Positions 1 to 64,000 of a stretch of DNA of 64,000 nucleotides are shown here, in pieces. The stretch lies in the NCBI GenBank assembly GCA_031267575.1, contig JAIRYN010000058.1:1-64000 (forward strand), given 5' to 3'. Every line of letters begins with the position of its first letter. Position 1 is the stretch's first letter. A program made the position numbers and the translations under genes. The notes beneath the pieces were generated by a model. It ran no database searches. It saw only the letters and a list, made by a program, of their open reading frames with translations, and had not been told where the DNA came from. Origin of the DNA: Synergistaceae bacterium (GTDB lineage: Bacteria > Synergistota > Synergistia > Synergistales > Aminobacteriaceae).

Positions 1-227
1 ACATAAAGCAGCCCGAAAGCCCAGTTAACCAAAATAGAAAGCATCATGACGAACACAAAAAGAGGCTCGCCCCACGCGTAAAAGAAAAGGCTCGTCAAAA
101 GCAAAACCGTATTGCGAAATGTTCGCCCTTTATGAGGTGAGTTGAAGAACAGGAAAAACGGGTTATAGTAAAGAAACAGCAGTCCGGGTAAAAACAGAAA
201 AAGAAACACCGTGGAGGAGAAAACCAA
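1..227 (-). CDS. MBOAT-family O-acyltransferase (AlgI-like), N-terminal fragment cut by the window edge
   Basis: The first 75 codons of a membrane-bound O-acyltransferase; the rest lies outside the window. The start is a TTG at 227 with an AAAGGAGG ribosome site nine bases upstream. The fragment opens with a hydrophobic segment (VFSSTVFLFLFLPG) and continues with the typical AlgI N-terminal features: a Y-x-N-P motif, RNTVLLLTSLFFYAWGEP, and a second hydrophobic run ending NWAFGLL. AlgI/PatA-like proteins use a membrane channel to O-acetylate exported polysaccharide such as alginate or peptidoglycan, usually with an SGNH partner, which is not visible here. The promoter region contains an unusual 8-bp tandem repeat (390-461). 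The family call rests on the N-terminus only; the acetylated polymer cannot be told. Confidence 0.8.
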   Translation of the reverse strand, partial: MVFSSTVFLFLFLPGLLFLYYNPFFLFFNSPHKGRTFRNTVLLLTSLFFYAWGEPLFVFVMMLSILVNWAFGLLY

Positions 228-614
228 AGGTCATCGCCTCCTTTCGTTGTCGTAGGCACATTTATCCTCGACCGTTTTGAAAGCGAGCATGAAAGCGAGC
301 ATCAAGAAAGACTTTTTATTTCTTAAATTAAAAAAGGGAAAACTGAAAGAAGGAGAGTAAAAAAGTTTTGAAAGAAAAGTAAAAACTAGCCTCTGGGCCT
401 CTGGGCCTCTGGGCCTCTGGGCCTCTGGGCCTCTGGGCCTCTGGGCCTCTGGGCCTCTGGGCCATTATTGAGTTTTTGACGTGTTTGTCAAGATCTTTGT
501 ACACAATTCTCAAACTCCCCAGTTTGAATTTTAGGTATTTCCCCTAGGTAAAAATCTTAAACGGACTCCGCTTATTTTGCAACCCTCAATTTATTTTGCA
601 ACCCTCGATGGAGG
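228..614. other. Intergenic region upstream of the acyltransferase
   Basis: No convincing gene apart from the 8-bp repeat at 390-461. There are two further short duplications: a repeated GAAAGCGAGCAT near 278-303, and TTATTTTGCAACCCTC repeated near 570-608. The sequence is A/T-rich and probably contains the acyltransferase promoter, but no clear -35/-10 pair was identified. Confidence 0.5.
390..461. repeat. Octanucleotide tandem repeat, nine perfect copies of CCTCTGGG
   Basis: Nine uninterrupted 8-bp units with two further bases of a tenth. It lies about 165 bp upstream of the minus-strand acyltransferase start at 227, in otherwise A/T-rich DNA. Repeats whose unit is not a multiple of three change length easily by polymerase slippage. 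Here that would alter promoter spacing rather than a reading frame. Confidence 0.95.
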
Positions 615-740
615 TCAAAATATAAAACGCCGTTTCGGGATGGGCGAATGACTGCTTGCATTGATGGTCAGAACAAACCCTTCGCCGTAAATATACCAAT
701 TCTTGCCCTTGTGGATGATAGAATCCCTTGATAGTCTCAT
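615..740 (-). pseudogene. Truncated DUF3781-like protein remnant
   Basis: A 41-codon frame (ATG at 740) containing IHKGKNWYIYGEGF followed by VLTINASSHS. This resembles the C-terminal signature of the DUF3781 family, where a G-K-N-W-Y block is followed by a V/I-T-x-N-A-x-S-Y strand. The usual N-terminal half is absent and the normal final residues are replaced, so it is read as a relic. No ribosome site was found. Function of the family is unknown to me. Chance similarity cannot be ruled out. Confidence 0.35.
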
Positions 741-803
741 TGCATCTATTGTGTTAGCTTATGTTAGCTTTTACTTATTTATCATAACATACGTTATCAT
801 ATA

Positions 804-1190
804 TTGCAAGACATTTTTAGAAGAATAATATCATGGGAAACGATGCCTTTCGAGAAGGCCCGCGGCGGAACCCCACTGGGATTCGGGACTGCGACCGCGC
901 CCAACAAGACCGAGACGCCTTTGTCCTTGGACATGATGAAGGCCATCGAATCTGAGAACGAGTCGGTTTTCGACCGAGAAACGACGGCGGATTTAACCGA
1001 GCGGACGGCGGAACTACTGTCTGTCTTTGATCGGGAGCTGAAGTACGAGGTCCTAGAAGAGGCGGGCATGGTGTAGCTTTAGGTGATCGACGCTTGTGAT
1101 GGCCGGGTGTTGCGCAAGGTCCCGGCGGACGAGGTGATCAAGTTCATTCAGACCATGCAAGTTCATTCAGGCCATGAAGGAAAAACTTGA
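804..1190 (+). pseudogene. flaG-like flagellar protein gene with two in-frame stop codons
   Basis: The frame reads through TERTAELLSVFDRELKYEVL, the entry to the FlaG fold. It then meets TAG at 1074 and again at 1080. After these stops it resumes as VIDACDGRVLRKVPADEVIKF, matching the conserved FlaG core (V-I-D-x-x-T-G-x-V-I/L-R-x-I-P-x-E-E). FlaG is a small protein affecting flagellar filament length. A second broken copy with nearly the same central sequence lies at 53211-53399. No other flagellar gene is in the window. Two amber codons within three codons argue for decay rather than programmed readthrough. A tnpB-derived element begins just downstream. Confidence 0.6.
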
Positions 1191-1267
1191 TAATCGAGTG
1201 GACATGTGAACATAGGGAAAGGTTTAGTAAAAGTTGAGAGACGCGCGACTGTGCGCCTCCTAAACTC

Positions 1268-1564
1268 TTACGATAAAGCGATTCTCATCCAACGACTTCA
1301 GCCGTTGGATGAGAATCGCAACACCGTCGTTAGCGGCGTTTGTTTTGTATTTGGTTTCTTGCCATATGTCTACTTTCATGTTAAACTCCTTTTATGGCTT
1401 ATTAACGCGAGATGCGGGGCGGAACACGACCGGGATATTAATGCGGCTGTAAATATTCTCAGAGTGAGGGCATCCACTCTTAAAGGAGAAGACGTAAGAC
1501 CGGTTTCAGTCGGCTGTCTTTGTCGAATTTAGAATCCCACAACTTTAGTCGTGGAAGTATGTCA
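1268..1564 (+). mobile_element. tnpB-3'-end/right-end element, copy A
   Basis: A short element with no transposase gene. The left end is TTACGATAAAGCGAT, followed by a long perfect hairpin (17-bp arms, 1279-1295 and 1304-1320). The middle still encodes the last part of a TnpB protein: CGAEHDRDINAAVNIL, the tail of the zinc-ribbon region of IS605/IS607-type TnpB. The right end carries a hairpin around CCCACAACTTTAGTCGTGG and finishes in TATGTCAA, typical of IS200/IS605-like right ends. Compared with the other copies it has a single GATATTAAT unit, so it may be closest to the unexpanded form. Its orientation is opposite to copy B across the DUF2157 gene. Confidence 0.75.
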
Positions 1565-1578
1565 ACGAAGCGAGAAAC

Positions 1579-2838
1579 TTAAAGACCGTGCGCATCGCCG
1601 CCGCTCCTTTCCGTACTTTCCGAATCGGCCTCGGGCTTCTTTCCACTTCTTTTTCTTTTCCTGTTCCACCGGTGGCAGGCAAACGCGGTCAGAAGCAGCA
1701 AAACCCCACCCAGCGTGAAGAACAAAGACTTCGAGATGAAGTTGTAGAACATATCGAAATACCACCGCGCCAGAATCACGCAAAACAGAAACACCGAAAA
1801 CGCTATGTTTCTTCGTTGCTGGGCGATGCGCCAAAGGAGGTACGCGCCCAGCGCGGCACTCGCCAGTACCTGACGGAAGAGGAACCTCTGAGAGTCATCA
1901 GAGTAGTCGTGATTCCACCCCGCCCACACAACCCGGAGCGTCAGGGCGAACCCGGCCAGCCCCACACACAACAGCCCTTGCAAGTCGAGATCCGAGGCGT
2001 CCAGTATCCACGCCGAAAGAGAAATCAGGGTCCCAATGACCAGAATGCCCACCACGTAAGGCAGGAAGCTTTCACGCGTCGAATTAATGATGCAGAGCCA
2101 TGTGAACCAGTCGAGGATGAAGAAATTGCTCAGGAAAATTTTTCGAGTACTTCCGCCCGCGAACACCGTTCTGAGCATCGACCTCGGCGCGGAATCGGAG
2201 TCCCGTTCCATGCGCCAGGACCACCACGCTGCTGTGACGAGCAGGATCAGCAACAAAGGTGCCTGGTAGGGCATGATGAGCGTGGCAAGGCCGTGGAAAT
2301 TACCGGAACGCCAAAAGGGGGAATCGATGTACAGCATGTTCATGTAAACGAGTCCAACGCTCTCGTACAGGGTGTAGATCGCGACGCTACGCGCCAACAA
2401 AAACGTCGGCAGGTAAATCAGGAGCCACGTCGCCAGAAGATCAATGAGGCTTCTCTGAAGGTGAAATATCTGAGAAATCAAGGCGAGCCCGCCCAAAAGC
2501 AGAAATCCCGACAGGAGTAGGAACGTGTCGGACATGACGCCCCAGCCCCGTTTTGCGCAGAAGTACGCGCCCAAGACGCTCACTGTGTAAGAACCCACAA
2601 TCAGGGCGATTTTCACTTCGTTCGGCAGGGTTTTCCAGTTTGCCGCGATGAAACTAAGGACGCCGAGGCCGATCATCGTGACCCCAAGCGCCAGAATAGC
2701 GGTTAGGAAAGAGCCTGGAACGTCGTAGCTCCTCATGATCTCGTCTCTTTGGGTCTCAGAGATCAGGTTCTGATCAACCCACGACCGGGATTCATCCGTC
2801 AGGAAGCGCCATCGCATACGCGATATCTTGCGATCCAA
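1579..2838 (-). CDS. DUF2157-family multi-pass membrane protein
   Basis: A 419-residue protein with a soluble N-terminal stretch of about 45 residues followed by roughly ten hydrophobic segments. The start is a TTG at 2838 with GGAGG seven bases upstream; an ATG eight codons in is a weaker alternative. The N-terminus has the DUF2157 pattern: a Q-R-D-E-I-M-x-x-Y helix, then LGVTMIGLGVLSFIAANW. Such proteins sit in the cytoplasmic membrane and their biochemical role is not established. The C-terminus is strongly basic (RKRKRSGKK), consistent with a cytoplasmic tail. It is a single gene, bracketed by inverted copies of the tnpB-derived element (1268-1564 and 2876-3210), which may have carried or rearranged it. 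Confidence 0.75.
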   Translation of the reverse strand: MDRKISRMRWRFLTDESRSWVDQNLISETQRDEIMRSYDVPGSFLTAILALGVTMIGLGVLSFIAANWKTLPNEVKIALIVGSYTVSVLGAYFCAKRGWGVMSDTFLLLSGFLLLGGLALISQIFHLQRSLIDLLATWLLIYLPTFLLARSVAIYTLYESVGLVYMNMLYIDSPFWRSGNFHGLATLIMPYQAPLLLILLVTAAWWSWRMERDSDSAPRSMLRTVFAGGSTRKIFLSNFFILDWFTWLCIINSTRESFLPYVVGILVIGTLISLSAWILDASDLDLQGLLCVGLAGFALTLRVVWAGWNHDYSDDSQRFLFRQVLASAALGAYLLWRIAQQRRNIAFSVFLFCVILARWYFDMFYNFISKSLFFTLGGVLLLLTAFACHRWNRKRKRSGKKPEADSESTERSGGDAHGL

Positions 2839-2875
2839 AAAAAAACCTCCTTCAAGTCAATATTAGTCAATATTA

Positions 2876-3210
2876 TTGACACACTCCCACGATTAAAGTT
2901 GTGGGATTCTAAGATCGACAAAGACAGCCGACTGAAACCGGTCTTACGTCTTCTCCTTTAAGAGTGGATGCCCCAACTCTGAGAATATTTACAGCCACAT
3001 TGATATCCCGATTGATATCCTGATTGATATCCCGGTCGCGTTCCGCCTCGCATCTCGCGTTGATAAGCCATAAAAGGAGTTTAACATGAAAGTAGACATA
3101 TGGCAAGAAACCAAATACAAAACAAACGCCGCCGTTGGCGGCGTTGCGATTCTCATCCAATTTCATTCAACAGTTGAAGCCGTTGGCTTTCTCATCGCTT
3201 TATCGTAAAA
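2876..3210 (-). mobile_element. tnpB-3'-end/right-end element, copy B
   Basis: Same architecture as copy A on the opposite strand: left end at about 3210 (TTTTACGATAAAGCGATGAG), a hairpin-rich leader, the TnpB C-terminal coding remnant, and the right-end hairpin plus TTGACA-type terminus at 2876. The DINQDINRDIN stretch shows the 12-bp GATATCAAT-containing unit expanded to three copies, against one in copy A. No transposase is encoded. The right ends of A and B both face the DUF2157 gene. Confidence 0.75.
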
Positions 3211-3655
3211 TATATTATAATAATCATAAGCGTTCAAGGGGGGTACTAAAGGTGGGTACTACTAGATAAAAATGGATCAAAGTAATAAAGTAGCGTAATA
3301 AAAGAGAATATTTCATTTGCAAAATACTAAAACCTCTTCTAATAGGAATTGAAAAAATTAGCTTATTCGAACATCTTTTTAAACCTAACGCCGGGCAGCT
3401 AGGTTAGGCCTAAACAATCGTACTATCTACTCCATAATTTTTGATCGGGGTGTTTGAAATTAGGGAAAAGTCTATATCTGGAACGCAAAAACGGGAATAA
3501 GCAGTGACATGACAGTTATGGCTCTATTGAACCTTGGGACGAAGCAGAAAAAATTAGAAAAAGTATTGAAAAACCTGCAAAATGTACCACTTTACCTCAA
3601 TGAATTTATGTCAGTAACACAAAAGACCATTATAGTACCGGCTAGACCCGTATAA
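3211..3655. other. Intergenic, no gene recognised
   Basis: A/T-rich DNA between element copy B and the YheO-like regulator. Short frames in all six phases are broken by stops and show no recognisable motif. A weak stem (CCTAAC with GTTAGG near 3391-3415) is present. I see nothing else supportable. Confidence 0.4.
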
Positions 3656-4309
3656 CTATACCTGTTTTTCATTTTTTTCGGCCCGCAACTCATTGAGGTA
3701 GTTGTAGACTGTGTAACGAGAAATTGCCAAGTAACGAGCGATAGTTTGCACACTTTTTTGTATTTTGAGGATACCTTGTTTTTCCAAGTAAGCAATCACT
3801 TCGAGCCGCTCTTTTTTGTTCATCAAGCGCACAGGCTTACGTACGATTTTTATGGCTTTCCTGACAGCGTGCTCGATATGCTGAGAGTAAGGAAGCTCTT
3901 CGTCTATATCTCTATCGCTTTGCATGGACAAAAACTCGTCCAAGGAATGTTTGAACGCTTCCAAATATGTGTAGTCATAATTGATGCAAAAGGCGATATT
4001 ACGTCCACCTATACGAGCGCTGATCGTCGACGCCTTGACCAGCTTATTCCCTTTGGTTTCACTTTCATTTCGGTTGATGTAATACCCATCGGCGCTGTTG
4101 CGTATTCGTTCGAGAGCCTGAGGGATAAGCGGATCGCCTACCTTTCGCCCGGTGACGTGGCCGTTGAAAATAGCCAAAATAGTGGATTCTGGGTGATCCA
4201 AGTCGGATATGACAACCTCGCAGTTGCTCCCGAAGGTTTCGGCCACAAGGCTCGCTAATTTTTCCAAGAAGTCAACAAATTCATCTTCCACGTGATTTTT
4301 CACATCCAT
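3656..4309 (-). CDS. YheO/DauR-type transcriptional regulator (PAS-like plus HTH)
   Basis: A 217-residue regulator of the YheO/DauR family. The N-terminal 120 or so residues form the PAS-like YheO domain (VAETFGSNCEVVISDLDHPE, IFNGHVTGRKVGDPL). The C-terminal 60 residues carry a helix-turn-helix (SVQTIARYLAISRYTVYNYL). The start is ATG 4309, nine bases after GGAGGGG; a TTG at 4330 would overlap that ribosome site. Relatives sense small metabolites; in Escherichia DauR controls D-amino-acid degradation. It is divergent from the amidohydrolase at 4691. The intergenic region contains a perfect 11-bp inverted repeat (4435-4465), a good candidate operator, so regulation of the neighbouring catabolic genes is likely but inferred. 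Confidence 0.85.
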   Translation of the reverse strand: MDVKNHVEDEFVDFLEKLASLVAETFGSNCEVVISDLDHPESTILAIFNGHVTGRKVGDPLIPQALERIRNSADGYYINRNESETKGNKLVKASTISARIGGRNIAFCINYDYTYLEAFKHSLDEFLSMQSDRDIDEELPYSQHIEHAVRKAIKIVRKPVRLMNKKERLEVIAYLEKQGILKIQKSVQTIARYLAISRYTVYNYLNELRAEKNEKQV

Positions 4310-4363
4310 ACAGCGCGCCCCTCCAATCAATATAGTCTAATAGGATTATGGTCTAATAGGATA

Positions 4364-4392
4364 TTGACATTTTTATCATTAATCGCTACTAT
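4364..4392 (+). promoter_or_regulatory. Sigma-70-type promoter toward the amidohydrolase gene
   Basis: TTGACA at 4364-4369 and TACTAT at 4387-4392 with a 17-bp spacer. It points toward the gene at 4691, leaving a long untranslated leader that includes the inverted repeat at 4435-4465. A repressor bound there would block elongation or escape. Confidence 0.5.
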
Positions 4393-4434
4393 TTCTCTCA
4401 TCATTGACATTTTGTTTTAAAATTTTTAGTTTAC

Positions 4435-4465
4435 ACTTTTTGTCAAATAATGTATGACAAAAAGT
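4435..4465. promoter_or_regulatory. Perfect 11-bp inverted repeat, candidate regulator operator
   Basis: ACTTTTTGTCA and TGACAAAAAGT separated by nine bases, in the gap between the divergent YheO-like regulator and the amidohydrolase gene. Its symmetry and position fit a dimeric repressor or activator site. It lacks the T-tract and GC-rich stem of a terminator. Confidence 0.5.
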
Positions 4466-4690
4466 ATGACAGAATTGTTCTCATTTTTAAAGGGGGGTGT
4501 GGACAATATAGGTGTTTTGCCTCATGCTGTCTTCATTCAATTTCATTCAAGTAAATGACTACTCCTATATCCAAATCTAAGGGATTATGATTTTATTTTC
4601 ACTTTAGCTTTACTTTAGCTTCACTTTAGCTTCATGGAAGGGATGGATGATCGATGGAGATGATGGAGATGCGGAAACAGGATAAAAACC

Positions 4691-5902
4691 ATGGATAGCA
4701 AGTATATCGAGCAAATTAAAACCGCGGCCGCCGGAATGGCGGAAGATTTGACCGCGCTGCGGCGACACCTGCACATGCACCCGGAAATTTCGTGGCAAGA
4801 GGTGGAAACGAGCCGCTTTATCGCCTCGAAGCTGGAGAAAATCGGATTGAACTCCCAGATTGGATTGGGGGGGAAACCCGTGGGGGTTCTCGCTGACTTA
4901 TACTGCGGCGGGGAAAGCCCATGCCTGGCTTTGCGCGCGGATATCGACGCGCTGGGATTCGGCGAAGAGAACGACATGGACTACAAGTCCCTCAATCCTG
5001 GAGCTATGCACGCCTGCGGGCACGATGGCCATATCGCCATGCTGCTGGGAGCGGCGAAAGTTTTATATTCCATAAAAGACCGTCTTTCTGGACGAATCCG
5101 GTTTATCTTTCAGCCCGCCGAGGAATTTGGCGCGGGGTCGGGCGCCCAAGTGATGGTGAGGGAGGGCGTGCTGGAAGGAGTGGACGCCATCGCTGGGATG
5201 CACCTGTGGTCCCACGTTCCATCGGGGAGAGTTCAATGGCGTTGCGGCCCCGTGATGGGGACTGCCGACACATGGGAGGTTTGTTTTCGGGGCAAAGGAG
5301 GTCATGGGGCTTTGCCTCACCAGGCCATCGACCCGACCGTCATCGCGGCTCACTTTATCCTGGCGATTCAGAATATCGTCAGCCGGGAAACTGACCCCCT
5401 CCAAACTTGCGTCATCAGTACGGGCAAGCTCCACTCTGGAAATGTCGTCAACGTCATTCCAGAGACGGCGGAGTTGTGCGGCAACATCCGCGCCCTTGTT
5501 CCTGAAGTCCGCGCTCACGCTGAAGAAGCCTTCCTGCGCATGGCGAAGAACGTAGCCGAAACCTACCGAGGTTCCGCCGAGACGAAATACGTTTCCGTCT
5601 ATCCTCACCCTGTGAACAACGATGCCGCGTTGACGGAACTTTTTCGAGAAATCGCCGTGCGGGTCGTCGGTCAGGAGAACGTGGAAGAGTCCCCGATACG
5701 GATGACCTCTGAAGATTTCAGTTTCTATCAGACCGTGATCCCTGGGGTGTTCTTCTTTTTGGGCTCAGGAGACCCCGAAAAGGGAACGACCGCTCCGCAT
5801 CACTCTTCTCGTTTCAACGTGGACGATAGTGTTTTGCCCACGGGCGTCAGCTTATTGGCCTGTTTTGCCGTCGCCGCGCTGGAAAAATTGGCGAAAGCCT
5901 AG
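4691..5902 (+). CDS. M20D-family metal-dependent amidohydrolase (N-acyl amino acid / hippurate / IAA-conjugate type)
   Basis: A 403-residue zinc or manganese amidohydrolase that cleaves an N-acyl group from an amino acid or similar conjugate in the cytoplasm. Visible family marks are the N-terminal RRHLHMHPE, the metal site MHACGHDGH with Cys109 and His111, the Glu pair in QPAEEFGAGSG (144-145), the HGALPHQAID segment of the lid domain, and the terminal APHHSSRFNVDD histidine. Length fits the family. It starts with ATG 4691 after an AGGA. The leader contains triplicated CTTTAGCTT-like repeats (4600-4635). It lies directly upstream of a carrier gene, suggesting uptake and hydrolysis of one class of acylated amino acids; the actual substrate cannot be told. 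Confidence 0.9.
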   Translation: MDSKYIEQIKTAAAGMAEDLTALRRHLHMHPEISWQEVETSRFIASKLEKIGLNSQIGLGGKPVGVLADLYCGGESPCLALRADIDALGFGEENDMDYKSLNPGAMHACGHDGHIAMLLGAAKVLYSIKDRLSGRIRFIFQPAEEFGAGSGAQVMVREGVLEGVDAIAGMHLWSHVPSGRVQWRCGPVMGTADTWEVCFRGKGGHGALPHQAIDPTVIAAHFILAIQNIVSRETDPLQTCVISTGKLHSGNVVNVIPETAELCGNIRALVPEVRAHAEEAFLRMAKNVAETYRGSAETKYVSVYPHPVNNDAALTELFREIAVRVVGQENVEESPIRMTSEDFSFYQTVIPGVFFFLGSGDPEKGTTAPHHSSRFNVDDSVLPTGVSLLACFAVAALEKLAKA

Positions 5903-5924
5903 CGTGAATCGCCGGCAGTTCAGG

Positions 5925-7126
5925 ATGAAACACCTCAATCGTTGGGTATACGCTGTCGTAGGCGTTTGTGTCTTGCTGTTCGCTGGCCTGATTTACGCTT
6001 GGAGCGTCTTTTCCGTTCCGATAGAGAGCGAATTTTCCACTTGGTCGAAGGCCCAGCTCTCTATGACGTTTACCGTCGCGATGATCTTTTTCTGTCTGGG
6101 TGGCCTTTTGGGCGGGGCTCTCGTTGGAACGGCCAAAATCAGCGTCAAGATCAACGTTGTCGCGTCGGGAATATTGTTTTTGGCGGGCTTTTGGCTTACA
6201 GCTCGGACCCAAGCTACCTGGCAACTCTACACCGGTTTCGGGGTTATGATAGGATTGGCCTCCGGACTGGCCTACAACGCGGTGATGGGGACCATGTCGA
6301 AGTGGTTCCTAGATAGACGGGGGCTGATCTCCGGAATTTTATTCATGGGGTTCGGGCTTAGCAGTCTTCTGATGGGTAAAATCTTTCAGATATATACCGC
6401 CGCTGCTCCAGACGCGTGGCGAGTTTCTTTCAAATCTTTGGGCGCGCTTCTTTTTGTGCTCATAGCGGGTAGTAGCGTCTTTTTTGAAAACGCCCCCGAA
6501 GATGTTATCGAGGCGGGGAAAAGCGCGGCGCGCGAACGGGAAAATACGGGTTTGCCTCCGGAGCGGATATTGAGGCATTCCTCTTTTTGGCATGCTTATT
6601 GCTGGTCCATATTGGCTGGGGCTGGCGGGCTTGTTCTCGTGTCGCAGGCCAGCGGGGTCGTCATGGAGGTAAAACCCCTGACTGAAAGCGGCGTCGTGAC
6701 TCTCGTGGGCTTGATTTCCGTTTTTAATGGAGTGGGAAGAGTCGTGTTCGGTCTTTTATATGACGCGAAGGGATACCGTTTTACAATGGCGCTCGATGTC
6801 TTGCTTTTGTTGGTTGCCGCGGGCTCGTTGTTTGGAGCGATAATCATCGGACGATTTTTCTTGGTGCCGCTGGGTTTTATTCTTGGCGGGCTTGCTTTTG
6901 GCGGCGTGCCTACCTGTGTGTCGGCGCTCACCGGTGATTTTTACGGGATGCAATATTGCTCATTTGCACGAATTTGATCTTCGCGTCATTCGGCAGCGCC
7001 ATTGCCGGGAGGTTGTACGATCTCAGCGGTTCTTACGCGAGCGCGATGCTCATGGCGGGAGGCGTCGGTATCGCAAGCGGACTCTGCCTGTTGGGAATAC
7101 ACCGCCCCAACACAATGGCGGATTAG
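5925..7126 (+). pseudogene. MFS transporter of the oxalate/formate antiporter type, frameshifted near the C-terminus
   Basis: Reads as an OFA-family major facilitator from MKHLNRWVYAVVGVCVLLFA through about eleven membrane segments to GDFYGMQYCS, then meets a stop at 6975-6977. The missing last segment is intact in another frame: TNLIFASFGSAIAGRLYDLS to HRPNTMAD, ending TAG at 7126. So one frameshift, around 6950-6965, separates the end from the rest. It could be a true mutation or a sequencing or assembly error. OFA members exchange small carboxylates. The start is chosen at ATG 5925; GTG 5903, immediately after the upstream stop, is possible. It sits between the amidohydrolase and ptb genes, probably in one transcript. 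Confidence 0.8.
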
Positions 7127-7155
7127 CGGATCATATCGGAAAGTGGGGTTGTGAA

Positions 7156-8073
7156 ATGATTTTACGCAGTTTTGATGAACTGATTGAAAAAACAAAGGGG
7201 TTCTCCAGCCCCCGAAGGGTGGTCGTGGTCGCCTCCGCCGCCGAGCACGCTTTAAAAGCCGTGTTGCGCGCGCAAAAAGATGGCCTTGTAAAACCCGTTC
7301 TAGTGGGTGATAAGGCAAAAACTCTGGAAATTCTTTCACATTTGGGCGCGGTTGCACCCGACCAGGATACTTACCAGGATATTTACGACGTTCCCGACGA
7401 CGACGAAGCAGCGCGAAAGGCCGTGAGTCTCATCCGGGAGGGCAAGGGCGACTTCCTCATGAAGGGCAAATTGGAGACGGCCCAAATGCTCAAACCGGTT
7501 GTCAACAAAGAAACCGGTCTTGGAACGGGCGGGCTGATGTCGAATTTTGTGATCTTCCAGGCGCCTCGCTATCACAAACTTCTCGTCGTTACGGATGGCG
7601 GCATGGTGACGTATCCCACTTTAGAGCAGAAGAAAGCGATCATCAAAAACACCGTCGAGACGTTGAAGGCTCTGGGATATGAAAATCCCAAGATAGGCGT
7701 TTTGGCGGCCGTGGAGAAACTCAATCCCAAGATGCCGGAAACCGTGGACGCCGACGCGCTCCGCCGCATGAACGCTGAGGGTGAAATAAAAGACTGTATC
7801 GTGGAGGGACCCATTTCGCTGGATTTGGCCCTTGATCCCGAAGCCGCCGTGATCAAGGGTTACAAAAGCCCTGTCGCGGGAGACGCGGACGTCCTTATCG
7901 TCCCTAACATCCATACGGGAAATGCTCTAGGCAAGAGTATCCTCCTGTTCGGCGGCGGTCGGATGGCGAATTTCATCGTTGGGGCGAAAGTGCCCATTGT
8001 TTTGGCGTCAAGGGCCTCGTCCGTGGAAGAAAAGTATTTATCGCTGATGGTCGCGGCGACAGTGTCACCTTGA
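7156..8073 (+). CDS. ptb: Phosphate butyryl/acetyltransferase family phosphotransacylase
   Basis: A 305-residue phosphotransacylase that interconverts acyl-CoA plus phosphate with acyl-phosphate plus CoA. It shows the family course: FDELIEKTKG at the N-terminus, VASAAEHALKAVLRAQKDG, GDFLMKGKLETA, and the C-terminal VPNIHTGNALGKS followed by GAKVPIVLASRA. Length matches Ptb (about 300) rather than modular Pta. The start is ATG 7156, just after the carrier gene stop at 7126. With the downstream 2-oxoacid:ferredoxin oxidoreductase it could turn branched-chain or aromatic acyl-CoA into acyl-phosphate for ATP production; no acyl kinase gene is in the window. The 3' end merges into a 26-bp tandem repeat, and the last residues MVAATVSP are encoded by its first unit. 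Confidence 0.85.
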   Translation: MILRSFDELIEKTKGFSSPRRVVVVASAAEHALKAVLRAQKDGLVKPVLVGDKAKTLEILSHLGAVAPDQDTYQDIYDVPDDDEAARKAVSLIREGKGDFLMKGKLETAQMLKPVVNKETGLGTGGLMSNFVIFQAPRYHKLLVVTDGGMVTYPTLEQKKAIIKNTVETLKALGYENPKIGVLAAVEKLNPKMPETVDADALRRMNAEGEIKDCIVEGPISLDLALDPEAAVIKGYKSPVAGDADVLIVPNIHTGNALGKSILLFGGGRMANFIVGAKVPIVLASRASSVEEKYLSLMVAATVSP

Positions 8074-8175
8074 TAGTTGCGGCGACGGTGTCACATTGAT
8101 AGTTGCGGCGATGGTGTCACCTTAATGGTCGCGGCGACGGTGTCACCTTGATGGTTGCGGCGACGGTGTCACCTT
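8046..8175. repeat. 26-bp tandem repeat, five copies, starting inside the ptb 3' end
   Basis: Five consecutive 26-bp units (8046, 8072, 8098, 8124, 8150) with one to three differences between copies. The first encodes the last eight residues of the phosphotransacylase and its stop; the others follow in rotating frames. It looks like duplication of the gene's own tail. No hairpin or CRISPR-like spacer structure is present. Confidence 0.9.
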
Positions 8176-8300
8176 GTAAGTCCAAAGCTTGAAGGGAGAT
8201 GGGTGAGAAATAGTGATTTTTGAAACAGTAATTTTTGAAATGTGGACGGGTACGAGCGTGTTGTTTTGCGGTTATTTTCTAAAATTCAGGAGGTAAGAAT

Positions 8301-9512
8301 ATGAATCCGACTCAGGCTTTGACAGTGATGTTGATTGTTTTCGCGCTTGGCGAAGTGGTGGCTGAAAAAACAAAAGCTATTCTATCGGCCACGCTGGTTA
8401 TCGCCTTTACGCTTCTTATGGGCTTTTGGGCCAAACTGCCAAGCGGTTCTTTCGTTTTTCCTCACGAGTTGTTCACCATTTCCACTATCGGACCTACGGC
8501 GGGCGTGTTGATTGGAATCCTCATCACATCCCTGGGAACACTGATGGACGCTCAAGAGTTGATGCGACAATGGAAAACCGTTTTGATTGGGGGCATCTCT
8601 GTCGTGATTGCGACAGGGGCTATTTTGATCGTCGGCTCTTTCATTTTCGGGCGAAATCTGGCTTTTGCGGGAGCTCCTATTTTTGCAGGGGCCAACGTCG
8701 CGAGCTTGATCATGCTTGATGCCGTCAAACAGAAAATCATCGAGCCGGAGATTGTTCAAAGCCTTTCCTCGTTTATCCTGCTCGTGTTGGTTTTTCAGAA
8801 CTTCGTGGGGATTCCAGTTTCCTCGTTCCTGCTCAGAAAAGAAGCCAAGCGATTTGTCAAGGACACAGAAAGCATGAACCTTTACCTGCAAAATGAGATT
8901 CCGTTGCAGGGTACCGCCGCTCCGAAAAAAAATCTACTGCAATTTCCCGCTTCCTTCAACAGGCCTATCGTCATTCTCGCCAAACTGGCCATTGTGACTT
9001 GCATCGCCCAATATTTGGCTGGGCTGACCAATGGAAATGTCCATTTCTTTGTGGTGTGTTTGTTGGCGGGTATTTTCTTCACGGAACTGGGTTTTTTGGA
9101 GAAGCAGGCTCTGAGCAAATCGGGCTCAGGTACGCTGATCATGTTCGCCACGACGATGGTCATCTTTGCCAACCTCACTCAAACCACGCCTGAGCTTCTC
9201 ATGAGCCTCATTTTCCCTCTGGTGGTCTGCCTGGCTGTGGGAACTCTCGCTACGGTCGTTTTCGGCGCCATTGTCGGCAAGGCTCTGGGCGTGAGCCCTC
9301 TTCTGGCTATCCCCATCGGGCTGACCTGCACTTTCGGTTTTCCAACAACTTTGTTTATTTCTCAGGAGGTTGCGGCGGCTATCGGCAGTACTCCTGAAGA
9401 GAAGAAGGCCATCGAAAATTATATCCTGCCGAAAATGATCACAGGGGGCTTCGTGACGGTCACTATCGCTTCTGTTCTTGTCGCGGGGTTTGTCGGCAAT
9501 AATTTACTGTAA
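8301..9512 (+). CDS. Multi-pass membrane transporter, substrate unknown
   Basis: A 403-residue integral membrane protein with about ten hydrophobic segments and little soluble sequence apart from a loop near residues 185-225 (RKEAKRFVKDTESM). It contains the glycine- and proline-rich stretches TISTIGPTAGVLIGILITS and FAGAPIFAGANVASLIMLDA, and a mirrored GLTCTFGFPTTLFISQE in the second half. These inverted helix-break motifs resemble carriers of the ion-transporter superfamily for di- or monocarboxylates. I do not recognise the family precisely. An excellent CAGGAGG precedes ATG 8301. The next gene begins within 15 bases of its stop, so it belongs to the kor operon, and transport of a 2-oxoacid or amino acid is a reasonable guess only. 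Confidence 0.7.
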   Translation: MNPTQALTVMLIVFALGEVVAEKTKAILSATLVIAFTLLMGFWAKLPSGSFVFPHELFTISTIGPTAGVLIGILITSLGTLMDAQELMRQWKTVLIGGISVVIATGAILIVGSFIFGRNLAFAGAPIFAGANVASLIMLDAVKQKIIEPEIVQSLSSFILLVLVFQNFVGIPVSSFLLRKEAKRFVKDTESMNLYLQNEIPLQGTAAPKKNLLQFPASFNRPIVILAKLAIVTCIAQYLAGLTNGNVHFFVVCLLAGIFFTELGFLEKQALSKSGSGTLIMFATTMVIFANLTQTTPELLMSLIFPLVVCLAVGTLATVVFGAIVGKALGVSPLLAIPIGLTCTFGFPTTLFISQEVAAAIGSTPEEKKAIENYILPKMITGGFVTVTIASVLVAGFVGNNLL

Positions 9513-9526
9513 TGCCGCTAGGAAAA

Positions 9527-9730
9527 ATGGCGCGGGTCGAAATACGAGCGGAAAGCTGCAAAAGCTGCGGATATTGCGTAAAGTTTTGCCCCAAAGAAGT
9601 TTTGATTATTGGGAAGCAAGTCAACTCGAAAGGATACGAATATGTGGAGGTCCAGAATGGGGATTCTTGCGTCGCGTGTACAATGTGCGCGGCGATGTGC
9701 CCTGACGCCGCAATCGAAATATACAAGTAA
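9527..9730 (+). CDS. korD: 2-oxoacid:ferredoxin oxidoreductase, delta subunit (2x[4Fe-4S] ferredoxin)
   Basis: A 67-residue ferredoxin-like subunit with two classical cluster motifs: CKSCGYCVKFCP and CVACTMCAAMCP. It relays electrons from the catalytic subunits to soluble ferredoxin. ATG 9527 (after AGGAAAA) is chosen; an upstream ATG at 9512 overlaps the transporter stop codon and would add five residues. It heads the korDABC set, all on the plus strand with short gaps. Downstream are three 9-bp TAATTGA-type repeats before korA. Confidence 0.9.
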   Translation: MARVEIRAESCKSCGYCVKFCPKEVLIIGKQVNSKGYEYVEVQNGDSCVACTMCAAMCPDAAIEIYK

Positions 9731-9766
9731 TTGAGGTAATTGAAGTAATTGAAAAGGAGAAGAAAA

Positions 9767-10846
9767 ATGGCAAGGGTATTTATGAAGGGCTGCGAAGCCA
9801 TCGCGGAGGCGGCTGTCCGTGCCGGGTGCCGTTTTTTCGCGGGGTATCCCATCACGCCCCAAAATGAAATTCCGGAATACTTGGCGAGAAGAATGCCGGA
9901 AGTGCATGGAGTCTTTATTCAGGGCGAAAGCGAAGTCGCCTCCATCAGCATGGTCTATGGAGCCGCGTCCGCGGGAACTCGGTCCATGACGTCCTCCTCC
10001 AGCCCAGGGATATCCTTGAAAAGCGAGGGTATTTCTTATTGTGCCGCGGCGCGCGTTCCGATCGTGTACGCGAATATTTGCAGGGGCGGACCAGGCGTTG
10101 GCTCGATTCAGCCGGCGCAGATGGATTATTTGCAGGCGACAAAAGCCTCCGGCAACGGAGGCTTCGAGATGATGGTCTTCGCGCCCTCCTCGGTGCAGGA
10201 GGCGGTGGACATGACCTATAAAGCCTTCGACTACGCGGATCGCGACAGAAACCCCGTTCTTGTGCTTTGTGACGGTTTGATCGGCACCCTGATGGAGCCG
10301 GTCGAGTTGCCCGATATAAAAACAGACCAGGAGGTCGCGGATATCAAGGAATCTAAAAGGCCGTGGGCGTGCGTAGGGCACAAACTGGACTACGCGAACC
10401 GTTCGTGGATTCAACCAGGGCATTGGTCCACTATCGCTATGCAACAGTTCAATGAGAGGGCGGCGGCCATGTACGACTCATGGGAAAATGACGTTCAGGC
10501 AGAGGAGTCTGGACTGGAGGACGCCGAAGTCGTACTTACCGCCTATGGCGCGTCTGGCCGCGTCGCCAAGTCGGTGGCCGAGCTCCTGAAGACGCGGGGG
10601 GAAAAAGTCGGCTTGATACGCCCGCAAACGATACACCCCTTTCCCTTCGCTTCTTTCGAGAAACTCGATTACGGAAGGGTAAAAGCGGTGCTCGACGTGG
10701 AAATGTCCATACCGGCGCTGATGGTGCAAGATGTGGACCGGGCCGTGAAAAATCGCTGTCCTATCCATACCTGTCTTTGTTCCGGCGGCAACATTATGAA
10801 AAAAGGCCAAGTCCTGGAAGCAGCCGCGAAAATCTTAGAACTATAG
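9767..10846 (+). CDS. korA: 2-oxoacid:ferredoxin oxidoreductase, alpha subunit
   Basis: A 359-residue alpha subunit with the pyrimidine-binding and domain II parts of the thiamine-diphosphate enzyme. Family marks are FFAGYPITPQNEI near residue 30, the QGESEVASISMVYGAASAG segment with the conserved glutamate, and GGPGVGSIQPAQMDY. A transketolase C-terminal-like domain follows from about residue 235 (EVVLTAYGASGRVAKS). The start is ATG 9767 after AAGGAG; the in-frame ATG at 9749 has no ribosome site. The enzyme oxidatively decarboxylates a 2-oxoacid to acyl-CoA and reduced ferredoxin in the cytoplasm. The four-subunit arrangement suits 2-oxoisovalerate or 2-oxoglutarate versions; the sequence alone does not settle which. 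Confidence 0.9.
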   Translation: MARVFMKGCEAIAEAAVRAGCRFFAGYPITPQNEIPEYLARRMPEVHGVFIQGESEVASISMVYGAASAGTRSMTSSSSPGISLKSEGISYCAAARVPIVYANICRGGPGVGSIQPAQMDYLQATKASGNGGFEMMVFAPSSVQEAVDMTYKAFDYADRDRNPVLVLCDGLIGTLMEPVELPDIKTDQEVADIKESKRPWACVGHKLDYANRSWIQPGHWSTIAMQQFNERAAAMYDSWENDVQAEESGLEDAEVVLTAYGASGRVAKSVAELLKTRGEKVGLIRPQTIHPFPFASFEKLDYGRVKAVLDVEMSIPALMVQDVDRAVKNRCPIHTCLCSGGNIMKKGQVLEAAAKILEL

Positions 10847-10868
10847 GGGATAATAGGAGACAGTCGAT

Positions 10869-11621
10869 ATGGAAAAAATTTATTCGAGGACTCAGGGAAT
10901 CCGCGATGGTATGGTAAGCGGTTTTTGTCCGGGATGTATGCACGGCACGGCGATGAAATTGATCGGGGAACTCCTGGAAGAGATGGATCTTTTTCACAGG
11001 GCGGTCGCTGTATTGGGTATCGGCTGCGGCGGGCTCCACATGGACTATATGGCTTTCGACAATATCACCGCCCCCCATGGCCGAGCTTGCGCGGTGGCGA
11101 CGGGCATCAAACGCTCGAATCCAGAGTCTCTCGTGTTCACCTACCAAGGCGATGGGGATTTTGCCGCCATCGGTCTCGCGGAGTCTATTTCCGCGGCGAA
11201 CCGCGGCGAAAACATCAGCGTTGTTTTTGTCAACAACGGGATTTACGGCATGACGGGCGGACAGATGGCGCCTACCACGCTTCTGGGAATGAAAGCTTCT
11301 ACCGCTCCGAAGGGACGCGTCGCGGAAGAGCACGGTTACCCGATGCACATGTGCGAAATATTGAACCAGCTCGAAGCCCCTGTATATTTGGAGCGCACGA
11401 GCTGCAACACTCCGCAAAATGTTTTCAAGACAAAAAATGCCATCCGTAAGGCGTTTCGGAATCAACTAGAGGGCAGGGGTTTTTCGATGGTCGAAATCGT
11501 CACAAGTTGTCCTACGAACTGGGGAATGGACGCTTTGGCCGCTCTGGGGTACATCGAGGAAAAAATGCTACCGGAATTTCCACTCGGCGTTACCCGCGAT
11601 AAAATTCCAGGTCAGCAGTAG
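10869..11621 (+). CDS. korB: 2-oxoacid:ferredoxin oxidoreductase, beta subunit (thiamine-diphosphate binding)
   Basis: A 250-residue beta subunit that binds the thiamine diphosphate. Visible motifs are FCPGCMHGTAMKL near the N-terminus, HGRACAVATGIKRSNP, and the cofactor motif GDGDFAAIG ending in NNGIYGMTGGQMAPTT. The latter is typical of Kor/Vor beta subunits rather than the longer pyruvate enzyme. It begins 22 bases after korA with a GGAGA site, and korC follows after 12 bases. Regulation is presumably shared with the operon. Substrate preference is not decided by the sequence. Confidence 0.92.
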   Translation: MEKIYSRTQGIRDGMVSGFCPGCMHGTAMKLIGELLEEMDLFHRAVAVLGIGCGGLHMDYMAFDNITAPHGRACAVATGIKRSNPESLVFTYQGDGDFAAIGLAESISAANRGENISVVFVNNGIYGMTGGQMAPTTLLGMKASTAPKGRVAEEHGYPMHMCEILNQLEAPVYLERTSCNTPQNVFKTKNAIRKAFRNQLEGRGFSMVEIVTSCPTNWGMDALAALGYIEEKMLPEFPLGVTRDKIPGQQ

Positions 11622-11633
11622 GAGGGGATAAGC

Positions 11634-12215
11634 ATGGAGACCAATTTGCTCGTGGCCGGATTTGGCGGACAGGGCATCATGATGTTGGGAAAACTGCTTT
11701 CCCACGCGGCGTGCGACTCCACGCGAAAGAATGTCACGTTTTTTCCCTCTTACGGCGCGGAACAGCGGGGCGGTACCGCCAACTGTTACGTCGTGATCTC
11801 CGACGAGCCGATAGGGGTCCCGGTGGGAGACGTGATGGATGACCTCATCGTCATGAACGGCCCTTCGCTCGATCGATTCATCGGCGTATTGAAAACGGGA
11901 GGCAGGCTCTTCATCAATAGTTCCATTGTGAAAGAGAAAATTATGAAAGAGAAAATCGCCCGTGAAGACGTGGCTGTCATCAAAGCGCCGGTGACGGAAC
12001 TGGCTCTTGCAATGGGCTCGCCCAAGGTTTTGAACGTTATCATGTTGGGGGTTTACATCGGCTACACCGGTATTCTGGACGAGAAGATCATGGAGGAGAC
12101 TCTTCTTCAGCAGCTGGGCAAAAAACAGGATCTGATTTCACTCAACAAAGAAGCCTTCCATAAGGGCCTAGAGAGTGGAAAAAAACAGCGGCGACATCAA
12201 TTAGGCGACATTTAA
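11634..12215 (+). CDS. korC: 2-oxoacid:ferredoxin oxidoreductase, gamma subunit
   Basis: A 193-residue gamma subunit. The N-terminal LLVAGFGGQGIMMLGKLLSH is diagnostic, followed by FFPSYGAEQRGGTANCYVVIS. With korDAB it completes a four-subunit complex; in related enzymes this subunit lies at the CoA-binding side. It has a GGAGG site and 12-base spacing from korB. The 3' end and following gap are full of short duplications (GGCGACAT repeats, and four 14-bp AATATGATT units at 12232-12290), which separate it from the next gene. Confidence 0.92.
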   Translation: METNLLVAGFGGQGIMMLGKLLSHAACDSTRKNVTFFPSYGAEQRGGTANCYVVISDEPIGVPVGDVMDDLIVMNGPSLDRFIGVLKTGGRLFINSSIVKEKIMKEKIAREDVAVIKAPVTELALAMGSPKVLNVIMLGVYIGYTGILDEKIMEETLLQQLGKKQDLISLNKEAFHKGLESGKKQRRHQLGDI

Positions 12216-12301
12216 GGCGACATCTAATGAAAGAAATATGATTAAAAGAATATGATTGAAAAAATATGATTGAAAGAATATGATTCGAGGTCGATGAAAT
12301 C

Positions 12302-13021
12302 GTGACGCAAATCCAGAATTTCCCAAATTTGACAGACGCCTGCAAAAATTTTGTCTTCATCGGCGAAGCGGGCAGCGGGAAAAGCGAGATTTCTCTCAAC
12401 TTCGCAAAACGCCTTGCGGAACTGGGCAATTATCCCGTGCATTTTTTCGACATGGACATGGTCAAGCCTCTGTTTCGTTCGCGGGATGCCAGAAAAGCGG
12501 TTGAAAAAGAAAACGAAAGGAAAAACATCGTGTTCCACTATCAGGAGCAGTTCATGGACGCTCCCACGTTGGTGGGAGGAGTCGTTGCCTCGCTGAAAGA
12601 CAGAGATCGGTATGTCGTCATGGATGTTGGTGGAGATTATATTGGGGCGCGCGCCATAGGAGGGTTCGCGCCCTACATTGATAACGACGATACGAGGGTT
12701 TATTATGTTCTGAACGTGTTCAGGCCGTGGTCCTGGGACATCGAGCACATTGACGCGACGCTTGGGAAAATCCTCGGCGTCTCTCATATTCGCGCCGTGA
12801 AATTGCGTATGGTCAACAACCCCAACAACGGTTACACGACAACGAAGGAGGAGTTTCTCTCTGGATGCCGGCGAATGTCCAACATCGTTTCCCCCTACGC
12901 TGTCATCGATTTCGCGTGTGTGCACGAGGAACTGTACGTTCAGGTGAAAGATGAACTAAAAAATGAACTGGACGTTCCCGTTCTGCCTATTCACCTCTAC
13001 CTACCTGATCTTTGGAACTGA
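12302..13021 (+). CDS. P-loop nucleotide-binding protein of unknown role
   Basis: A 239-residue ATP- or GTP-binding protein. A Walker A motif (GEAGSGKSE) lies near residue 21, a DMDMVKPLFRSRDA segment follows the second strand, and VVMDVGGDYIG near residue 107 looks like Walker B, as in the SIMIBI/MinD-like class. GTG 12302 is chosen after GAGG. I do not recognise a named family. Its position right after korC, in the same direction, suggests a role linked to the oxidoreductase, for example in assembly or cofactor loading, but that is only inference from position. The 87-base gap is made of 14-bp repeats, so co-transcription is likely but not proven. Confidence 0.7.
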   Translation: MTQIQNFPNLTDACKNFVFIGEAGSGKSEISLNFAKRLAELGNYPVHFFDMDMVKPLFRSRDARKAVEKENERKNIVFHYQEQFMDAPTLVGGVVASLKDRDRYVVMDVGGDYIGARAIGGFAPYIDNDDTRVYYVLNVFRPWSWDIEHIDATLGKILGVSHIRAVKLRMVNNPNNGYTTTKEEFLSGCRRMSNIVSPYAVIDFACVHEELYVQVKDELKNELDVPVLPIHLYLPDLWN

Positions 13022-13240
13022 CGCGGGATTCCGAACTCTCTTCGGATACGGTAAGGCGTTTTTTCACGAAAATATAAGCTCTCCACGCCAGAGGGTTCAG
13101 CCTTGCGCAGATAGTCGGAGAAGTTATCGAAGCTCTGTGTCATTTCGGCTGAATGACGGTCAGCGCGCAAGTTCACCAGCTCGAAACTTCAGATTTGAGG
13201 AACCTGTCGGATATAAAAATACTAAATCAGCCTTTCCAAA

Positions 13241-14059
13241 TCAGTCTCTCCAAATCAGTCTCTCCAATAGTAATTCCGCTTCATTGCTGTTGGGCAATGC
13301 CGACGCCGATAGGGTTTCTTCAATTCTACCTTCTGTTAAAATGGCTATAAAATCCGCCAGTTTACGGGCTTGAGACAGGCTGTGGGATATCATGATTATG
13401 GAATATCGACCTTTGAAAGAGAGGATAAGTTCTTCTATTCGAGACGCGGCAGCGCGGTCCAGAGAAGCTGTGGGTTCGTCCAAAAGCAATATTTCGGGTT
13501 TCAAAGCGAGGGCGCGAGCCAGGCAAAGCCTCTGCTGCTGACCTCCAGAAAGCGCCTGAGCTGGGCGGTCAAGGCGGTCGCGGACTTCATTCCACAATCC
13601 TACTTCGTTCAAGACGCGACTCATGGCTTCCTCGGCCTCGTCTTTTCCAAGTTCCGCGACCAACGTCAACGGCAGTATGATATTTTTGCGGATGCTCAGA
13701 GGCAAGGGATTGGGGGCTTGAAAAACCATTCCCACAAGACGCCGCAATTGATCGAGCGGCATTGCGCTTTCTCTATTTTTTGCATGAACCGACCGGATAT
13801 TTCCGTTCAGAACGACTGATACTTCTCCCTGCCCGCTGTAGTTTTCGAAATGTTCGTTCAGTCTGTTAAGTGAGCGAAGCAAAGTAGTTTTTCCCGATCC
13901 CGACCGCCCAAGAAGGGCACTCACTTGCTTGAATGGAAAATCCACGTTAACGCCATGTAGTACCTCGTGCTCGCCGAACGACACGACTAGGTTGCGGACG
14001 GACACGCAGTATTTCCGATGCTCATTATCCCTCTCCATCGTAAAAAGCCTTTCTCTCAT
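13241..14059 (-). CDS. pstB: Phosphate ABC transporter ATP-binding protein
   Basis: A 272-residue ABC ATPase that powers phosphate import. Walker A is GRSGSGKTT (about residues 51-59), the signature is LSGGQQQRLCLARALA, Walker B is ILLLDEPTASLD, and the H-loop is IIMISHSLSQ. The start is ATG 14059, overlapping the pstA stop by four bases (ATGA). Further upstream ATGs in frame lie inside pstA. It is the last gene of pstSCAB. No phoU follows; the 219 bases beyond carry only short repeats. The 3' end of the gene also lies in repeated sequence (TTGGAGAGACTGATTT-type units near 13235-13262). Confidence 0.9.
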   Translation of the reverse strand: MRERLFTMERDNEHRKYCVSVRNLVVSFGEHEVLHGVNVDFPFKQVSALLGRSGSGKTTLLRSLNRLNEHFENYSGQGEVSVVLNGNIRSVHAKNRESAMPLDQLRRLVGMVFQAPNPLPLSIRKNIILPLTLVAELGKDEAEEAMSRVLNEVGLWNEVRDRLDRPAQALSGGQQQRLCLARALALKPEILLLDEPTASLDRAAASRIEELILSFKGRYSIIMISHSLSQARKLADFIAILTEGRIEETLSASALPNSNEAELLLERLIWRD

Positions 14060-14934
14060 CGAATCCCTTTCCATTTTCGTTCCAGGCTTCTTTGTAGGCC
14101 CCATGCGCAAAACAGCAATCCACCCGAGAGCAAGAGCAGAACGAGAGCCGCGCCGAAGCCGGAGCGGAGTTCCTGTTGGTCGGTATACTGTGCGGCAGTA
14201 TAGTAAATACGGAACGGCAGCGCCTCGAATTTGGAGGTTAGTCCCGCAGGAAGCCCAGCGTTAGCCACTACGCCGGTCAGCATGATGACGGCGGTGTCCT
14301 CCGCCGCTCGTCCCATAGCGAGCATGATTCCCCCCAAAATGCCCTTTCCCGCCGCAGGAAGCAGAAGGCGGCAAACCGTTTGGTCGTGAGAAAAGCCCAA
14401 TGCCGCGCCCGTAAGGGCAAGATTGCGCGGAAGAGCCTCCAGCGCACCACGGGTAGCCACGACGAGCGCGGGTAAGACCAAAAGCGACAGACAAAAAGCA
14501 GCCAGTAAAAGACAGGTGGTTCCTCTGGGAAGGAATGTCCGCCGCAGGTAGACGATAAGAACAAAACCAAAAAGCCCAATGACGATCGAGGGAATGCCTG
14601 CCAGAAGATCGACGGCCAAACTCAGCCAATATTTTTGCCGGGGCGTAGCGTAGCAAGCCAGAAAGGTTCCGCACCCGATGCCCGGAAATAGCGCGAAAAA
14701 CATGGTCACGCAGAGGAGAGAAAGCGTTCCTGCAACAGCGGGCCAGATGCCGTCCCACACGGGTTTGAAACCCAACAACGCCTCTGCCGGGGAAACGGCC
14801 CCGAAAAATAACTTTTTCCCCAACATGGGAAAACCTTTCGCAAAGAGGAATATCAACAGCACCGCCAATGTCCCGCAAACAACGACAGCGGCAAAGCAGC
14901 TCACCAGCGTTAGCAACATTTCGCTCTTTTTCAT
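14056..14934 (-). CDS. pstA: Phosphate ABC transporter permease
   Basis: A 292-residue integral membrane permease with six hydrophobic segments. The coupling loop region reads GAALGFSHDQTVCRLLLPAAGKGILGG, with the EAA-type motif expected for PstA. ATG 14934 overlaps the pstC stop by four bases (ATGA), which fixes the start; the longer in-frame extension lies within pstC. It pairs with PstC to form the phosphate channel in the cytoplasmic membrane. The downstream pstB overlaps in the same way, indicating tight translational coupling. Confidence 0.9.
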   Translation of the reverse strand: MKKSEMLLTLVSCFAAVVVCGTLAVLLIFLFAKGFPMLGKKLFFGAVSPAEALLGFKPVWDGIWPAVAGTLSLLCVTMFFALFPGIGCGTFLACYATPRQKYWLSLAVDLLAGIPSIVIGLFGFVLIVYLRRTFLPRGTTCLLLAAFCLSLLVLPALVVATRGALEALPRNLALTGAALGFSHDQTVCRLLLPAAGKGILGGIMLAMGRAAEDTAVIMLTGVVANAGLPAGLTSKFEALPFRIYYTAAQYTDQQELRSGFGAALVLLLLSGGLLFCAWGLQRSLERKWKGIR

Positions 14935-15776
14935 CGTCCATGGGTTTCCTGTTTTGAAAAAAGCGCCAGGAGACTGACGGCCGCGCTGCCCGCGAGAAGC
15001 AAACCTCCAGCCAGCAATAAAGAAAGATTCTCGCCTCCACCGATATTCGAAGAAAGGACCAGACTGATGTGCGCGGTGAGGGACCGCATGGAATCCAGAG
15101 GCGTAGATGCGAATTGCACGGCGTTTCCGGCCAGCATCGTCGGCAGTAGGGCATCTCCCAAAGCTCGTCCAAATCCGAGGATCGCGGCTGACAGCAACCA
15201 GGACCGGGAAGCGGGAATCACGACACGATTCAGGTTCTGTATGGGGTTCATCCCCAGCGCGGCAGCCGTTAAAGAGGTTTCCGCCTCGATAGTTCGCATC
15301 GCTCCATCCATAACCACGGTCATAGTTGGAATCCCTTGGAAGGCAAGCATCACTCCTGCCGCCAACCAACAGAAACCCGAACCTCCTAATGCGTCACGAA
15401 TCAGGGGCACGAGAAGAAATACGGCGGTAAAACCATATACCACGGTCGGAACGGCTGTCATAAAGCGCAGAGCGACATTGAGCACTGCAGAAAGCCACCG
15501 GGGCCCCAACCCTCTGAGCACACAGCAACAGCCCAGGGAAAGCAGCCAGCCGAGGCAAAGGGCGGACAGGGAAAGGAGAAATGAGGCATGAATCATGGCC
15601 GCAATTCCGAATTTGCCCCTCTGAGGGCTCCATACGGCCCCAAATAGAGAAAGCCCCCGTCCGACCCAGAGAGCTTCCGTTGCGGAAAAAAAGATAAACG
15701 CAAACATGGTCGAAAGCAAAGCCCCCACAGAGAGCGCTAACACGCGCAACCAGAAAGAAGCTGACGTTTGGTGCAT
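14931..15776 (-). CDS. pstC: Phosphate ABC transporter permease
   Basis: A 281-residue permease with about six membrane segments. The MTAVPTVVYGFTAVFLLVP stretch and the loop LTAAALGMNPIQNLNRVVIP followed by GFGRALGDAL are characteristic of PstC. The start is ATG 15776, six bases after GGAGGG; the in-frame extension upstream is not needed. Between this gene and pstS lies a strong hairpin (15788-15832) that may make PstS more abundant than the membrane parts. Confidence 0.9.
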   Translation of the reverse strand: MHQTSASFWLRVLALSVGALLSTMFAFIFFSATEALWVGRGLSLFGAVWSPQRGKFGIAAMIHASFLLSLSALCLGWLLSLGCCCVLRGLGPRWLSAVLNVALRFMTAVPTVVYGFTAVFLLVPLIRDALGGSGFCWLAAGVMLAFQGIPTMTVVMDGAMRTIEAETSLTAAALGMNPIQNLNRVVIPASRSWLLSAAILGFGRALGDALLPTMLAGNAVQFASTPLDSMRSLTAHISLVLSSNIGGGENLSLLLAGGLLLAGSAAVSLLALFSKQETHGR

Positions 15777-15787
15777 TGTTTCCCTCC

Positions 15788-15832
15788 AAATAGGGGTCTT
15801 TTCCGACACTTTTCACCGAAAGACCCCTATTT
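15788..15832 (-). terminator. Stem-loop between pstS and pstC
   Basis: Perfect 14-bp arms (AAATAGGGGTCTTT / AAAGACCCCTATTT) with a 17-base loop, placed after the pstS stop and just before the pstC ribosome site. On the minus strand no T-run follows, so it is more likely an mRNA-stabilising or partly terminating structure than a full terminator. Such elements are common after binding-protein genes. Confidence 0.6.
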
Positions 15833-15848
15833 TTCTTGATAAACTGAA

Positions 15849-16679
15849 TCAGTCTTTGGGGATAGGAATATAGCCGTTATCTTCGATGATCTTCGCCCCA
15901 TCCTTGCTGTAGATATAGCCGATGAAAGCCGCAGTTAAGCCGGTAGGTTCTCCTTTGGTATTCATATAGAGGTTACGCACGATCTTATAGGTACCGTCAG
16001 CGGCGTTTTCCTGCGAGGGCACCATTCCGTCCAAGACCACGCCCGTAATGGAGTCCTCAATATGTCCGATTCCGACGTAACCGATGGCTCTTTTATCCTG
16101 AGCAACGGCTGTTTTCATCGCGCCATTGGAAGCAACGACGTTGACGGATGGGGCCAGTTCGGTTTCTCCCAGTATTTTTTCGGTGAAGGTTTCTCGGGTG
16201 CCGCTGCCGTCCTCACGTCCGTAGACGTTGATTTTACCTGCCTCACCACCAAGTTCCTTCCAGTCCGTTATTTTGCTGGAGTAGATGTCGGAGACCTGCG
16301 CGGATGTCATTTCCTTAACGGGATTGGCGGGGTTGACCGTCACAGCGACTCCGTCAATAGCAAAAGGAAAAGTCTTCAAACCGAACTCGGCAATTTCGCT
16401 GTCCTTGAGCGGCCTTCCAGTGTTGCCGATTCCAACGAGGCCCTCTCCCACCTGTTTCACTCCGACACCTGAACCGCCGCCCGCAACGGTGATTCGAATA
16501 TTGGGATAAGCGGTCATAATCTCCTGAGCCGCCTGCTTCATGACAGGAATATGGGCGGTCCCTCCCGCAATGTCCAAGGCGCCTTTGATATCTTTGAAGA
16601 CGTCTAGAGGCGCGGCAAATGCCGCCGCCGTAAAAAGAGAAAGCACAAAAGCAACGATCAGAGCTTTTTTCAGGTTCAT
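15849..16679 (-). CDS. pstS: Phosphate-binding periplasmic/lipid-free secreted protein
   Basis: A 276-residue phosphate-binding protein with a signal peptide (MNLKKALIVAFVLSLFTAAAFA, no lipobox cysteine). The phosphate-binding features are GGTAHIPVMKQAAQ, AGGGSGVGVKQV, GNTGRPLKDSE and GREDGSGTRETF. ATG 16679 is chosen after AAAGGAG, nine bases away; the in-frame ATG further upstream would place a charged stretch before the signal. It is the first gene of pstSCAB. A TATAAT box (16710-16715, minus strand) and a perfect 18-bp tandem repeat (16753-16788) lie upstream. Confidence 0.92.
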   Translation of the reverse strand: MNLKKALIVAFVLSLFTAAAFAAPLDVFKDIKGALDIAGGTAHIPVMKQAAQEIMTAYPNIRITVAGGGSGVGVKQVGEGLVGIGNTGRPLKDSEIAEFGLKTFPFAIDGVAVTVNPANPVKEMTSAQVSDIYSSKITDWKELGGEAGKINVYGREDGSGTRETFTEKILGETELAPSVNVVASNGAMKTAVAQDKRAIGYVGIGHIEDSITGVVLDGMVPSQENAADGTYKIVRNLYMNTKGEPTGLTAAFIGYIYSKDGAKIIEDNGYIPIPKD

Positions 16680-16709
16680 ACCGATCCACTCCTTTAATTT
16701 TTTGGATAA

Positions 16710-16788
16710 ATTATACAAGTACAATAGGCTCGTTCGTTAAACCTCCTTGCGGCAAAGGTTTCGTGAAGTACAAAGGTTTCGTGAAGTA
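16710..16788 (-). promoter_or_regulatory. pst promoter region with an 18-bp direct repeat
   Basis: TATAAT on the minus strand at 16715-16710. About 40-75 bp further upstream are two perfect head-to-tail copies of an 18-bp unit (16753-16770 and 16771-16788; on the minus strand each reads TACTTCACGAAACCTTTG). Direct repeats at this place are where a PhoB-type regulator would bind, but the 18-bp period differs from the usual 11-bp Pho-box spacing. Confidence 0.4.
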
Positions 16789-16868
16789 TATGATAGCACA
16801 GTGGAGAGGAAGCACCTGTCTATTTCTGCTGAAATAACCCGATAGTCGCGGTAAAAATTAGCGGGTCT

Positions 16869-17354
16869 TCAGCTTCTTAAAGTAGCCGTTAGCCGGTTTT
16901 GATGGATAAAGAGGTCCAAGGCGTCCAATATATCATTGACAACCACGTCGGAAACGGCAAAATTCGGCGCGAAGCACCCTTCCGCGCCGAATACTGTGAT
17001 TGCCAATTTGCTTTCTTTCAACATCTGTAGATCGTTTTTGCCATTGCCCACGGCGGCGGTAACATCGGGCCCCAAGAAACAGAGCAACTCTTGTTTGCGT
17101 TCGGCGATGTCCTGTCCATGATGAATTTTTATTTCCACGGGTAGCTTGCCGCATTGTTGAGAGACGCTGCCGTTGGTGTCGGCGGTAACAATAAAAATTT
17201 TGACTTCCTGTTTGGCGATTTCCCAAAGGCGTTCTGCCACTCCATCAAGCAAAACTCCGTCTTTCGCTATCGTTCCGTTGAAATCCAAAACTAAATATTC
17301 AATCTTAAAATGATTGCCATCCGGCATTAGAATTTCCAAAGTTATCTCTCCCAC
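16869..17354 (-). CDS. HAD-superfamily hydrolase related to soluble P-type ATPase domains
   Basis: A 161-residue cytoplasmic HAD phosphatase. Motif I is VLDFNGTIAKDG with the nucleophile Asp in D-F-N-G-T, as seen in the P-type-ATPase-like COG4087 group. Motif II is IVTADTNGS and motif III is AVGNGKNDLQML. No cap domain or membrane segment is present. GTG 17354 or the ATG ten codons later could start translation; neither has a strong ribosome site. It is a single gene; its substrate is unknown. The region upstream contains a relic frame and short repeats. Confidence 0.75.
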   Translation of the reverse strand: MGEITLEILMPDGNHFKIEYLVLDFNGTIAKDGVLLDGVAERLWEIAKQEVKIFIVTADTNGSVSQQCGKLPVEIKIHHGQDIAERKQELLCFLGPDVTAAVGNGKNDLQMLKESKLAITVFGAEGCFAPNFAVSDVVVNDILDALDLFIHQNRLTATLRS

Positions 17355-17820
17355 TGCTCAAGATTGTTTTTAACTTGATGTTCATTATTATACGGTATTA
17401 TTATACGGTATTGAAAATCTCACGGTACGAACGCAGCATCAGACCTTTCGTCATTGGGCGTAAAAATTGGTTATTTTCCTCCACGGTCGATGAAGCGAAA
17501 GCCAGCTCTGTAATCTATTTGTTATAGAAACAGCGAAGAAAAACTCACTTAAGCCTTTCAAGTATCCTTTTCCTGCTCTTTCCATGTCCATTTTCTTTGA
17601 CGTTGACGTTTACGAAAATTTCGTTGCGAAAGTTGAGTGGCAATTTAGAGATTTACCATTCAATTTTAAGAATATAAAAAATGCTATACTATGCTATACT
17701 ATAAGAACGGTGAAGTCTTTTATCATTACTATGAGAAAATAGCAGTTTAACAACGCCTTAGAGATAATTATTTTTTATTTGGCTAATGGCTTCGCCTCAA
17801 ACATTTAGGAGGGATGAATC
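17355..17820. other. Intergenic gap with a possible gene remnant and nhaC promoter repeats
   Basis: On the minus strand about 17400-17515 an uninterrupted 37-codon frame (ITELAFASSTVEENN to SYREIFNTV) looks protein-like but lacks a start and is not recognised. A 13-bp unit TTATTATACGGTA is duplicated at about 17387-17413. At 17681-17700 a perfect 10-bp duplication ATGCTATACT provides two overlapping TATACT -10-like boxes facing nhaC. Confidence 0.4.
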
Positions 17821-19245
17821 ATGACGAAGGCACGAACAAAAAAAACTCCGAGTCTTTTGCTGGCTCTTATGCCGGTAGTGCTTACCGTGTTTATACTGAT
17901 CCTCTCGATCACGACATTCGGTTTGGATGTTCAAGTTCCGCTGATCATCGGTACGTGTATCACGGCTTTTATCGCTATTGTCTTTCTCGGCTATACTTGG
18001 CAAGAACTGGAAGACGGCGCCATTGAATCCGTAAAGAGCGTCATGCAAGCAATCTTACTGTTGATCGTGATCGGCGCTACAATCGGCACTTGGATCGCTG
18101 GCGGTGTTGTCCCTGCCCTCGTTTATTATGGATTGAAAATTATCACGCCTGGCTTGTTCCTGGTCGCTTCTATGGTCATTTGCAGCGTGGTTTCCATCGC
18201 TGCGGGAGGATCTTGGGCTACAGTAGGAACAATAGGCGTTGCGCTTATCGGTATTGCACATGGCTTAAATATCCCAGGAGAAATGGCTGGCGGCGCGATC
18301 ATTTCGGGGGCTTATTTCGGGGATAAAATGTCGCCGTTGTCCGATACGACAAATTTGGCTGCCGCAGTCGCCGGTTCCACACTTTTAGATCATATCAAAC
18401 ACATGTTTTACACCACAGTTTTTGCGTATGGCATCGCCCTAGTCGTTTTTGGAATTATGGGTGCGCGTTTTGCTGATCAACCCCTCGATTCAGCGCAGAT
18501 CAACGGTATTTTGGATGCTCTTTCCAGCAAATATGTCATTTCCCCTTGGCTATTGCTGGTTCCTGTGTTGGTTATCGTTATTGTGGGCATGAAGGTCCCC
18601 GCCATCCCTGGATTATTCGCCGGAACCATTTTGGGTTTGCTTTGCGCTATAGGCGTGCAGCATTCTGGTTGGAGCGTCGCGTTGAACTCCATCATGTACG
18701 GTGTTGTTTCCGAAACTGGACATGAAATGGTAGACGGTCTTTTGACCAACGGTGGATTCATGAATATGATGTGGGTTATTTCACTGATTATCTGTGCGCT
18801 GACCTTTGGCGGCATACTGGAAACGGCAGGTATGATGAACGTTATCGCCATGAGTTTGCTTAAACTGGCCCACAAAACCGGTTCCTTGATCATGGTGACG
18901 GTGGTTTCCGCAATATTCTCCAATGTTTTATTGGGGGACCATTGCATTGCCATAGCCATACCTGGCCGTATGTATAGAGGCGAGTATAAAAAACGCGGTT
19001 TGGCGCCGCGCAATTTATCCCGTGCGTTGGAAGACGGCGGCACGGTCACTTCGCCATTGATTCCCTGGAATACCTGCGGTGCTACCATGTCCAAATTTTT
19101 AGGGGTGCCGACCCTGAGTTATGCGCCATACTGCCTATTCAATATCCTCTGCCCCATTTTTTCCGTCATTTTCGGATATACTGGATTTACGATTATGAAA
19201 CTGGAAGATGACCCTTCTGCTGAGGAATACACGAGTAAAAAATGA
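17821..19245 (+). CDS. nhaC: Na+/H+ antiporter of the NhaC family
   Basis: A 474-residue antiporter with about twelve membrane segments. Family marks include GGSWATVGTIGVALIGIAHG and the ion-site segment SGAYFGDKMSPLSDTTNLA. ATG 17821 follows AGGAGG. NhaC proteins exchange sodium for protons, and some relatives exchange organic acids such as malate and lactate. The acetamidase/formamidase-type gene starts ten bases after the stop, so the two form an operon and the antiporter could serve product or substrate exchange for that enzyme. This link is inferred from spacing only. Confidence 0.85.
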   Translation: MTKARTKKTPSLLLALMPVVLTVFILILSITTFGLDVQVPLIIGTCITAFIAIVFLGYTWQELEDGAIESVKSVMQAILLLIVIGATIGTWIAGGVVPALVYYGLKIITPGLFLVASMVICSVVSIAAGGSWATVGTIGVALIGIAHGLNIPGEMAGGAIISGAYFGDKMSPLSDTTNLAAAVAGSTLLDHIKHMFYTTVFAYGIALVVFGIMGARFADQPLDSAQINGILDALSSKYVISPWLLLVPVLVIVIVGMKVPAIPGLFAGTILGLLCAIGVQHSGWSVALNSIMYGVVSETGHEMVDGLLTNGGFMNMMWVISLIICALTFGGILETAGMMNVIAMSLLKLAHKTGSLIMVTVVSAIFSNVLLGDHCIAIAIPGRMYRGEYKKRGLAPRNLSRALEDGGTVTSPLIPWNTCGATMSKFLGVPTLSYAPYCLFNILCPIFSVIFGYTGFTIMKLEDDPSAEEYTSKK

Positions 19246-19255
19246 GGAGACGATT

Positions 19256-20194
19256 ATGAACTTGGATCAATCCGCGCCGGTGTCCAGCGGTCATACCGAT
19301 CACTATTTGAAACGACACAGCGTTATCCACTCTATGAGTCGCGCCAACAACCCGGCGCTGTATATGTGTTCTGGGGAAACTGTAACAGTGGAAACTTATG
19401 ATTGTTTCCATGATCAATTGCTGGATCCACAGGCTGTCTTCGAAGATATCGATTTTTCGAAGCTCAACCCTGCTACCGGACCTATCTACGTAGAAGAGGC
19501 CGCTCCGGGAACCATGCTGAAGATCGACATACTAGACATACTATTGAATGAATGGGGCTGTACGGAAATTGATCGAGAATATGGAACTTTGGCCGACCTC
19601 GTCGAGCAACCTGTTGTCCGGCGTATTCCGGTGCGACAAGGAAAGGTTCATTTCAGCGAACACTTGCGGTTGGACCTGCATCCGATGATTGGTGTAATCG
19701 GCGTAGCGCCTGAAGACGGAGAAGTCGCGACGGATTGTCCCGCCTCCCATGGCGGCAATATGGATTGCACTTTGATCGCTCCGGGTGCCACGTTGTATTT
19801 ACCTGTTTTTGTCCCAGGCGCGCTGTTTGCCCTAGGGGATTTACACGCCTGTATGGGCGATGGTGAAATCGGAGGTTGTGGTTTAGAGGTCGCCGGACAG
19901 GTAAAATTGCGATTGAGCATACTCCATCAGCGCGTACAGGGCTTTCCTATTGTAGCCAACGCGACTGAGCTAGCTGTGATCGCCTCCGAGGCCACAATAG
20001 AAAACGCGTGGACCCTGGCTGTACGACAAATGTACACTTTGCTGCGAAACGAAACCAGCTTATCCTCAGATGAAGTCATCATGTTGCTTTCTCTTTGTGG
20101 GAATTTGGCTATTTGTCAAACGGTAAATCCCCAAAAAACTGTGCGCATGTCCATTCCGCTTCGATACGCGCTGGATAGCGGCTATAGTAAGTAG
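19256..20194 (+). CDS. Acetamidase/formamidase-family amidohydrolase
   Basis: A 312-residue member of the acetamidase/formamidase family, which hydrolyses small amides to ammonia and the acid. Family features are PATGPIYVEEAAPGTMLKID, DCPASHGGNMDC, LPVFVPGALFALGDLHACMG and GDGEIGGCGLEV. The histidines and acidic residues in these segments form the metal site in characterised members. ATG 19256 is preceded by GGAG; an upstream ATG overlaps nhaC. It is expressed with NhaC. Substrate range (formamide, acetamide, or a cyclic or hydroxy-amide) cannot be told. Downstream, a broken gene on the other strand converges on it. Confidence 0.88.
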   Translation: MNLDQSAPVSSGHTDHYLKRHSVIHSMSRANNPALYMCSGETVTVETYDCFHDQLLDPQAVFEDIDFSKLNPATGPIYVEEAAPGTMLKIDILDILLNEWGCTEIDREYGTLADLVEQPVVRRIPVRQGKVHFSEHLRLDLHPMIGVIGVAPEDGEVATDCPASHGGNMDCTLIAPGATLYLPVFVPGALFALGDLHACMGDGEIGGCGLEVAGQVKLRLSILHQRVQGFPIVANATELAVIASEATIENAWTLAVRQMYTLLRNETSLSSDEVIMLLSLCGNLAICQTVNPQKTVRMSIPLRYALDSGYSK

Positions 20195-20387
20195 ATAAGT
20201 AGAATGGAGAGTACATGGACTAGCATTTTCGAAGGCCCCAAAACTAATTGGGGAATCTTTGACGTTTTTTGCTAATCCATTAATATCAATCATTATGAAA
20301 AGTTACATTATGAAAAGTTACGGTGCGGAGGAATTTTTCTCAATTATTTTATCTCCATTTTTATACGTTTATCTCATAAAGGGACCT

Positions 20388-20782
20388 TCATAAAACGAAT
20401 CTCAGAAAACCTCTGGAAAGATTGTTAAAAGCTTGATAAACTGTAAAAGACGCCATGACGGTATTTCTGTCCAGCAGCGCGGTCAGTGTGAAGGAGGCGC
20501 GAGAAAGTTGTTCGTTGACCACGAAAAAATCTGATAACAACTCCCTCAGCTTCCGATTCCGATTGGATCTCGTGTTGAAGCGTTCATTCATTAGACAGCC
20601 TGTGTGATCCGCAGACAGCCTGTGTGATCCGCGAAAATGACCTGAGAGATCCCGCTGACGTTTAAATTGCGGATTTGTTCGAGCAGGGTATCCGCTTCGA
20701 AGCAGCAGCCCAACACGGCGTCGTTCGATCGTCGGCGCTGTTGCGGAGATAAAGGTTTACGGAGAAATTGAGATATCGGCAT
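20388..20782 (-). pseudogene. Unknown gene split by a 20-bp tandem duplication
   Basis: Two adjacent frames, one ending ISQVIFADHTGCL and one beginning MNERFNTRSNRNRK, become a single 124-codon frame if one copy of the perfect 20-bp duplication at 20593-20632 is removed. Total length minus 20 is exactly 125 codons including the stop. The reconstructed protein has a basic N-terminus and a C-terminal half (LTALLDRNTVMASFTVYQAF). I do not recognise a family. No ribosome site is clear at the ATG (20782). It may be a recent casualty of the duplication process seen throughout the window. Confidence 0.55.
20593..20632. repeat. Perfect 20-bp tandem duplication
   Basis: AGACAGCCTGTGTGATCCGC twice in a row. 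It introduces the frameshift in the reading frame described at 20388-20782. Two further duplications (TTCATCATATCAG, and CAGTCAGAGAGAAACTCTTT) follow at about 20796-20860. Confidence 0.9.
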
Positions 20783-20999
20783 TCAATCAAATCCCCTTCA
20801 TCATATCAGTTCATCATATCAGTCAGAGAGAAACTCTTTTCAGTCAGAGAGAAACTCTTTACGCAATAGTTCGAAGGTGAAAATATTTTTTATATTTTTT
20901 ATAACAATATTTTATGGGAAAAAAAACGTCGATGATTTATACTAACATATTGTCGGCTGTAAGTTATTTTCAATATATTAAGCAGAGAGGTGGAATATC

Positions 21000-22094
21000 A
21001 TGAGAAAATCGCTGTTTGCGGTAATGCTCGCGCTTGTTCTTTCTCTACCTGGCCTTGGAGTTTGGGCGGAGGCGGCAGGTGTGGACGTCGGAATCGTCCT
21101 CCCTACCAAGGACGAACCGCGGTGGCTTCAAGACCAGGCCCGTTTCGAATCGGTCATAGCGGATACGGATTACAATGTGGAGGTTTTGTTCAGTCAGGGA
21201 TCGTCCGCCACTGAACGCACAAACGTGGAAACATTGATAGCCAGGGGCATCAAGGTCCTCATCATTTGCGCTCACGACGCGGCGGCGGCCAGCCTGACGG
21301 TTGAGACGGCAAAAGAGGCCGGCATTACGGTCATCGCGTATGACCGTCTGATCACTGAAACGAAGGCAGTGGACTACTACGTGACGTTCGATTCTGTGGC
21401 GGTGGGAGAAGCGATGGGTCGGTATCTCGCGGACAACGCCTCTGGAAAAAACCACTCCCTGTATCTGTACGCGGGCGCCGCGACGGATAACAACGCGTTC
21501 CTGTTCTTCGAGGGCGCCTGGAACATTCTACAGCCGAAGATCACCGACGGGACGTTCGTCATTCGCAACTCCTCCGAGGCCGCCACGCTTCAAGGGGAGG
21601 CGAAACTGACCCGTGATCAGCAAGCCCGCATCATCGGTCAGATTACGACCGATTGGGATTTTAACGTGGCAAAGTCCAAGGCCGAATCCAACCTGACCGC
21701 CGTCGCCGCGGATCAGAAGGGGCTCTGCTTTGTGCTCGCGCCAAATGACGGGACCGCTCGTTCCATTGCGGATGTGTTCGCGGCTGACGCCGACGTGAAC
21801 GGCTATTTTGTGACGGGGCAGGACGCAGAACTCGCCTCCGTGCAGTATGTTATTGACAGCAAGCAGTCCATGACCGTTTTCAAGGACACTCGGACGCTGG
21901 CGCAGGACGCGATGGAGATGGCCATTGCCGTCATCAAAGGAGAGAAGCCCTCCACCGACACGACGTACAACAACACGACGGTGGATGTGCCGGCGAAACA
22001 GACCCCGGTAGTCGTGGTGACGAAGGACAATGTAAAGTCTGTTCTCATCGACTCTGGTTATTACGCGGTTTCTCAGTTTACAGGAATCAATTGA
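21000..22094 (+). CDS. chvE: Sugar ABC transporter substrate-binding protein, ChvE-like
   Basis: A 364-residue periplasmic binding protein of the ChvE/XylF type. Residues 1-25 form a signal peptide (LFAVMLALVLSLPGLGVWAEA). The mature part shows VGIVLPTKDEPRWLQD, IARGIKVLIICAHDAAAAS, ITVIAYDRLI, VTFDSVAVGEAMG and YFVTGQDAELASVQYV, all typical of multiple-sugar binding proteins. ATG 21000 follows AGAGAGGTGG. It is followed by a two-domain ATPase and a permease in the order of chvE-gguA-gguB. The ligand is probably a pentose or a hexose, but the sequence does not fix it. Confidence 0.9.
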   Translation: MRKSLFAVMLALVLSLPGLGVWAEAAGVDVGIVLPTKDEPRWLQDQARFESVIADTDYNVEVLFSQGSSATERTNVETLIARGIKVLIICAHDAAAASLTVETAKEAGITVIAYDRLITETKAVDYYVTFDSVAVGEAMGRYLADNASGKNHSLYLYAGAATDNNAFLFFEGAWNILQPKITDGTFVIRNSSEAATLQGEAKLTRDQQARIIGQITTDWDFNVAKSKAESNLTAVAADQKGLCFVLAPNDGTARSIADVFAADADVNGYFVTGQDAELASVQYVIDSKQSMTVFKDTRTLAQDAMEMAIAVIKGEKPSTDTTYNNTTVDVPAKQTPVVVVTKDNVKSVLIDSGYYAVSQFTGIN

Positions 22095-22160
22095 AAGTAT
22101 GATCGAAAGTTTCGGGGCCGGCTCGCGCGCGAGGCGGCCCTTTCGAAGGGAGCGTCGGCA

Positions 22161-23729
22161 GTGAGCGATTTCATTCTCGAAATGAAAAACATCGTCAAGA
22201 CATTCCCTGGAGTGCGTGCACTGGATAACGTCAGTTTTCAGGTCAAACGCGGAGAAATTCACTGTCTTGTGGGGGAGAACGGAGCCGGCAAATCTACCCT
22301 CATGAAGGTGTTATCCGGTGTTTATCCGTTTGGTTCTTATGATGGGGGTATCTATTTAGACGGTTCGCTCGTGCGTTTTCAGTCGATCAGGGACAGCGAA
22401 AAAGCGGGCGTCGCCATCATCTATCAGGAACTGGCACAGTTTCCCGAACTCTCGGTTTACGAAAATATTTTTATGGGGCATGAAATAATGAATGGACGCG
22501 TGATCGACTGGAACAAGACGATTGTCCGCGCCGGAGAAATCCTGAGGCGCGTCCGTCTCGACGTCAATCCCGCGACCAAGATCATACGACTCAGCGTGGG
22601 GCAGCGGCAACTGATCGAGATAGCCAAAGCGCTCTCCAGGGATGTCAGTCTGCTGATCTTCGATGAGCCCACCGCCGCGCTCAACGAAAGCGACAGCGCC
22701 AGCCTTCTCGATCTGATCAGAGAGCTCAAGTCACAGGGAATCACCTGCATCATGATTTCCCACAAACTCAAAGAGATTGTTTCCATAGCGGACAGCATCA
22801 CCGTCCTGAGAGATGGAAGCACCGTCTGTTCTTTTGACGTCGCCGACGGCTCTATTTCGGAGGGCGAGATCATACGGCACATGGTGGGCCGCGAGATAAA
22901 CGAAATTTATCCGAAACGCCAGCGTACCGAGTTCGGAGAGATATGCTTCGAGCTGAAAAATTGGTCCGTGATCGACCCTGTCACCGGACGAGAGACCCTG
23001 CACGACGTCAATATAAACGTGCGCAAAGGCGAAATAGTTGGACTGGCGGGTCTTATGGGATCCGGACGCACGGAACTCGCGCTCAGTCTGTTCGGAAACA
23101 CTCGCGCCTATCGCATCACGAACGGTGAATTGACCGTGAATGGCAAACGGGTGAGATTCGCGCATCCCGGGGACGCCATCAAAAACGGCGTGGCTTACGT
23201 GACCGAGGACCGAAAGCGCAATGGATTGATTTTAATCCAGGATATTCGTTTCAACATCACGATTGCGGCTCTGGAAAAGCTGGTAGAAGGAATCGTCCTC
23301 AACCTGAACGAGGAAATCCGGATGGCAAACGACTACAGGGAGCGAGTCAACATCAAAGCGACGGGCATTCATCAGGCAGTCGGCAATCTGTCCGGCGGAA
23401 ATCAGCAGAAGACGTCTTTGGCCAAATGGCTTTTCGCGACTCCTGAGATACTCATTCTGGACGAGCCGACCCGCGGCATCGACGTCGGCGCGAAATTCGA
23501 GATTTACACGCTGATGAACAGGCTGGTGGAACAAGGTATGAGCATCATCATGATATCCTCCGAACTTCCGGAAATCCTGGGAATGAGTGATCGGCTGTAC
23601 GTCATGTCCGAGGGAACCATCGCCGGAGAAATTTCAGCGGCAGAGGCCACGGAGCGGAAGGTAATGGAGATTGCAACCGGAACCATGAAAATATCGGCAA
23701 TATCGGAGATATCGGAGGCGTCGGTATGA
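22161..23729 (+). CDS. gguA: Sugar ABC transporter ATPase with two ABC domains
   Basis: A 522-residue ATPase with two ABC modules. The first has GENGAGKST near residue 36, LSVGQRQLIEIAKALS and LLIFDEPTAAL. The second lacks a canonical Walker A (GLMGSGRTEL), as is usual in this family, and has LSGGNQQKTSLAKWL plus ILILDEPTRGIDVGAK. GTG 22161 follows GAAGGGAG. The last residues (ISAISEISEASV) derive from short GATATCGGA-type repeats. The permease gene overlaps its stop codon by four bases, so the two are translationally coupled. Confidence 0.92.
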   Translation: MSDFILEMKNIVKTFPGVRALDNVSFQVKRGEIHCLVGENGAGKSTLMKVLSGVYPFGSYDGGIYLDGSLVRFQSIRDSEKAGVAIIYQELAQFPELSVYENIFMGHEIMNGRVIDWNKTIVRAGEILRRVRLDVNPATKIIRLSVGQRQLIEIAKALSRDVSLLIFDEPTAALNESDSASLLDLIRELKSQGITCIMISHKLKEIVSIADSITVLRDGSTVCSFDVADGSISEGEIIRHMVGREINEIYPKRQRTEFGEICFELKNWSVIDPVTGRETLHDVNINVRKGEIVGLAGLMGSGRTELALSLFGNTRAYRITNGELTVNGKRVRFAHPGDAIKNGVAYVTEDRKRNGLILIQDIRFNITIAALEKLVEGIVLNLNEEIRMANDYRERVNIKATGIHQAVGNLSGGNQQKTSLAKWLFATPEILILDEPTRGIDVGAKFEIYTLMNRLVEQGMSIIMISSELPEILGMSDRLYVMSEGTIAGEISAAEATERKVMEIATGTMKISAISEISEASV

Positions 23730-24919
23730 ACGCAAGCAGTCAGAACGCAGGGCAGATCTCGACGGTAGGATTGTCTTCTTTGTTCAAAAACAATATCCGC
23801 GATTACGCGATGTATTTTTCTCTCATGTTCATTTTTGCCATATTCGGTTTTCTCACGAACGGGCTTTTCTTGTCCCCACGCAATTTATCCGACCTCATCA
23901 ATCAGACCGGTTACGTGGCCGTATTAGCGATAGGCATGACCTGCGTGCTCATCATCGTTCAGATCGACCTCTCCGTGGGGTACGTGGCGGGCTTCACAGG
24001 AGCGCTGGCGGCGATGCTGATGAACAGAGGGTGGAGCACCTTTGCCGTTATCCCGTGCATCATGTTCGTCGGAGTGCTCATAGGCATGTACCAGGGTTTT
24101 CTGGTGTCCTTCGTCCACGTTCCCGCGTTCGTCACCACGCTCGCGGGGATGTTTATGTTCAGAGGACTTCTTTCGATGGTGACAGCGGGCACGGGCACTA
24201 TCATTGTGCGGGACGAAGTTTTTCGCTCTCTTTCCAACGGCTTCGTCCCGGATCCCTTCGGCGGAAGAGGGCTGCACGTTCTGACGCTGCTCATAGGTAT
24301 TGTCGGAGCCGCTCTGATCATCGCTAGTGAAACGCGCGCCCGGACTAACATGTTACGTTATCGTTTCAATGTGATATCAACTCCTCTTTTTTTGGTAAAA
24401 ATAACGATGTTTGCCGCTATTTTGCTCACGATCACGTGGATCTTGGCTTCATATAAAGGACTGCCGTGGACGGCGGTCATCGTGAGCGTCGTTCTGTTGA
24501 TTTATAATTTCATGCTCAATAAAACACGTTTTGGACGCAGTATATACGCTATCGGAGGAAACGCGGAGGCTGCCGAGCTGTCAGGTATAAAGGTCCAAAA
24601 GGTGACGTTCATGGTATTCGGCTCCATGGGTATGTTGGCGGCTCTGGGGGGAATCCTTTACACGTCGCGCCTCGCGTCCGCTACTCCGGCGGCGGGTCTT
24701 GGCTTCGAGCTCGACGCCATCGCCTCTTCTTATATAGGAGGCGTATCCGTGCGGGGCGGGGTTGGAAAAGTGACCAATACGATAGTGGGCGCTCTGGTCA
24801 TTACGTCGCTGACAAACGGAATGAACCTTCTAGGCGTCGATATTTCTTTCCAGTATGTCGTCAAAGGCGCCATCTTCATACTTGCTGTCGCGTTCGACGT
24901 CCTCTCCAAGAAAAAGTGA
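23726..24919 (+). CDS. gguB: Sugar ABC transporter permease
   Basis: A 397-residue permease of the BPD_transp_2 (ribose/xylose) type with about ten membrane segments. Hallmarks are the VLAIGMTCVLIIVQIDLSVG stretch, PAFVTTLAGMFMFRGL, the AIGGNAEAAELSGIKV motif and the C-terminal GGVSVRGGVGKVTNT. ATG 23726 overlaps gguA by four bases. It forms the membrane channel for the ChvE-like receptor. About 120 bases later a secreted carboxylesterase gene begins in the same direction, which may release the sugar from an ester. Confidence 0.92.
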   Translation: MNASSQNAGQISTVGLSSLFKNNIRDYAMYFSLMFIFAIFGFLTNGLFLSPRNLSDLINQTGYVAVLAIGMTCVLIIVQIDLSVGYVAGFTGALAAMLMNRGWSTFAVIPCIMFVGVLIGMYQGFLVSFVHVPAFVTTLAGMFMFRGLLSMVTAGTGTIIVRDEVFRSLSNGFVPDPFGGRGLHVLTLLIGIVGAALIIASETRARTNMLRYRFNVISTPLFLVKITMFAAILLTITWILASYKGLPWTAVIVSVVLLIYNFMLNKTRFGRSIYAIGGNAEAAELSGIKVQKVTFMVFGSMGMLAALGGILYTSRLASATPAAGLGFELDAIASSYIGGVSVRGGVGKVTNTIVGALVITSLTNGMNLLGVDISFQYVVKGAIFILAVAFDVLSKKK

Positions 24920-25041
24920 TTCCGAAAATGATCCGAGTCGAAGGGAGGTAGATCGACAGATCAATCGTAAATGAGACGGCAGAGCACGTGGAGCGGTTAT
25001 TTGGGCTAAAAAGTTTGTTGCAAACTGAAGGGAGAATGAAA

Positions 25042-26658
25042 ATGAAAAGAACGACAGTAGCGTTTTTGAGTTTGTTTTGCCTCGCGTTCGGTATTCTTGC
25101 CGTAACGTACACAATGGCGCAGGCTGCCGACGGCCCTAAGCCAAGCCTCTTGAATCCCCCCATCGCTCAGGTGAAGAGCGGACAACTCCGCGGCTATATG
25201 AACGGCGACATTTACGTTTTTGCGGGAGTTCCCTACGCGAAAGCCGAGCGTTTCGAGATGCCGAAGTCGGTCGATGCATGGGAAGACGTCAAAAACGCCC
25301 AGAGCTACGGTACCATCGCCCCAATCCAGCGCATGACCAGGGTAGGCGACGATGAGTTCGTATGGCCGCATCGTTACTGGGCTCAAAGTGAGGAATGCCA
25401 GAACCTGAACATCTGGACCAAGAAGCTGGACCCCGATGCAAAGAAGCCGGTTTTGGTCTTTTTCCACGGCGGCGGTTATACAAACGGTTCCGCAATAGAG
25501 TCCTGGGCCTATGACGGAACGAACCTGAGCGATTACGGAGATGTCGTGGTCGTGACGGTGAACCACAGACTCAACGTCCTCGGTTATCTTGATCTCACCG
25601 CTTACGGTGATCAGTATAAATATTCCCCGCATGTGGGCTGGGCCGACCTCGAGATGTCCCTCAAATGGATCCAGGAGAATATCACGACGTTCGGCGGCGA
25701 CCCCGGCAACGTGACCATATTCGGTCAGTCGGGTGGTGGTGGCAAGGTCATCACCCTTATGCACATGCCCTCCTCGAAAGGTCTCTTCCATAAAGCCATT
25801 TCTCAGAGCTCTGGGTCGGGGTTCAACTTCGGGAAAACCACGAAGGCTATGTCCACCAGGATAGCCGCCCTCACCTTCCAGAATTTGAACATTAAGGAAG
25901 GCGACGTGGACGCACTGAAGAAGGTCCCGTACGATACGCTGATCACGGCGGCAGACGCGGCGATCGCGAAAGTGCGGGAGGAAGACCCGCAGAACGTCGC
26001 GTATATCAACTGGAACCCGATCCCCGACAACGACTACGTTCTCAACGACTACTGCGACTGGGCGAAGGACATGCCCTTCATGAACGGAAGCGTGTTCAGC
26101 GAGCAGATACCGACGTTTAGAATTGGCGACGGGCGGAAAAACGAATGGAGCGCTGACGAGACGAAGGCAAATCTGAAAGCGCGTTTCGGCGACAACGCGG
26201 AAGCGGTAGCGGCCGAGTTCGCGAAGCTCTTTCCGAACAAGAGAGTGGGCGACGCCTATTTCTACTCCACTAACGGGCGCAACAACATACGCAAAACCTC
26301 CGATATAAAGCATGCCGCTGGCGGTAGTGGACTAATCTACGAGTATCTTTTCGCCTACGAGTTTCCGGTCAACGGAGGAACGACGGCTTTCCACTGCAGT
26401 GAACTCATATACGTCTTCCATAACGTGAGCATACCGATCATCTCGATAGCGACGGGCGGCACCGAAGAGTCCTACAAACTGCAGGATGTTATAGCCACGG
26501 CATGGCTCAACTTCGCGAAGACCGGTAACCCGAGCCAGGAAGGACTAGAGTGGAAGCCCTACACCGCCGAGGGCAAAGAAACCATGATATTCGACGCCAC
26601 GAGCGAGCTGCGTTCTTTCGACGACAGCAAACTCTTCGAGCTGATGCCCCTGCAATAG
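25042..26658 (+). CDS. Secreted type B carboxylesterase (alpha/beta hydrolase)
   Basis: A 538-residue esterase exported by an N-terminal signal peptide (RTTVAFLSLFCLAFGILAVTYTMAQA). The oxyanion region is VFFHGGGYTNGS, the nucleophile elbow is FGQSGGGGKV (Ser in G-Q-S-G-G), and the catalytic histidine is expected in AFHCSELIYVF. Length matches para-nitrobenzyl-esterase/cholinesterase-type enzymes. ATG 25042 lies seven bases after AGGGAG; another ATG six bases upstream is too close to it. It follows the ChvE/GguAB transporter genes closely, so hydrolysis of an acylated or feruloylated sugar before import is a plausible role, not shown. Confidence 0.85.
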   Translation: MKRTTVAFLSLFCLAFGILAVTYTMAQAADGPKPSLLNPPIAQVKSGQLRGYMNGDIYVFAGVPYAKAERFEMPKSVDAWEDVKNAQSYGTIAPIQRMTRVGDDEFVWPHRYWAQSEECQNLNIWTKKLDPDAKKPVLVFFHGGGYTNGSAIESWAYDGTNLSDYGDVVVVTVNHRLNVLGYLDLTAYGDQYKYSPHVGWADLEMSLKWIQENITTFGGDPGNVTIFGQSGGGGKVITLMHMPSSKGLFHKAISQSSGSGFNFGKTTKAMSTRIAALTFQNLNIKEGDVDALKKVPYDTLITAADAAIAKVREEDPQNVAYINWNPIPDNDYVLNDYCDWAKDMPFMNGSVFSEQIPTFRIGDGRKNEWSADETKANLKARFGDNAEAVAAEFAKLFPNKRVGDAYFYSTNGRNNIRKTSDIKHAAGGSGLIYEYLFAYEFPVNGGTTAFHCSELIYVFHNVSIPIISIATGGTEESYKLQDVIATAWLNFAKTGNPSQEGLEWKPYTAEGKETMIFDATSELRSFDDSKLFELMPLQ

Positions 26659-26685
26659 GCCCTCAAGACTGCTTAAAAAAGTACT

Positions 26686-26905
26686 TTGACATACTCCCAC
26701 GACTAAAGTCGTGGGATTGTAAGATCGACAAAGACAGCCGACTGAAACCGGTCTTACGTCTTCTCCTTTAAGGGTGGATGCCCCCACTCTGAGAATATTT
26801 ACAGCCGCATTGATATCCCGATTGATATCCCGGTCGTGTTCCGCCCCGCATCTCGGACACGTCCATCCGTCCATCCGTTCATCCACGGACGGACACTTGA
26901 GCTTA
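26686..26905 (-). mobile_element. tnpB-3'-end/right-end element, copy C
   Basis: Shares the conserved right half of the other copies: a perfect right-end hairpin (CCCACGAC-TTTA-GTCGTGGG) at about 26697-26716 and the TnpB C-terminal coding remnant. Uniquely it retains more of the zinc ribbon: KLKCPSV, a small insertion made of CATCCGT repeats, then WTCPRCGAEHDRDIN. The C-x-x-C pair confirms a TnpB origin. The left-end TTTTACGATAAAG sequence is missing. It lies 28 bases after the esterase stop. Confidence 0.75.
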
Positions 26906-27082
26906 CCTGAAGCACGGTGCATAGGTGCATAGGTGCTAGGTGCATAGAAAGAGGCGACTCAATCTTTTTCTTTTCTCCCTCCGACGTGCTGAGGATCGTA
27001 AGATGCCTATATTTTCCGCCTCCCAATTCTGGTAAACTCAAAAGATAAGCAAAAAAACAAAAGTTGGATGAGGGGAAGGATA

Positions 27083-27793
27083 ATGGCTTTGAAACTGGAA
27101 AAAACCTTGGGGATTCTGGGCGGCATGGGACCGGCGGCGACGGCTGAATTTTTAAGGCTCTTGGCGCAAGACGTTCCAGCCCAATGTGATCAGGAGCATC
27201 CCCGTGTTCTTTTACTATCGGAACCCGCTACGCCGGACCGGAGCCGGGCGATTCGTGGAGAAGGCGAAGACCCCACGCCCTTGCTGCGGCGAGGAGTGGA
27301 GCGCCTAATCGAGTGGGGAGCGGAGGTTTTGGCTGTTCCTTGCAACACGGCGCATTTTTTCATTGATCGCTTTCGGCAAAACTTGACCGTGCCCCTCATT
27401 CATATTGTCGAGGCGACGGTAAATCAGGCGAAGAAGCGGAGCGATGGAGGCGCGTGGCTTCTCTCCACCTGCGGAACTCGGCAGAGCGGTCTCTACGCCG
27501 AGTACGCGCACCGGGTGGGTTATCGGTTTCTGGACCCCACGGATGAAGAACAGGAGCGCGTACAGCAAAGCCTAACCTACGTCAAGGCTGGGCGAATCTC
27601 GGAGGCGGGAGTGGTCCTGCGTGAGGTCATAGAGGCGCTGTGGAAGCGGAATGACACGTTGATCGTCACGGCTTGTACGGAGCTGCCCTTAGCTTACGCC
27701 TCATCCGGTCTTCCTCCAGAAAAGGAGATTTCCAGCCTCCAGGCCCTCAGCGCAGGCTGCGTTGAATTTCTCTATCCCAGCACCCTATCATGA
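27083..27793 (+). CDS. Aspartate/glutamate-type amino acid racemase
   Basis: A 236-residue cofactor-independent racemase. The two catalytic cysteines lie in VPCNTAHFF (about residue 84) and TACTELPLAY (about residue 197), and the N-terminus has LGILGGMGPAATAEFL. ATG 27083 follows GGGGAAGGA. It would interconvert L- and D-aspartate or glutamate, or a related acid, in the cytoplasm. The purine permease starts 36 bases after it, so it may share a transcript with the purine genes even though no pathway link is obvious. Confidence 0.88.
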   Translation: MALKLEKTLGILGGMGPAATAEFLRLLAQDVPAQCDQEHPRVLLLSEPATPDRSRAIRGEGEDPTPLLRRGVERLIEWGAEVLAVPCNTAHFFIDRFRQNLTVPLIHIVEATVNQAKKRSDGGAWLLSTCGTRQSGLYAEYAHRVGYRFLDPTDEEQERVQQSLTYVKAGRISEAGVVLREVIEALWKRNDTLIVTACTELPLAYASSGLPPEKEISSLQALSAGCVEFLYPSTLS

Positions 27794-27829
27794 AGCAAAT
27801 ATAAATAATTTAAAGGAGGCGGAAGAAAA

Positions 27830-29254
27830 ATGAAGCGTGGTTTCATCGACGGGTATTTCATGATTTCGGAGCGCGGGAGCACTGTCTGGACGGAGATTTT
27901 GGGCGGAGTTGTAACTTTCATGGCTATGGCCTATATTTTAGTGGTTCACCCCAGCATCATGGCTGCCGGCGGGAAGGGAATGCCCAGAGAAGCGGTGTTC
28001 ACGGCGACGGCGATAATTGCCGCAGCGTCGACGATCCTCATGGGTTTTTGGGCGAAACTCCCTTTCGCCTTGGCTCCGGGTATGGGCAGCAACGTGATCA
28101 TGATCGGGCTGGTGACGGCGGGCTTGGCCACGTGGCAGCAAGGGATCGGCATGGTGGTCATTTCGGGCGCCTTATTCATGCTGGTGAGCTATCCTTTTCT
28201 CAGACCGCTGCAGCTCTTCGGCGTTCAGGATAAAAAGATTCTGGACTTCAATCTGCGGAAGATGGTGGTGGACGCCATCCCTATTAGCGTAAAATTCGGC
28301 GTCAGTTTCTGTATTGGCCTGCAATTGGTGATTTTGGGAGCGGGTTCGTCGGGTATCCGCCTAGCTCTGGTGGAAAATAACGCCTTCGTGCTGGGAAACC
28401 TAACGGACCCTCGATTGATTTTGGGCATTGTGGGTCTGATCGTTATTTTGGCGATGGTGTTTTTGCAGAGAAAGGACGGACGTTCGCTGGTCCCGGGCGG
28501 CTACCTCATTGGGATGCTGCTGATCACGGCGGCGGCCATCTATCTGCAAATGGTGAGAACGCCGGAAGCAATGGTCCAAACCCCACCCAGTGTTCTGCCG
28601 GTTTTCTGGGCCTTCGACTTCAAAGGCGCTTGGGCGCTGGAGTATTTGCCCTACGTTTTGGTGTTTTTCATGGGCGACTTTTTCTCGACGGCGGGCACTG
28701 CCCTCGCCTGTGCGGAAAAAGCCGGTCTGATGGATGAAAAAGGCAACGTGCCCAAGCTGAACGAGGTTTTTTGGGTGGATTCGCTGGCGACCGTAGTAGG
28801 GGCGTTCTTCGGCCTCACGGTGGTGACCACTTTCGTGGAGTCCAGCGCGGGCGTGGAGTCGGGCGCCAAAACGGGTTTCGCCTCCTTGGTCACTGGAATT
28901 CTGTTCATCGCGTCGCTGTTTTTGTCCCCTCTCTTTTTGATGATTCCACCCATCGCCACGGGAGCGGCTTTAATCGCCGTGGGCATCGGGATGATGATGG
29001 GGATACGTCGTATTGTGGCTCAGACCCAAAATGACCAACTAGAGTTGATTTCCGTGCTGCTGATGGCCTCCTATTATGCGCTTCTGCGCAATGTCGCTGG
29101 AGCGATGTGTTTCGGCATCGTTATGAATACGGTGCTTAAGTCCATTCAGTACACCTACCGCCGGCCCCCGTTGGATTGGGTGAAACTCACGTCGGGCATC
29201 GGACTGTTTTTATTGGGAATCAGTTATTTTGCCGTCCAAATTTGGTCACGATAA
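27830..29254 (+). CDS. Purine (adenine/guanine/hypoxanthine) permease, AzgA type of NCS2
   Basis: A 474-residue transporter with about thirteen membrane segments. The conserved marks are GGVVTFMAMAYILVVHPSIM at the N-terminus, FALAPGMGSNVIM, FMGDFFSTAGTALACAEKAG, and TTFVESSAGVESGAKTGFAS. AzgA/PbuG-like proteins import purine bases with protons. ATG 27830 follows AAAGGAGG. The adenine deaminase gene begins 37 bases downstream. Together they suggest uptake and deamination of adenine for salvage or nitrogen. No purine riboswitch was seen in the short upstream gap. Confidence 0.9.
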   Translation: MKRGFIDGYFMISERGSTVWTEILGGVVTFMAMAYILVVHPSIMAAGGKGMPREAVFTATAIIAAASTILMGFWAKLPFALAPGMGSNVIMIGLVTAGLATWQQGIGMVVISGALFMLVSYPFLRPLQLFGVQDKKILDFNLRKMVVDAIPISVKFGVSFCIGLQLVILGAGSSGIRLALVENNAFVLGNLTDPRLILGIVGLIVILAMVFLQRKDGRSLVPGGYLIGMLLITAAAIYLQMVRTPEAMVQTPPSVLPVFWAFDFKGAWALEYLPYVLVFFMGDFFSTAGTALACAEKAGLMDEKGNVPKLNEVFWVDSLATVVGAFFGLTVVTTFVESSAGVESGAKTGFASLVTGILFIASLFLSPLFLMIPPIATGAALIAVGIGMMMGIRRIVAQTQNDQLELISVLLMASYYALLRNVAGAMCFGIVMNTVLKSIQYTYRRPPLDWVKLTSGIGLFLLGISYFAVQIWSR

Positions 29255-29291
29255 ATAAGCAAGCAATAATAGACAAGAACGGAGAAAACTC

Positions 29292-31145
29292 ATGAGAAAA
29301 CTGGACCTATGGCGGTACGCGGATATGGTGACGCTTCAACGCGCCGCGCGAGGAGAGACGCAGGCGGACCTGGCTGTCGTGCGCTGCCAATTAGTCAACG
29401 TGGCGACGCATCAGATCTATCCAGTGGAGGTTTACGTCAAAAACGGCGTGATCGTCTACGTCGAGAGTGACAAAAACGCGTTTTGCGAGTTGAAGGCCAA
29501 CGCCGCGAAGGTATACGATGCTGGGGGTTCTTTCTTATTGCCTGGGTTGCTAGATTCTCATCTGCACGTGGAAAGCTCCATGCTGACACCCTACAACTTC
29601 GGGTGCGGCGTGGCGGTTCACGGCACCACTTGTGTGTTCACCGACTGTCACGAACTGGTGAACGTGGCGGGTAAAGAGGCCTTCGTTTATATGCTGGAGG
29701 ACGGCAAAAGATCTCCCATTCGGCAGTTGATGCTGGTACCCTCCTGCGTTCCCTCGGTTCCCGGTCTGGAAAACGCCGGGGCATCTATTACGGCGAACGA
29801 CGTTCGGGAAATGGCCCGACTGGACCCGGAACGAGTGGTGGGTTTGGCGGAGGTAATGAACTACCCCCAGGTGATCGGCGGCGAAAAGCTCATGCGCGAC
29901 ATTTTGCAGGCGGCCAGGGAAAGCGGCCTCTACCTGCAAAGCCATTATTACGAACTCTTTGGCCGAAACCTGGCGGCCTATCTGATCCATGACCTGGGCG
30001 GCAATCACGAACTTCGCACCGCCAAAGAAGTGGACGAGGTCTTGAGACAGGGCGGCTGGGTGGACCTCCGGGGAGGCAGTTCGATCAGCGCGAACTTCAA
30101 AGAGCTTTTAGAATCTGTGAAACGGTTTCCCCACCCTACGAGCCTCCGCGTGACGGTTTGCACCGATGATCGGCACGCGAAGGATATTTTAGACGGGCAT
30201 ATTAACCTGGTGGTGGCCCGAATGGTGGCCGAGGGAGTGGCCCCCACGGTGGCAATCGCCTGCGCCACGCGTAACATTGCCCAAGAATATGACATTGCCA
30301 ACTTGGGAGAGGTGGCAGTAGGCAAACTAGCGGACATGATTGTCGTTCCTCGCTTGGAGGACATGCGTCCTACAGCCGTATTCGTGGGCGGAAGCCTCGT
30401 GGCGGAGAACCGAGTATTGCTGACGAAGGGCGAACCCAGTGTGCCTAAGCTGAGGCACAGCGTGAAGCTGAAACCAATAAAGCCGGAAGACCTGTTGATC
30501 GCCGCTCCCAAGGTCGAAACGTCGGGGAATGGGGCAAATAAAACAGTAAAAATAAACGCGATCGACTTCACCGCGAAAATCACCACCTTGGCGCCCACGG
30601 AGCTGCCGGTGGACCGAGAGGGTCATCTGGCCTTGCCGCCAAGCGAAGACCAAAGGAAAGATCAAAGGAAAGACCAAAGGGAAGACCTTGCGTTCATTAT
30701 GGTGTTCAACCGATACGGCAAGGGGACCAAAGCAGCCGGGGTCGTTCGGAACTTTGGTTTGACGCAAGGTGCAGTGGCGACCACTGTTTCCCACGACAGT
30801 CACAATCTAGTGACGGTATGGAAGAACGCCAACGACGGAGCGATGGCAGTCAATGCGTTAATCGAAGCTGGCGGTGGAGAAGTGACCTGTATCGACGGCA
30901 AGCTGGCGCTAATCGAGCTTCCCGTGGGCGGACTCATGAGCGATCTGCCGGCGGATCAGGTCGCGGCCAAGCTGGAAACGTACCAGGAGCATTACTACAG
31001 AGCTTTCGGCGGGGCAAAGGTTTCCCTTCTCAGACCCGCTACCACCTCTTTAATTGTGTCGCCGGAGTATAAAATATCCGACATGGGAATCGTGGACGTG
31101 CTCAAGCAGAAAGTGATCCCCCTTTTCCCCGACCAAGAAGTCTGA
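29292..31145 (+). CDS. ade: Adenine deaminase
   Basis: A 617-residue adenine deaminase converting adenine to hypoxanthine and ammonia. Metal-binding features are LLDSHLHVESSM (about residues 92-103), a VFTDCHELVNV segment, QSHYYELFG and VCTDDRHAKD. The C-terminal domain contains VTVWKNANDGAMAVNALIEAGGG, typical of the family. An in-frame triplication of a 12-bp unit (30648-30683) adds the acidic-basic stretch DQRKDQRKDQRE in the linker before the C-terminal part. ATG 29292 is preceded by a weak GGAG. The gene converges on lgt; a stem-loop lies between them. Confidence 0.93.
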   Translation: MRKLDLWRYADMVTLQRAARGETQADLAVVRCQLVNVATHQIYPVEVYVKNGVIVYVESDKNAFCELKANAAKVYDAGGSFLLPGLLDSHLHVESSMLTPYNFGCGVAVHGTTCVFTDCHELVNVAGKEAFVYMLEDGKRSPIRQLMLVPSCVPSVPGLENAGASITANDVREMARLDPERVVGLAEVMNYPQVIGGEKLMRDILQAARESGLYLQSHYYELFGRNLAAYLIHDLGGNHELRTAKEVDEVLRQGGWVDLRGGSSISANFKELLESVKRFPHPTSLRVTVCTDDRHAKDILDGHINLVVARMVAEGVAPTVAIACATRNIAQEYDIANLGEVAVGKLADMIVVPRLEDMRPTAVFVGGSLVAENRVLLTKGEPSVPKLRHSVKLKPIKPEDLLIAAPKVETSGNGANKTVKINAIDFTAKITTLAPTELPVDREGHLALPPSEDQRKDQRKDQREDLAFIMVFNRYGKGTKAAGVVRNFGLTQGAVATTVSHDSHNLVTVWKNANDGAMAVNALIEAGGGEVTCIDGKLALIELPVGGLMSDLPADQVAAKLETYQEHYYRAFGGAKVSLLRPATTSLIVSPEYKISDMGIVDVLKQKVIPLFPDQEV

Positions 31146-31168
31146 GGGTTTCAAGTGGATAAAATATT

Positions 31169-31199
31169 CGCCGTTGAGCGCGTCAGTTGCTCAGCGGCG
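31169..31199. terminator. Stem-loop between convergent ade and lgt
   Basis: Arms CGCCGTTGAGC and GCTCAGCGGCG (11 bp with one G-T) around a nine-base loop, directly between the two convergent stops. No long T-run follows on either strand, so termination strength is uncertain, but position and symmetry suggest a bidirectional terminator. Confidence 0.55.
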
Positions 31200-31202
31200 A
31201 AT

Positions 31203-32006
31203 CTAAAGCTGTTGTTCCTGGACCTCGCGAGTTTTACGAAACGCCCTCCAGGATGTCGCCAACCATAGGACCTCTAAGGGCATCGCCGCGATCAGCGCCC
31301 CATGGGAAAACGACAGGCCGCCCGATCCCGTTTCGAGTCTCAGAGAATCTATCGAAAGTCGCATGATCGAATATAGAAGAAGCCCTAGCGGAGTGATCAG
31401 CGCGTGTGTCCATAGTTTTCCTTTTTTTAAGATCTCTCTTTCTTTTAAGATCCCTCTTTCGATAGCCAGCAGCGACAACAAAATCGCTCCGGCGGAAAGA
31501 GAGTAATAAATCTGAGTAGGGTGCCGTGTCACCGACAGAGCGTCATAAGGAAAATGAAGAGCCAGCGGGGAAGCGCTTTGGATACCCACGCAACATCCCG
31601 CGAAAAAACACCCCCACCGTCCCAAGGTCATCGCGAGAAGAGCGGGAGGGCTTCCGGCCTCGCAAAGGTGGTTGAAGGACACCCCCGTGCACCGGCAAAG
31701 GACGAGCGCTGTAAGGACAGCCCCGCTCAACGCCCCCACCTCCGCAAGCCCCCCTCTGTTTAAGTCCAGAATCAAAGACGGGTCATTCCAGTAGGTGGAG
31801 AAATTCCAGATATATTCAAAAGCACGAGCACCCAAGAGCATCCCCATAAAGCTCCAACTGATGACCCGTCGCCCTTGGTCGTCGTCAATTTCGTAGATTG
31901 CCAGGCGCCGAATCATCCAAGCCAAGGCTACAGATAGAGCGGAAAACCACAGGACATAGTAGGTCTCCACTGGAATGCCGCTGATACGAAACAGCACGGG
32001 ATACAT
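31203..32006 (-). CDS. lgt: Prolipoprotein diacylglyceryl transferase
   Basis: A 267-residue membrane enzyme that transfers diacylglycerol from phosphatidylglycerol to the lipobox cysteine of prolipoproteins. About seven membrane segments are visible. Family motifs are GALSGAVLTALVL, GRWGCFFAGCCVG and the conserved HPTQIYYSL. The fit to the canonical Lgt signature with H-G-G-L is imperfect, so it may be a divergent member. ATG 32006 is chosen over the adjacent TTG, with AAGGG upstream. It sits 55 bases after jag in the rpmH-rnpA-yidD-yidC-jag cluster. Confidence 0.82.
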   Translation of the reverse strand: MYPVLFRISGIPVETYYVLWFSALSVALAWMIRRLAIYEIDDDQGRRVISWSFMGMLLGARAFEYIWNFSTYWNDPSLILDLNRGGLAEVGALSGAVLTALVLCRCTGVSFNHLCEAGSPPALLAMTLGRWGCFFAGCCVGIQSASPLALHFPYDALSVTRHPTQIYYSLSAGAILLSLLAIERGILKEREILKKGKLWTHALITPLGLLLYSIMRLSIDSLRLETGSGGLSFSHGALIAAMPLEVLWLATSWRAFRKTREVQEQQL

Positions 32007-32061
32007 CAAACCACACCCTTCTCGTCATGTACGGCATCTCGGTGAAAACCCCCAGTGGGGC

Positions 32062-32745
32062 TTATCTTCTGCCTCGGTATTTGCTGCTCTTTTTCCTTGC
32101 TCCGCATTGACTCTCCTGGCGCTCCTTGGCTCCCAGCTTCGGTATAACCACAACCTTGCGGTCTGGCGCCTCACCCACCGACTGAGTTTCCACGTCGGCG
32201 TGATTCTTGAGCGCCGTGTGGATCACCCAGCGTTCCCAACTAAGCATGGGATCTAGGCGCAAGGGAGCTCCCCGCTCCACAACCCTACGGGCCGTTGCTT
32301 CCGCCAGGCGTTCGAGGCTCTGCTTGCGGCGTTCTCGGTAGCCGCCTGAATCCAGGCGAACTCGCGGCTCGTCTCCTGGTGAGCGGAGAGATAAGTTCAG
32401 CAGGTATTCCATGGCCTTCAAGCTGTCGCCGTGGCGTCCCACCAAAATATTGGCGTCCTGCCCCTCCAGGGAGATCATGTGGTTATCGCGAAGTTCAGGG
32501 GTTACGCGTAAATTCATGCGCTCCAGCACATCCGTCAAAAAAGAGCGGCTTTTGAGCAGCAATAAAGGATTTCTCGGGGTCACCTGTACTTTTAGTTTCC
32601 TGCCAAAGAGACCGAAAAAACTTTTTTCCTCGCTTAGGATCTCCGCGCTCAAATCCTTGACCGATACACCCCACTGATCGGACGCCCGCCTCAATGCTTC
32701 TTCAGTAGACGTTGTTTCAAAAACAAGATATGTCTCCTGCTCCAC
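32062..32745 (-). CDS. jag: Jag/KhpB RNA-binding protein (KH and R3H domains)
   Basis: A 227-residue RNA-binding protein. The N-terminal Jag-N domain has VFETTSTEEALRRASDQWG and SFFGLFGRKL, the KH domain has ILVGRHGDSLKAMEYLLNL, and the R3H domain has RRKQSLERLAEATARRVVE and ending MLSWERWVIHTAL. Family members form a complex with KhpA and influence cell division, envelope synthesis and mRNA. The C-terminal 25 residues are basic. It follows yidC as in most bacteria. A 31-bp sequence (32779-32809) just upstream also occurs upstream of rpmH. Confidence 0.92.
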   Translation of the reverse strand: MEQETYLVFETTSTEEALRRASDQWGVSVKDLSAEILSEEKSFFGLFGRKLKVQVTPRNPLLLLKSRSFLTDVLERMNLRVTPELRDNHMISLEGQDANILVGRHGDSLKAMEYLLNLSLRSPGDEPRVRLDSGGYRERRKQSLERLAEATARRVVERGAPLRLDPMLSWERWVIHTALKNHADVETQSVGEAPDRKVVVIPKLGAKERQESQCGARKKSSKYRGRR

Positions 32746-32778
32746 AGTTTTATCCTCTTTTCCGATCTTTTAGCGTCC

Positions 32779-32809
32779 TAATACCTACTTACTTATAACT
32801 AGTAGATAT
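32779..32809. repeat. Intergenic repeat shared with the rpmH upstream region
   Basis: TAATACCTACTTACTTATAACTAGTAGATAT, 31 bases in two parts (TAATACCTACTTACTTATA and ACTAGTAGATAT). The same sequence minus a duplicated 4-bp ACTT occurs at 34585-34611. It contains a CTACT...AGTAG dyad. Position before jag and before rpmH suggests a shared regulatory or promoter element. Confidence 0.7.
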
Positions 32810-32883
32810 GTCTTATTCAAGCGTTCAAAACGATTTTTACATCGCGTTCAACTTAAATCACTTCATCTTGTCGACGATCTGAT

Positions 32884-33738
32884 TCAATCGGCCTTATGAG
32901 GTTTTTCCTTCAACAAAATCGGCTTATCTTGCATCTCCAGTTTGGTTTTGCGCACGATACGAAGCTGGTGCGCCACGCCCAAAAGAGAGGAAACGCCCCA
33001 GTAAAGCAGTACTCCCCCTTGAATATTCAGGCATACCCAAAGCAAGAAAAAAGGCATAAACCAACTCATCATCGCCATCTGAGGGTTACCAGAGGAGGTG
33101 AGATGTTGTTGATACCACGTCAAAAAGCCGATCACCAAAAGCAAAACGGTATTGGGCAGCCATATTCCCAGGTTGGAAAACAAAAGGCCAGGATTGGTCA
33201 TCGCGGAAAAAACGACGATCACAGGACCCAACTGGTCTTTAGGAAGAGCCTGTCCCAATTCATTCACGAGATTGATGGCGGATGCTATCGTGGACAGAAA
33301 AGTTTCTTCGAGGCGAATGGACAAAAACGTAGCGTTGATAAACTCCTCTTGAGTCGAGGCCTCCCGCAGGACGTTATAAAGAAGGATGAAAATCGGTATC
33401 TGTATCAGGAGGGGCAGACACCCGGCGGTGGGGTTGATTTTATTTTCCTTGTAAAGAGCCATAACTTCTTTGTTCAGTGTTTCTTTGTCGTCTTGATATT
33501 TATCTTGGAGCACCTTCAATCGTGGTTGCAGTTTCTGCATCTTCTGCATACTGGACATTTGCTTCTGCGTCAAAGGATGCGTCGCGAGCCGCACCAACAA
33601 CGTCAGAGCAATAATGGCCAACCCCCACGAATGGGTCAGACCGTAAAACATTTCCAAAAGCCACATCAAAAAATTGCCGGCTTGCTGCCATAGATATCCC
33701 ACCAAAGTCACCATCCTAGTTTTTTTTGCGTCTCTCAT
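32884..33738 (-). CDS. yidC: YidC/Oxa1 membrane protein insertase
   Basis: A 284-residue insertase of the short Gram-positive/Synergistota-like size, without the large periplasmic domain of the enterobacterial protein. It has about five membrane segments. Visible marks are [20 protein letters not shown], the charged coiled hairpin [42 protein letters not shown], and a C-terminal basic tail. No lipoprotein signal is seen. The frame opens at 33738, overlapping the yidD end by 23 bases; the ATG eight codons later is an equal candidate. It inserts membrane proteins alone or with SecYEG. Confidence 0.92.
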
Positions 33739-33991
33739 GTTTGTTACGTTTTTTACAAGGCGGGGGATCGTAACCTCCTTCGTGCCAAGGGCCGCATCTG
33801 GCGATCCGTTTAATAGCCAGGCACGAGCCCTTGTAAAAACCCCACTCCGCCAAAGCGAGAATCGCGTATTGGGAACAACTTGGGTAAAATCGGCATCGTG
33901 GTCCCAATAGAGGGGAAATCCACTTTTGATACCCTCGTATCAAGCGGATCGCCCCCCACGCAACGACATTCGCTCCCATCACGAAACTCAC
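33716..33991 (-). CDS. yidD: Membrane protein insertion efficiency factor
   Basis: A small protein of up to 91 residues with the YidD signature: [26 protein letters not shown], here split as [16 protein letters not shown] and [10 protein letters not shown], then [12 protein letters not shown]. An N-terminal amphipathic region precedes it. Three starts are possible (GTG 33991, GTG 33982, ATG 33979); AGGGA fits the later two better. The end overlaps yidC. It assists YidC-dependent insertion. Confidence 0.9.
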
Positions 33992-34067
33992 TTCCCTATT
34001 ATATTCAATATCAACAACTTAAGCAAAAAACTCCGCGAGAGATTTTTCCTTTAACCCCATTTGTTAT

Positions 34068-34433
34068 TCACCGCCAACAGGGCCCCGGCCAATCGGAGGT
34101 CAGAAGTCCTTTTTTGAGGAGAACGGCGGCCATATCGCGATAGACCTCGCTCGCCTTAGCACAAAGGGCATTGTCTTTCAGGGAAACGACGACGATCACG
34201 TTCGGGCACACCCACGGACGAAGCCGCCGAAAGGCTTCCCTCAGGACTCGTTTGCTGCGGTTGCGAACATGGGCTTTACCCTGGCGTTTGCCGGCCACAT
34301 AGCCGGAGCGCGGGTCTGTTCCCATTCCTCTCAAAAACAACAACCGCACCAGTTCTCCTTGTGCTCGAAGACCGGTGCGGAAAATGAGATCAAACTCCCA
34401 CCCTTTTTTTATCGTTAAACCATCGTTAGGCAC
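34068..34433 (-). CDS. rnpA: Ribonuclease P protein component
   Basis: A 121-residue RNase P protein. The family motif appears as [20 protein letters not shown], which binds the RNA subunit. The start is GTG 34433 after AAGGG, overlapping the end of rpmH by 19 bases in another frame. Such overlap of rpmH and rnpA is rare but known in some lineages. The RNA subunit gene is not in the window. Confidence 0.92.
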
Positions 34434-34555
34434 TTGCGACCCTTGCGCCTTCTGTTACGCAACACCGCGCGTCCCGTAGGCGAAGAAGAACGCGCGAGAA
34501 AACCAATTTTCCTTTTGCGCGGTTTTCGATGAGGCTGATAAGTTCCCTTTTTCAT
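34415..34555 (-). CDS. rpmH: Ribosomal protein L34
   Basis: A 46-residue L34 starting ATG 34555: [18 protein letters not shown], then the [14 protein letters not shown] segment (most bacteria have F-x-x-R-M-x-T-x-x-G-R-x-V-L) and the basic RNRRRKGRK. Its end overlaps rnpA by 19 bases. It heads the rpmH-rnpA-yidD-yidC-jag cluster; dnaA is not adjacent in this window. The serine-rich replacement of the usual methionine is a small oddity. Confidence 0.93.
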
Positions 34556-35535
34556 AAACGTATACACTGATCCTTTCAATATACTAATACCTACTTATAA
34601 CTAGTAGATATATTTCGCATAATATTCCTTTGATGATTATGAAGTCAAAGGCAAAGCTGAATCTCGCAAAGCTCGTAGAAATATTCCAATATATTCCACA
34701 AATTGCTATTATAGTCCCGAACTACAACAACATTTCCATCAGAATAGAGACACATAATCTCTACAGGCAAACGTTCAGATACCCGGGACAATAGTCACTA
34801 CACGGCCTTGGTTTTCGGCTTTAACATCAACAGCTATTGGAACGCGTATGAACCATCTACCAGACCCAGAATCAATTGTAATTCTGCCTTGATGGCCTAC
34901 CTCCTTATTGTCGAAACACACAATTGTCGAAACACGCAACCCTGTTACCTGCGCCGCTTGAGACATCGTATATTATTTTACCATAACATATTATGACACT
35001 TTATGATAGTTTATCAGATATAATTATAAATTATAAATATAAATATATTATAGTTTATCCAGATATTATATGTAACCCTCCTAATACTGAGATTACTCAT
35101 CACTGAAAACATTGAGCGAAACAAAAACTCCTTAAAAACCGTCGACGAAACCTCGATTCGGAATCTTCACACATCAATATTCTGCTATTATCATATCGGT
35201 TCAAAACGTTCTTATAAGACAAGCATTAATAGTATAACACATTTTTTACGATAAAGCGATTCAGATTTGAGCACGGCGGGTATCAAGAATTGGACGGAGC
35301 GGAAGCGGCGTGTCAAATTGGCGTGTCAAATCGGAAACACTCCGGCAGATGCCGCTGGATTATCAAACATATGTCTTTAACATACGTCTTTAATGAAGAC
35401 ATTGAGGAACATGGTAGTACGAATGAGGGAGGAAAATACGATAATGGACTTATATTTCTTTCTGGCTCGGTATTAAAAATTCCACGATACATTTCTTTTT
35501 TCTTTACCAAAATTTTATACTACCAAAATTTTATA
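34556..35535. other. A/T-rich intergenic region between comEC and rpmH
   Basis: About 980 bases without a recognised gene. It contains the repeat copy at 34585-34611, a 63-codon minus-strand frame at 34775-34966 (starting MSQAAQVTGLRVSTIV, no ribosome site, unrecognised), a very A/T-rich tract near 34990-35070, and an isolated left-end sequence of the tnpB-derived element at 35244-35260. Small duplications (CACAATTGTCGAAACA, TTGGCGTGTCAAAT) occur. No cluster of DnaA boxes was found. Confidence 0.5.
35244..35260 (+). repeat. Solo left-end fragment of the tnpB-derived element
   Basis: TTTTACGATAAAGCGAT, identical to the left ends of copies B and D, but with no element body following it. It may mark a deletion or an excised element. 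Confidence 0.6.
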
Positions 35536-37017
35536 CTACACGCCGAACAAGGCAAAGGACGCCAGTGCCCCCAAGGGAACCAGAACCGCCACGTTGCGCC
35601 ACGGGACGAAAAGAGCGCGGCAGAGCAATAGGATAAAAATACCGGCACAGCAGTAGGAGGCAAAAAAACCCCATTCCGCTTGCCAGGGAATCAGGCGCGC
35701 CGCACCGTCGGCAATGATTCCCCACAAGGCGAAGGCGCCCTCCAGAATGCCGGCTCCGAAAGCCGCCCCTGGGATTCCAAATAGGCACATCAGGGCGATA
35801 ATCGACGCGACGGTCAAGGCAAAGCTGAAAAAGGCTGGCGCCGCTAAGTTGATCAACACACCAACCCAAGGTGAGGCTCCGAAGGTCCAAGAGACCTGGG
35901 GAAAAGTGACGATCCAGATCAACGGGCTGACGCCAAGCCAGAGCAACCCGTCATCCGAGCTGAGGCGTTCCGCAGCGGCGGCGATGGTCACGGCGGCCAA
36001 AACCGACAAGCGCCACCCGATGTCCCAGAACCAGAAAGGAGAACGCAACAACAGCAACACAGCAGCCAAGGAGACGGAGTTGATGGCGCTACCCGGCCGT
36101 CCCGCCAGTTCTCCCAGGAGGGCCACTTGGATCATCAGCCCCGCCCGAGCCGCACTAGCCGAGGCTCCAGTCAGAAGGATATAAAGCCACAGCAGAAGAC
36201 TCAACCCCAAAAACCGCCTTTTCCCCCTCTTGAAAAAGTATGACGCGGCCGCCACCAAAATACCCACGTGAAAACCGGACACAGCCAAGAGGTGACTCGT
36301 CCCCCAAACCCTGTGAGCGGCGTTTAGGCCTTCGTCTCGCTTGCCCGTCCAAGAAGCGTTGAGGTAGGCGGCCGTCAAGTGAGGCAGGCGCAGAGCAAGG
36401 GCCCGATAGAGACCGTAGCGCCATCGTTGAAGCAGAGCCTCCGCCGAGAAGCGGAGGCCGAAACCGGGAATAGCTCCAGAAAGAGATTCGACTTTGGCGG
36501 AGGTCAGTTGCGCCATCATTCCCCGGGCACGCCAAAAACGGTCTTCCCGGAAGTCACTGCCACTGGAGGTGGATCGGAAGAGCTTGGGTGTTCCCTCCAC
36601 TCGAACCCGATCTCCTTCCACCACGGTTGCGAAAGGAAGTTTCAGAACAAATCCCCCCTGATGCGTTTTTACCGTCACGGCCTGAAGCCGGCCCCAGGGA
36701 CGGCTCTCCACCACGATACCGGTTGTGACGACGAAGCGAGGAAGAACGGGCGAACGAGTCAGGCAAAAGGCAATCCAGGAAGAGCACAGAAGCTCGATGA
36801 TGAGCATGAGCACCGCCGCGCGCCACTGGCCCTTCAGCTCGACGCGATAGGAGCAGACCGTTACCCCCACCGCTGTCAGTAACGAGATCAAGGGCATCGC
36901 CCAAGGGATTACTCGGCCCTCCAAGGCCAACATCACCGTGAGGCCGGCCAAAATCGCCAGAAAAGGGGATCGAGCCAGAAGTATCATGCTTGATTGAAAA
37001 TTACGCTCACAAGCCAA
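35536..37017 (-). CDS. comEC: ComEC/Rec2 competence membrane protein (without nuclease domain)
   Basis: A 493-residue polytopic protein with an N-terminal OB-like DUF4131 region and the competence domain. The conserved part reads GTSHLLAVSGFHVGILVAAA followed by hydrophobic segments and ASASAARAGLMIQVALLGE. It is the channel that passes single-stranded DNA through the cytoplasmic membrane. The C-terminal metallo-beta-lactamase domain of larger ComEC proteins is absent; the protein ends shortly after the last membrane segments. Start is uncertain: TTG 37017 four bases past comEA, or ATG 36987. It follows comEA. Confidence 0.88.
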   Translation of the reverse strand: MACERNFQSSMILLARSPFLAILAGLTVMLALEGRVIPWAMPLISLLTAVGVTVCSYRVELKGQWRAAVLMLIIELLCSSWIAFCLTRSPVLPRFVVTTGIVVESRPWGRLQAVTVKTHQGGFVLKLPFATVVEGDRVRVEGTPKLFRSTSSGSDFREDRFWRARGMMAQLTSAKVESLSGAIPGFGLRFSAEALLQRWRYGLYRALALRLPHLTAAYLNASWTGKRDEGLNAAHRVWGTSHLLAVSGFHVGILVAAASYFFKRGKRRFLGLSLLLWLYILLTGASASAARAGLMIQVALLGELAGRPGSAINSVSLAAVLLLLRSPFWFWDIGWRLSVLAAVTIAAAAERLSSDDGLLWLGVSPLIWIVTFPQVSWTFGASPWVGVLINLAAPAFFSFALTVASIIALMCLFGIPGAAFGAGILEGAFALWGIIADGAARLIPWQAEWGFFASYCCAGIFILLLCRALFVPWRNVAVLVPLGALASFALFGV

Positions 37018-37020
37018 TAA

Positions 37021-37803
37021 TCATGGGCCAACGGTTACGTTGCCGCGCAGCCCTTCCAGTTTTTTCGCGCCAATACCCTTGACCTGTAAAAGATCGTCCA
37101 CCGCTCGGAAGAGACCGTTTTCTTGACGATGTTTTATGATGTTTTTTGCCAGAGTGGGGCCGATGCCTTTCAATGAAGTCAGCTCTTCCTCCGAGGCCCG
37201 GTTGACGTTCACGAGGCTGGAAGTTTTGGGTTTATTCCGCTCATGCCGCGACGCGGAGTAAGTTTGCCGCGCCTGAGTTTGGGGCGTTTTCGGCGGATTG
37301 GGCATCGAGGGGACCTGAGTCGCGTTCGCCCCTGTCGTCGGAGTTTCTCTAGCGGGAATGTGAACGTGCAGTCCATCCTCCAACGAAGAGGCCATATTCA
37401 CGACCACGGGATCGGCGAGGCTGTCCAAACCTCCTGCTGCCTCCACTAACTGAAAGAGCCGCGCGCCAGCGGAGAGGCGATAAACCCCCGGCTTGCGCAC
37501 TTTGCCTGTGATATACACCACCCACTCTGAAACCGGAGTTGAATCCGGAGTTGAAGCTGAATCCGAAGTCTCCTGGATCGCCAATACGTTGACTCCAGTG
37601 GTCGTTTTTGTGTCGCGCGAACGCTGGCGCGTTTCGGAAACAGCCGTCACCCTTTCGGTTCGGGGAGTTTGCGGAACCGCGTTTTCGATTTTTTCCTCAC
37701 GAATCGTCAGTGACCGCGCCAAGAGGCCAGCCGCCAAAAAACAGGTCATGCCTGTCGCGAACAAGAGCCTACCACGGTGCTTTTCCCAAAGCTCCTCCCA
37801 CAT
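37021..37803 (-). CDS. comEA: ComEA DNA-binding competence protein (SLBB plus helix-hairpin-helix)
   Basis: A 260-residue envelope protein. A membrane anchor lies near residues 12-30, followed by a low-complexity linker (about 35-90), an SLBB domain (VVYITGKVRKPGVYRLSAGA), a second linker, and a C-terminal double helix-hairpin-helix (VNRASEEELTSLKGIGPTLA ... VKGIGAKKLEGLRG). ComEA binds incoming double-stranded DNA and hands it to ComEC. ATG 37803 follows GGAGAGG inside a striking purine-rich stretch on this strand. Small duplications (TPDSTP) lie in the linker. Confidence 0.92.
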   Translation of the reverse strand: MWEELWEKHRGRLLFATGMTCFLAAGLLARSLTIREEKIENAVPQTPRTERVTAVSETRQRSRDTKTTTGVNVLAIQETSDSASTPDSTPVSEWVVYITGKVRKPGVYRLSAGARLFQLVEAAGGLDSLADPVVVNMASSLEDGLHVHIPARETPTTGANATQVPSMPNPPKTPQTQARQTYSASRHERNKPKTSSLVNVNRASEEELTSLKGIGPTLAKNIIKHRQENGLFRAVDDLLQVKGIGAKKLEGLRGNVTVGP

Positions 37804-37905
37804 GTTCCTCTCTCCTCTCTCTCTTCTTTAATTTTCTCTTCTTTTTTTCTCTTCTTCATTACTTTTCTTTCTTCTTCTCTCTTTTCTTCTCTCTCTTATC
37901 CTTAT
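37804..37905. other. Polypyrimidine/polypurine tract between miaB and comEA
   Basis: Roughly 100 bases in which the plus strand is almost only C and T (the minus strand almost only A and G). It spans the miaB stop region and the comEA ribosome site. Such asymmetric tracts can form triplex or R-loop structures or arise by slippage expansion. Confidence 0.7.
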
Positions 37906-39236
37906 CGAACGACGACACCCCTGAGGCACCAAGACTCCGCCGAAACGACCTCGGCCGTGACGAAGCGACCCAGAAGGTCCTTCGCGCCATCCAACAAAAC
38001 CACTTTGTCCATAGGTGTGCGCCCCTGGAGCAGCGTCTCGCCCTTGGGAGCGGCTCCGTCCACCAGAACGGAATATCTTCGCCCCACCAGCTTTTTATTG
38101 ATTTCGAGGGTGATGGCGTTTTGCAGCGCGTTGACGCGGTTGAGACGCTCCATTCGCACCTCTTGGGGTAAGGCGCCAGGCATGGTGGCGGCCGGCGTTC
38201 CCGTTCTTTCGGAGTAGGCAGCTGTGTGGACGAAGTCGAAGCGTATTTCTGAAAGAGCACTCATGGAATCCTCGAAATCCTCCTCTGTCTCCCCCGGGAA
38301 ACCCACAATCAGGTCACTGGTGAGCCCTACCTCGGGAAGAAGGGAGCGTACCATCCGCACTTTATCCACGTACTCAGCTCGTGTGTACTTGCGGTTCATG
38401 AGCTTGAGGACTCGATCACTGCCGGCTTGGATTGGAAGGTTCAGCGAAGGAGCAACGTTCGGCTCGTCGAGCATCACTTGTAGAATCGCCTCGGTGAAAT
38501 CTTGGGGTAGGGAGGTCACAAAGCGCAGCCTCTCCGCACCCGTGTGGGCCACCTCGCGCAGCAGCTCGGCAAAGCCGTAACCGCTTTGAAAATCTTTACC
38601 ATAGCTGTTGACATTTTGCCCCAAAAGAGTGATTTCTTTCGCGCCGTTGGACATAAGGGCGTGAACTTCGCGCAGAACTTCCACCGGGGGACGGGAGAGG
38701 AAGCGTCCGCGGACGTGGGGGACGATACAATAAGTACAAAAATTATCGCATCCGTGGGCGATGGTGACGTAGCCGCGATATTTATTTTCTCGCGTTTCCG
38801 AGAATTCGTCCAAATCGTGGAACTCCCGCGGGTCCTCGTCCAAGAGAGTCACCCGCTCTCCCGTCATAACGCGTTCGAGGCCTTCGGGCAGCATCCCGAT
38901 GTGCCGAGGTCCCGAAACCAAGCGGACCCACGGATAACGGGAGAAGACCCTGTCTCCCAGGTTCTGGGCGATGCACCCCGTCAGAGCCACATAAGGCCGC
39001 CTATTTCGTTCCCAGAGAGGGGCGTAGCGTCCCAGTTCGCTCCATACCTTTTGTTCCGCTTTGCCGCGAACGCTGCAACCCGTGAAAATTACCAGGTCGG
39101 CCCCGCCCTCGTCCGACTCCGCCCAACCCCGGCGCGTCAAAGCCGTGCGCACTCTGTCGCTGTCGTAGACGTTCATTTGACAACCATAAATCTTCATGTG
39201 AAAACGATACACGGATTTTTCCTTCCCCCTCGACAC
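37902..39236 (-). CDS. miaB: tRNA-2-methylthio-N6-dimethylallyladenosine synthase
   Basis: A 444-residue radical-SAM methylthiotransferase that adds a methylthio group to i6A37 of tRNAs. The N-terminal UPF0004 domain carries cysteines in YGCQMNVYDS, FTGCSVR and LTGCIAQ. The radical-SAM motif is HGCDNFCTYCIVPHVRG, with ITLLGQNVNSYG following. The TRAM domain lies at the C-terminus (RYSVLVDGAAPKG). Length is normal. It is first in the miaB-comEA-comEC group. ATG 39236 is used; MKIYGCQ thirteen codons in is another possibility. Confidence 0.94.
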   Translation of the reverse strand: MSRGKEKSVYRFHMKIYGCQMNVYDSDRVRTALTRRGWAESDEGGADLVIFTGCSVRGKAEQKVWSELGRYAPLWERNRRPYVALTGCIAQNLGDRVFSRYPWVRLVSGPRHIGMLPEGLERVMTGERVTLLDEDPREFHDLDEFSETRENKYRGYVTIAHGCDNFCTYCIVPHVRGRFLSRPPVEVLREVHALMSNGAKEITLLGQNVNSYGKDFQSGYGFAELLREVAHTGAERLRFVTSLPQDFTEAILQVMLDEPNVAPSLNLPIQAGSDRVLKLMNRKYTRAEYVDKVRMVRSLLPEVGLTSDLIVGFPGETEEDFEDSMSALSEIRFDFVHTAAYSERTGTPAATMPGALPQEVRMERLNRVNALQNAITLEINKKLVGRRYSVLVDGAAPKGETLLQGRTPMDKVVLLDGAKDLLGRFVTAEVVSAESWCLRGVVVR

Positions 39237-39438
39237 ATCAAAAACTGTCGAGCCCCTAAACCAGCGAGACTCGGCGCTCTAAGTCTACGATTAAATTCTT
39301 TTCGACGCAAGCCTGGGAGCCTGGGGTTGTATTATAGTGAATTAAAGCAAAAGGCATAAAGTTAGAGCCATTCTTTCATGAGCTTGAATGTTTACGATAA
39401 AGATTGAGAAGCTGAAAGAGGCAAAAGGACGCGTGAAC

Positions 39439-39799
39439 TTTTACGATAAAGCGATGAGAAAGCCAACGGCTTCAGCCGTTGTTAGATGAGATTGGATGAG
39501 AATCGCAAGGCCGCCAATGGTGGCGTTTGTTTTGTATTTGGTTTCTTGCCATATGTCTACTTTCATGTGTCTACTTTCATGTTAAACTTCTTTTATGGCT
39601 TATCAACGCGAAATGCGGGGCGGAACACGACCGGGATATCAATCGGGATATCAATGCGGCTATAAATATTCTCAGAGTGGGGGCATCCACTCTTAAAGGA
39701 GAAGACGTATCTTAAAGGAGAAGACGTAAGACCGGTTTCAGTCGGCTGTCTTTGTCGATCTTAGACTCCCACAACTTTAGTCGTGGGAGTATGTCAAGG
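39439..39799 (+). mobile_element. tnpB-3'-end/right-end element, copy D
   Basis: The longest copy: left end TTTTACGATAAAGCGATGAG, hairpin leader, TnpB remnant (CGAEHDRDINRDINAAINIL) and a right-end hairpin ending TATGTCAA. It contains three internal small duplications: TGTCTACTTTCATG twice, the GGGATATCAAT unit twice, and CTTAAAGGAGAAGACGTA twice. A second partial left-end (TTTACGATAAAG) lies at 39391. The right end touches a possibly broken frame at 39800-40036. Confidence 0.75.
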
Positions 39800-40036
39800 A
39801 CAGGTGGTCTCTTGGGCAGGGAGTTGGAGGGCGTCCCGGGCTGTGGGGTATGCTTTTTTTCGCTCGCCGGCGGAGCGCCGTCTGTCTTGTTGTTGTGTGG
39901 TTTATCGCGACGGGGGCTGACGGCGTACGCGGTGTTTGGAGTGGGAGTACAGAGGCGGCTTCTCGGTGAGGAGGGTGTCGGATTCACCGTCGATGGGCGT
40001 GTGGACATGAAAAAATACGCCTGGGATGGTCGCTGA
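39800..40036 (+). pseudogene. Possible gene remnant downstream of element copy D
   Basis: An open frame that starts inside the element and continues for about 80 codons (RTGGLLGRELEGVPGCGVC, APSVLLLCGLSRRGLTAYAV, GFTVDGRVDMKKYAWDGR). Its base composition resembles coding DNA here, but no start, ribosome site or family is recognised. It may be the 3' end of a gene cut by the element. The following 90 bases hold a duplicated TTTTTGCATTCTGCCCTTG. Confidence 0.25.
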
Positions 40037-40126
40037 AACAGTACTTGGGACGAAGGGGTTTATGGGGCGAGTATCAAACTTCCATTTATTTTTGCATTCT
40101 GCCCTTGTTGTTTTTGCATTCTGCCC

Positions 40127-40155
40127 TTGACGTATATGATTTTCGCTTTTATACT
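40127..40155 (+). promoter_or_regulatory. Near-consensus sigma-70 promoter of fapR
   Basis: TTGACG (40127-40132), 17-bp spacer, TATACT (40150-40155). The expected transcription start, about 40162, lies just before the candidate FapR operator at 40181-40199. It probably drives the whole lipid operon. Confidence 0.7.
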
Positions 40156-40180
40156 GCATATCCAGGTTAGCGGAACAGAT

Positions 40181-40199
40181 ATTAGCACCAGGTGTCAAT
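40181..40199. promoter_or_regulatory. Candidate FapR operator
   Basis: ATTAGCACCAGGTGTCAAT is a near-perfect palindrome resembling FapR sites, which have a TTAG-x-ACC ... GGT-x-CTAA form. It lies about 20-38 bases downstream of the predicted transcription start of fapR, where bound FapR would block transcription until malonyl-CoA or malonyl-ACP releases it. Confidence 0.6.
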
Positions 40200-40212
40200 A
40201 ATTTTACCAGCG

Positions 40213-40812
40213 ATGCTTTTGTCACGATACTCGATGGGGGCGTTTGGGATTAAATCCGAAAAAAAAATTCGTCAGCAGCGCCTGGCGAAATTGCTTGACG
40301 ATAATCCAATGGCGACAGACCAAGAACTCGCGTTCCTTCTGGGGGTGAGCGTGAGCACAATGCGTTTGGACCGCGCTCTTATGGGTGTGCCCGAACTTCG
40401 CGAGCGGATCAAGCGTATGGCGCAGGAGGCGAGCAGCAAGCTGCGCTCCTTGAGTCAAAGCGAAATCGTTGGCGATCTGTTGGAACTCGAACCCAACCAC
40501 TGGGCGCTTTCGGTATTGCGCACTACCCAAGAGATGGCTTTTCGCACGACGGACATTTTATGGGATCACTACATTTATGCTCAGGCCAGTTCCATCGCGG
40601 TGGCCGTAATCGAAGCCACGGCGGTGATCATCGACTCGATGCGGGGAGAGTACAAAGGACACGCTAAGGTGGGTGACGTGTTGATCGCCAGGGCCAAAGT
40701 GGGCGTCAGCAAGGACAATCGTTACATCGTCAGCGTGCGAACCCGGGTGAGGGAAAAGGAAATATTCGTCGGCCGCTTTATCACCGAGATCTTGACCGCG
40801 AAGATCCCATGA
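40213..40812 (+). CDS. fapR: FapR transcriptional repressor of lipid biosynthesis
   Basis: A repressor of about 200 residues. The N-terminal DeoR-like helix-turn-helix reads ATDQELAFLLGVSVSTMRLD, linked by the conserved PELRERIKRMA helix to a hot-dog effector domain. That domain has LELEPNHWALSVL and AKVGDVLIARAKVGV, the fold that binds malonyl-CoA/ACP. ATG 40213 is given as start; ATG 40234 is equally possible and no start has a clear ribosome site. A GTG at 40192 falls within the operator. It heads the operon with plsX and fab genes, as in Firmicutes, and likely represses itself. Confidence 0.9.
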   Translation: MLLSRYSMGAFGIKSEKKIRQQRLAKLLDDNPMATDQELAFLLGVSVSTMRLDRALMGVPELRERIKRMAQEASSKLRSLSQSEIVGDLLELEPNHWALSVLRTTQEMAFRTTDILWDHYIYAQASSIAVAVIEATAVIIDSMRGEYKGHAKVGDVLIARAKVGVSKDNRYIVSVRTRVREKEIFVGRFITEILTAKIP

Positions 40813-40962
40813 ACTCTGAATTTGCCCAATACCTCAGTATTCAGAAATAAAGAAATAAAGAAATAAAGAAATAACAGCGGATGGCCTTTGAAAGGTTTTG
40901 TTCATAATGGGGATAAACGCGATTATTGAAGGAATTATTGATGGAATGGACCTGTGGATGCG

Positions 40963-41961
40963 ATGAAGACATTAACGATAGCTCTCGACGCGATGGGCGG
41001 CGACAATGCGCCCTATGAAATTTGTAAAGGCGCGGCTTTGGCCTGCAAGGAATTTCCAGATTTGGAGATGATCCTGACGGGGGACGAGGAAAAAATCAAA
41101 CCTTGTTTGAAGGTCGTTTCCAGAGATGTATTGAATAGAATACGGATCGTGCACACGACCGAAATTGTCGCGATGGACGAACAGCCTACCACCGCGATTC
41201 GGAAAAAGCGAGACTCCAGCATGAGGATCGCCATGGAGATGGTGCGGGCGGGGGAGGCTCAAGGATGTCTTTCCGCCGGAAATACGGGGGCAATCGTGGC
41301 GGGGGGCGTCTTGGTGGTGGGGAGACTGCCGACCATCGAGCGACCCGCTTTGGGGGTACCTCTGCCAACCATCAGTCGGTGGACGTTTTTGCTGGATGTA
41401 GGTGCTTCCGTGCGCTCCAAGCCCATGAACCTGTATCAGTACGCTCAAATGGGCAACGTGTACTCCAAGAAAATTCTAGGAGTCGCCGAGCCTGAGATCG
41501 CTCTTTTGTCCAACGGAACCGAGGAGATCAAGGGCGACGACACCGTGGCGGAAGCCAGGGAAATGCTGTGCGGGAGTCCTTTGAACTTCAAGGGTTACGT
41601 GGAAGGAGATGATATTCCCTGGGGCCGGGCGGACGTCGTGGTTTGTGACGGCTTCATGGGCAACGTGATCTTGAAGTTCGGGGAAGGTCTGATGCAGGGC
41701 GCCAAGTCTATCATCGGCGAGGAAATGGGACATCGTTTCATGCCGAAGATAGGGTTGCTTTTCATGATCCCCATGGTCAAAGCGCTCTGGGCTCGTTTCA
41801 ACTACGAGAAATATGGAGGCACACCTCTTCTGGGAGTCAAAGGAACGGTCATCAAGGCCCATGGACGTTCAAAAGCACCCGCCATTTTAGGCGCGTTGAC
41901 CGCTGCTCGAAACTTCATCGTCAAGGACGGCGTAGGGCAAATTCGCGAGGAACTCGAGTGA
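40963..41961 (+). CDS. plsX: Phosphate acyltransferase
   Basis: A 332-residue enzyme making acyl-phosphate from acyl-ACP for phosphatidic acid synthesis. It starts TIALDAMGGDNAP, with CLSAGNTGAIVAG, LLDVGASVRSKP, CDGFMGNVILK and the C-terminal GGTPLLGVKG, all typical. ATG 40963 is preferred over the in-frame GTG three codons upstream. Before it there are four AAAGAAAT repeats (about 40846-40875). The partner PlsY is not in the window. It is the second gene of the FapR operon. Confidence 0.94.
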   Translation: MKTLTIALDAMGGDNAPYEICKGAALACKEFPDLEMILTGDEEKIKPCLKVVSRDVLNRIRIVHTTEIVAMDEQPTTAIRKKRDSSMRIAMEMVRAGEAQGCLSAGNTGAIVAGGVLVVGRLPTIERPALGVPLPTISRWTFLLDVGASVRSKPMNLYQYAQMGNVYSKKILGVAEPEIALLSNGTEEIKGDDTVAEAREMLCGSPLNFKGYVEGDDIPWGRADVVVCDGFMGNVILKFGEGLMQGAKSIIGEEMGHRFMPKIGLLFMIPMVKALWARFNYEKYGGTPLLGVKGTVIKAHGRSKAPAILGALTAARNFIVKDGVGQIREELE

Positions 41962-42031
41962 GGCGTGGGATAAGATGGAAAACGATTATGGAAACGCTTA
42001 TGAAAAAGATGACGGAAAAGATGATGGAAAA

Positions 42032-42973
42032 ATGAGGCAAAACAACCGGGTTTGTAAGCTGCTGGGAACGCAATATCCTCTGTTGCAGGGAGGCATGGCT
42101 TGGGTCGCCAACGCCGAACTGGCCGCGGCCGTCAGTAACGGCGGCGGGGTGGGGATCATCGCGGCGGCCACGATGCCGGCGGAGATACTGGAGCGGGAGA
42201 TTTTGAAAGCGCGACAGCTGACGGATCGCCCCTTTGGGATCAATATCATGTTGATGTCCCCTACGACACCCGACGCCCTGGCAATGGCCGAGAAACACAA
42301 GGTTCCCATTGTCACCACGGGAGCGGGCAGCCCCGGCAAGATTTTGGATCGCCTTAAGCCGCTGGGAACGGTGGTCATTCCCGTGATTGCCTCGGTGGCT
42401 CAAGCCAGACGCGTCGAGAAACAAGGCGCGGACGCTGTGGTGGCCGAGGGGATGGAAGCCGGAGGACACATCGGGGAGCTGACCACGATGACCCTCGTTC
42501 CCCAGGTCGTCTCCGCTCTGAACATTCCGGTCATTGCTGCGGGCGGCATCGCGGACGGGCGCGGAGTGGCGGCGGCTTTCGCTCTGGGTGCCGAAGGCGT
42601 TCAGTTGGGGACGCGCTTCATTTGTTGCAAAGAGTGCACCGTCCACGAGAATTTCAAGAAAGCCATACTGAACGCCAGGGACCGTAGCACCGCCGTCACG
42701 GGGCAAAGTACCGGACACCCCGTGCGCTGTCTTCGCAACAAGCTGACGGCGGAGTTTGAAAAAATTGAAAACTCTCGTGCCTCCCCTGAGGATATCGAAC
42801 GCCTGGGCACGGGAAAGCTGCGCAGCGCCGTGGTCGATGGGGATGTGGAATGGGGTTCCCTTATGGCCGGGCAGTCGGCCGGGATGGTGCGTGAGATTCT
42901 TCCCGCGGCGGAGATCATCGAAAAACTTTTTTCTGAGGCAAAAGATATAGCCAATCAACTTAAAAATAGGTAA
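42032..42973 (+). CDS. fabK: FMN-dependent enoyl-ACP reductase II
   Basis: A 313-residue flavoprotein that reduces enoyl-ACP in fatty acid elongation. Hallmarks are LLGTQYPLLQGGMAWVA, GINIMLMSP, VTTGAGSPGKIL, AEGMEAGGHIGELTTM, PVIAAGGIADGRG and GAEGVQLGTRF. ATG 42032 follows GGAAAA. An in-frame ATG at 41975 would add 19 residues made of repeated GATGATGGAAAA-like sequence and is less likely. FabK rather than FabI means intrinsic insensitivity to triclosan is expected, from knowledge of the family. Confidence 0.93.
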   Translation: MRQNNRVCKLLGTQYPLLQGGMAWVANAELAAAVSNGGGVGIIAAATMPAEILEREILKARQLTDRPFGINIMLMSPTTPDALAMAEKHKVPIVTTGAGSPGKILDRLKPLGTVVIPVIASVAQARRVEKQGADAVVAEGMEAGGHIGELTTMTLVPQVVSALNIPVIAAGGIADGRGVAAAFALGAEGVQLGTRFICCKECTVHENFKKAILNARDRSTAVTGQSTGHPVRCLRNKLTAEFEKIENSRASPEDIERLGTGKLRSAVVDGDVEWGSLMAGQSAGMVREILPAAEIIEKLFSEAKDIANQLKNR

Positions 42974-42998
42974 TGACTAGACAGTGTAATGAAGAGGC

Positions 42999-43055
42999 AA
43001 TGAATGAATGAAGAGGCAATGAATGAATGAAAAGGCAATGAATGAATGAAAAGGT
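42999..43055 (+). repeat. 19-bp tandem repeats carrying ribosome-site/ATG units before fabD
   Basis: Three consecutive 19-bp units (AATGAATGAATGAAGAGGC type) with a partial unit on each side. Each contains an AAGAGG or AAAAGG site followed by ATG-AAT-GAA-TGA, a three-codon mini frame. The true fabD start (43057) is in the last, incomplete unit. Confidence 0.85.
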
Positions 43056-43056
43056 A

Positions 43057-44034
43057 ATGAATGAAGAGGTGGCACAATTGAGTTATGCGCTTTGTTTTCC
43101 CGGTCAAGGGGCGCAGGAGGTCGGAATGGGCAAGGCCTTGTACGAATCTTTCCCCTCAGCCAAAGAGATTTTCGATGAAGCCGACGACGCCCTGTCTTTT
43201 CATCTCGCGCGCGTGATCTTCGAGGGACCGGAGGAGGAATTGCGGCGCACGGCCGTCACGCAACCCGCTATCATGACCGTGAGCGTGGCTTCCACACGGG
43301 TGCTGGAGCGGGAGATGGGCGTGAAACTCGCTCCGTTCTGCGGGGCGGGACATAGCCTTGGTGAGTACACCGCGCTGGTAGCCGCGAAGGTGTTGTCTTT
43401 TCGCGACGCGGTGGAACTGGTGCACAGACGGGGCCAGTGGATGCAAGAAGCTGCTCCCGAAGGAATGGGGGCAATGGCGGCCATCTTGGGCCTGAAGGCC
43501 GAAGAGGTGGTGGAGGTTTGTTCCTCCGTCGCGCCCCATATGGAGTGCCAGACGGCGAACTTCAACGCGCCGGGACAGATCGTCATCTCCGGCCAGGCCG
43601 AGTTCGTGGAAAAAGCTATCGCCGCGGCGAAGGCGAAGGGCGCGAAAAGAGCGGTGCCGCTCAACGTCAGCGCTCCGTTCCACAGCCGCCTGATGATCCC
43701 GGCTGCCGAAAAACTCAGGGTTCAGTTTGGGCAATATCCATGGAAAGATCCAGAATGGCCCATCGTATGCAATGTGGATGCCTCGCCCCTTTCCTCGGCG
43801 GACGCGATCCGAAAGGCGCTGTTCGAACAGAGCTATAGTCCCGTGCGTTGGGCGGATTCTATTGTAAGAATGGCCGATGATGGAGTAGATGTCTTTTTGG
43901 AGCTGGGACCGGGCGACGTCCTCTCCGGTCTTATCAAACGTTGCCGCAAGGGACTCACCGTCATGGCGGCCGGAACCCCGGAGAAACTCGAACAAATGGC
44001 GAAGACCCTGGCGGAAGGAATATGGCGGATATGA
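43057..44034 (+). CDS. fabD: Malonyl-CoA:ACP transacylase
   Basis: A 325-residue transacylase loading malonate onto ACP. Motifs are LCFPGQGAQEVGMG, the nucleophile elbow GAGHSLGEYTAL, and VSAPFHSRLM with the catalytic histidine. The start ATG 43057 is the last of several repeated ATG units (see 42999-43055); the next in-frame ATG upstream is 43042. The end overlaps the fabG start region, in which 9-bp repeats occur, so translation of the two genes is coupled. Confidence 0.94.
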   Translation: MNEEVAQLSYALCFPGQGAQEVGMGKALYESFPSAKEIFDEADDALSFHLARVIFEGPEEELRRTAVTQPAIMTVSVASTRVLEREMGVKLAPFCGAGHSLGEYTALVAAKVLSFRDAVELVHRRGQWMQEAAPEGMGAMAAILGLKAEEVVEVCSSVAPHMECQTANFNAPGQIVISGQAEFVEKAIAAAKAKGAKRAVPLNVSAPFHSRLMIPAAEKLRVQFGQYPWKDPEWPIVCNVDASPLSSADAIRKALFEQSYSPVRWADSIVRMADDGVDVFLELGPGDVLSGLIKRCRKGLTVMAAGTPEKLEQMAKTLAEGIWRI

Positions 44035-44843
44035 CGGATATGACGGATATGACGGATATGATGGAAAATGAGGCAAAGGTAGCAAAGGTGGAAAAAAATG
44101 CCGAGAAACGCCGGGTGGCTTTGATCACGGGGGCGGGACGCGGAATAGGACGCGCGATTGCCCTGGAATTGGGCAAAAAAGGTCTCGATATTGCCGTCAA
44201 CTACAAGAGCAGCGCCAGCGCTGCGGAGGAGCTTTGTGGAGAAATCGCTTCATTTGGCGTAACGGCCGAGGCTTTCAAGGCGGATGTCTCGAAGGCCGGT
44301 GATGTAGGGTTGTTGTTTAAAGCCGTGGAAGAGTCGATGGGCGCGGTACAAGTTCTGGTCAACAACGCGGGGATTACCCGCGACAACTTATTGATGCGAA
44401 TGAAAGAAGAAGAGTGGCAAGACGTGATTGCCGCCAATCTAAATTCCGTTTTTTACTGCACGAAAGAGGTCATTCGAGGAATGATGCGGGCCCGGTGGGG
44501 ACGTATTGTTTGCGTCGCGTCTGTGGTGGGGTTGGTGGGTAACGCAGGGCAGGCCAATTATAGCGCGACCAAAGCAGGACTTATCGGATTCGCTAAGTCG
44601 GTGGCCCGGGAATACGCGGGAAAGGGTATTACCGTCAACGTGGTAGCTCCCGGTTTTATCGAGACGGATATGACTGGCGTGTTAAATGAAAAAGCCCGCG
44701 TCGCTGCCTTACAGCAGATCCCGGTGGGACGCTGGGGACGACCAGAAGATGTTGCGAAGGCCGTGGCGTTTTTTGCCTCGGAGGAGAGCGAATATATCAC
44801 GGGGCAAATATTGGCTATTGACGGCGGCATGACAATGTGTTAA
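44022..44843 (+). CDS. fabG: 3-oxoacyl-ACP reductase
   Basis: A 273-residue short-chain dehydrogenase. Cofactor site is ITGAGRGIGRAIALE, the NNAG motif is VLVNNAGITRDN, the catalytic Ser is in VASVVGLVG, and the Tyr-Lys pair is NYSATKAGLI; C-terminal IDGGMTMC. The ATG at 44022 (after GGAAGGAA) gives an unusual N-terminus MADMTDMTDMTDMMEN, produced by 9-bp repeats (44028-44063); ATG 44058 or 44061 are alternatives. It overlaps fabD. Confidence 0.93.
   Translation: MADMTDMTDMTDMMENEAKVAKVEKNAEKRRVALITGAGRGIGRAIALELGKKGLDIAVNYKSSASAAEELCGEIASFGVTAEAFKADVSKAGDVGLLFKAVEESMGAVQVLVNNAGITRDNLLMRMKEEEWQDVIAANLNSVFYCTKEVIRGMMRARWGRIVCVASVVGLVGNAGQANYSATKAGLIGFAKSVAREYAGKGITVNVVAPGFIETDMTGVLNEKARVAALQQIPVGRWGRPEDVAKAVAFFASEESEYITGQILAIDGGMTMC
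44028..44063 (+). repeat. 9-bp tandem repeat in the fabG start region
   Basis: GATATGACG three times plus an imperfect fourth copy. Because the unit is a multiple of three the repeats add D-M-T triplets to FabG and at the same time overlap the fabD stop codon (TGA 44032-44034). Confidence 0.85.
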
Positions 44844-44872
44844 GGATATAATGGGAAGGGGGTGAATTTGAA

Positions 44873-45124
44873 ATGAAGAAAGAAGAAGTCCTTTCCAGGC
44901 TCAAGGAAATTATCGTGGTCCGCCTCGATGTGGAGGAAGATCAAATCGTTCCAGAGGCGTCGTTCGTCGAGGACCTTGGCGCGGATTCGTTGGATATCGT
45001 GGAGCTGATTATGGGAATCGAGGAAGAGTTCGACATCGAGATTCCCGACGAGGACGCGGAGAAGCTAACCTCCGTCGGCGAGGCGATGAATTACACGTTG
45101 GGGAAAATCGGAGTCGACGACTAA
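44873..45124 (+). CDS. acpP: Acyl carrier protein
   Basis: An 83-residue, acidic acyl carrier protein. The phosphopantetheine attachment serine is in the motif [10 protein letters not shown] (Ser39). Helix II ([20 protein letters not shown]) is the usual recognition helix. ATG 44873 is preceded by GGAAGGGGG. It lies 29 bases after fabG and 97 before fabF, as in the common fabDG-acpP-fabF order. Confidence 0.95.
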
Positions 45125-45221
45125 CGTCGTGGGGTGGTTGCGGGGGAGGGCGCTTTGAATGCCTTCCCCCGAGCTTCCGAAGTGTAAAATCTCAAGAGAT
45201 ATTCCGAGGAGTGACGCGGGA

Positions 45222-46460
45222 ATGAGAAGAGTAGTCGTTACGGGCCTGGGACCTTTAAGTCCCATAGCCATTGGTAAGGATGCGTATTGGCAGGCTCTCA
45301 GAGAGGGCAAAAATGGAATCGGCCCCATTACGATGTTCGACCTCGGTGATTGCCCTGTAACGTTTGGGGCAGAAATAAAGAATTTCGACCCAACTTCCTG
45401 GATGGACGGCAAGGAAGCCAGGCGGTCGGATCGAGTCATCCAATTCGCGGTGGCTGCCGCGGAGATGGCGGTAAAGGACTCCGCCCTGGATACCGCGTCG
45501 CTGAACCCCTACAAATTCGGAGTGTATATTGGTAGTGGTCAGGGTGGCATCGAGACGTCTTTTAACAATTTCCAGACGATGAAGGAAAAAGGATCCAGAA
45601 GGATCAGTCCTTTTTTTATTCCCATGATGATCAGCAATATGTCCACGGCCTACGTGGCCATCCGCCATCAGGCCAAGGGTCCGAACCTATGCGTGGTCAC
45701 GGCTTGTGCCACGTCTCTCCACAGCATGGGGGAGGCGTATCACGCCATTGTGCGGGAGGATGCCGACGTGATTCTGGCAGGAGGAACCGAGGCCGCGCTT
45801 CGGGCGATCAGCATCGCAGGGTTCGCCTCCATGAAGGCGCTTTCCACGCGTTTGGATTCCCCCGAAACGGCCAGTCGCCCCTTCGAGAAGGACCGCGACG
45901 GTTTCGTCATGGGAGAGGGAGCGGGAGTATTGGTTCTTGAAGATTTGGAGCACGCTCGGGCGCGGGGAGCGCATATTTACGCGGAGTTTGTGGGCTATGG
46001 AACATCTTGCGACGCGGGTCACATTACGGCTCCCGACGAAAATGCGGAGGGCGCTATTTACGCCACCCGCAGAGCTATGGAAATGGCGGGCTGGCAGCCG
46101 GAAGACGTGGATCACATCAACGCGCATGGCACTTCCACGCCGCTCAACGACAAAACCGAGGCTTTGATGATCCATAAGGTTTTCGGGAATCACGCTAAAA
46201 AAGTGGTGGTCAACTCGACGAAATCTATGATCGGGCATTGCCTGGGAGCGGCCGGCGCTCTGGAGACCATTGCGGTGATCCAAGCCATTGAGGAAGGTTA
46301 TGTGCATCCTACGTTGAACTACTTCACACCGGACCCGGAGTGTGATCTCAACATCGCCACGGGCAGCGGAGTGAAAAAGCCCATCAACAGGGTGTTGGTG
46401 AACAGTTTTGGCTTTGGCGGGCACAATGGGGTTCTGGCCTTTCAGAAATATCTAGGATAA
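45222..46460 (+). CDS. fabF: 3-oxoacyl-ACP synthase II
   Basis: A 412-residue condensing enzyme. The catalytic cysteine is in VTACATSLH, the two histidines in NAHGTSTPLND and NSTKSMIGHCLGAAGALE, and the C-terminal glycine loop is NSFGFGGHNGVL. ATG 45222 follows GAGGAG; an upstream ATG in frame adds nothing recognisable. It extends acyl-ACP by malonyl units. The rnc gene follows after 36 bases. No fabH, accABCD or fabZ gene is in this operon, so they must lie elsewhere. Confidence 0.95.
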   Translation: MRRVVVTGLGPLSPIAIGKDAYWQALREGKNGIGPITMFDLGDCPVTFGAEIKNFDPTSWMDGKEARRSDRVIQFAVAAAEMAVKDSALDTASLNPYKFGVYIGSGQGGIETSFNNFQTMKEKGSRRISPFFIPMMISNMSTAYVAIRHQAKGPNLCVVTACATSLHSMGEAYHAIVREDADVILAGGTEAALRAISIAGFASMKALSTRLDSPETASRPFEKDRDGFVMGEGAGVLVLEDLEHARARGAHIYAEFVGYGTSCDAGHITAPDENAEGAIYATRRAMEMAGWQPEDVDHINAHGTSTPLNDKTEALMIHKVFGNHAKKVVVNSTKSMIGHCLGAAGALETIAVIQAIEEGYVHPTLNYFTPDPECDLNIATGSGVKKPINRVLVNSFGFGGHNGVLAFQKYLG

Positions 46461-46496
46461 CGGACGGGCCGAAAGAAAGCCCTTCAACATAATCTT

Positions 46497-47189
46497 ATGG
46501 ACGATTTTTCCAATTTGCATGTTTTCCAGGAAAAGCTGGGATATTTTTTTCGCGACAGAGGGTTGCTGGCAACAGCCCTCTGTCATGCGTCTTATGCTCA
46601 TGAAAATGGGTTGGCGGAGAGCAACGAGCGTTTGGAGTTCCTGGGAGATTCCGTCTTGGGGATGGTGGTAGCCCGCGTTCTCTACGAGTCCTGTCCTGAT
46701 GCCACCGAGGGCGAGCTGACTCGTGATAGGGTGGAGTTTGTCTGCCGGGACGCCCTTGTCCGGTGGGCGGAGAGCCTGGACGTCGAAAGCGTGCTGCTAA
46801 AGGGGAAATCCCTAAAGCCCGCGCCGCCTTCCGTCTTCGCCGACGCGATGGAGGCCGTCTTGGGAGCGGTCTACCTGGATGGTGGCCACGACGCCGCGAC
46901 CCGGACGATCCGTCGCTATCTGTTCGGGTTGGGGACTTCGCAAATGAATTCAATCAAAGGCCTAAAGAACGGCGGGGCATGGGACGCCAAGTCGAAACTC
47001 CAGGTCCGTCTTCAGTCCGAGGAGATGGGATTGCCCCGCTACGAGGTGTTGTCCGTGACGGGACCCTCGCACGCTCCTTCGTTTCACGTTCGGGTCTTTG
47101 CTGCGGGGAAAACCTGGAGCGGCAGGGGCGCGAGCCGTAAAGCCGCCGAACTCGCCGCCGCCGCCGCCGCTCTCGAAGAAATTGGATAG
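46497..47189 (+). CDS. rnc: Ribonuclease III
   Basis: A 230-residue dsRNA endonuclease. The catalytic signature is NERLEFLGDSVLGMVVA, with the second acidic site ADAMEAVLGAVYLDGG, and a C-terminal dsRNA-binding domain (DAKSKLQVRLQSEEMGLPRY and GRGASRKAAELAAAAAALE). ATG 46497 lacks a strong ribosome site, suggesting coupling to fabF. It is the last gene of the lipid operon and its stop lies only four bases from the stop of the convergent leuB-type gene, with no visible terminator between them. Confidence 0.94.
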   Translation: MDDFSNLHVFQEKLGYFFRDRGLLATALCHASYAHENGLAESNERLEFLGDSVLGMVVARVLYESCPDATEGELTRDRVEFVCRDALVRWAESLDVESVLLKGKSLKPAPPSVFADAMEAVLGAVYLDGGHDAATRTIRRYLFGLGTSQMNSIKGLKNGGAWDAKSKLQVRLQSEEMGLPRYEVLSVTGPSHAPSFHVRVFAAGKTWSGRGASRKAAELAAAAAALEEIG

Positions 47190-47193
47190 GAAA

Positions 47194-48336
47194 TTACGCG
47201 ATTTTTCCCGCTACGCTATCTCCCACAGCTTGACAAAGAGCGCTGCCCCCCAGTTCGATAGGTTTCGCGGAGGCGTCTGATTCCTCCAAATAAGAGCTTA
47301 CCGCCGCGTCGATGGCCTTTGCTCCCGCGTTTTCCCCAATGTGGTCGAGCATCATCACGGCACATAAAATCGCCGCCAAGGGGTTGGCTTTGCCCGTTCC
47401 CATGATGTCTGGCGCGGAACCGTGTACGGGCTCGAACATCGAAAGCTTTTCCCCGATATTGCCTCCAGCGCCGAGGCCTAATCCTCCCGTCAATCCCGAC
47501 AAGAGGTCGCTGACGATGTCGCCGAAAAGATTCGGACACAAAATGACGCCGTGTCCCCAAGGTTTTCTCGCCAGTTGATAGCACAGCGCGTCCACGTTTC
47601 GTATCGTCAGAGCGATTTCGGGATACTCTGCCGCGACGCGCCTCGTCTCCTCGTCCAGGAACCCGTACAGGAAGGGGACGGCGTTGGCTTTACTGGCAAG
47701 CACGACCTCTTTTTCGCCCCGTTGTTTCGCCAGATCGAAAGCATAGCGCGTCACCCGTTCCACACCGGGGCGTGTGAGAACCCCGATTTGCAGCGCCGCC
47801 GGGCAATCGGGGTCGAAGGCGGCATCCAGCCGCCCGGAAAGTTTATAGGGTCCACGTTCTGCTTCGAAGGGGATTTTCATACCGCCGCCTCCTTCGCCTC
47901 CTTGGGTGACGGCGCCCACCCCCATATAAAAATCCTCCGTGTTTTCGCGCACCACGATGGAATCGATATGAGTTCCTTCTGGAAGGGGGACGGGACAGGG
48001 AACGTTTTTGTAGCTTCGCGCCGGACGCAAGTTGATGTACTGGTCGAAGTGGAAGCGGAGTTTCAACAATATCCCGCGCTCTAAAATCCCCGGTTTCACA
48101 GAGGGATCACCCACCGCGCCCAGCATCATCGCGTCGCAAAGCCCCATTTCCGTCAGCGCGGATTCGGGGAGAATCTCATTTGTCCGGTTGTAATGACCCG
48201 CGCCGAAGGGATAGCTCACCCACTGCACCTTGAAATCATGTCGCGCGCCCGCCGCCTCCACAACCTTGATAGCCTCGGCCGTAACTTCCGGTCCGATCCC
48301 ATCTCCGGGCAGGAGCGCGATTTTATAGTTTTTCAT
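47194..48336 (-). CDS. leuB: 3-isopropylmalate dehydrogenase-family beta-decarboxylating dehydrogenase
   Basis: A 380-residue NAD-dependent decarboxylating dehydrogenase. Visible parts are ALLPGDGIGPEVTAEAIKVV, the substrate loop RENTEDFYMGVGAV, ILCPNLFGDIVSDLLSGLTG and FEPVHGSAPDIMGTGKANP. The R-E-N-T-E-D loop resembles isocitrate/homoisocitrate/tartrate dehydrogenases more than standard LeuB (R-E-L-T-G-G), so substrate specificity is not certain. Its place after leuC-leuD and a leader peptide rich in leucine codons favours 3-isopropylmalate. It follows leuD after 20 bases. ATG 48336 is after a GGAG. Confidence 0.8.
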   Translation of the reverse strand: MKNYKIALLPGDGIGPEVTAEAIKVVEAAGARHDFKVQWVSYPFGAGHYNRTNEILPESALTEMGLCDAMMLGAVGDPSVKPGILERGILLKLRFHFDQYINLRPARSYKNVPCPVPLPEGTHIDSIVVRENTEDFYMGVGAVTQGGEGGGGMKIPFEAERGPYKLSGRLDAAFDPDCPAALQIGVLTRPGVERVTRYAFDLAKQRGEKEVVLASKANAVPFLYGFLDEETRRVAAEYPEIALTIRNVDALCYQLARKPWGHGVILCPNLFGDIVSDLLSGLTGGLGLGAGGNIGEKLSMFEPVHGSAPDIMGTGKANPLAAILCAVMMLDHIGENAGAKAIDAAVSSYLEESDASAKPIELGGSALCQAVGDSVAGKIA

Positions 48337-48356
48337 ACTCTCGTCTCCGTTTCAGT

Positions 48357-48872
48357 CTAGCTTTTCGTTTCTATCTGCTCTATCTGCCGACGCGCCCACG
48401 AGACCAACCCTCCTGAGTCAATCAGGTCTCGCAGAAACACGGGGAAGGGGTTGGCCGTCCAAGTGTTGCCGTTGGTTTTATCGGTAACTGTGCCTTTTTC
48501 CAAGTCGACCTCGACCACGTCGTCCTTTTGAATGCCATTCACGGCCTCGGGACATTCGAGGATCGGAAGACCCACATTGATCGCGTTGCGGAAGAAAATT
48601 CGCGCGTAAGATATCGCTACAATACAAGACACTCCCGCCCCCGCGATGGCGATGGGAGCGTGCTCGCGACTCGAACCGCAGCCGAAGTTATTCCCCGCTA
48701 CGATGATGTCGCCCCGCTGTACGTTTTTCGCGAAGGTTTCGTCGATGTCTTCCATGCAGTGGGGCGCCAGTTCCTCCGGCAAGCTGGTGGAAAGGTAGCG
48801 CGCCGGAATGATGACGTCCGTGTCCACGTTATCGCCGTATTTCCAAACCTTGCCCGTCAAGATTGTCTTCAC
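48357..48872 (-). CDS. leuD: 3-isopropylmalate dehydratase small subunit
   Basis: A 171-residue swivel-domain subunit of the LeuCD/homoaconitase type. Motifs are KYGDNVDTDVIIPARYL near the N-terminus and GNNFGCGSSREHAP (about residue 60). It forms the active site together with LeuC for isomerisation of 2- to 3-isopropylmalate. Length fits the archaeal/clostridial short LeuD. It is separated from leuC by about 1.1 kb of a decayed IS607 element, which may weaken transcription of leuD and leuB unless there is an internal promoter. Confidence 0.92.
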   Translation of the reverse strand: MKTILTGKVWKYGDNVDTDVIIPARYLSTSLPEELAPHCMEDIDETFAKNVQRGDIIVAGNNFGCGSSREHAPIAIAGAGVSCIVAISYARIFFRNAINVGLPILECPEAVNGIQKDDVVEVDLEKGTVTDKTNGNTWTANPFPVFLRDLIDSGGLVSWARRQIEQIETKS

Positions 48873-49009
48873 TGGATATTCGCTGCTACTGAAAACCTAC
48901 ACAAATGTGTAATAGCCCAGATTTTTCCTTCTTCATCCTTTCCTCTTTCGCCAAAGCTACTCAAGTTTGTACGGAAGTCCAAAGGCTTAAATTCCCGGTA
49001 GCCCACTGT

Positions 49010-49410
49010 ACATAGCGTTACACTATTCTATAGTGTTTACAATACTTAAAATCCTCGATTGTGATTAGGCTGGCTTGGTCCTCACCAGCGCACAGACTAT
49101 TTTGTTGATATTGTCTTTTCTTACACAATCAAGTCTGTAGTAGGCTTTCTGGACTTTGATACGCTGTTTGTCTAGGTTTGCAAATTTTACAGTAGCAGGT
49201 TTCACCTTCTTTCTATAAATTAATTTTTAGAAAAAATTTAGGTTGCTCTCATTTAAGCCTGCGTTTTAATTTCCTACAAGTATATATCCATACTCTTTCA
49301 GCTTTACTCAGCTTTGTGGTTTTGCTGGTTCGTGGTTATGAATAGGTTATACACGAAACGACAAACACCGATAGTCCGGTGTATCTTCTCAATTTTCTCA
49401 ACATGCTCAA
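49010..49410 (-). pseudogene. tnpB: TnpB remnant of the IS607 element
   Basis: Fragments of a TnpB nuclease: the N-terminal block KIHRTIGVCRFVYNLF, followed by stops; the central NLDKQRIKVQKAYYRL helix; and LVRTKPA then, after a frameshift, SLITIEDFKY with the I-E-D acidic residue of the RuvC-like domain. Everything after this is missing, including the zinc ribbon. The N-terminal part also shows a duplicated GAGCATGTTGAGAA unit. It is a relic. Confidence 0.7.
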
Positions 49411-49424
49411 TCTTCTCAACATGC

Positions 49425-49905
49425 TCAGACACTGGATCTATTTCTGTTTTGTAAGCTAGAATCATGTTCCAGTGCCTCCTTCAAAGATTTTTTGTAGTCT
49501 CGTAACCCACATAACCTTGAGCTAAAACGATGAACTATCGTCATTAAATCCTGGATCATTTCTTGCTCTGGACTCAATTCCTTTTCGCAAATAAACTCGA
49601 CATCTCGTAGCCCCAATTCACCGCAATATTGTTCAATAACTGTTTGCTGTTTTCTTAAGTCAGGCTTCTGAGCTTGGCTGGAAACCCGACAATACGCAAC
49701 GACTCTGACACGAGAATTTTCCGACTTCAAACGCAGAAAATCTTTTAATCGGTTCTCGGTATAAATCCTCCGCTTTGTTTTACTTCGTGAAGCGGGTTTT
49801 AATTTATCCTCCCTGTCCCACTTCTGTAGAGTTTTTACTTTAACGCCAAGAAATTCTGCCGCTTGCCTCGAATCATATGCCTTATCTATAACATTATATT
49901 ACACT
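49425..49905 (-). pseudogene. tnpA: IS607 serine-recombinase transposase remnant
   Basis: A MerR-like DNA-binding domain, linker (KRRIYTENRLKDFL) and the catalytic start VVAYCRVSSQAQKPDLRKQQ with the nucleophilic serine in the R-V-S-S motif. Then it jumps directly to the C-terminal helix MIQDLMTIVHRFSSRLCGLR. About 60-70 residues that normally lie between are deleted in frame, including the D-R-L-x-R-F-G-F segment. No start codon is in frame upstream of the HTH. It is therefore inactive. Confidence 0.8.
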
Positions 49906-49970
49906 TTATATACTAATTAGTAAAGATAGAAACAATCTCTTTTTTATCGAGAATGAGATCAGACTTTTAT

Positions 49971-51227
49971 TCAGACTTCTCTGGGATCCGCGACACGACC
50001 GAGGATGGCGCTGGCCGCCGCCACCAGAGGCCCAGCCAGGATGACTTCGCTTTTCGGGCTGCCCATGCGGCCGACGAAGTTGCGGTTACTGGTGGAAACG
50101 CAGCGTTCCCCCGCGGCCAAAATGCCCATGTAGCCGCCCAGGCAGGGTCCGCAGGTGGGGGTGCAAACCACCGCTCCGGACTCGGTCAGGTCTCGAATGT
50201 ATCCCCTGTCCAAAGAGGCGTTGTAGACCTCGTAGGACGCGGGGATAACGATCAAGCGCACCCGGTCGTGAACTTTGCGTCCTTTCAGAATGCGTGCCGC
50301 CTGTTCGATATCGGAAATTCGTCCGTTGGTGCAGGATCCGATGAAGACCTGGTCGATTTCCATCTCTTTGCATTCTTTGGCCGCCTTCACATTCTCCGGC
50401 AAGTGGGGGAGGGCCACCACGGGCTCTAACTTGTCCAAGTCGATGGAGATCGTCTTCGCGTAAACAGCGTCTTTGTCGGGGAAAATGGGGGTATACGCGC
50501 GTTTTGCCCGCGCGCTCACGTAGGTCAGAGCCGTTTCGTCGGGCACGAAGAGCCCCGTCTTTCCGCCTGCCTCAATCGCCATGTTCGCCATCGTCATGCG
50601 CCCGTCCAGAGGTAAATGGGACAGCGCGTTCCCGTGAAATTCGAGCGCCATGTAACGCGCCCCTTCGACTCCCAGTTTGCCGATGACGGACAGGATCAGG
50701 TCCTTGCCGCCAAGCCAAGGGGAGAGGTTTCCCACGAAATCGACGCGACAGGTCTCCGGGACTCGCAGCCACGTGCTCCCCAACGCCCAAGCCGCCGCCA
50801 GATCCGTGGAACCGACCCCCGTGGCCAGTGCCCCCAACGCGCCCCCCGTGCAGGTGTGGCTATCGGCTCCCAAGATGATCTCGCCGGGCAGAATGTATCC
50901 CTGTTCGGGCAAAAAAGCGTGCTCCACTCCCACCCGACCCACTTCCCAGAAGAGTAGATTCTGCTTGCGGGCAAATTCCCTGCTGATCTTCGACTGCTCC
51001 GCCGACGCGATGTCCTTGTTCGGCGTGAAGTGGTCCAGCAAGACCGCGCAGCGTTCCGCGTCGAAAACCTTTTCGGCCCCCATGTTGCCCAATTCTCGGA
51101 TCGCGGGCGGCGCTGTAATATCGTTAGCGAAGGCAAAGTCCACCTTCACCCCGCAAATGTTACCCGCCGCCACAGGGTCTTTGCTGTGCGCGGCAATGAT
51201 GGCCTCCGCCATAGTAAAAGCGCTCAT
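49971..51227 (-). CDS. leuC: 3-isopropylmalate dehydratase large subunit
   Basis: A 418-residue aconitase-fold protein of the short LeuC/HacA class. It has the 4Fe-4S ligands in ADSHTCTGGALGA, GSCTNGRISD and TPTCGPCLGGYMG. The C-terminus has SNRNFVGRMGSP. ATG 51227 is nine bases after GGGAGG; a TTG two codons upstream is too close. It isomerises 2-isopropylmalate with LeuD. Upstream are a terminator and a leader peptide with four consecutive leucine codons, so attenuation by leucine supply is likely. leuA is not in the window. Confidence 0.92.
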   Translation of the reverse strand: MSAFTMAEAIIAAHSKDPVAAGNICGVKVDFAFANDITAPPAIRELGNMGAEKVFDAERCAVLLDHFTPNKDIASAEQSKISREFARKQNLLFWEVGRVGVEHAFLPEQGYILPGEIILGADSHTCTGGALGALATGVGSTDLAAAWALGSTWLRVPETCRVDFVGNLSPWLGGKDLILSVIGKLGVEGARYMALEFHGNALSHLPLDGRMTMANMAIEAGGKTGLFVPDETALTYVSARAKRAYTPIFPDKDAVYAKTISIDLDKLEPVVALPHLPENVKAAKECKEMEIDQVFIGSCTNGRISDIEQAARILKGRKVHDRVRLIVIPASYEVYNASLDRGYIRDLTESGAVVCTPTCGPCLGGYMGILAAGERCVSTSNRNFVGRMGSPKSEVILAGPLVAAASAILGRVADPREV

Positions 51228-51267
51228 GCACAAATACCTCCCTCATTTTGAGTATGAACTGAGTATG

Positions 51268-51296
51268 AAAAAAGGGATCCGAACTCGCCGGATCCC
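51268..51296 (-). terminator. Intrinsic terminator of the leu attenuator
   Basis: Arms GGGATCCG and CGGATCCC with a seven-base loop, followed on the minus strand by six T's. It lies between the leucine-rich leader frame and leuC, and not at the metK end (metK stops at 51510, more than 200 bases before). This is the position of an attenuator terminator. Confidence 0.75.
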
Positions 51297-51325
51297 TCTC
51301 ATTTCGGTTTCGCTTTTCGGCTCTG

Positions 51326-51439
51326 CTAAACGCCAGAAAACGCCGACCCAAAGAAAAGGGAATCCGCGCGCACACAAAATCCAAGGAGGAGAAGACCGAA
51401 ACGCGATTTCTCGAAATTCAACTTGTTCCGCGTCAACAC
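51326..51439 (-). CDS. leuL: leu operon leader peptide with four consecutive leucine codons
   Basis: A 37-residue frame starting GTG 51439, seven bases after AAGGGGG, and ending TAG 51326. It reads MLTRNKLNFEKSRFG, then LLLL encoded CTT-CTC-CTC-CTT, then GFCVRADSLF and on to the stop. It lies 30 bases before the intrinsic terminator upstream of leuC. The layout equals the leader-peptide attenuation known for enterobacterial leu operons, whose leader also has four leucine codons. When charged leucine tRNA is scarce, the ribosome would stall at these codons and prevent terminator formation. The pairing alternatives were not computed; a TCGGC/GCCGA pair (51341-51345 with 51318-51322) is one possible antiterminator part. 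Confidence 0.72.
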   Translation of the reverse strand: MLTRNKLNFEKSRFGLLLLGFCVRADSLFFGSAFSGV

Positions 51440-51509
51440 ATTTATTCCCCCTTTTCTCGTTTTTCCAGCGTAAAAAGTTCTTTGATTCTAGAGCGAAGCG
51501 GTAAAGCTG

Positions 51510-52715
51510 TCAAGCACCCGCGGCTTTTTTCAGCGTCTCAGCGCGGTCCGTCTTTTCCCAGCCGGGTAGGGGAGTGATGTCGATGCGTCCCATGTGTCCA
51601 TAAGCGGCCAAAGCGCGATACTGAGGTTTTCTCAGGTCCAGGTCGCGAATACTGGCGGCGGGGCGGAAATCGAAGTGTTTGCGTAGAAGCTCCGCGATCT
51701 TATCGTCAGAGATTTTTCCCGTTCCGAAAGTGTTTACGTTCAGAGAGACCGGTTCCGCCACGCCGATAGCATAGGCCACCTGGACCTGGCACTGGTCGGC
51801 GATCCCCGCGGCCACGATGTTCTTAGTGGCGTAACGCGCCATATAGGCTCCGCTGCGGTCTACCTTAGTGGGATCTTTGCCGGAGAACGCCCCGCCGCCG
51901 TGAGGCACCCAGCCGCCATAAGTGTCTACAATAATCTTGCGTCCCGTCAAGCCGGTATCGGCCATGGGGCCGCCTTTCACGAAGCGTCCTGTAGGATTTA
52001 CCAGAATGCGCGTGTTGCCGTCAATCAAGTGCGTCGGAACGATGGGCGTAATGACGTGCTCAATGATGTCAGCGCGAATTTCTTTGAGGGTGGCCTCGGG
52101 GTGATGCTGGGACGAGATCACGATGGTATCGGCGCGCACCACCTTGCCTCCCTCGTATTGCAAGGAGACTTGGGTTTTGCCGTCCGGGCGCAGGTAAGAA
52201 ATCAGCCCGTCCCGCCGTACCTTGGTCAACTGCCGAGCGAGATTGTGGGCCAGAGCGATGGGCATGGGCATGTATTCTTCCGTCTCGTTGCAGGCATAGC
52301 CGAACATCATGCCTTGGTCTCCCGCTCCGATTTTTGCGATGTCCTCCTCGGTGATCGTTTTATCCCTCACTTCGAGAGCGTTGTTCACGCCCAGAGCAAT
52401 GTCGCCCGACTGTTCATCAATGGCGGTGAGCACCGCGCAGGTTTCTCCGTCAAAACCGTATTTCGCGCGGGTATAGCCGATTTCCTTCACAATCTCGCGG
52501 GCCAGTTTTGGAATGTCTACGTAGGTTTTTGTCGTAATTTCCCCCGCTACCATCACCATACCCGTGGTGCAAAGCGTCTCACAGGCCACTCGTCCGTTGG
52601 GGTCGTCTTTCAAGATCGCGTCTAAGATGCCGTCGGATATCTGATCCGCCACCTTGTCAGGGTGTCCCTCCGTAACGGACTCCGAGGAGAAAATGAATTT
52701 TTCTGCCGTTGCCAT
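51510..52715 (-). CDS. metK: S-adenosylmethionine synthetase
   Basis: A 401-residue methionine adenosyltransferase making SAM from methionine and ATP. Motifs are [16 protein letters not shown] near the N-terminus, [31 protein letters not shown] and [19 protein letters not shown] 52715 follows AGGAG; TTG 52733 overlaps the ribosome site. Directly upstream is a SAM-I riboswitch, so SAM represses it. leuC lies downstream but with its own leader, so metK is probably a separate unit. Confidence 0.95.
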
Positions 52716-52754
52716 ACTATCAACTCCTATCAAATGTCGAAAATCGAAAACCCA

Positions 52755-52785
52755 TAAAAAAACGCCCTTCCGTCAAGGAAGAGCG
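52755..52785 (-). terminator. Expression-platform terminator of the S-box
   Basis: CGCTCTTCC-TTGAC-GGAAGGGCG followed by seven T's on the minus strand, between the SAM-I aptamer and the metK ribosome site. Formed when SAM is bound. Confidence 0.85.
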
Positions 52786-52800
52786 CCCACTTACTGACTT

Positions 52801-52916
52801 TATTCTCTTCCTCTCATCATCCAGCCCACATAGGCTGCTGGTATTGGCACCTGATACACTTCCAGGTTGCCGGGCTTCATCGGGCCAGTCCCTCCACCTC
52901 TCTCGATAAGAGTATT
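52801..52916 (-). promoter_or_regulatory. SAM-I (S-box) riboswitch controlling metK
   Basis: Conserved elements in order: TCTTATCGAGAGAGGTGGAG, GGACTGGCCCGATGAAGCCC, GGCAACC, GGTGCCAATACCAGCAG, GATGAGAG. These match the S-box consensus through P1-P4. A terminator follows. The arrangement gives premature termination when SAM is plentiful. Confidence 0.93.
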
Positions 52917-53067
52917 AAATTGTCTGTCACAAATATCTATTACAAAAACTTCGCATATAAAAATCTTTAGGAACAACATGCTTTACACACTAAAAATAAA
53001 TTATATCGTTTCTTAGGGCAAAGTCAAGAAATTTTTGAGGTCAAATATAAAAATGTCGATTACAAAA

Positions 53068-53210
53068 TTGACATACTCCCACGATTAAAGTCATGAGATT
53101 GTAAGATCGACAAAGACAGCCGACTGAAACCGGTCTTACGTCTTCTCCTTTAAGAGTGGATGCCCCCACTTAAGAGTGGATGCCCCCACTCTGAGAATAT
53201 TTACAGCCAC
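53068..53210 (-). mobile_element. tnpB-3'-end/right-end element, copy E
   Basis: Only the right half is present: right-end hairpin (imperfect here, CCCACGATTAAAGTCATGAG), the conserved 3' part, and the last TnpB codons (VNILRVGASTLK). A duplicated unit CTTAAGAGTGGATGCCCCCA is inside. The left boundary joins directly onto a flaG-like sequence, producing a hybrid frame (KYEVLEVAVNILRVG). Confidence 0.7.
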
Positions 53211-53399
53211 TTCCAGGACCTCGTACTTCAGCTCCCGATCAAAGGCGGATAGCAATTCCGCCGCTCGCTCCGTCAAATCTGTTGCCGTTTCCAGGCCCCA
53301 AACCGCCCTGTTCTCGGATTCGCTGACCTTCATTAATAATATCCAAATATCCAAGGGCAAAGGCGCCTCGGCCTTGTCGGCCTTATTGGGCGTGTTCAC
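53211..53399 (-). pseudogene. flaG-like gene fragment cut by element copy E
   Basis: Starts GTG 53399 and reads DLTERAAELLSAFDRELKYEVLE, nearly identical in its centre to the relic at 804-1190, then runs into the element at 53210. The FlaG core (V-I-D ... I-P-x-E-E) is lost. Two copies of the same small gene, both ended near the same codon region and both next to the same type of element, suggest a shared history. Confidence 0.6.
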
Positions 53400-53470
53400 A
53401 AGAGTTTAAGGGGTGACCTACTATACAAAAATAGGTCAAAATCTCCCAGGAGAACATTCTCCATCGACGC

Positions 53471-56400
53471 TCACATTCTGGCCGTTCCCATCAGCAATTT
53501 GATCCGATTGAGCTGGTTGACATTGCTGGCGCTCGCGTCGTAATCCAGCGCGAGGACATTCGCGTCCCTGTAAAGGCGCTTGAGTTCCTTTATAACGCCT
53601 CTGCCGGTCACGTGGTTCGGTAGACACGCGAAAGGCTGGACGCAGAGGATATTCTTGACTCCACTTTCCATCAAGTGCATGATTTCGGCAACGAGTAGCC
53701 ACCCCTCGCCGGCCTGGTTCGCGGGCGACACAAGAGCCTCGCTCCGGGACGCCAATTCACGAATGGTGGGAATTTCTCCGAAGCGAGTTCCCTTCAGGGC
53801 CTCACGCATAGGATTTCTCATACGCTCTAGAAAACCCACGCCAAGCTGCCTCAAAAAACTTGAAAACAGGCTCCTCGATATTTTTTTTCGACAACCAATA
53901 GGGTCGAAGACACAGTAAAGCACAAAACTGGCAATGTCCGAGACCACGGCCTCGCCGCCCTCCGCCTCGATCAAATCCACAAGTCGTTCGTTGGCTCCCG
54001 CGTGATACTTGACCAAGATTTCGCCTACAATTCCCACTTTTGGGCGTGGAACCGGGTTGACGGGCAAAGCGGCGAAATCTGACACCATGTGCCGCATATC
54101 GTCTTTGAAAACGGCCCATTTCCCTTTTCCAACGTTTTTGTCGCAACGAGCGACCCAATGGTTGTAAAGTTTTTCCGCGCTTCCTCGCGCGAGTTCGTAA
54201 GGGCGGGTTCCGTACAGCAGTCTCATCAGCATGTCCCCATACAACATGCCCAATAGACATCTCCAAAGAGCGCGTAAAGGAATCGAAAACTTCTCGGTTC
54301 CCTCGGCGTTTGTGTTTAAAGCGTTAGCGGCGAGAACCCTGACGCGTTTGAACCCGGCGGAGTCCAGCGCCTTCCTCAGAAGCGGCACGTAATTGCTTGC
54401 CCGGCACACCCCACCCGTTTGGGCGTAAAAACAGTCCGTCCTGTCGAGGTCGTACTCTCCGCTCGTCAAAGCTCTCAGGAACTGCCCCACAACCATCATA
54501 GAGGGGTAACACACATCGTTGTTGACGTACTTTAGGCCTAGCTCCACTTCCGCCCGTCCCCCCTCCGGGAGCACGCGGAAATCTAAGCCCTCTTTGCCCA
54601 TCGCGGTCCGCAAAAAGTGGAAATGATGCGCGGAAAGAGGCGGGCAAAGGATTGTACGGACTCCCTCAGTCCGTGGTGATCGAGGGTATCGAAAATCCGA
54701 GAAAGACGGGATCCTGTCCGAATCGTCCTGATTTTCGACGCCACCTCCCTTGTTCATAGAGGCCAGTAGAGACCGAATTCTTATTCGCGCCGCCCCATTG
54801 TTTTTCCCCTCGTCGATTCGGAGCAGCGTGTGCGGCTTACCAGCACGCTGGAGCAACTCCACGACCTGGTCAGCGCTGATGGCGTCCAGACCGCAGCCGA
54901 AGGAATTTAACTGCACCATCTGCACGTTCGTGAAGTCCGAATGACGCGCAACCACCGTGGCGGCCCTATAGAGGCGGGAATGATACGCCCATTGATCCAC
55001 AACGTACAAGGGGTCCATGCCCTCGATTTCTCCCGTTTTGTGGCAGATCGAGTCCTCGGTTAGCACCGTCACGCCATAGCTTGCCATCAGGTCTGGAATT
55101 CCGTGGTGGACCTCAGGGTCCAAGTGATAGGGATGCCCGGCTAGGACCACTCCCGCTCCTCCGGTTTTGCGGAGATACGCGACGGCTTCCTCTCCGTATT
55201 GCTGGACATCGGCTCTATAGATCCGTTGCGCCTCCAAGGCTTTTTTGACGGCTGCCTTCATTTCCCATGACAATGCCCCGATATGGGCGAAGGCTTCATA
55301 AAGTCCCTTCATTGTTTGGTTTTCCCAAAGCGTTTGGTTTTCCCAAAGCGAAAAACCGAAAGGAAGCGTTGGGCGTATGAAGTCCGCCTCTTTTCCTGAA
55401 ACTTCCACATTGAGCGCCGCCACATCAGGATACCCGACCACCACCGGACAATTGAAACTTTGATGGGCGTCCGCAAATTCTCGGGGCGCTCGTAGAAGGA
55501 CCGGGTAGAAAATTCGCTTTATGTCTCGCGACAAAAGGTCCGCCACGTGTCTGTGGACGAGCTTCGCGGGATAGCAGAGGGCCTGGGACGGGATTGTATC
55601 CATGCCCAGGTTTTCATCCGGGTGAGCGCGCGAAAGCTCCACGCGAAAACCCAGTTCAGTGAGAAACGTGAACCAAAAAGGATAGTCCTCATACATATTG
55701 AGCGCTCTCGGAACTCCAATGATTCCTCTTGGAGCTTGATTCTGGGGAAGGGGGGTATAGGTTCCAAAAAGCCTTTGATATTTTTTTTCCCAGAGATTGG
55801 GCGGAAGGTTTGCCTTTTTTTTCTTGTCTCCGATTCCCCGTTCGCAACGGCTACCCGATACGCAGCTTCGGCCGCCTCCGAAATCCGTGAAGGTCAAAAG
55901 GCACCTGTTGCCGCACCCAGCGCACCGCGAGGTGGACGTTATGCCATTCAACGTTTCGAGGCTTTTCTTATCGATCAGCTCGATCAGCCGGCTTTCTTCT
56001 CCATTATTTTTGTTGTCTCTGTCGTCATTATTTTTATTGTCTCCATCTCTCGCGAGAAGCGCTGCCCCAAAGGCACCCATGAGTTCGGAGATATCTGGAC
56101 GAACCACCTCCCGGCCGGTCACGAGCTCAAAGGCTCGGAGCAGAGCGTCATTCTTGAAGGCGCCTCCCTGAACAACGATTTTCTCCCCCAGTTCCTCCGC
56201 TCCCTTCAGCTTCAGGACCTTGTACAGCGCGTTGCGGACCACTGAGTAAACGAGCCCCGCGGCAATATCGTGGATGCCCGCTCCCTCTTTTTGCGCTTGC
56301 CGGACCCGCGAGTTCATGAAAACCGTGCATCGCGACCCCAAATCCACCGGCATGAGAGATTCCTCCGCCATGAGGGCAAAGTCCTCCACCGACACTCCTT

Positions 56401-57817
56401 GAGCTTCGGCGAAACTTTGTAAGAACGAACCGCAGCCGGAAGAGCAGGCCTCATTCAAGAAAACGCGGGTGATGACGCCGTCGCGCACGCCGAAGCACTT
56501 CATGTCTTGGCCACCGATGTCGATGACGAACTCGACGCCGGGTAGCACGAATCCTGCGGCGCGCGCGTGAGCTACGGTCTCTACCTCGCCAATTTCGACG
56601 CCAAAGGCCGTCTGTATAAGTTTTTCCCCGTAGCCGGTGACACCACTTTTCTTAATCCGTGCCCCTTCCGGCAACTGGGAATACAAGTCCATCAGAATCT
56701 CTTTTACCGTTTCAACGGGCTCCTTCCCACCCGTCCGGCAGTATCGGGAAAACAGCAGATCTCCGTCCCGGCCGATCAAGACGGCTTTCGTCGTCGTAGA
56801 GCCGGCGTCCAAACCCAGATAGGCGTCGCCAGAGTACGAGGCCAGGCTTGTCCGTTTCACGCGATGGGCAGAGTGTCTTTTTTTGAACTCCCGCTTGGAA
56901 TCTCCGTCGACGAAGAGCGAGCTAAGCACCGTGGAGGAAATGTTTCCGGTTATCTCCCCCGCCATCTCCCTCGTGGATAGAAAAGTGGATAGAAAAAAGG
57001 AGGCTTTCTTCTGAAAGTTGCCGAGACCCACCGTTTCACTTTTTTTACCGAGAATAGCCGCGCCGATGGCGACGAAAAGGTGGGAATTTTCTGGGAAAAC
57101 GCTTTGCTCCCGAGATAGTTCCAGAGTCTCTATAAAACGGGCGCGAAGCTCGGAAAGGAAGTACAGAGGCCCTCCGAGAAAGGCGACGTTTCCCGATATT
57201 TTTCTCCCGCAGGCAAGGCCGCTTATGGTTTGACCGACGATGGCTTGAAAGATTGACGCGGAGATGTCCGCTTTGGCTGCTCCCTCATTCAGAAGAGCTT
57301 GAACGTCCGTTTTGGCGAAAACGCCGCAGCGCGAGGCAATGGGGTATAGGGTTTTGTGGTGTTTTGCCAGCTCATTCAGGCCGGCTGCGTCCGTTCCCAG
57401 CAACGCCGCCATCTGATCAATAAAAGCTCCTGTTCCGCCCGCGCAGGTTTCGTTCATTCTTTGATCCGCGCCGGAGGGATCGAAAAACGTCAGTTTCGCG
57501 TCCTCTCCGCCCAGTTCTATCGCCACATCCACCTCCTTTAGATATCTCCCGATGCTTGCGGAACACGCGACCACTTCCTGAGCAAAGGGAACTTCCATTC
57601 CCTTCGCTAAAGCGAGAGCCCCCGATCCGGTTACGGCGATGGTGACGTCGGAGCTATGAAAAATTTCCTGAATTTCGGACACCAATGAGCCCGTAGTCGA
57701 ACGAATGTCAGCGAAGTGCCGGCAATATCGGCTATAGATCATTTGGTCATCATCGTCGAGAACGACCGATTTTGCCGTCGTGGATCCTATATCGAGCCCA
57801 ATGTGTAATAGAGACAA
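53471..57817 (-). CDS. Giant 2-hydroxyacyl-CoA dehydratase activase-type ATPase (tandem ASKHA plus DUF2229/HgdB-like region)
   Basis: A 1448-residue cytoplasmic protein. The first actin-like ATPase module (about 1-290) has HIGLDIGSTTAKSVV, ELGGEDAKLTFF and NETCAGGTGAFIDQMA. The second (from about 335) has YLGLDAGSTTTKAVLIG, IDIGGQDMKCFG and NEACSSGCGSFLQSFA. Then a cysteine-rich link (CAGCGNRCLLTF) and a DUF2229/HgdA-B-like part to the end. Such proteins are related to activators that drive ATP-dependent electron transfer in radical dehydratases; the role of the fused giants is not established. The start is TTG 57817, six bases after AAAGGAGAGG; ATG 57892 or 57937 would add unconserved residues. 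An 18-bp in-frame duplication lies at 55314-55349. No dehydratase subunit genes are adjacent. Confidence 0.88.
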   Translation of the reverse strand: MSLLHIGLDIGSTTAKSVVLDDDDQMIYSRYCRHFADIRSTTGSLVSEIQEIFHSSDVTIAVTGSGALALAKGMEVPFAQEVVACSASIGRYLKEVDVAIELGGEDAKLTFFDPSGADQRMNETCAGGTGAFIDQMAALLGTDAAGLNELAKHHKTLYPIASRCGVFAKTDVQALLNEGAAKADISASIFQAIVGQTISGLACGRKISGNVAFLGGPLYFLSELRARFIETLELSREQSVFPENSHLFVAIGAAILGKKSETVGLGNFQKKASFFLSTFLSTREMAGEITGNISSTVLSSLFVDGDSKREFKKRHSAHRVKRTSLASYSGDAYLGLDAGSTTTKAVLIGRDGDLLFSRYCRTGGKEPVETVKEILMDLYSQLPEGARIKKSGVTGYGEKLIQTAFGVEIGEVETVAHARAAGFVLPGVEFVIDIGGQDMKCFGVRDGVITRVFLNEACSSGCGSFLQSFAEAQGVSVEDFALMAEESLMPVDLGSRCTVFMNSRVRQAQKEGAGIHDIAAGLVYSVVRNALYKVLKLKGAEELGEKIVVQGGAFKNDALLRAFELVTGREVVRPDISELMGAFGAALLARDGDNKNNDDRDNKNNGEESRLIELIDKKSLETLNGITSTSRCAGCGNRCLLTFTDFGGGRSCVSGSRCERGIGDKKKKANLPPNLWEKKYQRLFGTYTPLPQNQAPRGIIGVPRALNMYEDYPFWFTFLTELGFRVELSRAHPDENLGMDTIPSQALCYPAKLVHRHVADLLSRDIKRIFYPVLLRAPREFADAHQSFNCPVVVGYPDVAALNVEVSGKEADFIRPTLPFGFSLWENQTLWENQTMKGLYEAFAHIGALSWEMKAAVKKALEAQRIYRADVQQYGEEAVAYLRKTGGAGVVLAGHPYHLDPEVHHGIPDLMASYGVTVLTEDSICHKTGEIEGMDPLYVVDQWAYHSRLYRAATVVARHSDFTNVQMVQLNSFGCGLDAISADQVVELLQRAGKPHTLLRIDEGKNNGAARIRIRSLLASMNKGGGVENQDDSDRIPSFSDFRYPRSPRTEGVRTILCPPLSAHHFHFLRTAMGKEGLDFRVLPEGGRAEVELGLKYVNNDVCYPSMMVVGQFLRALTSGEYDLDRTDCFYAQTGGVCRASNYVPLLRKALDSAGFKRVRVLAANALNTNAEGTEKFSIPLRALWRCLLGMLYGDMLMRLLYGTRPYELARGSAEKLYNHWVARCDKNVGKGKWAVFKDDMRHMVSDFAALPVNPVPRPKVGIVGEILVKYHAGANERLVDLIEAEGGEAVVSDIASFVLYCVFDPIGCRKKISRSLFSSFLRQLGVGFLERMRNPMREALKGTRFGEIPTIRELASRSEALVSPANQAGEGWLLVAEIMHLMESGVKNILCVQPFACLPNHVTGRGVIKELKRLYRDANVLALDYDASASNVNQLNRIKLLMGTARM

Positions 57818-57936
57818 TCGTATCCTCTCCTTTCCCGCAGCGGAGAAACGGGACAGTTCTCGGTTCTCAATGGCATATTCCGTTGCGGACATATCATGCG
57901 CATCAATGGGTATAATGGGTATAACGCAATGCAACA

Positions 57937-57976
57937 AAAAGAAACTTCTCGGATTTGGACCAGAGAAGTTTCTTTT
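57937..57976 (-). terminator. Inverted repeat between two minus-strand genes
   Basis: AAAAGAAACTTCTC and GAGAAGTTTCTTTT, 14-bp perfect arms around a 12-base loop, with a T-run on the minus strand. It probably ends the small membrane-protein transcript before the activase gene, and can fold on both strands. Confidence 0.65.
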
Positions 57977-58003
57977 CGCTGATTTAAAAGCGACGGCTAG
58001 AGT

Positions 58004-58462
58004 CTATTTCCGCTGTACGATTTGAGTGTGGAGTCTGGAAATATTGGTGAGGTTCGCGTGAAATTTCAAAAATTCAGCATTGGAGGAAAAGCAATGAAAA
58101 ATAGGGCTTCCCTGATTGAGGGTGACGGACTGCATACCCTTTCCCCTCAAAAACCGTTCGTTCACAATAACATCGGACGAACACAAGATACTTTCGTCGA
58201 ATGACACGCTTCTTGGAACGGAAGTGACTTCATGGACATCTTGACCTTCCAGTCCATTGCCTTCTCTGTACACGAAATCGGGCACATCGAAGTTTCTCCC
58301 GCCCAAGACGTAGTTCATCGGTGGTTGGAGTATACCGCTTCCTCCGGCGGACACTGTTTCCCTTCCTCTGAACATGAGAACCATAAACATGATAACCATG
58401 AACACAAAAAGAAATGGCCCCATTACAGAAAAAAACTTCTCTTTTCCGCGCAAATCGTGCAC
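58004..58462 (-). CDS. Small membrane-anchored protein of unknown function
   Basis: A 152-residue frame with one strong N-terminal membrane segment (VMGPFLFVFMVIMFMVLMF, about 14-32) and a polar remainder without known motif (LQPPMNYVLGGRNFDVPDFV). GTG 58462 is the first start; an ATG thirteen codons in lies at the membrane segment. Ribosome sites are poor. It ends just before an inverted-repeat terminator. The upstream DNA has repeated AGCCTTATAGCCTTA units (about 58508-58550). It could be a real envelope protein or a chance frame. Confidence 0.45.
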   Translation of the reverse strand: MHDLRGKEKFFSVMGPFLFVFMVIMFMVLMFRGRETVSAGGSGILQPPMNYVLGGRNFDVPDFVYREGNGLEGQDVHEVTSVPRSVSFDESILCSSDVIVNERFLRGKGMQSVTLNQGSPIFHCFSSNAEFLKFHANLTNISRLHTQIVQRK

Positions 58463-58658
58463 TCTCCCGTCTGGAAGACATTACCCATTCGAAAACCATT
58501 GTACCATAGCCTTATAGCCTTAAGCCTTATAGCCTTAAGCCTCATAGCCTTAGAGAAAAATATTTTGTCGCGGAAAACAGAGATTTTTTCTTGGGATCTC
58601 GGACCCAAAACCCCGATACGCTGAACTTCTTTCGCAAAATCAATTTTCGCGAAATCAA

Positions 58659-58689
58659 TGCCGGCGACTCCCCAGAGAAATCGCCGGCA
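58659..58689 (-). terminator. Stem-loop downstream of glnN
   Basis: TGCCGGCGA and TCGCCGGCA, nine-base GC-rich perfect arms with a 13-base loop, 37 bases beyond the glnN stop. The T-run after it is weak (TTGATTT), so a moderate terminator. Confidence 0.6.
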
Positions 58690-58725
58690 AAATTTGGCTC
58701 GTCGCTTTGGGCGTTTTTTTGCCGT

Positions 58726-60852
58726 TTAGATCGAAAGCGATAACAGGTTCCGGTAAATGGGGTAAGGCCAAATGTCCGCGGCGATCAAAAGCTCCGCCGC
58801 GTCGCAGAACCCTCGAATGGAGTCCATTAGAGGCACAATTTCTTTCACCAGCAAATCCGCCCGTTTCCTGGCTGTGAGAGGTCCCAGCTTCTCCTTGGCC
58901 GCAGACAGCTTCTGAGCTTCCACAATCAGGCGCCCCTTAAAACCGCCCAAGTCACGGATGTATTTCTTCCACGCCGCGTCTTCAGGGAAGTCCAGCCCAT
59001 CCAGAGCGGAAAGAGATTTTTTCTCCAGGATCAACTGCTTCGAAATCGCCGGCAGAACTCCCTCCCACAGCATGTCATATAGAATAGAAGCCTCGATTTC
59101 CAAAGCGCGCTCGAAGGACTCCATACGAATCTCGTGGAGCATTTCTATCTCGTTGGCCTTGAACACTCCCAAACGCTCCAGCATTTCTTTGTTTTTGGGC
59201 CGAAGAAAAAGATCAATCTTCTCAGGGATGGTCTCCGCCTCGATTAAACCCCTGCGACGAGCTTCCTTGTGCCATTCGGCCGAATAAGCGTCGCCCTCGA
59301 ACAAAACGCTGGAGCCTCGTTTAATTGCTTCCTTCACGGCGTCCAACGCTACGTCTATGGCCTCGGCGCCTTGAGCCATACGAGCCTCAATCATTTCGGT
59401 CAACTGCTCCAGTCCCCAAGCCCAGATGGAGGCGAATAAAGTCACGGGAAGAGCGACGGATTGTGACGAACCTGGAGCGCGGAACTCGAACTTATCTCCC
59501 GTGAACGCTATGGGCGACGTCCTGTTCCTATCACAGTCATAGGGCGTGAGGGAGGGCAATTTAGCCAGACCGGTATCCAGCATTTCCTTGTCAGGCAAAT
59601 TCAGATCGACCTTGTCCAGTTGAGACAAAAGCTCCGTCAAAGTCTGTCCGAGATAAATGCTCATAATGCTGGGAGGCGCCTCGTGCCCGCCCAGGCGGAA
59701 CATGTTCCCCGCCGTGGCTATGCTGGCCTGCAATAAACTGTGATATTCCGCCACGCCCAACACCACCGCTGACAGGAAGGTCAAAAAGATCACGTTTCGC
59801 CGATGATTGCCCGTGGCCTTCAGGAGGTTGCGGCCCTCATTGTCCATTAATGAGATGTTGATGTGCTTGCCGCTGCCGTTCATATCGGCAAAGGGTTTCT
59901 CATGGAATAAAAGACGCAGGTCATGGCTCCGAGCCAGCTTGCGCATGGTCTCCATGACAATCTGGTTATGGTCACAGGCCACGTTAGCCTCAGCGAAGAG
60001 AGGCGCGAACTCAAACTGACAGCGGGCCACCTCATTGTGGCGCGTCATGATGGGAACACCCAACAGAGCCAGCTCACGCCCTACGTCGTCCATATAGGCG
60101 AGGACCCGAGGAGAAATGGACCCCATATAGTGATGATCCAGCTCTTGATCTTTCGCCGGCTGCGCTCCGATCAACGTTCGACCGCAAAAGCGGATATCCG
60201 GTCTTTGCTGCGCCCTGGAGCGGTCCAGAAGAAAATACTCCTGCTCTGGCCCTACCGTCAGGCGTACCGCGCGCGCACCCCGTTGACCAAACATCTTCAA
60301 CAGCTTCAGTGATCGTTCCTCGATGGCGCTCAAAGCGCGCAGCAAAGGTGTTTTCTGATCCAGAGGGGTTCCGTCATAGGAGAGAAATACGGACGGAATA
60401 CACAATGTCCCACCCTTGGCGCTTTTCACGATGAAGGCCGGGCTGCTGGGGTCCCATGCGCTGTAGCCCCGCGCCTCGAAGGTGGAACGCCGCCCCCCTG
60501 AGGGAAAAGAGGACGCGTCCGGCTCCCCCTGGATCAAATCCTTACCACGAAAAATATCGATGGGAGATCCATCCGGCGACGGCAGAGTAAAAGTCAGGTG
60601 TTTTTCAGCCGTCAACTCCGTAAGAGGGTGAAACCAATGAGACCAATGCGTTGCTCCCTTGCTGATTGCCCAATCCCTCATCGCCATAGCGATGGTATCC
60701 GCGAGGGACGCGTCCAGCTTACGACGCCCCTCCATCGCCGCCATCAATTGATCGTATACCTCACTGTTCAGCCTTTCCTTCATCGCCCTCCGATCAAACA
60801 TCAACGTTCCGAAAACATCCCGTAACTTTACATATCCCTCATTCTCCGACAT
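58726..60852 (-). CDS. glnN: Glutamine synthetase, type III
   Basis: A 708-residue type III glutamine synthetase making glutamine from glutamate, ammonia and ATP. Family features are THWSHWFHPLTELTAEKH, the catalytic VGPEQEYFLLD, HNEVARCQFEFAPLFAEANV, FADMNGSGKHINISL, and RLGGHEAPPSIMSIYLG; residues ahead of the C-terminus include the type III-specific helical region. ATG 60852 follows GGAGGTG; the upstream in-frame ATG is not supported. It is divergent from a sensor-like gene. A promoter is visible at 60891-60919. Nitrogen control is likely but no binding site was recognised. Confidence 0.95.
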   Translation of the reverse strand: MSENEGYVKLRDVFGTLMFDRRAMKERLNSEVYDQLMAAMEGRRKLDASLADTIAMAMRDWAISKGATHWSHWFHPLTELTAEKHLTFTLPSPDGSPIDIFRGKDLIQGEPDASSFPSGGRRSTFEARGYSAWDPSSPAFIVKSAKGGTLCIPSVFLSYDGTPLDQKTPLLRALSAIEERSLKLLKMFGQRGARAVRLTVGPEQEYFLLDRSRAQQRPDIRFCGRTLIGAQPAKDQELDHHYMGSISPRVLAYMDDVGRELALLGVPIMTRHNEVARCQFEFAPLFAEANVACDHNQIVMETMRKLARSHDLRLLFHEKPFADMNGSGKHINISLMDNEGRNLLKATGNHRRNVIFLTFLSAVVLGVAEYHSLLQASIATAGNMFRLGGHEAPPSIMSIYLGQTLTELLSQLDKVDLNLPDKEMLDTGLAKLPSLTPYDCDRNRTSPIAFTGDKFEFRAPGSSQSVALPVTLFASIWAWGLEQLTEMIEARMAQGAEAIDVALDAVKEAIKRGSSVLFEGDAYSAEWHKEARRRGLIEAETIPEKIDLFLRPKNKEMLERLGVFKANEIEMLHEIRMESFERALEIEASILYDMLWEGVLPAISKQLILEKKSLSALDGLDFPEDAAWKKYIRDLGGFKGRLIVEAQKLSAAKEKLGPLTARKRADLLVKEIVPLMDSIRGFCDAAELLIAADIWPYPIYRNLLSLSI

Positions 60853-60890
60853 AATCAACACCTCCGTGGTATTTACGCAATACATTATCA

Positions 60891-60919
60891 ATATTAAGCA
60901 GTTTTTAATGATAAATCAA
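60891..60919 (-). promoter_or_regulatory. Candidate glnN promoter
   Basis: On the minus strand TTGATT (60919-60914), 17-bp spacer, TAATAT (60896-60891), about 40 bases before the glnN start. Fits a sigma-70 promoter; the surrounding DNA is A/T-rich, so the match is not strong proof. Confidence 0.45.
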
Positions 60920-61044
60920 GTGCTTAAATTCAGAAATAAATTACAATTAAATTATAATAAAACTGAAAAGCGAAGAAGCCCGTTTCATGACATATACTTG
61001 AGAAGATGGCTGTGGAACCCTAGGGTGGGAGGAGATCGGACGAA

Positions 61045-62889
61045 ATGGGTAAAGAAACCGACAAAGCGACTCGACGAAATGGTTTTTTCCGGGATGCTTT
61101 TTTCCCCGCGCGAAACGATAAATGGACGAAATTGTTTCTCGTGGGTTTTTTTTCCCTGTGTGTATTCGGTTTTGTCGTTGTTTTAGAAAAAGAAACAGAC
61201 GGGTCATTAGTATACCCGATTTACACCTCGTTCCGAGACGTCCCCGGTGTCACGGACGAGGAAGTCGCGGCGATAGAGGATTTGCAAAAACGGAGAAAAG
61301 GTTTTGTCTACGCGGTGACACTATCCACGGAAGCGTTTTACGAGAGCTCTGGAGATATCGGGGGGTATTCTGCGCTCTTCTGCGAGTGGTTAAGCACTCT
61401 TTTCGGAATCCCTTTCAAGCCCACGATCTACAAATGGGATGACCTGATGGACGCTATGGAATCGTTAGAAGCCGACTTCTCAGGAGAGATTAGCACCACG
61501 GAGGAACGCCGCGAGCGCTACTTCATGACCGGAGACATTGCCGAGCGTTCCGTTAAATACATGCGCCTCGCGGGAGGCGAGAGAATGTTCACTATCGCAA
61601 AGTACCGTCCGCTACGTTTCGGGTTTCTGAGAAATACTATCACTCTAGAGCTCGTTTCACCTTTCATCGAGGAAAAGTTCGAGATTTTTTTCGTAAACAA
61701 TTACGAGGAAGCCTATAATAGCTTGAAAAGTGGCCAGATCGACGCCTTTTTTGGAAGCAGTGTTGCCGAAGCTGCTTTCGAGTTCTATGATAACGTGACG
61801 GTAGCCGACTTTTTTCCGTTTATCTATAACCCGGTTTCTATGGCCACAAGAAATCCCGAACTTCAGCCTATCGTTTCCGTCGTGCAAAGGGCCCTGGAAA
61901 ACGAGGCCTTCTATTACCTGATCCAGTTGTACAATCAAGGATATAGAGATTACCTGCGGCATAAACTTTTCGTTCACTTGACCCAGGAAGAACAGCTCTA
62001 CATTTTGGAACACAGCTCGTCGGACAACGCGATTCCTTTCGCCGCCACGTATGACAACTATCCAGTCAGCTTCTACAACGAGCGGGAAAAAGAATGGCAA
62101 GGCATCGCCTTCGACGTGATTCGGGAGATCGAGGAAATTACGGGGCTTCGCTTTGTCCCAGCGCACCATCTCCCCATCGAATGGACAGTCTTGTTGCGCA
62201 TACTCGAAAAGGGTGAGGCGGCGATGATCACGGAACTCATTCGCACCAGAGAGCGAGAAGAGCGTTTCCTCTGGGCAAACAACTCCTTCCAAACCGATTA
62301 TTACGCGCTCTTGTCCAATTCTCGCTACAAAAATGTCACTGCCCACGAGGTTCTCTACTCGAAAGTGGGAATCATCGACGCCACGGCCTACGCCGAGTTC
62401 TTTCGGAACTGGTTTCCAAGTCACACGAACACGTTGGTTTATTCCAACGCCATAGAGGTTTTCAACGCGTTGGAGCGAGGAGACGTAGACCTGGTCATGG
62501 CGACTCGAAATCTCCTCCTCAGCGTAACTAACTATATGGAACGACCTGGATTCAAGATCAATCTTCAGTTTGGTCGCCCTTACGCCTCTACCTTCGGATT
62601 CAACGTCAGGGAAGAAGTCCTGAGATCCATCGTGGACAAAGCGCTGCCCCTGATCGATACCGCAGTGATCACGGGACGATGGACCCGAAGGGTGTTCGAC
62701 TACAAAAGCAAAATACTCGAGGCGCGAATACCCTGGCTGGTCGGTCTCGCTATCACGCTCTTCTGCGTGATCGTTCTTCTGACCTTGGCACTCTTGGCTC
62801 GCCTCCAGACGGAAAAGCACCTGAAGGTGATGCTCCGGGAGCGAAGAAAGGATCTGGAGGCTCATGAAGTCTTCCAAGATAAAATTTAA
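61045..62889 (+). CDS. Membrane sensor with two family-3 solute-binding domains, no output domain
   Basis: A 614-residue protein. A membrane segment at about 29-48 is followed by two consecutive extracellular domains of the SBP_bac_3 type (first about 85-310, second about 325-560; the second contains PVSFYNEREKEWQGIAFDVI and TRTREREERFLWANN-like sequence). A second membrane segment follows at about 568-592 (WLVGLAITLFCVIVLLTLAL), then only about 20 charged residues. Relatives continue with a histidine kinase or GGDEF domain, which is absent here. ATG 61045 follows GGGAGGAG. It is divergent from glnN. It may be truncated, or act through a separate partner. Confidence 0.75.
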   Translation: MGKETDKATRRNGFFRDAFFPARNDKWTKLFLVGFFSLCVFGFVVVLEKETDGSLVYPIYTSFRDVPGVTDEEVAAIEDLQKRRKGFVYAVTLSTEAFYESSGDIGGYSALFCEWLSTLFGIPFKPTIYKWDDLMDAMESLEADFSGEISTTEERRERYFMTGDIAERSVKYMRLAGGERMFTIAKYRPLRFGFLRNTITLELVSPFIEEKFEIFFVNNYEEAYNSLKSGQIDAFFGSSVAEAAFEFYDNVTVADFFPFIYNPVSMATRNPELQPIVSVVQRALENEAFYYLIQLYNQGYRDYLRHKLFVHLTQEEQLYILEHSSSDNAIPFAATYDNYPVSFYNEREKEWQGIAFDVIREIEEITGLRFVPAHHLPIEWTVLLRILEKGEAAMITELIRTREREERFLWANNSFQTDYYALLSNSRYKNVTAHEVLYSKVGIIDATAYAEFFRNWFPSHTNTLVYSNAIEVFNALERGDVDLVMATRNLLLSVTNYMERPGFKINLQFGRPYASTFGFNVREEVLRSIVDKALPLIDTAVITGRWTRRVFDYKSKILEARIPWLVGLAITLFCVIVLLTLALLARLQTEKHLKVMLRERRKDLEAHEVFQDKI

Positions 62890-62940
62890 GCTATAAACTT
62901 AAGCTATAATCTGTAATATCCTTTCGGAGGTGTTTTAAAA

Positions 62941-63492
62941 ATGAGAAAATTTCTTTCTGTTTTCCTGGCGTTGGCGTGTGTTCTCCTGCCAACGAGTATC
63001 GCGTTTGCGGCGGAAGTCGCCATCACGTCCGTGGGGCAAAGCCCTGACGGTATGATGGTAAGGGTGTTGACGAAAAGACTCGGTATTGAAACCGATTATG
63101 ACGCCCTGATGAAAAGCGGTGCGATCGGGACAGACCTTAAGGTCCTGATTACGGTGATCGGGGGAAGCTCCAAGGGACTCGGGGCGGCCGGAATCGACAA
63201 GGAGGAAGAGATAGCGCGCGCGATCGACCTTATCGAAGCGGCCAAGGAGAAAAATGTCAAGGTGCTCGCCATGCACGTTGGCGGGGAAGGCCGAAGGGGC
63301 GAACTCTCCGACCTCTTTGTGCGCGCCGTCGCGCCGCTCGGAGATCGCGTTGTCGTGGTGAAGTCGGGAAACGCCGACAATCTTTTCAGAACTCTCAAAG
63401 CGGCGGAGGCTGATCTGATCGAGGTCGAAAACATTCAAGCGGTCGCGGCCCCGCTTGAAGCGACCCTCAAAGAATGGAACGCCGCGAAGTAA
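62941..63492 (+). CDS. Secreted DUF6305-like protein next to a TRAP permease
   Basis: A 183-residue exported protein. A signal peptide covers about residues 1-23 (FLSVFLALACVLLPTSIAFA). The mature part has EVAITSVGQSPDGMMVRVLT, LITVIGGSSKGLGAAGIDKE and AIDLIEAAKEKNVKVLAMHV, an alpha/beta pattern that I associate with DUF6305. ATG 62941 follows CGGAGG. The TRAP-type permease starts 12 bases later, so it may be the binding component or an accessory protein for that permease. The assignment of the family is from memory and moderate. Confidence 0.65.
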   Translation: MRKFLSVFLALACVLLPTSIAFAAEVAITSVGQSPDGMMVRVLTKRLGIETDYDALMKSGAIGTDLKVLITVIGGSSKGLGAAGIDKEEEIARAIDLIEAAKEKNVKVLAMHVGGEGRRGELSDLFVRAVAPLGDRVVVVKSGNADNLFRTLKAAEADLIEVENIQAVAAPLEATLKEWNAAK

Positions 63493-63504
63493 GGGCGCGC
63501 CGTC

Positions 63505-64000
63505 ATGGATTGGTTCTGGCCTGAAGGACTCTACACGGTCGCGATGATCGCGACTTTTGCTCTCGGAGTTTTCACGCTGAAGCTCCCTGTAGCAATATCA
63601 ATGGCCGTCTCAGCCGCCATTGGAGCGCTGTTCGCGGGGTTCGGCTTTCCACTAAGACACTTGGTGGAAGGGATGTTCGGCTACCTGGACACAATCCTAA
63701 TCATCGCGACAGCGATGATTTTCATGAACACCGTTCAGTCCATAGGATTGATGGAAGCCGTGGCGGCTTGGATTATCAGGCGTTTTCGCGGTTCTCCGTT
63801 TTTGCTCATTTGCGGGGTCATGTTTCTGGTCATGTTGCCCGGAATGCTGACGGGTTCCTCCACGGCCTGCTGTCTCACAACGGGGGCGCTCGTCGCTCCC
63901 GTATTGATTCGACTGGGAGTCCCCTCGAACAAAGCGGCGGCGTTTATCGCTATTGGAGCCGTACTCGGCATGATCGCGCCCCCAATCAATATCCCGGTGA
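63505..64000 (+). CDS. TRAP-type transporter large permease (DctM-like), N-terminal part
   Basis: The first 165 codons of a polytopic permease, cut by the window end. It shows successive membrane segments and the DctM-like stretches LKLPVAISMAVSAAIGALFA, LPGMLTGSSTACCLTTGALV and FIAIGAVLGMIAPPINIPV, the last being the conserved TRAP/IT-superfamily motif. ATG 63505 follows AAGGG. With the secreted protein upstream it forms a TRAP or TRAP-like uptake system for a carboxylate; substrate unknown. Confidence 0.8.
   Translation, partial: MDWFWPEGLYTVAMIATFALGVFTLKLPVAISMAVSAAIGALFAGFGFPLRHLVEGMFGYLDTILIIATAMIFMNTVQSIGLMEAVAAWIIRRFRGSPFLLICGVMFLVMLPGMLTGSSTACCLTTGALVAPVLIRLGVPSNKAAAFIAIGAVLGMIAPPINIPV

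Follow-up and report, generated by a model that had tools for sequence, protein, structure and literature searches.

The leuC gene of this Synergistaceae bacterium is preceded by a leader peptide open reading frame (ORF) with a run of leucine codons, a promoter, an intrinsic terminator and RNA segments with alternative pairings, and the arrangement is conserved in relatives. We consider this element, with a probability of about 0.88, to be a ribosome-mediated transcription attenuator of leuC (as well as of leuDB, if these genes are cotranscribed), with charged tRNA-Leu as the signal that it senses; elsewhere in the genome, leuA would be under a paralogous copy.

The element occupies positions 51268-51439 on the minus strand of the window (the whole 64,000-nucleotide stretch of DNA that was analysed), between metK (51510-52733, minus strand), its upstream neighbour, and leuC. 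An ordinary SAM riboswitch (52811-52912, minus strand; Rfam, 87.8 bits) lies 5′ of metK. The host belongs to the order of a named Synergistaceae bacterium, whose MetK protein is 77% identical to that of the window, within the range of the host's own family, in agreement with the Synergistota-type anaerobe that had been proposed as the host from the letters alone.

The putative regulated gene, leuC (49971..51227, minus strand; start codon ATG at 51227), encodes the large subunit of 3-isopropylmalate dehydratase. The small subunit, leuD (48357..48872, minus strand), and 3-isopropylmalate dehydrogenase, leuB (47194..48336, minus strand), are encoded further along. NCBIfam matches are consistent with all three assignments, with LeuC and LeuD slightly under the strict leucine equivalog cut-offs (TIGR02083, 579 bits versus a cut-off of 611; TIGR02084, 241 bits versus 246). 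LeuC is above the cut-off of NF001614, and the best NCBIfam match of LeuB is 3-isopropylmalate dehydrogenase, under the cut-off. The leuC assignment is also supported by related genera in which leuA lies directly 5′ of leuC. Immediately 5′ of leuD is a RAGATH-18 RNA (48925-48985, minus strand), and an ORF of the resolvase family (Pfam PF00239; 49425-49730, minus strand) lies between leuC and leuD; the two are possibly the remnant of a mobile element that separates leuC from leuDB.

The sequence-only reading described a 37-codon GTG frame with an excellent ribosome site, four consecutive leucine codons and a perfect terminator with six T residues about 30 bases further on, followed by leuC, and all of these are present. 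The leader ORF (51439..51326, minus strand; MLTRNKLNFEKSRFGLLLLGFCVRADSLFFGSAFSGV) runs from a GTG start to a TAG stop and has in-frame homologous ORFs at 12 loci. Its strong ribosome site (AAAAGGGGG) lies 7 nt 5′ of the GTG, and the Shine–Dalgarno region (51446..51455, minus strand; AAAAGGGGGA) can also pair with segment B, described below. The putative regulatory codons, CTT-CTC-CTC-CTT (51383..51394, minus strand), are conserved in relatives; with leucine at 9.5% of codons in nine window genes, about 0.003 runs of four are expected per 37-codon ORF. The terminator (51268..51296, minus strand) begins 29 nt past the leader stop codon and has a stem of 8 perfect pairs (GGGATCCG/CGGATCCC), a 7-nt loop and six T residues; its helix occurs in the folds of all homologues (87% paired).

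The leader promoter, TTGACA-17-TAGAAT (51485..51513, minus strand), which the sequence-only reading had overlooked, matches 11 of 12 consensus positions and is the sole match in the window, where 0.02 were expected. Its −35 box shares bases with the stop codon of metK, and the leader unit could therefore be transcribed independently of that gene. At the leader start, an ATG that opens a frame of two codons overlaps the in-frame GTG (ATGTGTTGA), an overlap in the start region (51437-51445, minus strand; AATAAATGTGTTGA) that is unlike the relatives. Owing to this ATG, the start of the window leader is less certain than those of its relatives, and translation of this copy may be weaker. Folded as a single sequence, the leader is not unusually stable (z of −1.0), and the case for the element therefore rests on conservation.

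We searched 83 genomes of the host's family at the DNA level and then applied a covariance model (R1) based on 11 sequences to 183 genomes from the order and 188 from the phylum. These searches found the element in 11 genomes from 7 genera, at 12 loci that all fall within the host's family, and every locus sits 5′ of leuA (usually then leuC) or 5′ of leuC. R1 had no match in a sample of 80 leuC neighbourhoods, which is not a census and comes almost entirely from other phyla. BLAST matches in two genomes (G010 and G088) were dropped because they fall inside unrelated coding sequence, weak R1 matches in two others (G145 and G110) were not counted because they come without a leader, and a plus-strand R1 match at 51289-51366 arises from the palindromic nature of the element itself. 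On another contig of the host genome (G000:C35), leuA is preceded by a second leucine leader, with 82% identity to the first over 95 nt. In the host, leuA and leuC are thus separated, each with a leader of its own; in several related genera they are neighbours that share a single one.

The homologues, which the sequence-only reading had named as the place to look, keep both the frame and the leucine codons: at all 12 loci, across the 7 genera, a start preceded by a Shine–Dalgarno sequence is in frame with at least three leucine codons (one count gave 11; the twelfth is the window GTG that overlaps the ATG). The number of leucine codons ranges from three upward, always in frame, and the leader of one relative (G003) has a longer, interrupted run (GLLLLGLLLLGLC). 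When three of these codons were compared over 11 loci, every change was between CTC and CTT and hence synonymous, whereas changes further downstream show no bias to third positions. Of the 12 homologous loci, 11 have a promoter that matches the consensus in at least 10 of 12 positions, with a 17-nt spacer. The hydrophobic peptide stretch LLLLGLC is conserved across genera; the N-terminal part of the peptide is not. Despite the use of two different reading frames and stop codons there, the 3′ end of the ORF is conserved as DNA, and the stop codon is confined at every locus to a 10-nt interval between the segments that we call C and A′. This pattern points to an RNA-level constraint on the position at which the ribosome exits, and makes a peptide-level function for the 3′ part of the ORF unlikely.

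The leader contains several segments with alternative partners (all on the minus strand; B′ and T′ denote the 5′ and 3′ arms of the terminator). Segment A (51374..51382; GGATTTTGT, also written GGACTTTGC) lies immediately 3′ of the leucine codons and has as its partner A′ (51319..51326; GCAGAGCC, also written GCAAAGTC), which shares the final base of the stop codon; their consensus helix is 88.5% paired. Segment B (51353..51366; CGGATTCCCTTTTC), identified from consensus folds and covariation as the 5′ strand of an antiterminator with B′, has segment D or the Shine–Dalgarno region as alternative partners. Segment D (51341..51349; GGGTCGGCG, also written GGATCGGCG) is predicted to pair locally with B when the terminating form is adopted (helix 3, 98.8% paired, half of its pairs never varying). 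Segment C (51336..51342; CGTTTTC, also written GCGCTTTT) forms the upper stem of the antiterminator consensus with C′ (51311..51318; GAAAAGCG, also written AAAAAGCG), and in antiterminator helix 2, 4 of 10 pairs have changed on both sides.

With A and T′ omitted, each of the 11 aligned sequences folds into the same long antiterminator, B:B′ enclosing C:C′, in which the 3′ half of the ORF, after the leucine codons, pairs with the 5′ arm of the terminator. The alternative pairing between leader frame and terminator that was looked for in the folds is thus found in all sequences tested, with covariation. On a MAFFT alignment, 93.3% of antiterminator cells are paired, compared with 38-63% in slid controls, and 7 pairs have changed on both sides, compared with 3.0 ± 1.3 in shuffles (1 in 500 as high). 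The competing protector form (A:A′, B:D and the terminator) is 89% paired and has 7 pairs changed on both sides, compared with 5.7 in shuffles; it is less convincing than the antiterminator. Pairing of the Shine–Dalgarno region with B is predicted in only 8 of the 12 leaders, which rules it out as a universal third partner.

From these features we infer a switch, including ribosome stalling, its timing, the direction of the response and the effect on leuC. The transcript would begin at the leader's own promoter and the leader ORF would be translated. When charged tRNA-Leu is scarce, the ribosome would stall in the leucine codons and cover A, leaving A′ unpaired; B and C would then be free for B′ and C′, and the resulting long antiterminator would allow RNA polymerase to enter leuC. 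When Leu-tRNA is plentiful, the ribosome would reach the stop codon, between C and A′, and release, after which A:A′ together with B:D (or the Shine–Dalgarno region with B) would compete with the antiterminator, and B′ would fold into the terminator. Under equilibrium folding, the antiterminator dominates in nearly every state of an RNA ending at B′, and the terminator usually wins in the full-length RNA, which includes T′, whether A is masked or not. Partition-function tests of the naked, stalled and at-stop states, calculated at equilibrium with rough ribosome footprints, did not separate terminator from antiterminator. Because equilibrium folding yields no switch, the mechanism would have to depend on co-transcriptional timing.

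A structured RNA conserved upstream of biosynthesis genes could also be a metabolite-binding riboswitch for leucine or a related ligand, in which the antiterminator and terminator form the expression platform and the ORF is incidental. Conserved bases in C, D and A go beyond what the peptide requires, as such a riboswitch would predict, but it would not account for an in-frame Shine–Dalgarno sequence, start and leucine codons at every locus, nor for the synonymous nature of the codon changes. The conserved blocks are those of the codon run and of the arms that build the alternative hairpins, Rfam has no known aptamer that matches, and a similar element upstream of aromatic genes carries Phe/Tyr codons at about this position, all of which make a riboswitch improbable. 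We give still less credence to a translational device like the LEU element of Actinobacteria, in which pairing between the leucine codon run and a Shine–Dalgarno sequence, set by ribosome position, would control translation start rather than termination. Codon runs of the CTCCTC type are complementary to GGAGG, pairing of leucine codons with the leuA Shine–Dalgarno sequence has been described in Actinobacteria (PMC1262725), and the Shine–Dalgarno region of the leader pairs with B in many predictions. However, CTC leucine codons complement any Shine–Dalgarno sequence, so that such pairing is weak evidence, and a terminator stem and a conserved antiterminator lie between the codon run and leuA or leuC.

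Two further explanations have almost no probability. The conserved hydrophobic LLLLGLC resembles a signal or lipoprotein motif, and the ORF could in principle be a gene for a small secreted or membrane protein with its own terminator; yet its N terminus is unconserved, genera differ in the frame of its C-terminal part despite conserved DNA, the ORF itself provides the pairing partner of the terminator arm, and every copy accompanies leuA or leuC. Since the terminator is found 3′ of metK, and ORFs of this kind arise by chance, a chance ORF followed by the ordinary terminator of metK might look similar. This explanation is refuted by the homologues, as the element is conserved at 12 loci, most of which have other upstream genes, and a promoter lies between the upstream gene and the leader. 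The attenuator thus remains the reading that we prefer.

The leucine and branched-chain genes of enterobacteria are a textbook case of leader-peptide attenuation. Like the enterobacterial leu leader (leuL; Rfam Leu_leader), the element combines a leader peptide with leucine codons, a terminator and a competing antiterminator upstream of leucine genes. The equation with leuL that was drawn from the sequence alone therefore holds for the layout but does not extend to sequence homology, which was not found: Leu_leader does not match the element in Rfam searches, either at gathering or at E ≤ 10. Unlike in leuL, the 5′ strand of the antiterminator lies inside the ORF, 3′ of the leucine codons, these codons are CTC and CTT, and the element precedes not only leuA but also leuC. 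Rfam, searched at gathering and at relaxed thresholds, returned nothing at the leucine leader except a chance-level match to the E. coli pheA/pheS-type Phe leader (RF01859 Phe_leader; 14.2 bits, far under the gathering score of 55 bits), which does not show homology; that leader shares its principle with the Phe/Tyr-codon relatives described below.

A leader before leuC outside the proteobacteria, the headline of the sequence-only reading, is borne out by conservation at 12 loci, but not as a novelty. Leader peptides and a LEU element with alternative RNA structures were described in Actinobacteria (Seliverstov et al. 2005, PMC1262725); by that description, the LEU element is a pseudoknot in which leucine codons pair with the Shine–Dalgarno sequence, whereas here we find an intrinsic terminator and an antiterminator. 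The ilv-leu operon of Staphylococcus aureus has a leucine-rich attenuator peptide (PMC5794164), and thus also exemplifies attenuation by such peptides beyond the proteobacteria; as described, it belongs to another phylum and controls branched-chain amino-acid synthesis together with CodY. Attenuators of the leader-peptide type outside the proteobacteria also include those of his operons in Firmicutes, a recent discovery of comparative genomics (PMC9413887), which differ in their His codons and phylum; for Synergistetes, the same study reports HisR, not attenuators. The main text of a genome-wide screen for structured RNAs in Thermovirga lienii (Synergistetes) mentions neither leuA nor leader peptides (PMC6429828), and our literature search, with limited coverage of subscription papers, found no report of such attenuators for Synergistota. 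As leucine leader-peptide attenuators are already known in Actinobacteria and Staphylococcus, the element joins a known kind.

R1 also matched similar elements upstream of aromatic genes. One of these, in the host genome (G000:C47:36320-36483, plus strand; L190/L204), is a similar attenuator with a Tyr/Phe-rich leader (MRYELAIYYKSFYYYTIFSFISMGPDSRRICACRGPA; SFYYYTIFSF) before a prephenate dehydrogenase gene. A second covariance model (R2) identified more than 50 loci at E < 1e-6 (L197-L246) in two families of the order, and many genomes have two or more. R2 had no match in ten genomes with named records, including one from Synergistaceae, a result that shows little because this set includes no known positive. 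Nearly all of the Phe/Tyr leaders that we read have an ORF led by a Shine–Dalgarno sequence, with an FSF core that is often preceded by Tyr. The elements mostly precede aromatic amino-acid genes, including those for DAHP synthase, aroB, aroA, chorismate mutase/prephenate dehydratase and prephenate dehydrogenase; others precede phenylacetate-CoA ligases, an MFS transporter and a protein of the Glu/Leu/Phe/Val dehydrogenase family. The Ser codon TCC is retained in these leaders as well, which a sensor of Phe alone would not need. In the host genome, an aromatic-type attenuator (G000:C40:13809-13974; L239) also lies before a GmrSD-type restriction gene, a poor fit for an amino-acid sensor.

The leucine and aromatic elements are alike beyond the terminator (mean z of 2.7 over 96 pairs, relative to dinucleotide shuffles). 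They share a core, TTCTCC, that is read as Phe-Ser-Phe (TTC TCC TTT) in more than 40 aromatic leaders and as Leu-Leu (CTT CTC C) in most leucine leaders. Tentatively, these could be order-wide attenuators of amino-acid genes that share a common descent, the amino-acid specificity of which changed by a shift of reading frame while the skeleton of B, D, C, C′, B′ and terminator was kept; the idea is attractive, although we regard it as rather doubtful.

T-box control had been expected to be more familiar in such a host, and the statement that no T-box is present holds for the window, in which the T-box covariance model (RF00230) has no match, including near leuC. T-boxes do occur in the family: 37 of the 83 family genomes have matches, 8 of them over the cut-off. 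The host genome itself has T-box-like RNAs on other contigs, at G000:C26:60802-61006 (83.5 bits) and G000:C1:35437-35728 (73.7 bits), both under the gathering score of 93. Given the T-boxes of the family and the T-box-like matches of the host, T-boxes and leader-peptide attenuators coexist, and one lineage employs both T-boxes and classical attenuators side by side.

With this probable attenuator, Synergistota join the phyla in which leucine synthesis is regulated by leader-peptide attenuation. As first proposed from the sequence, it also backs a role in leucine synthesis for the neighbouring dehydratase and dehydrogenase genes leuC, leuD and leuB, whose matches to protein families are equivocal. 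Judging by the Phe/Tyr relatives, attenuation may be a widespread mode of control in the amino-acid-fermenting anaerobes of this order, and these relatives form a natural series in which to study how the amino acid sensed by a leader changes.
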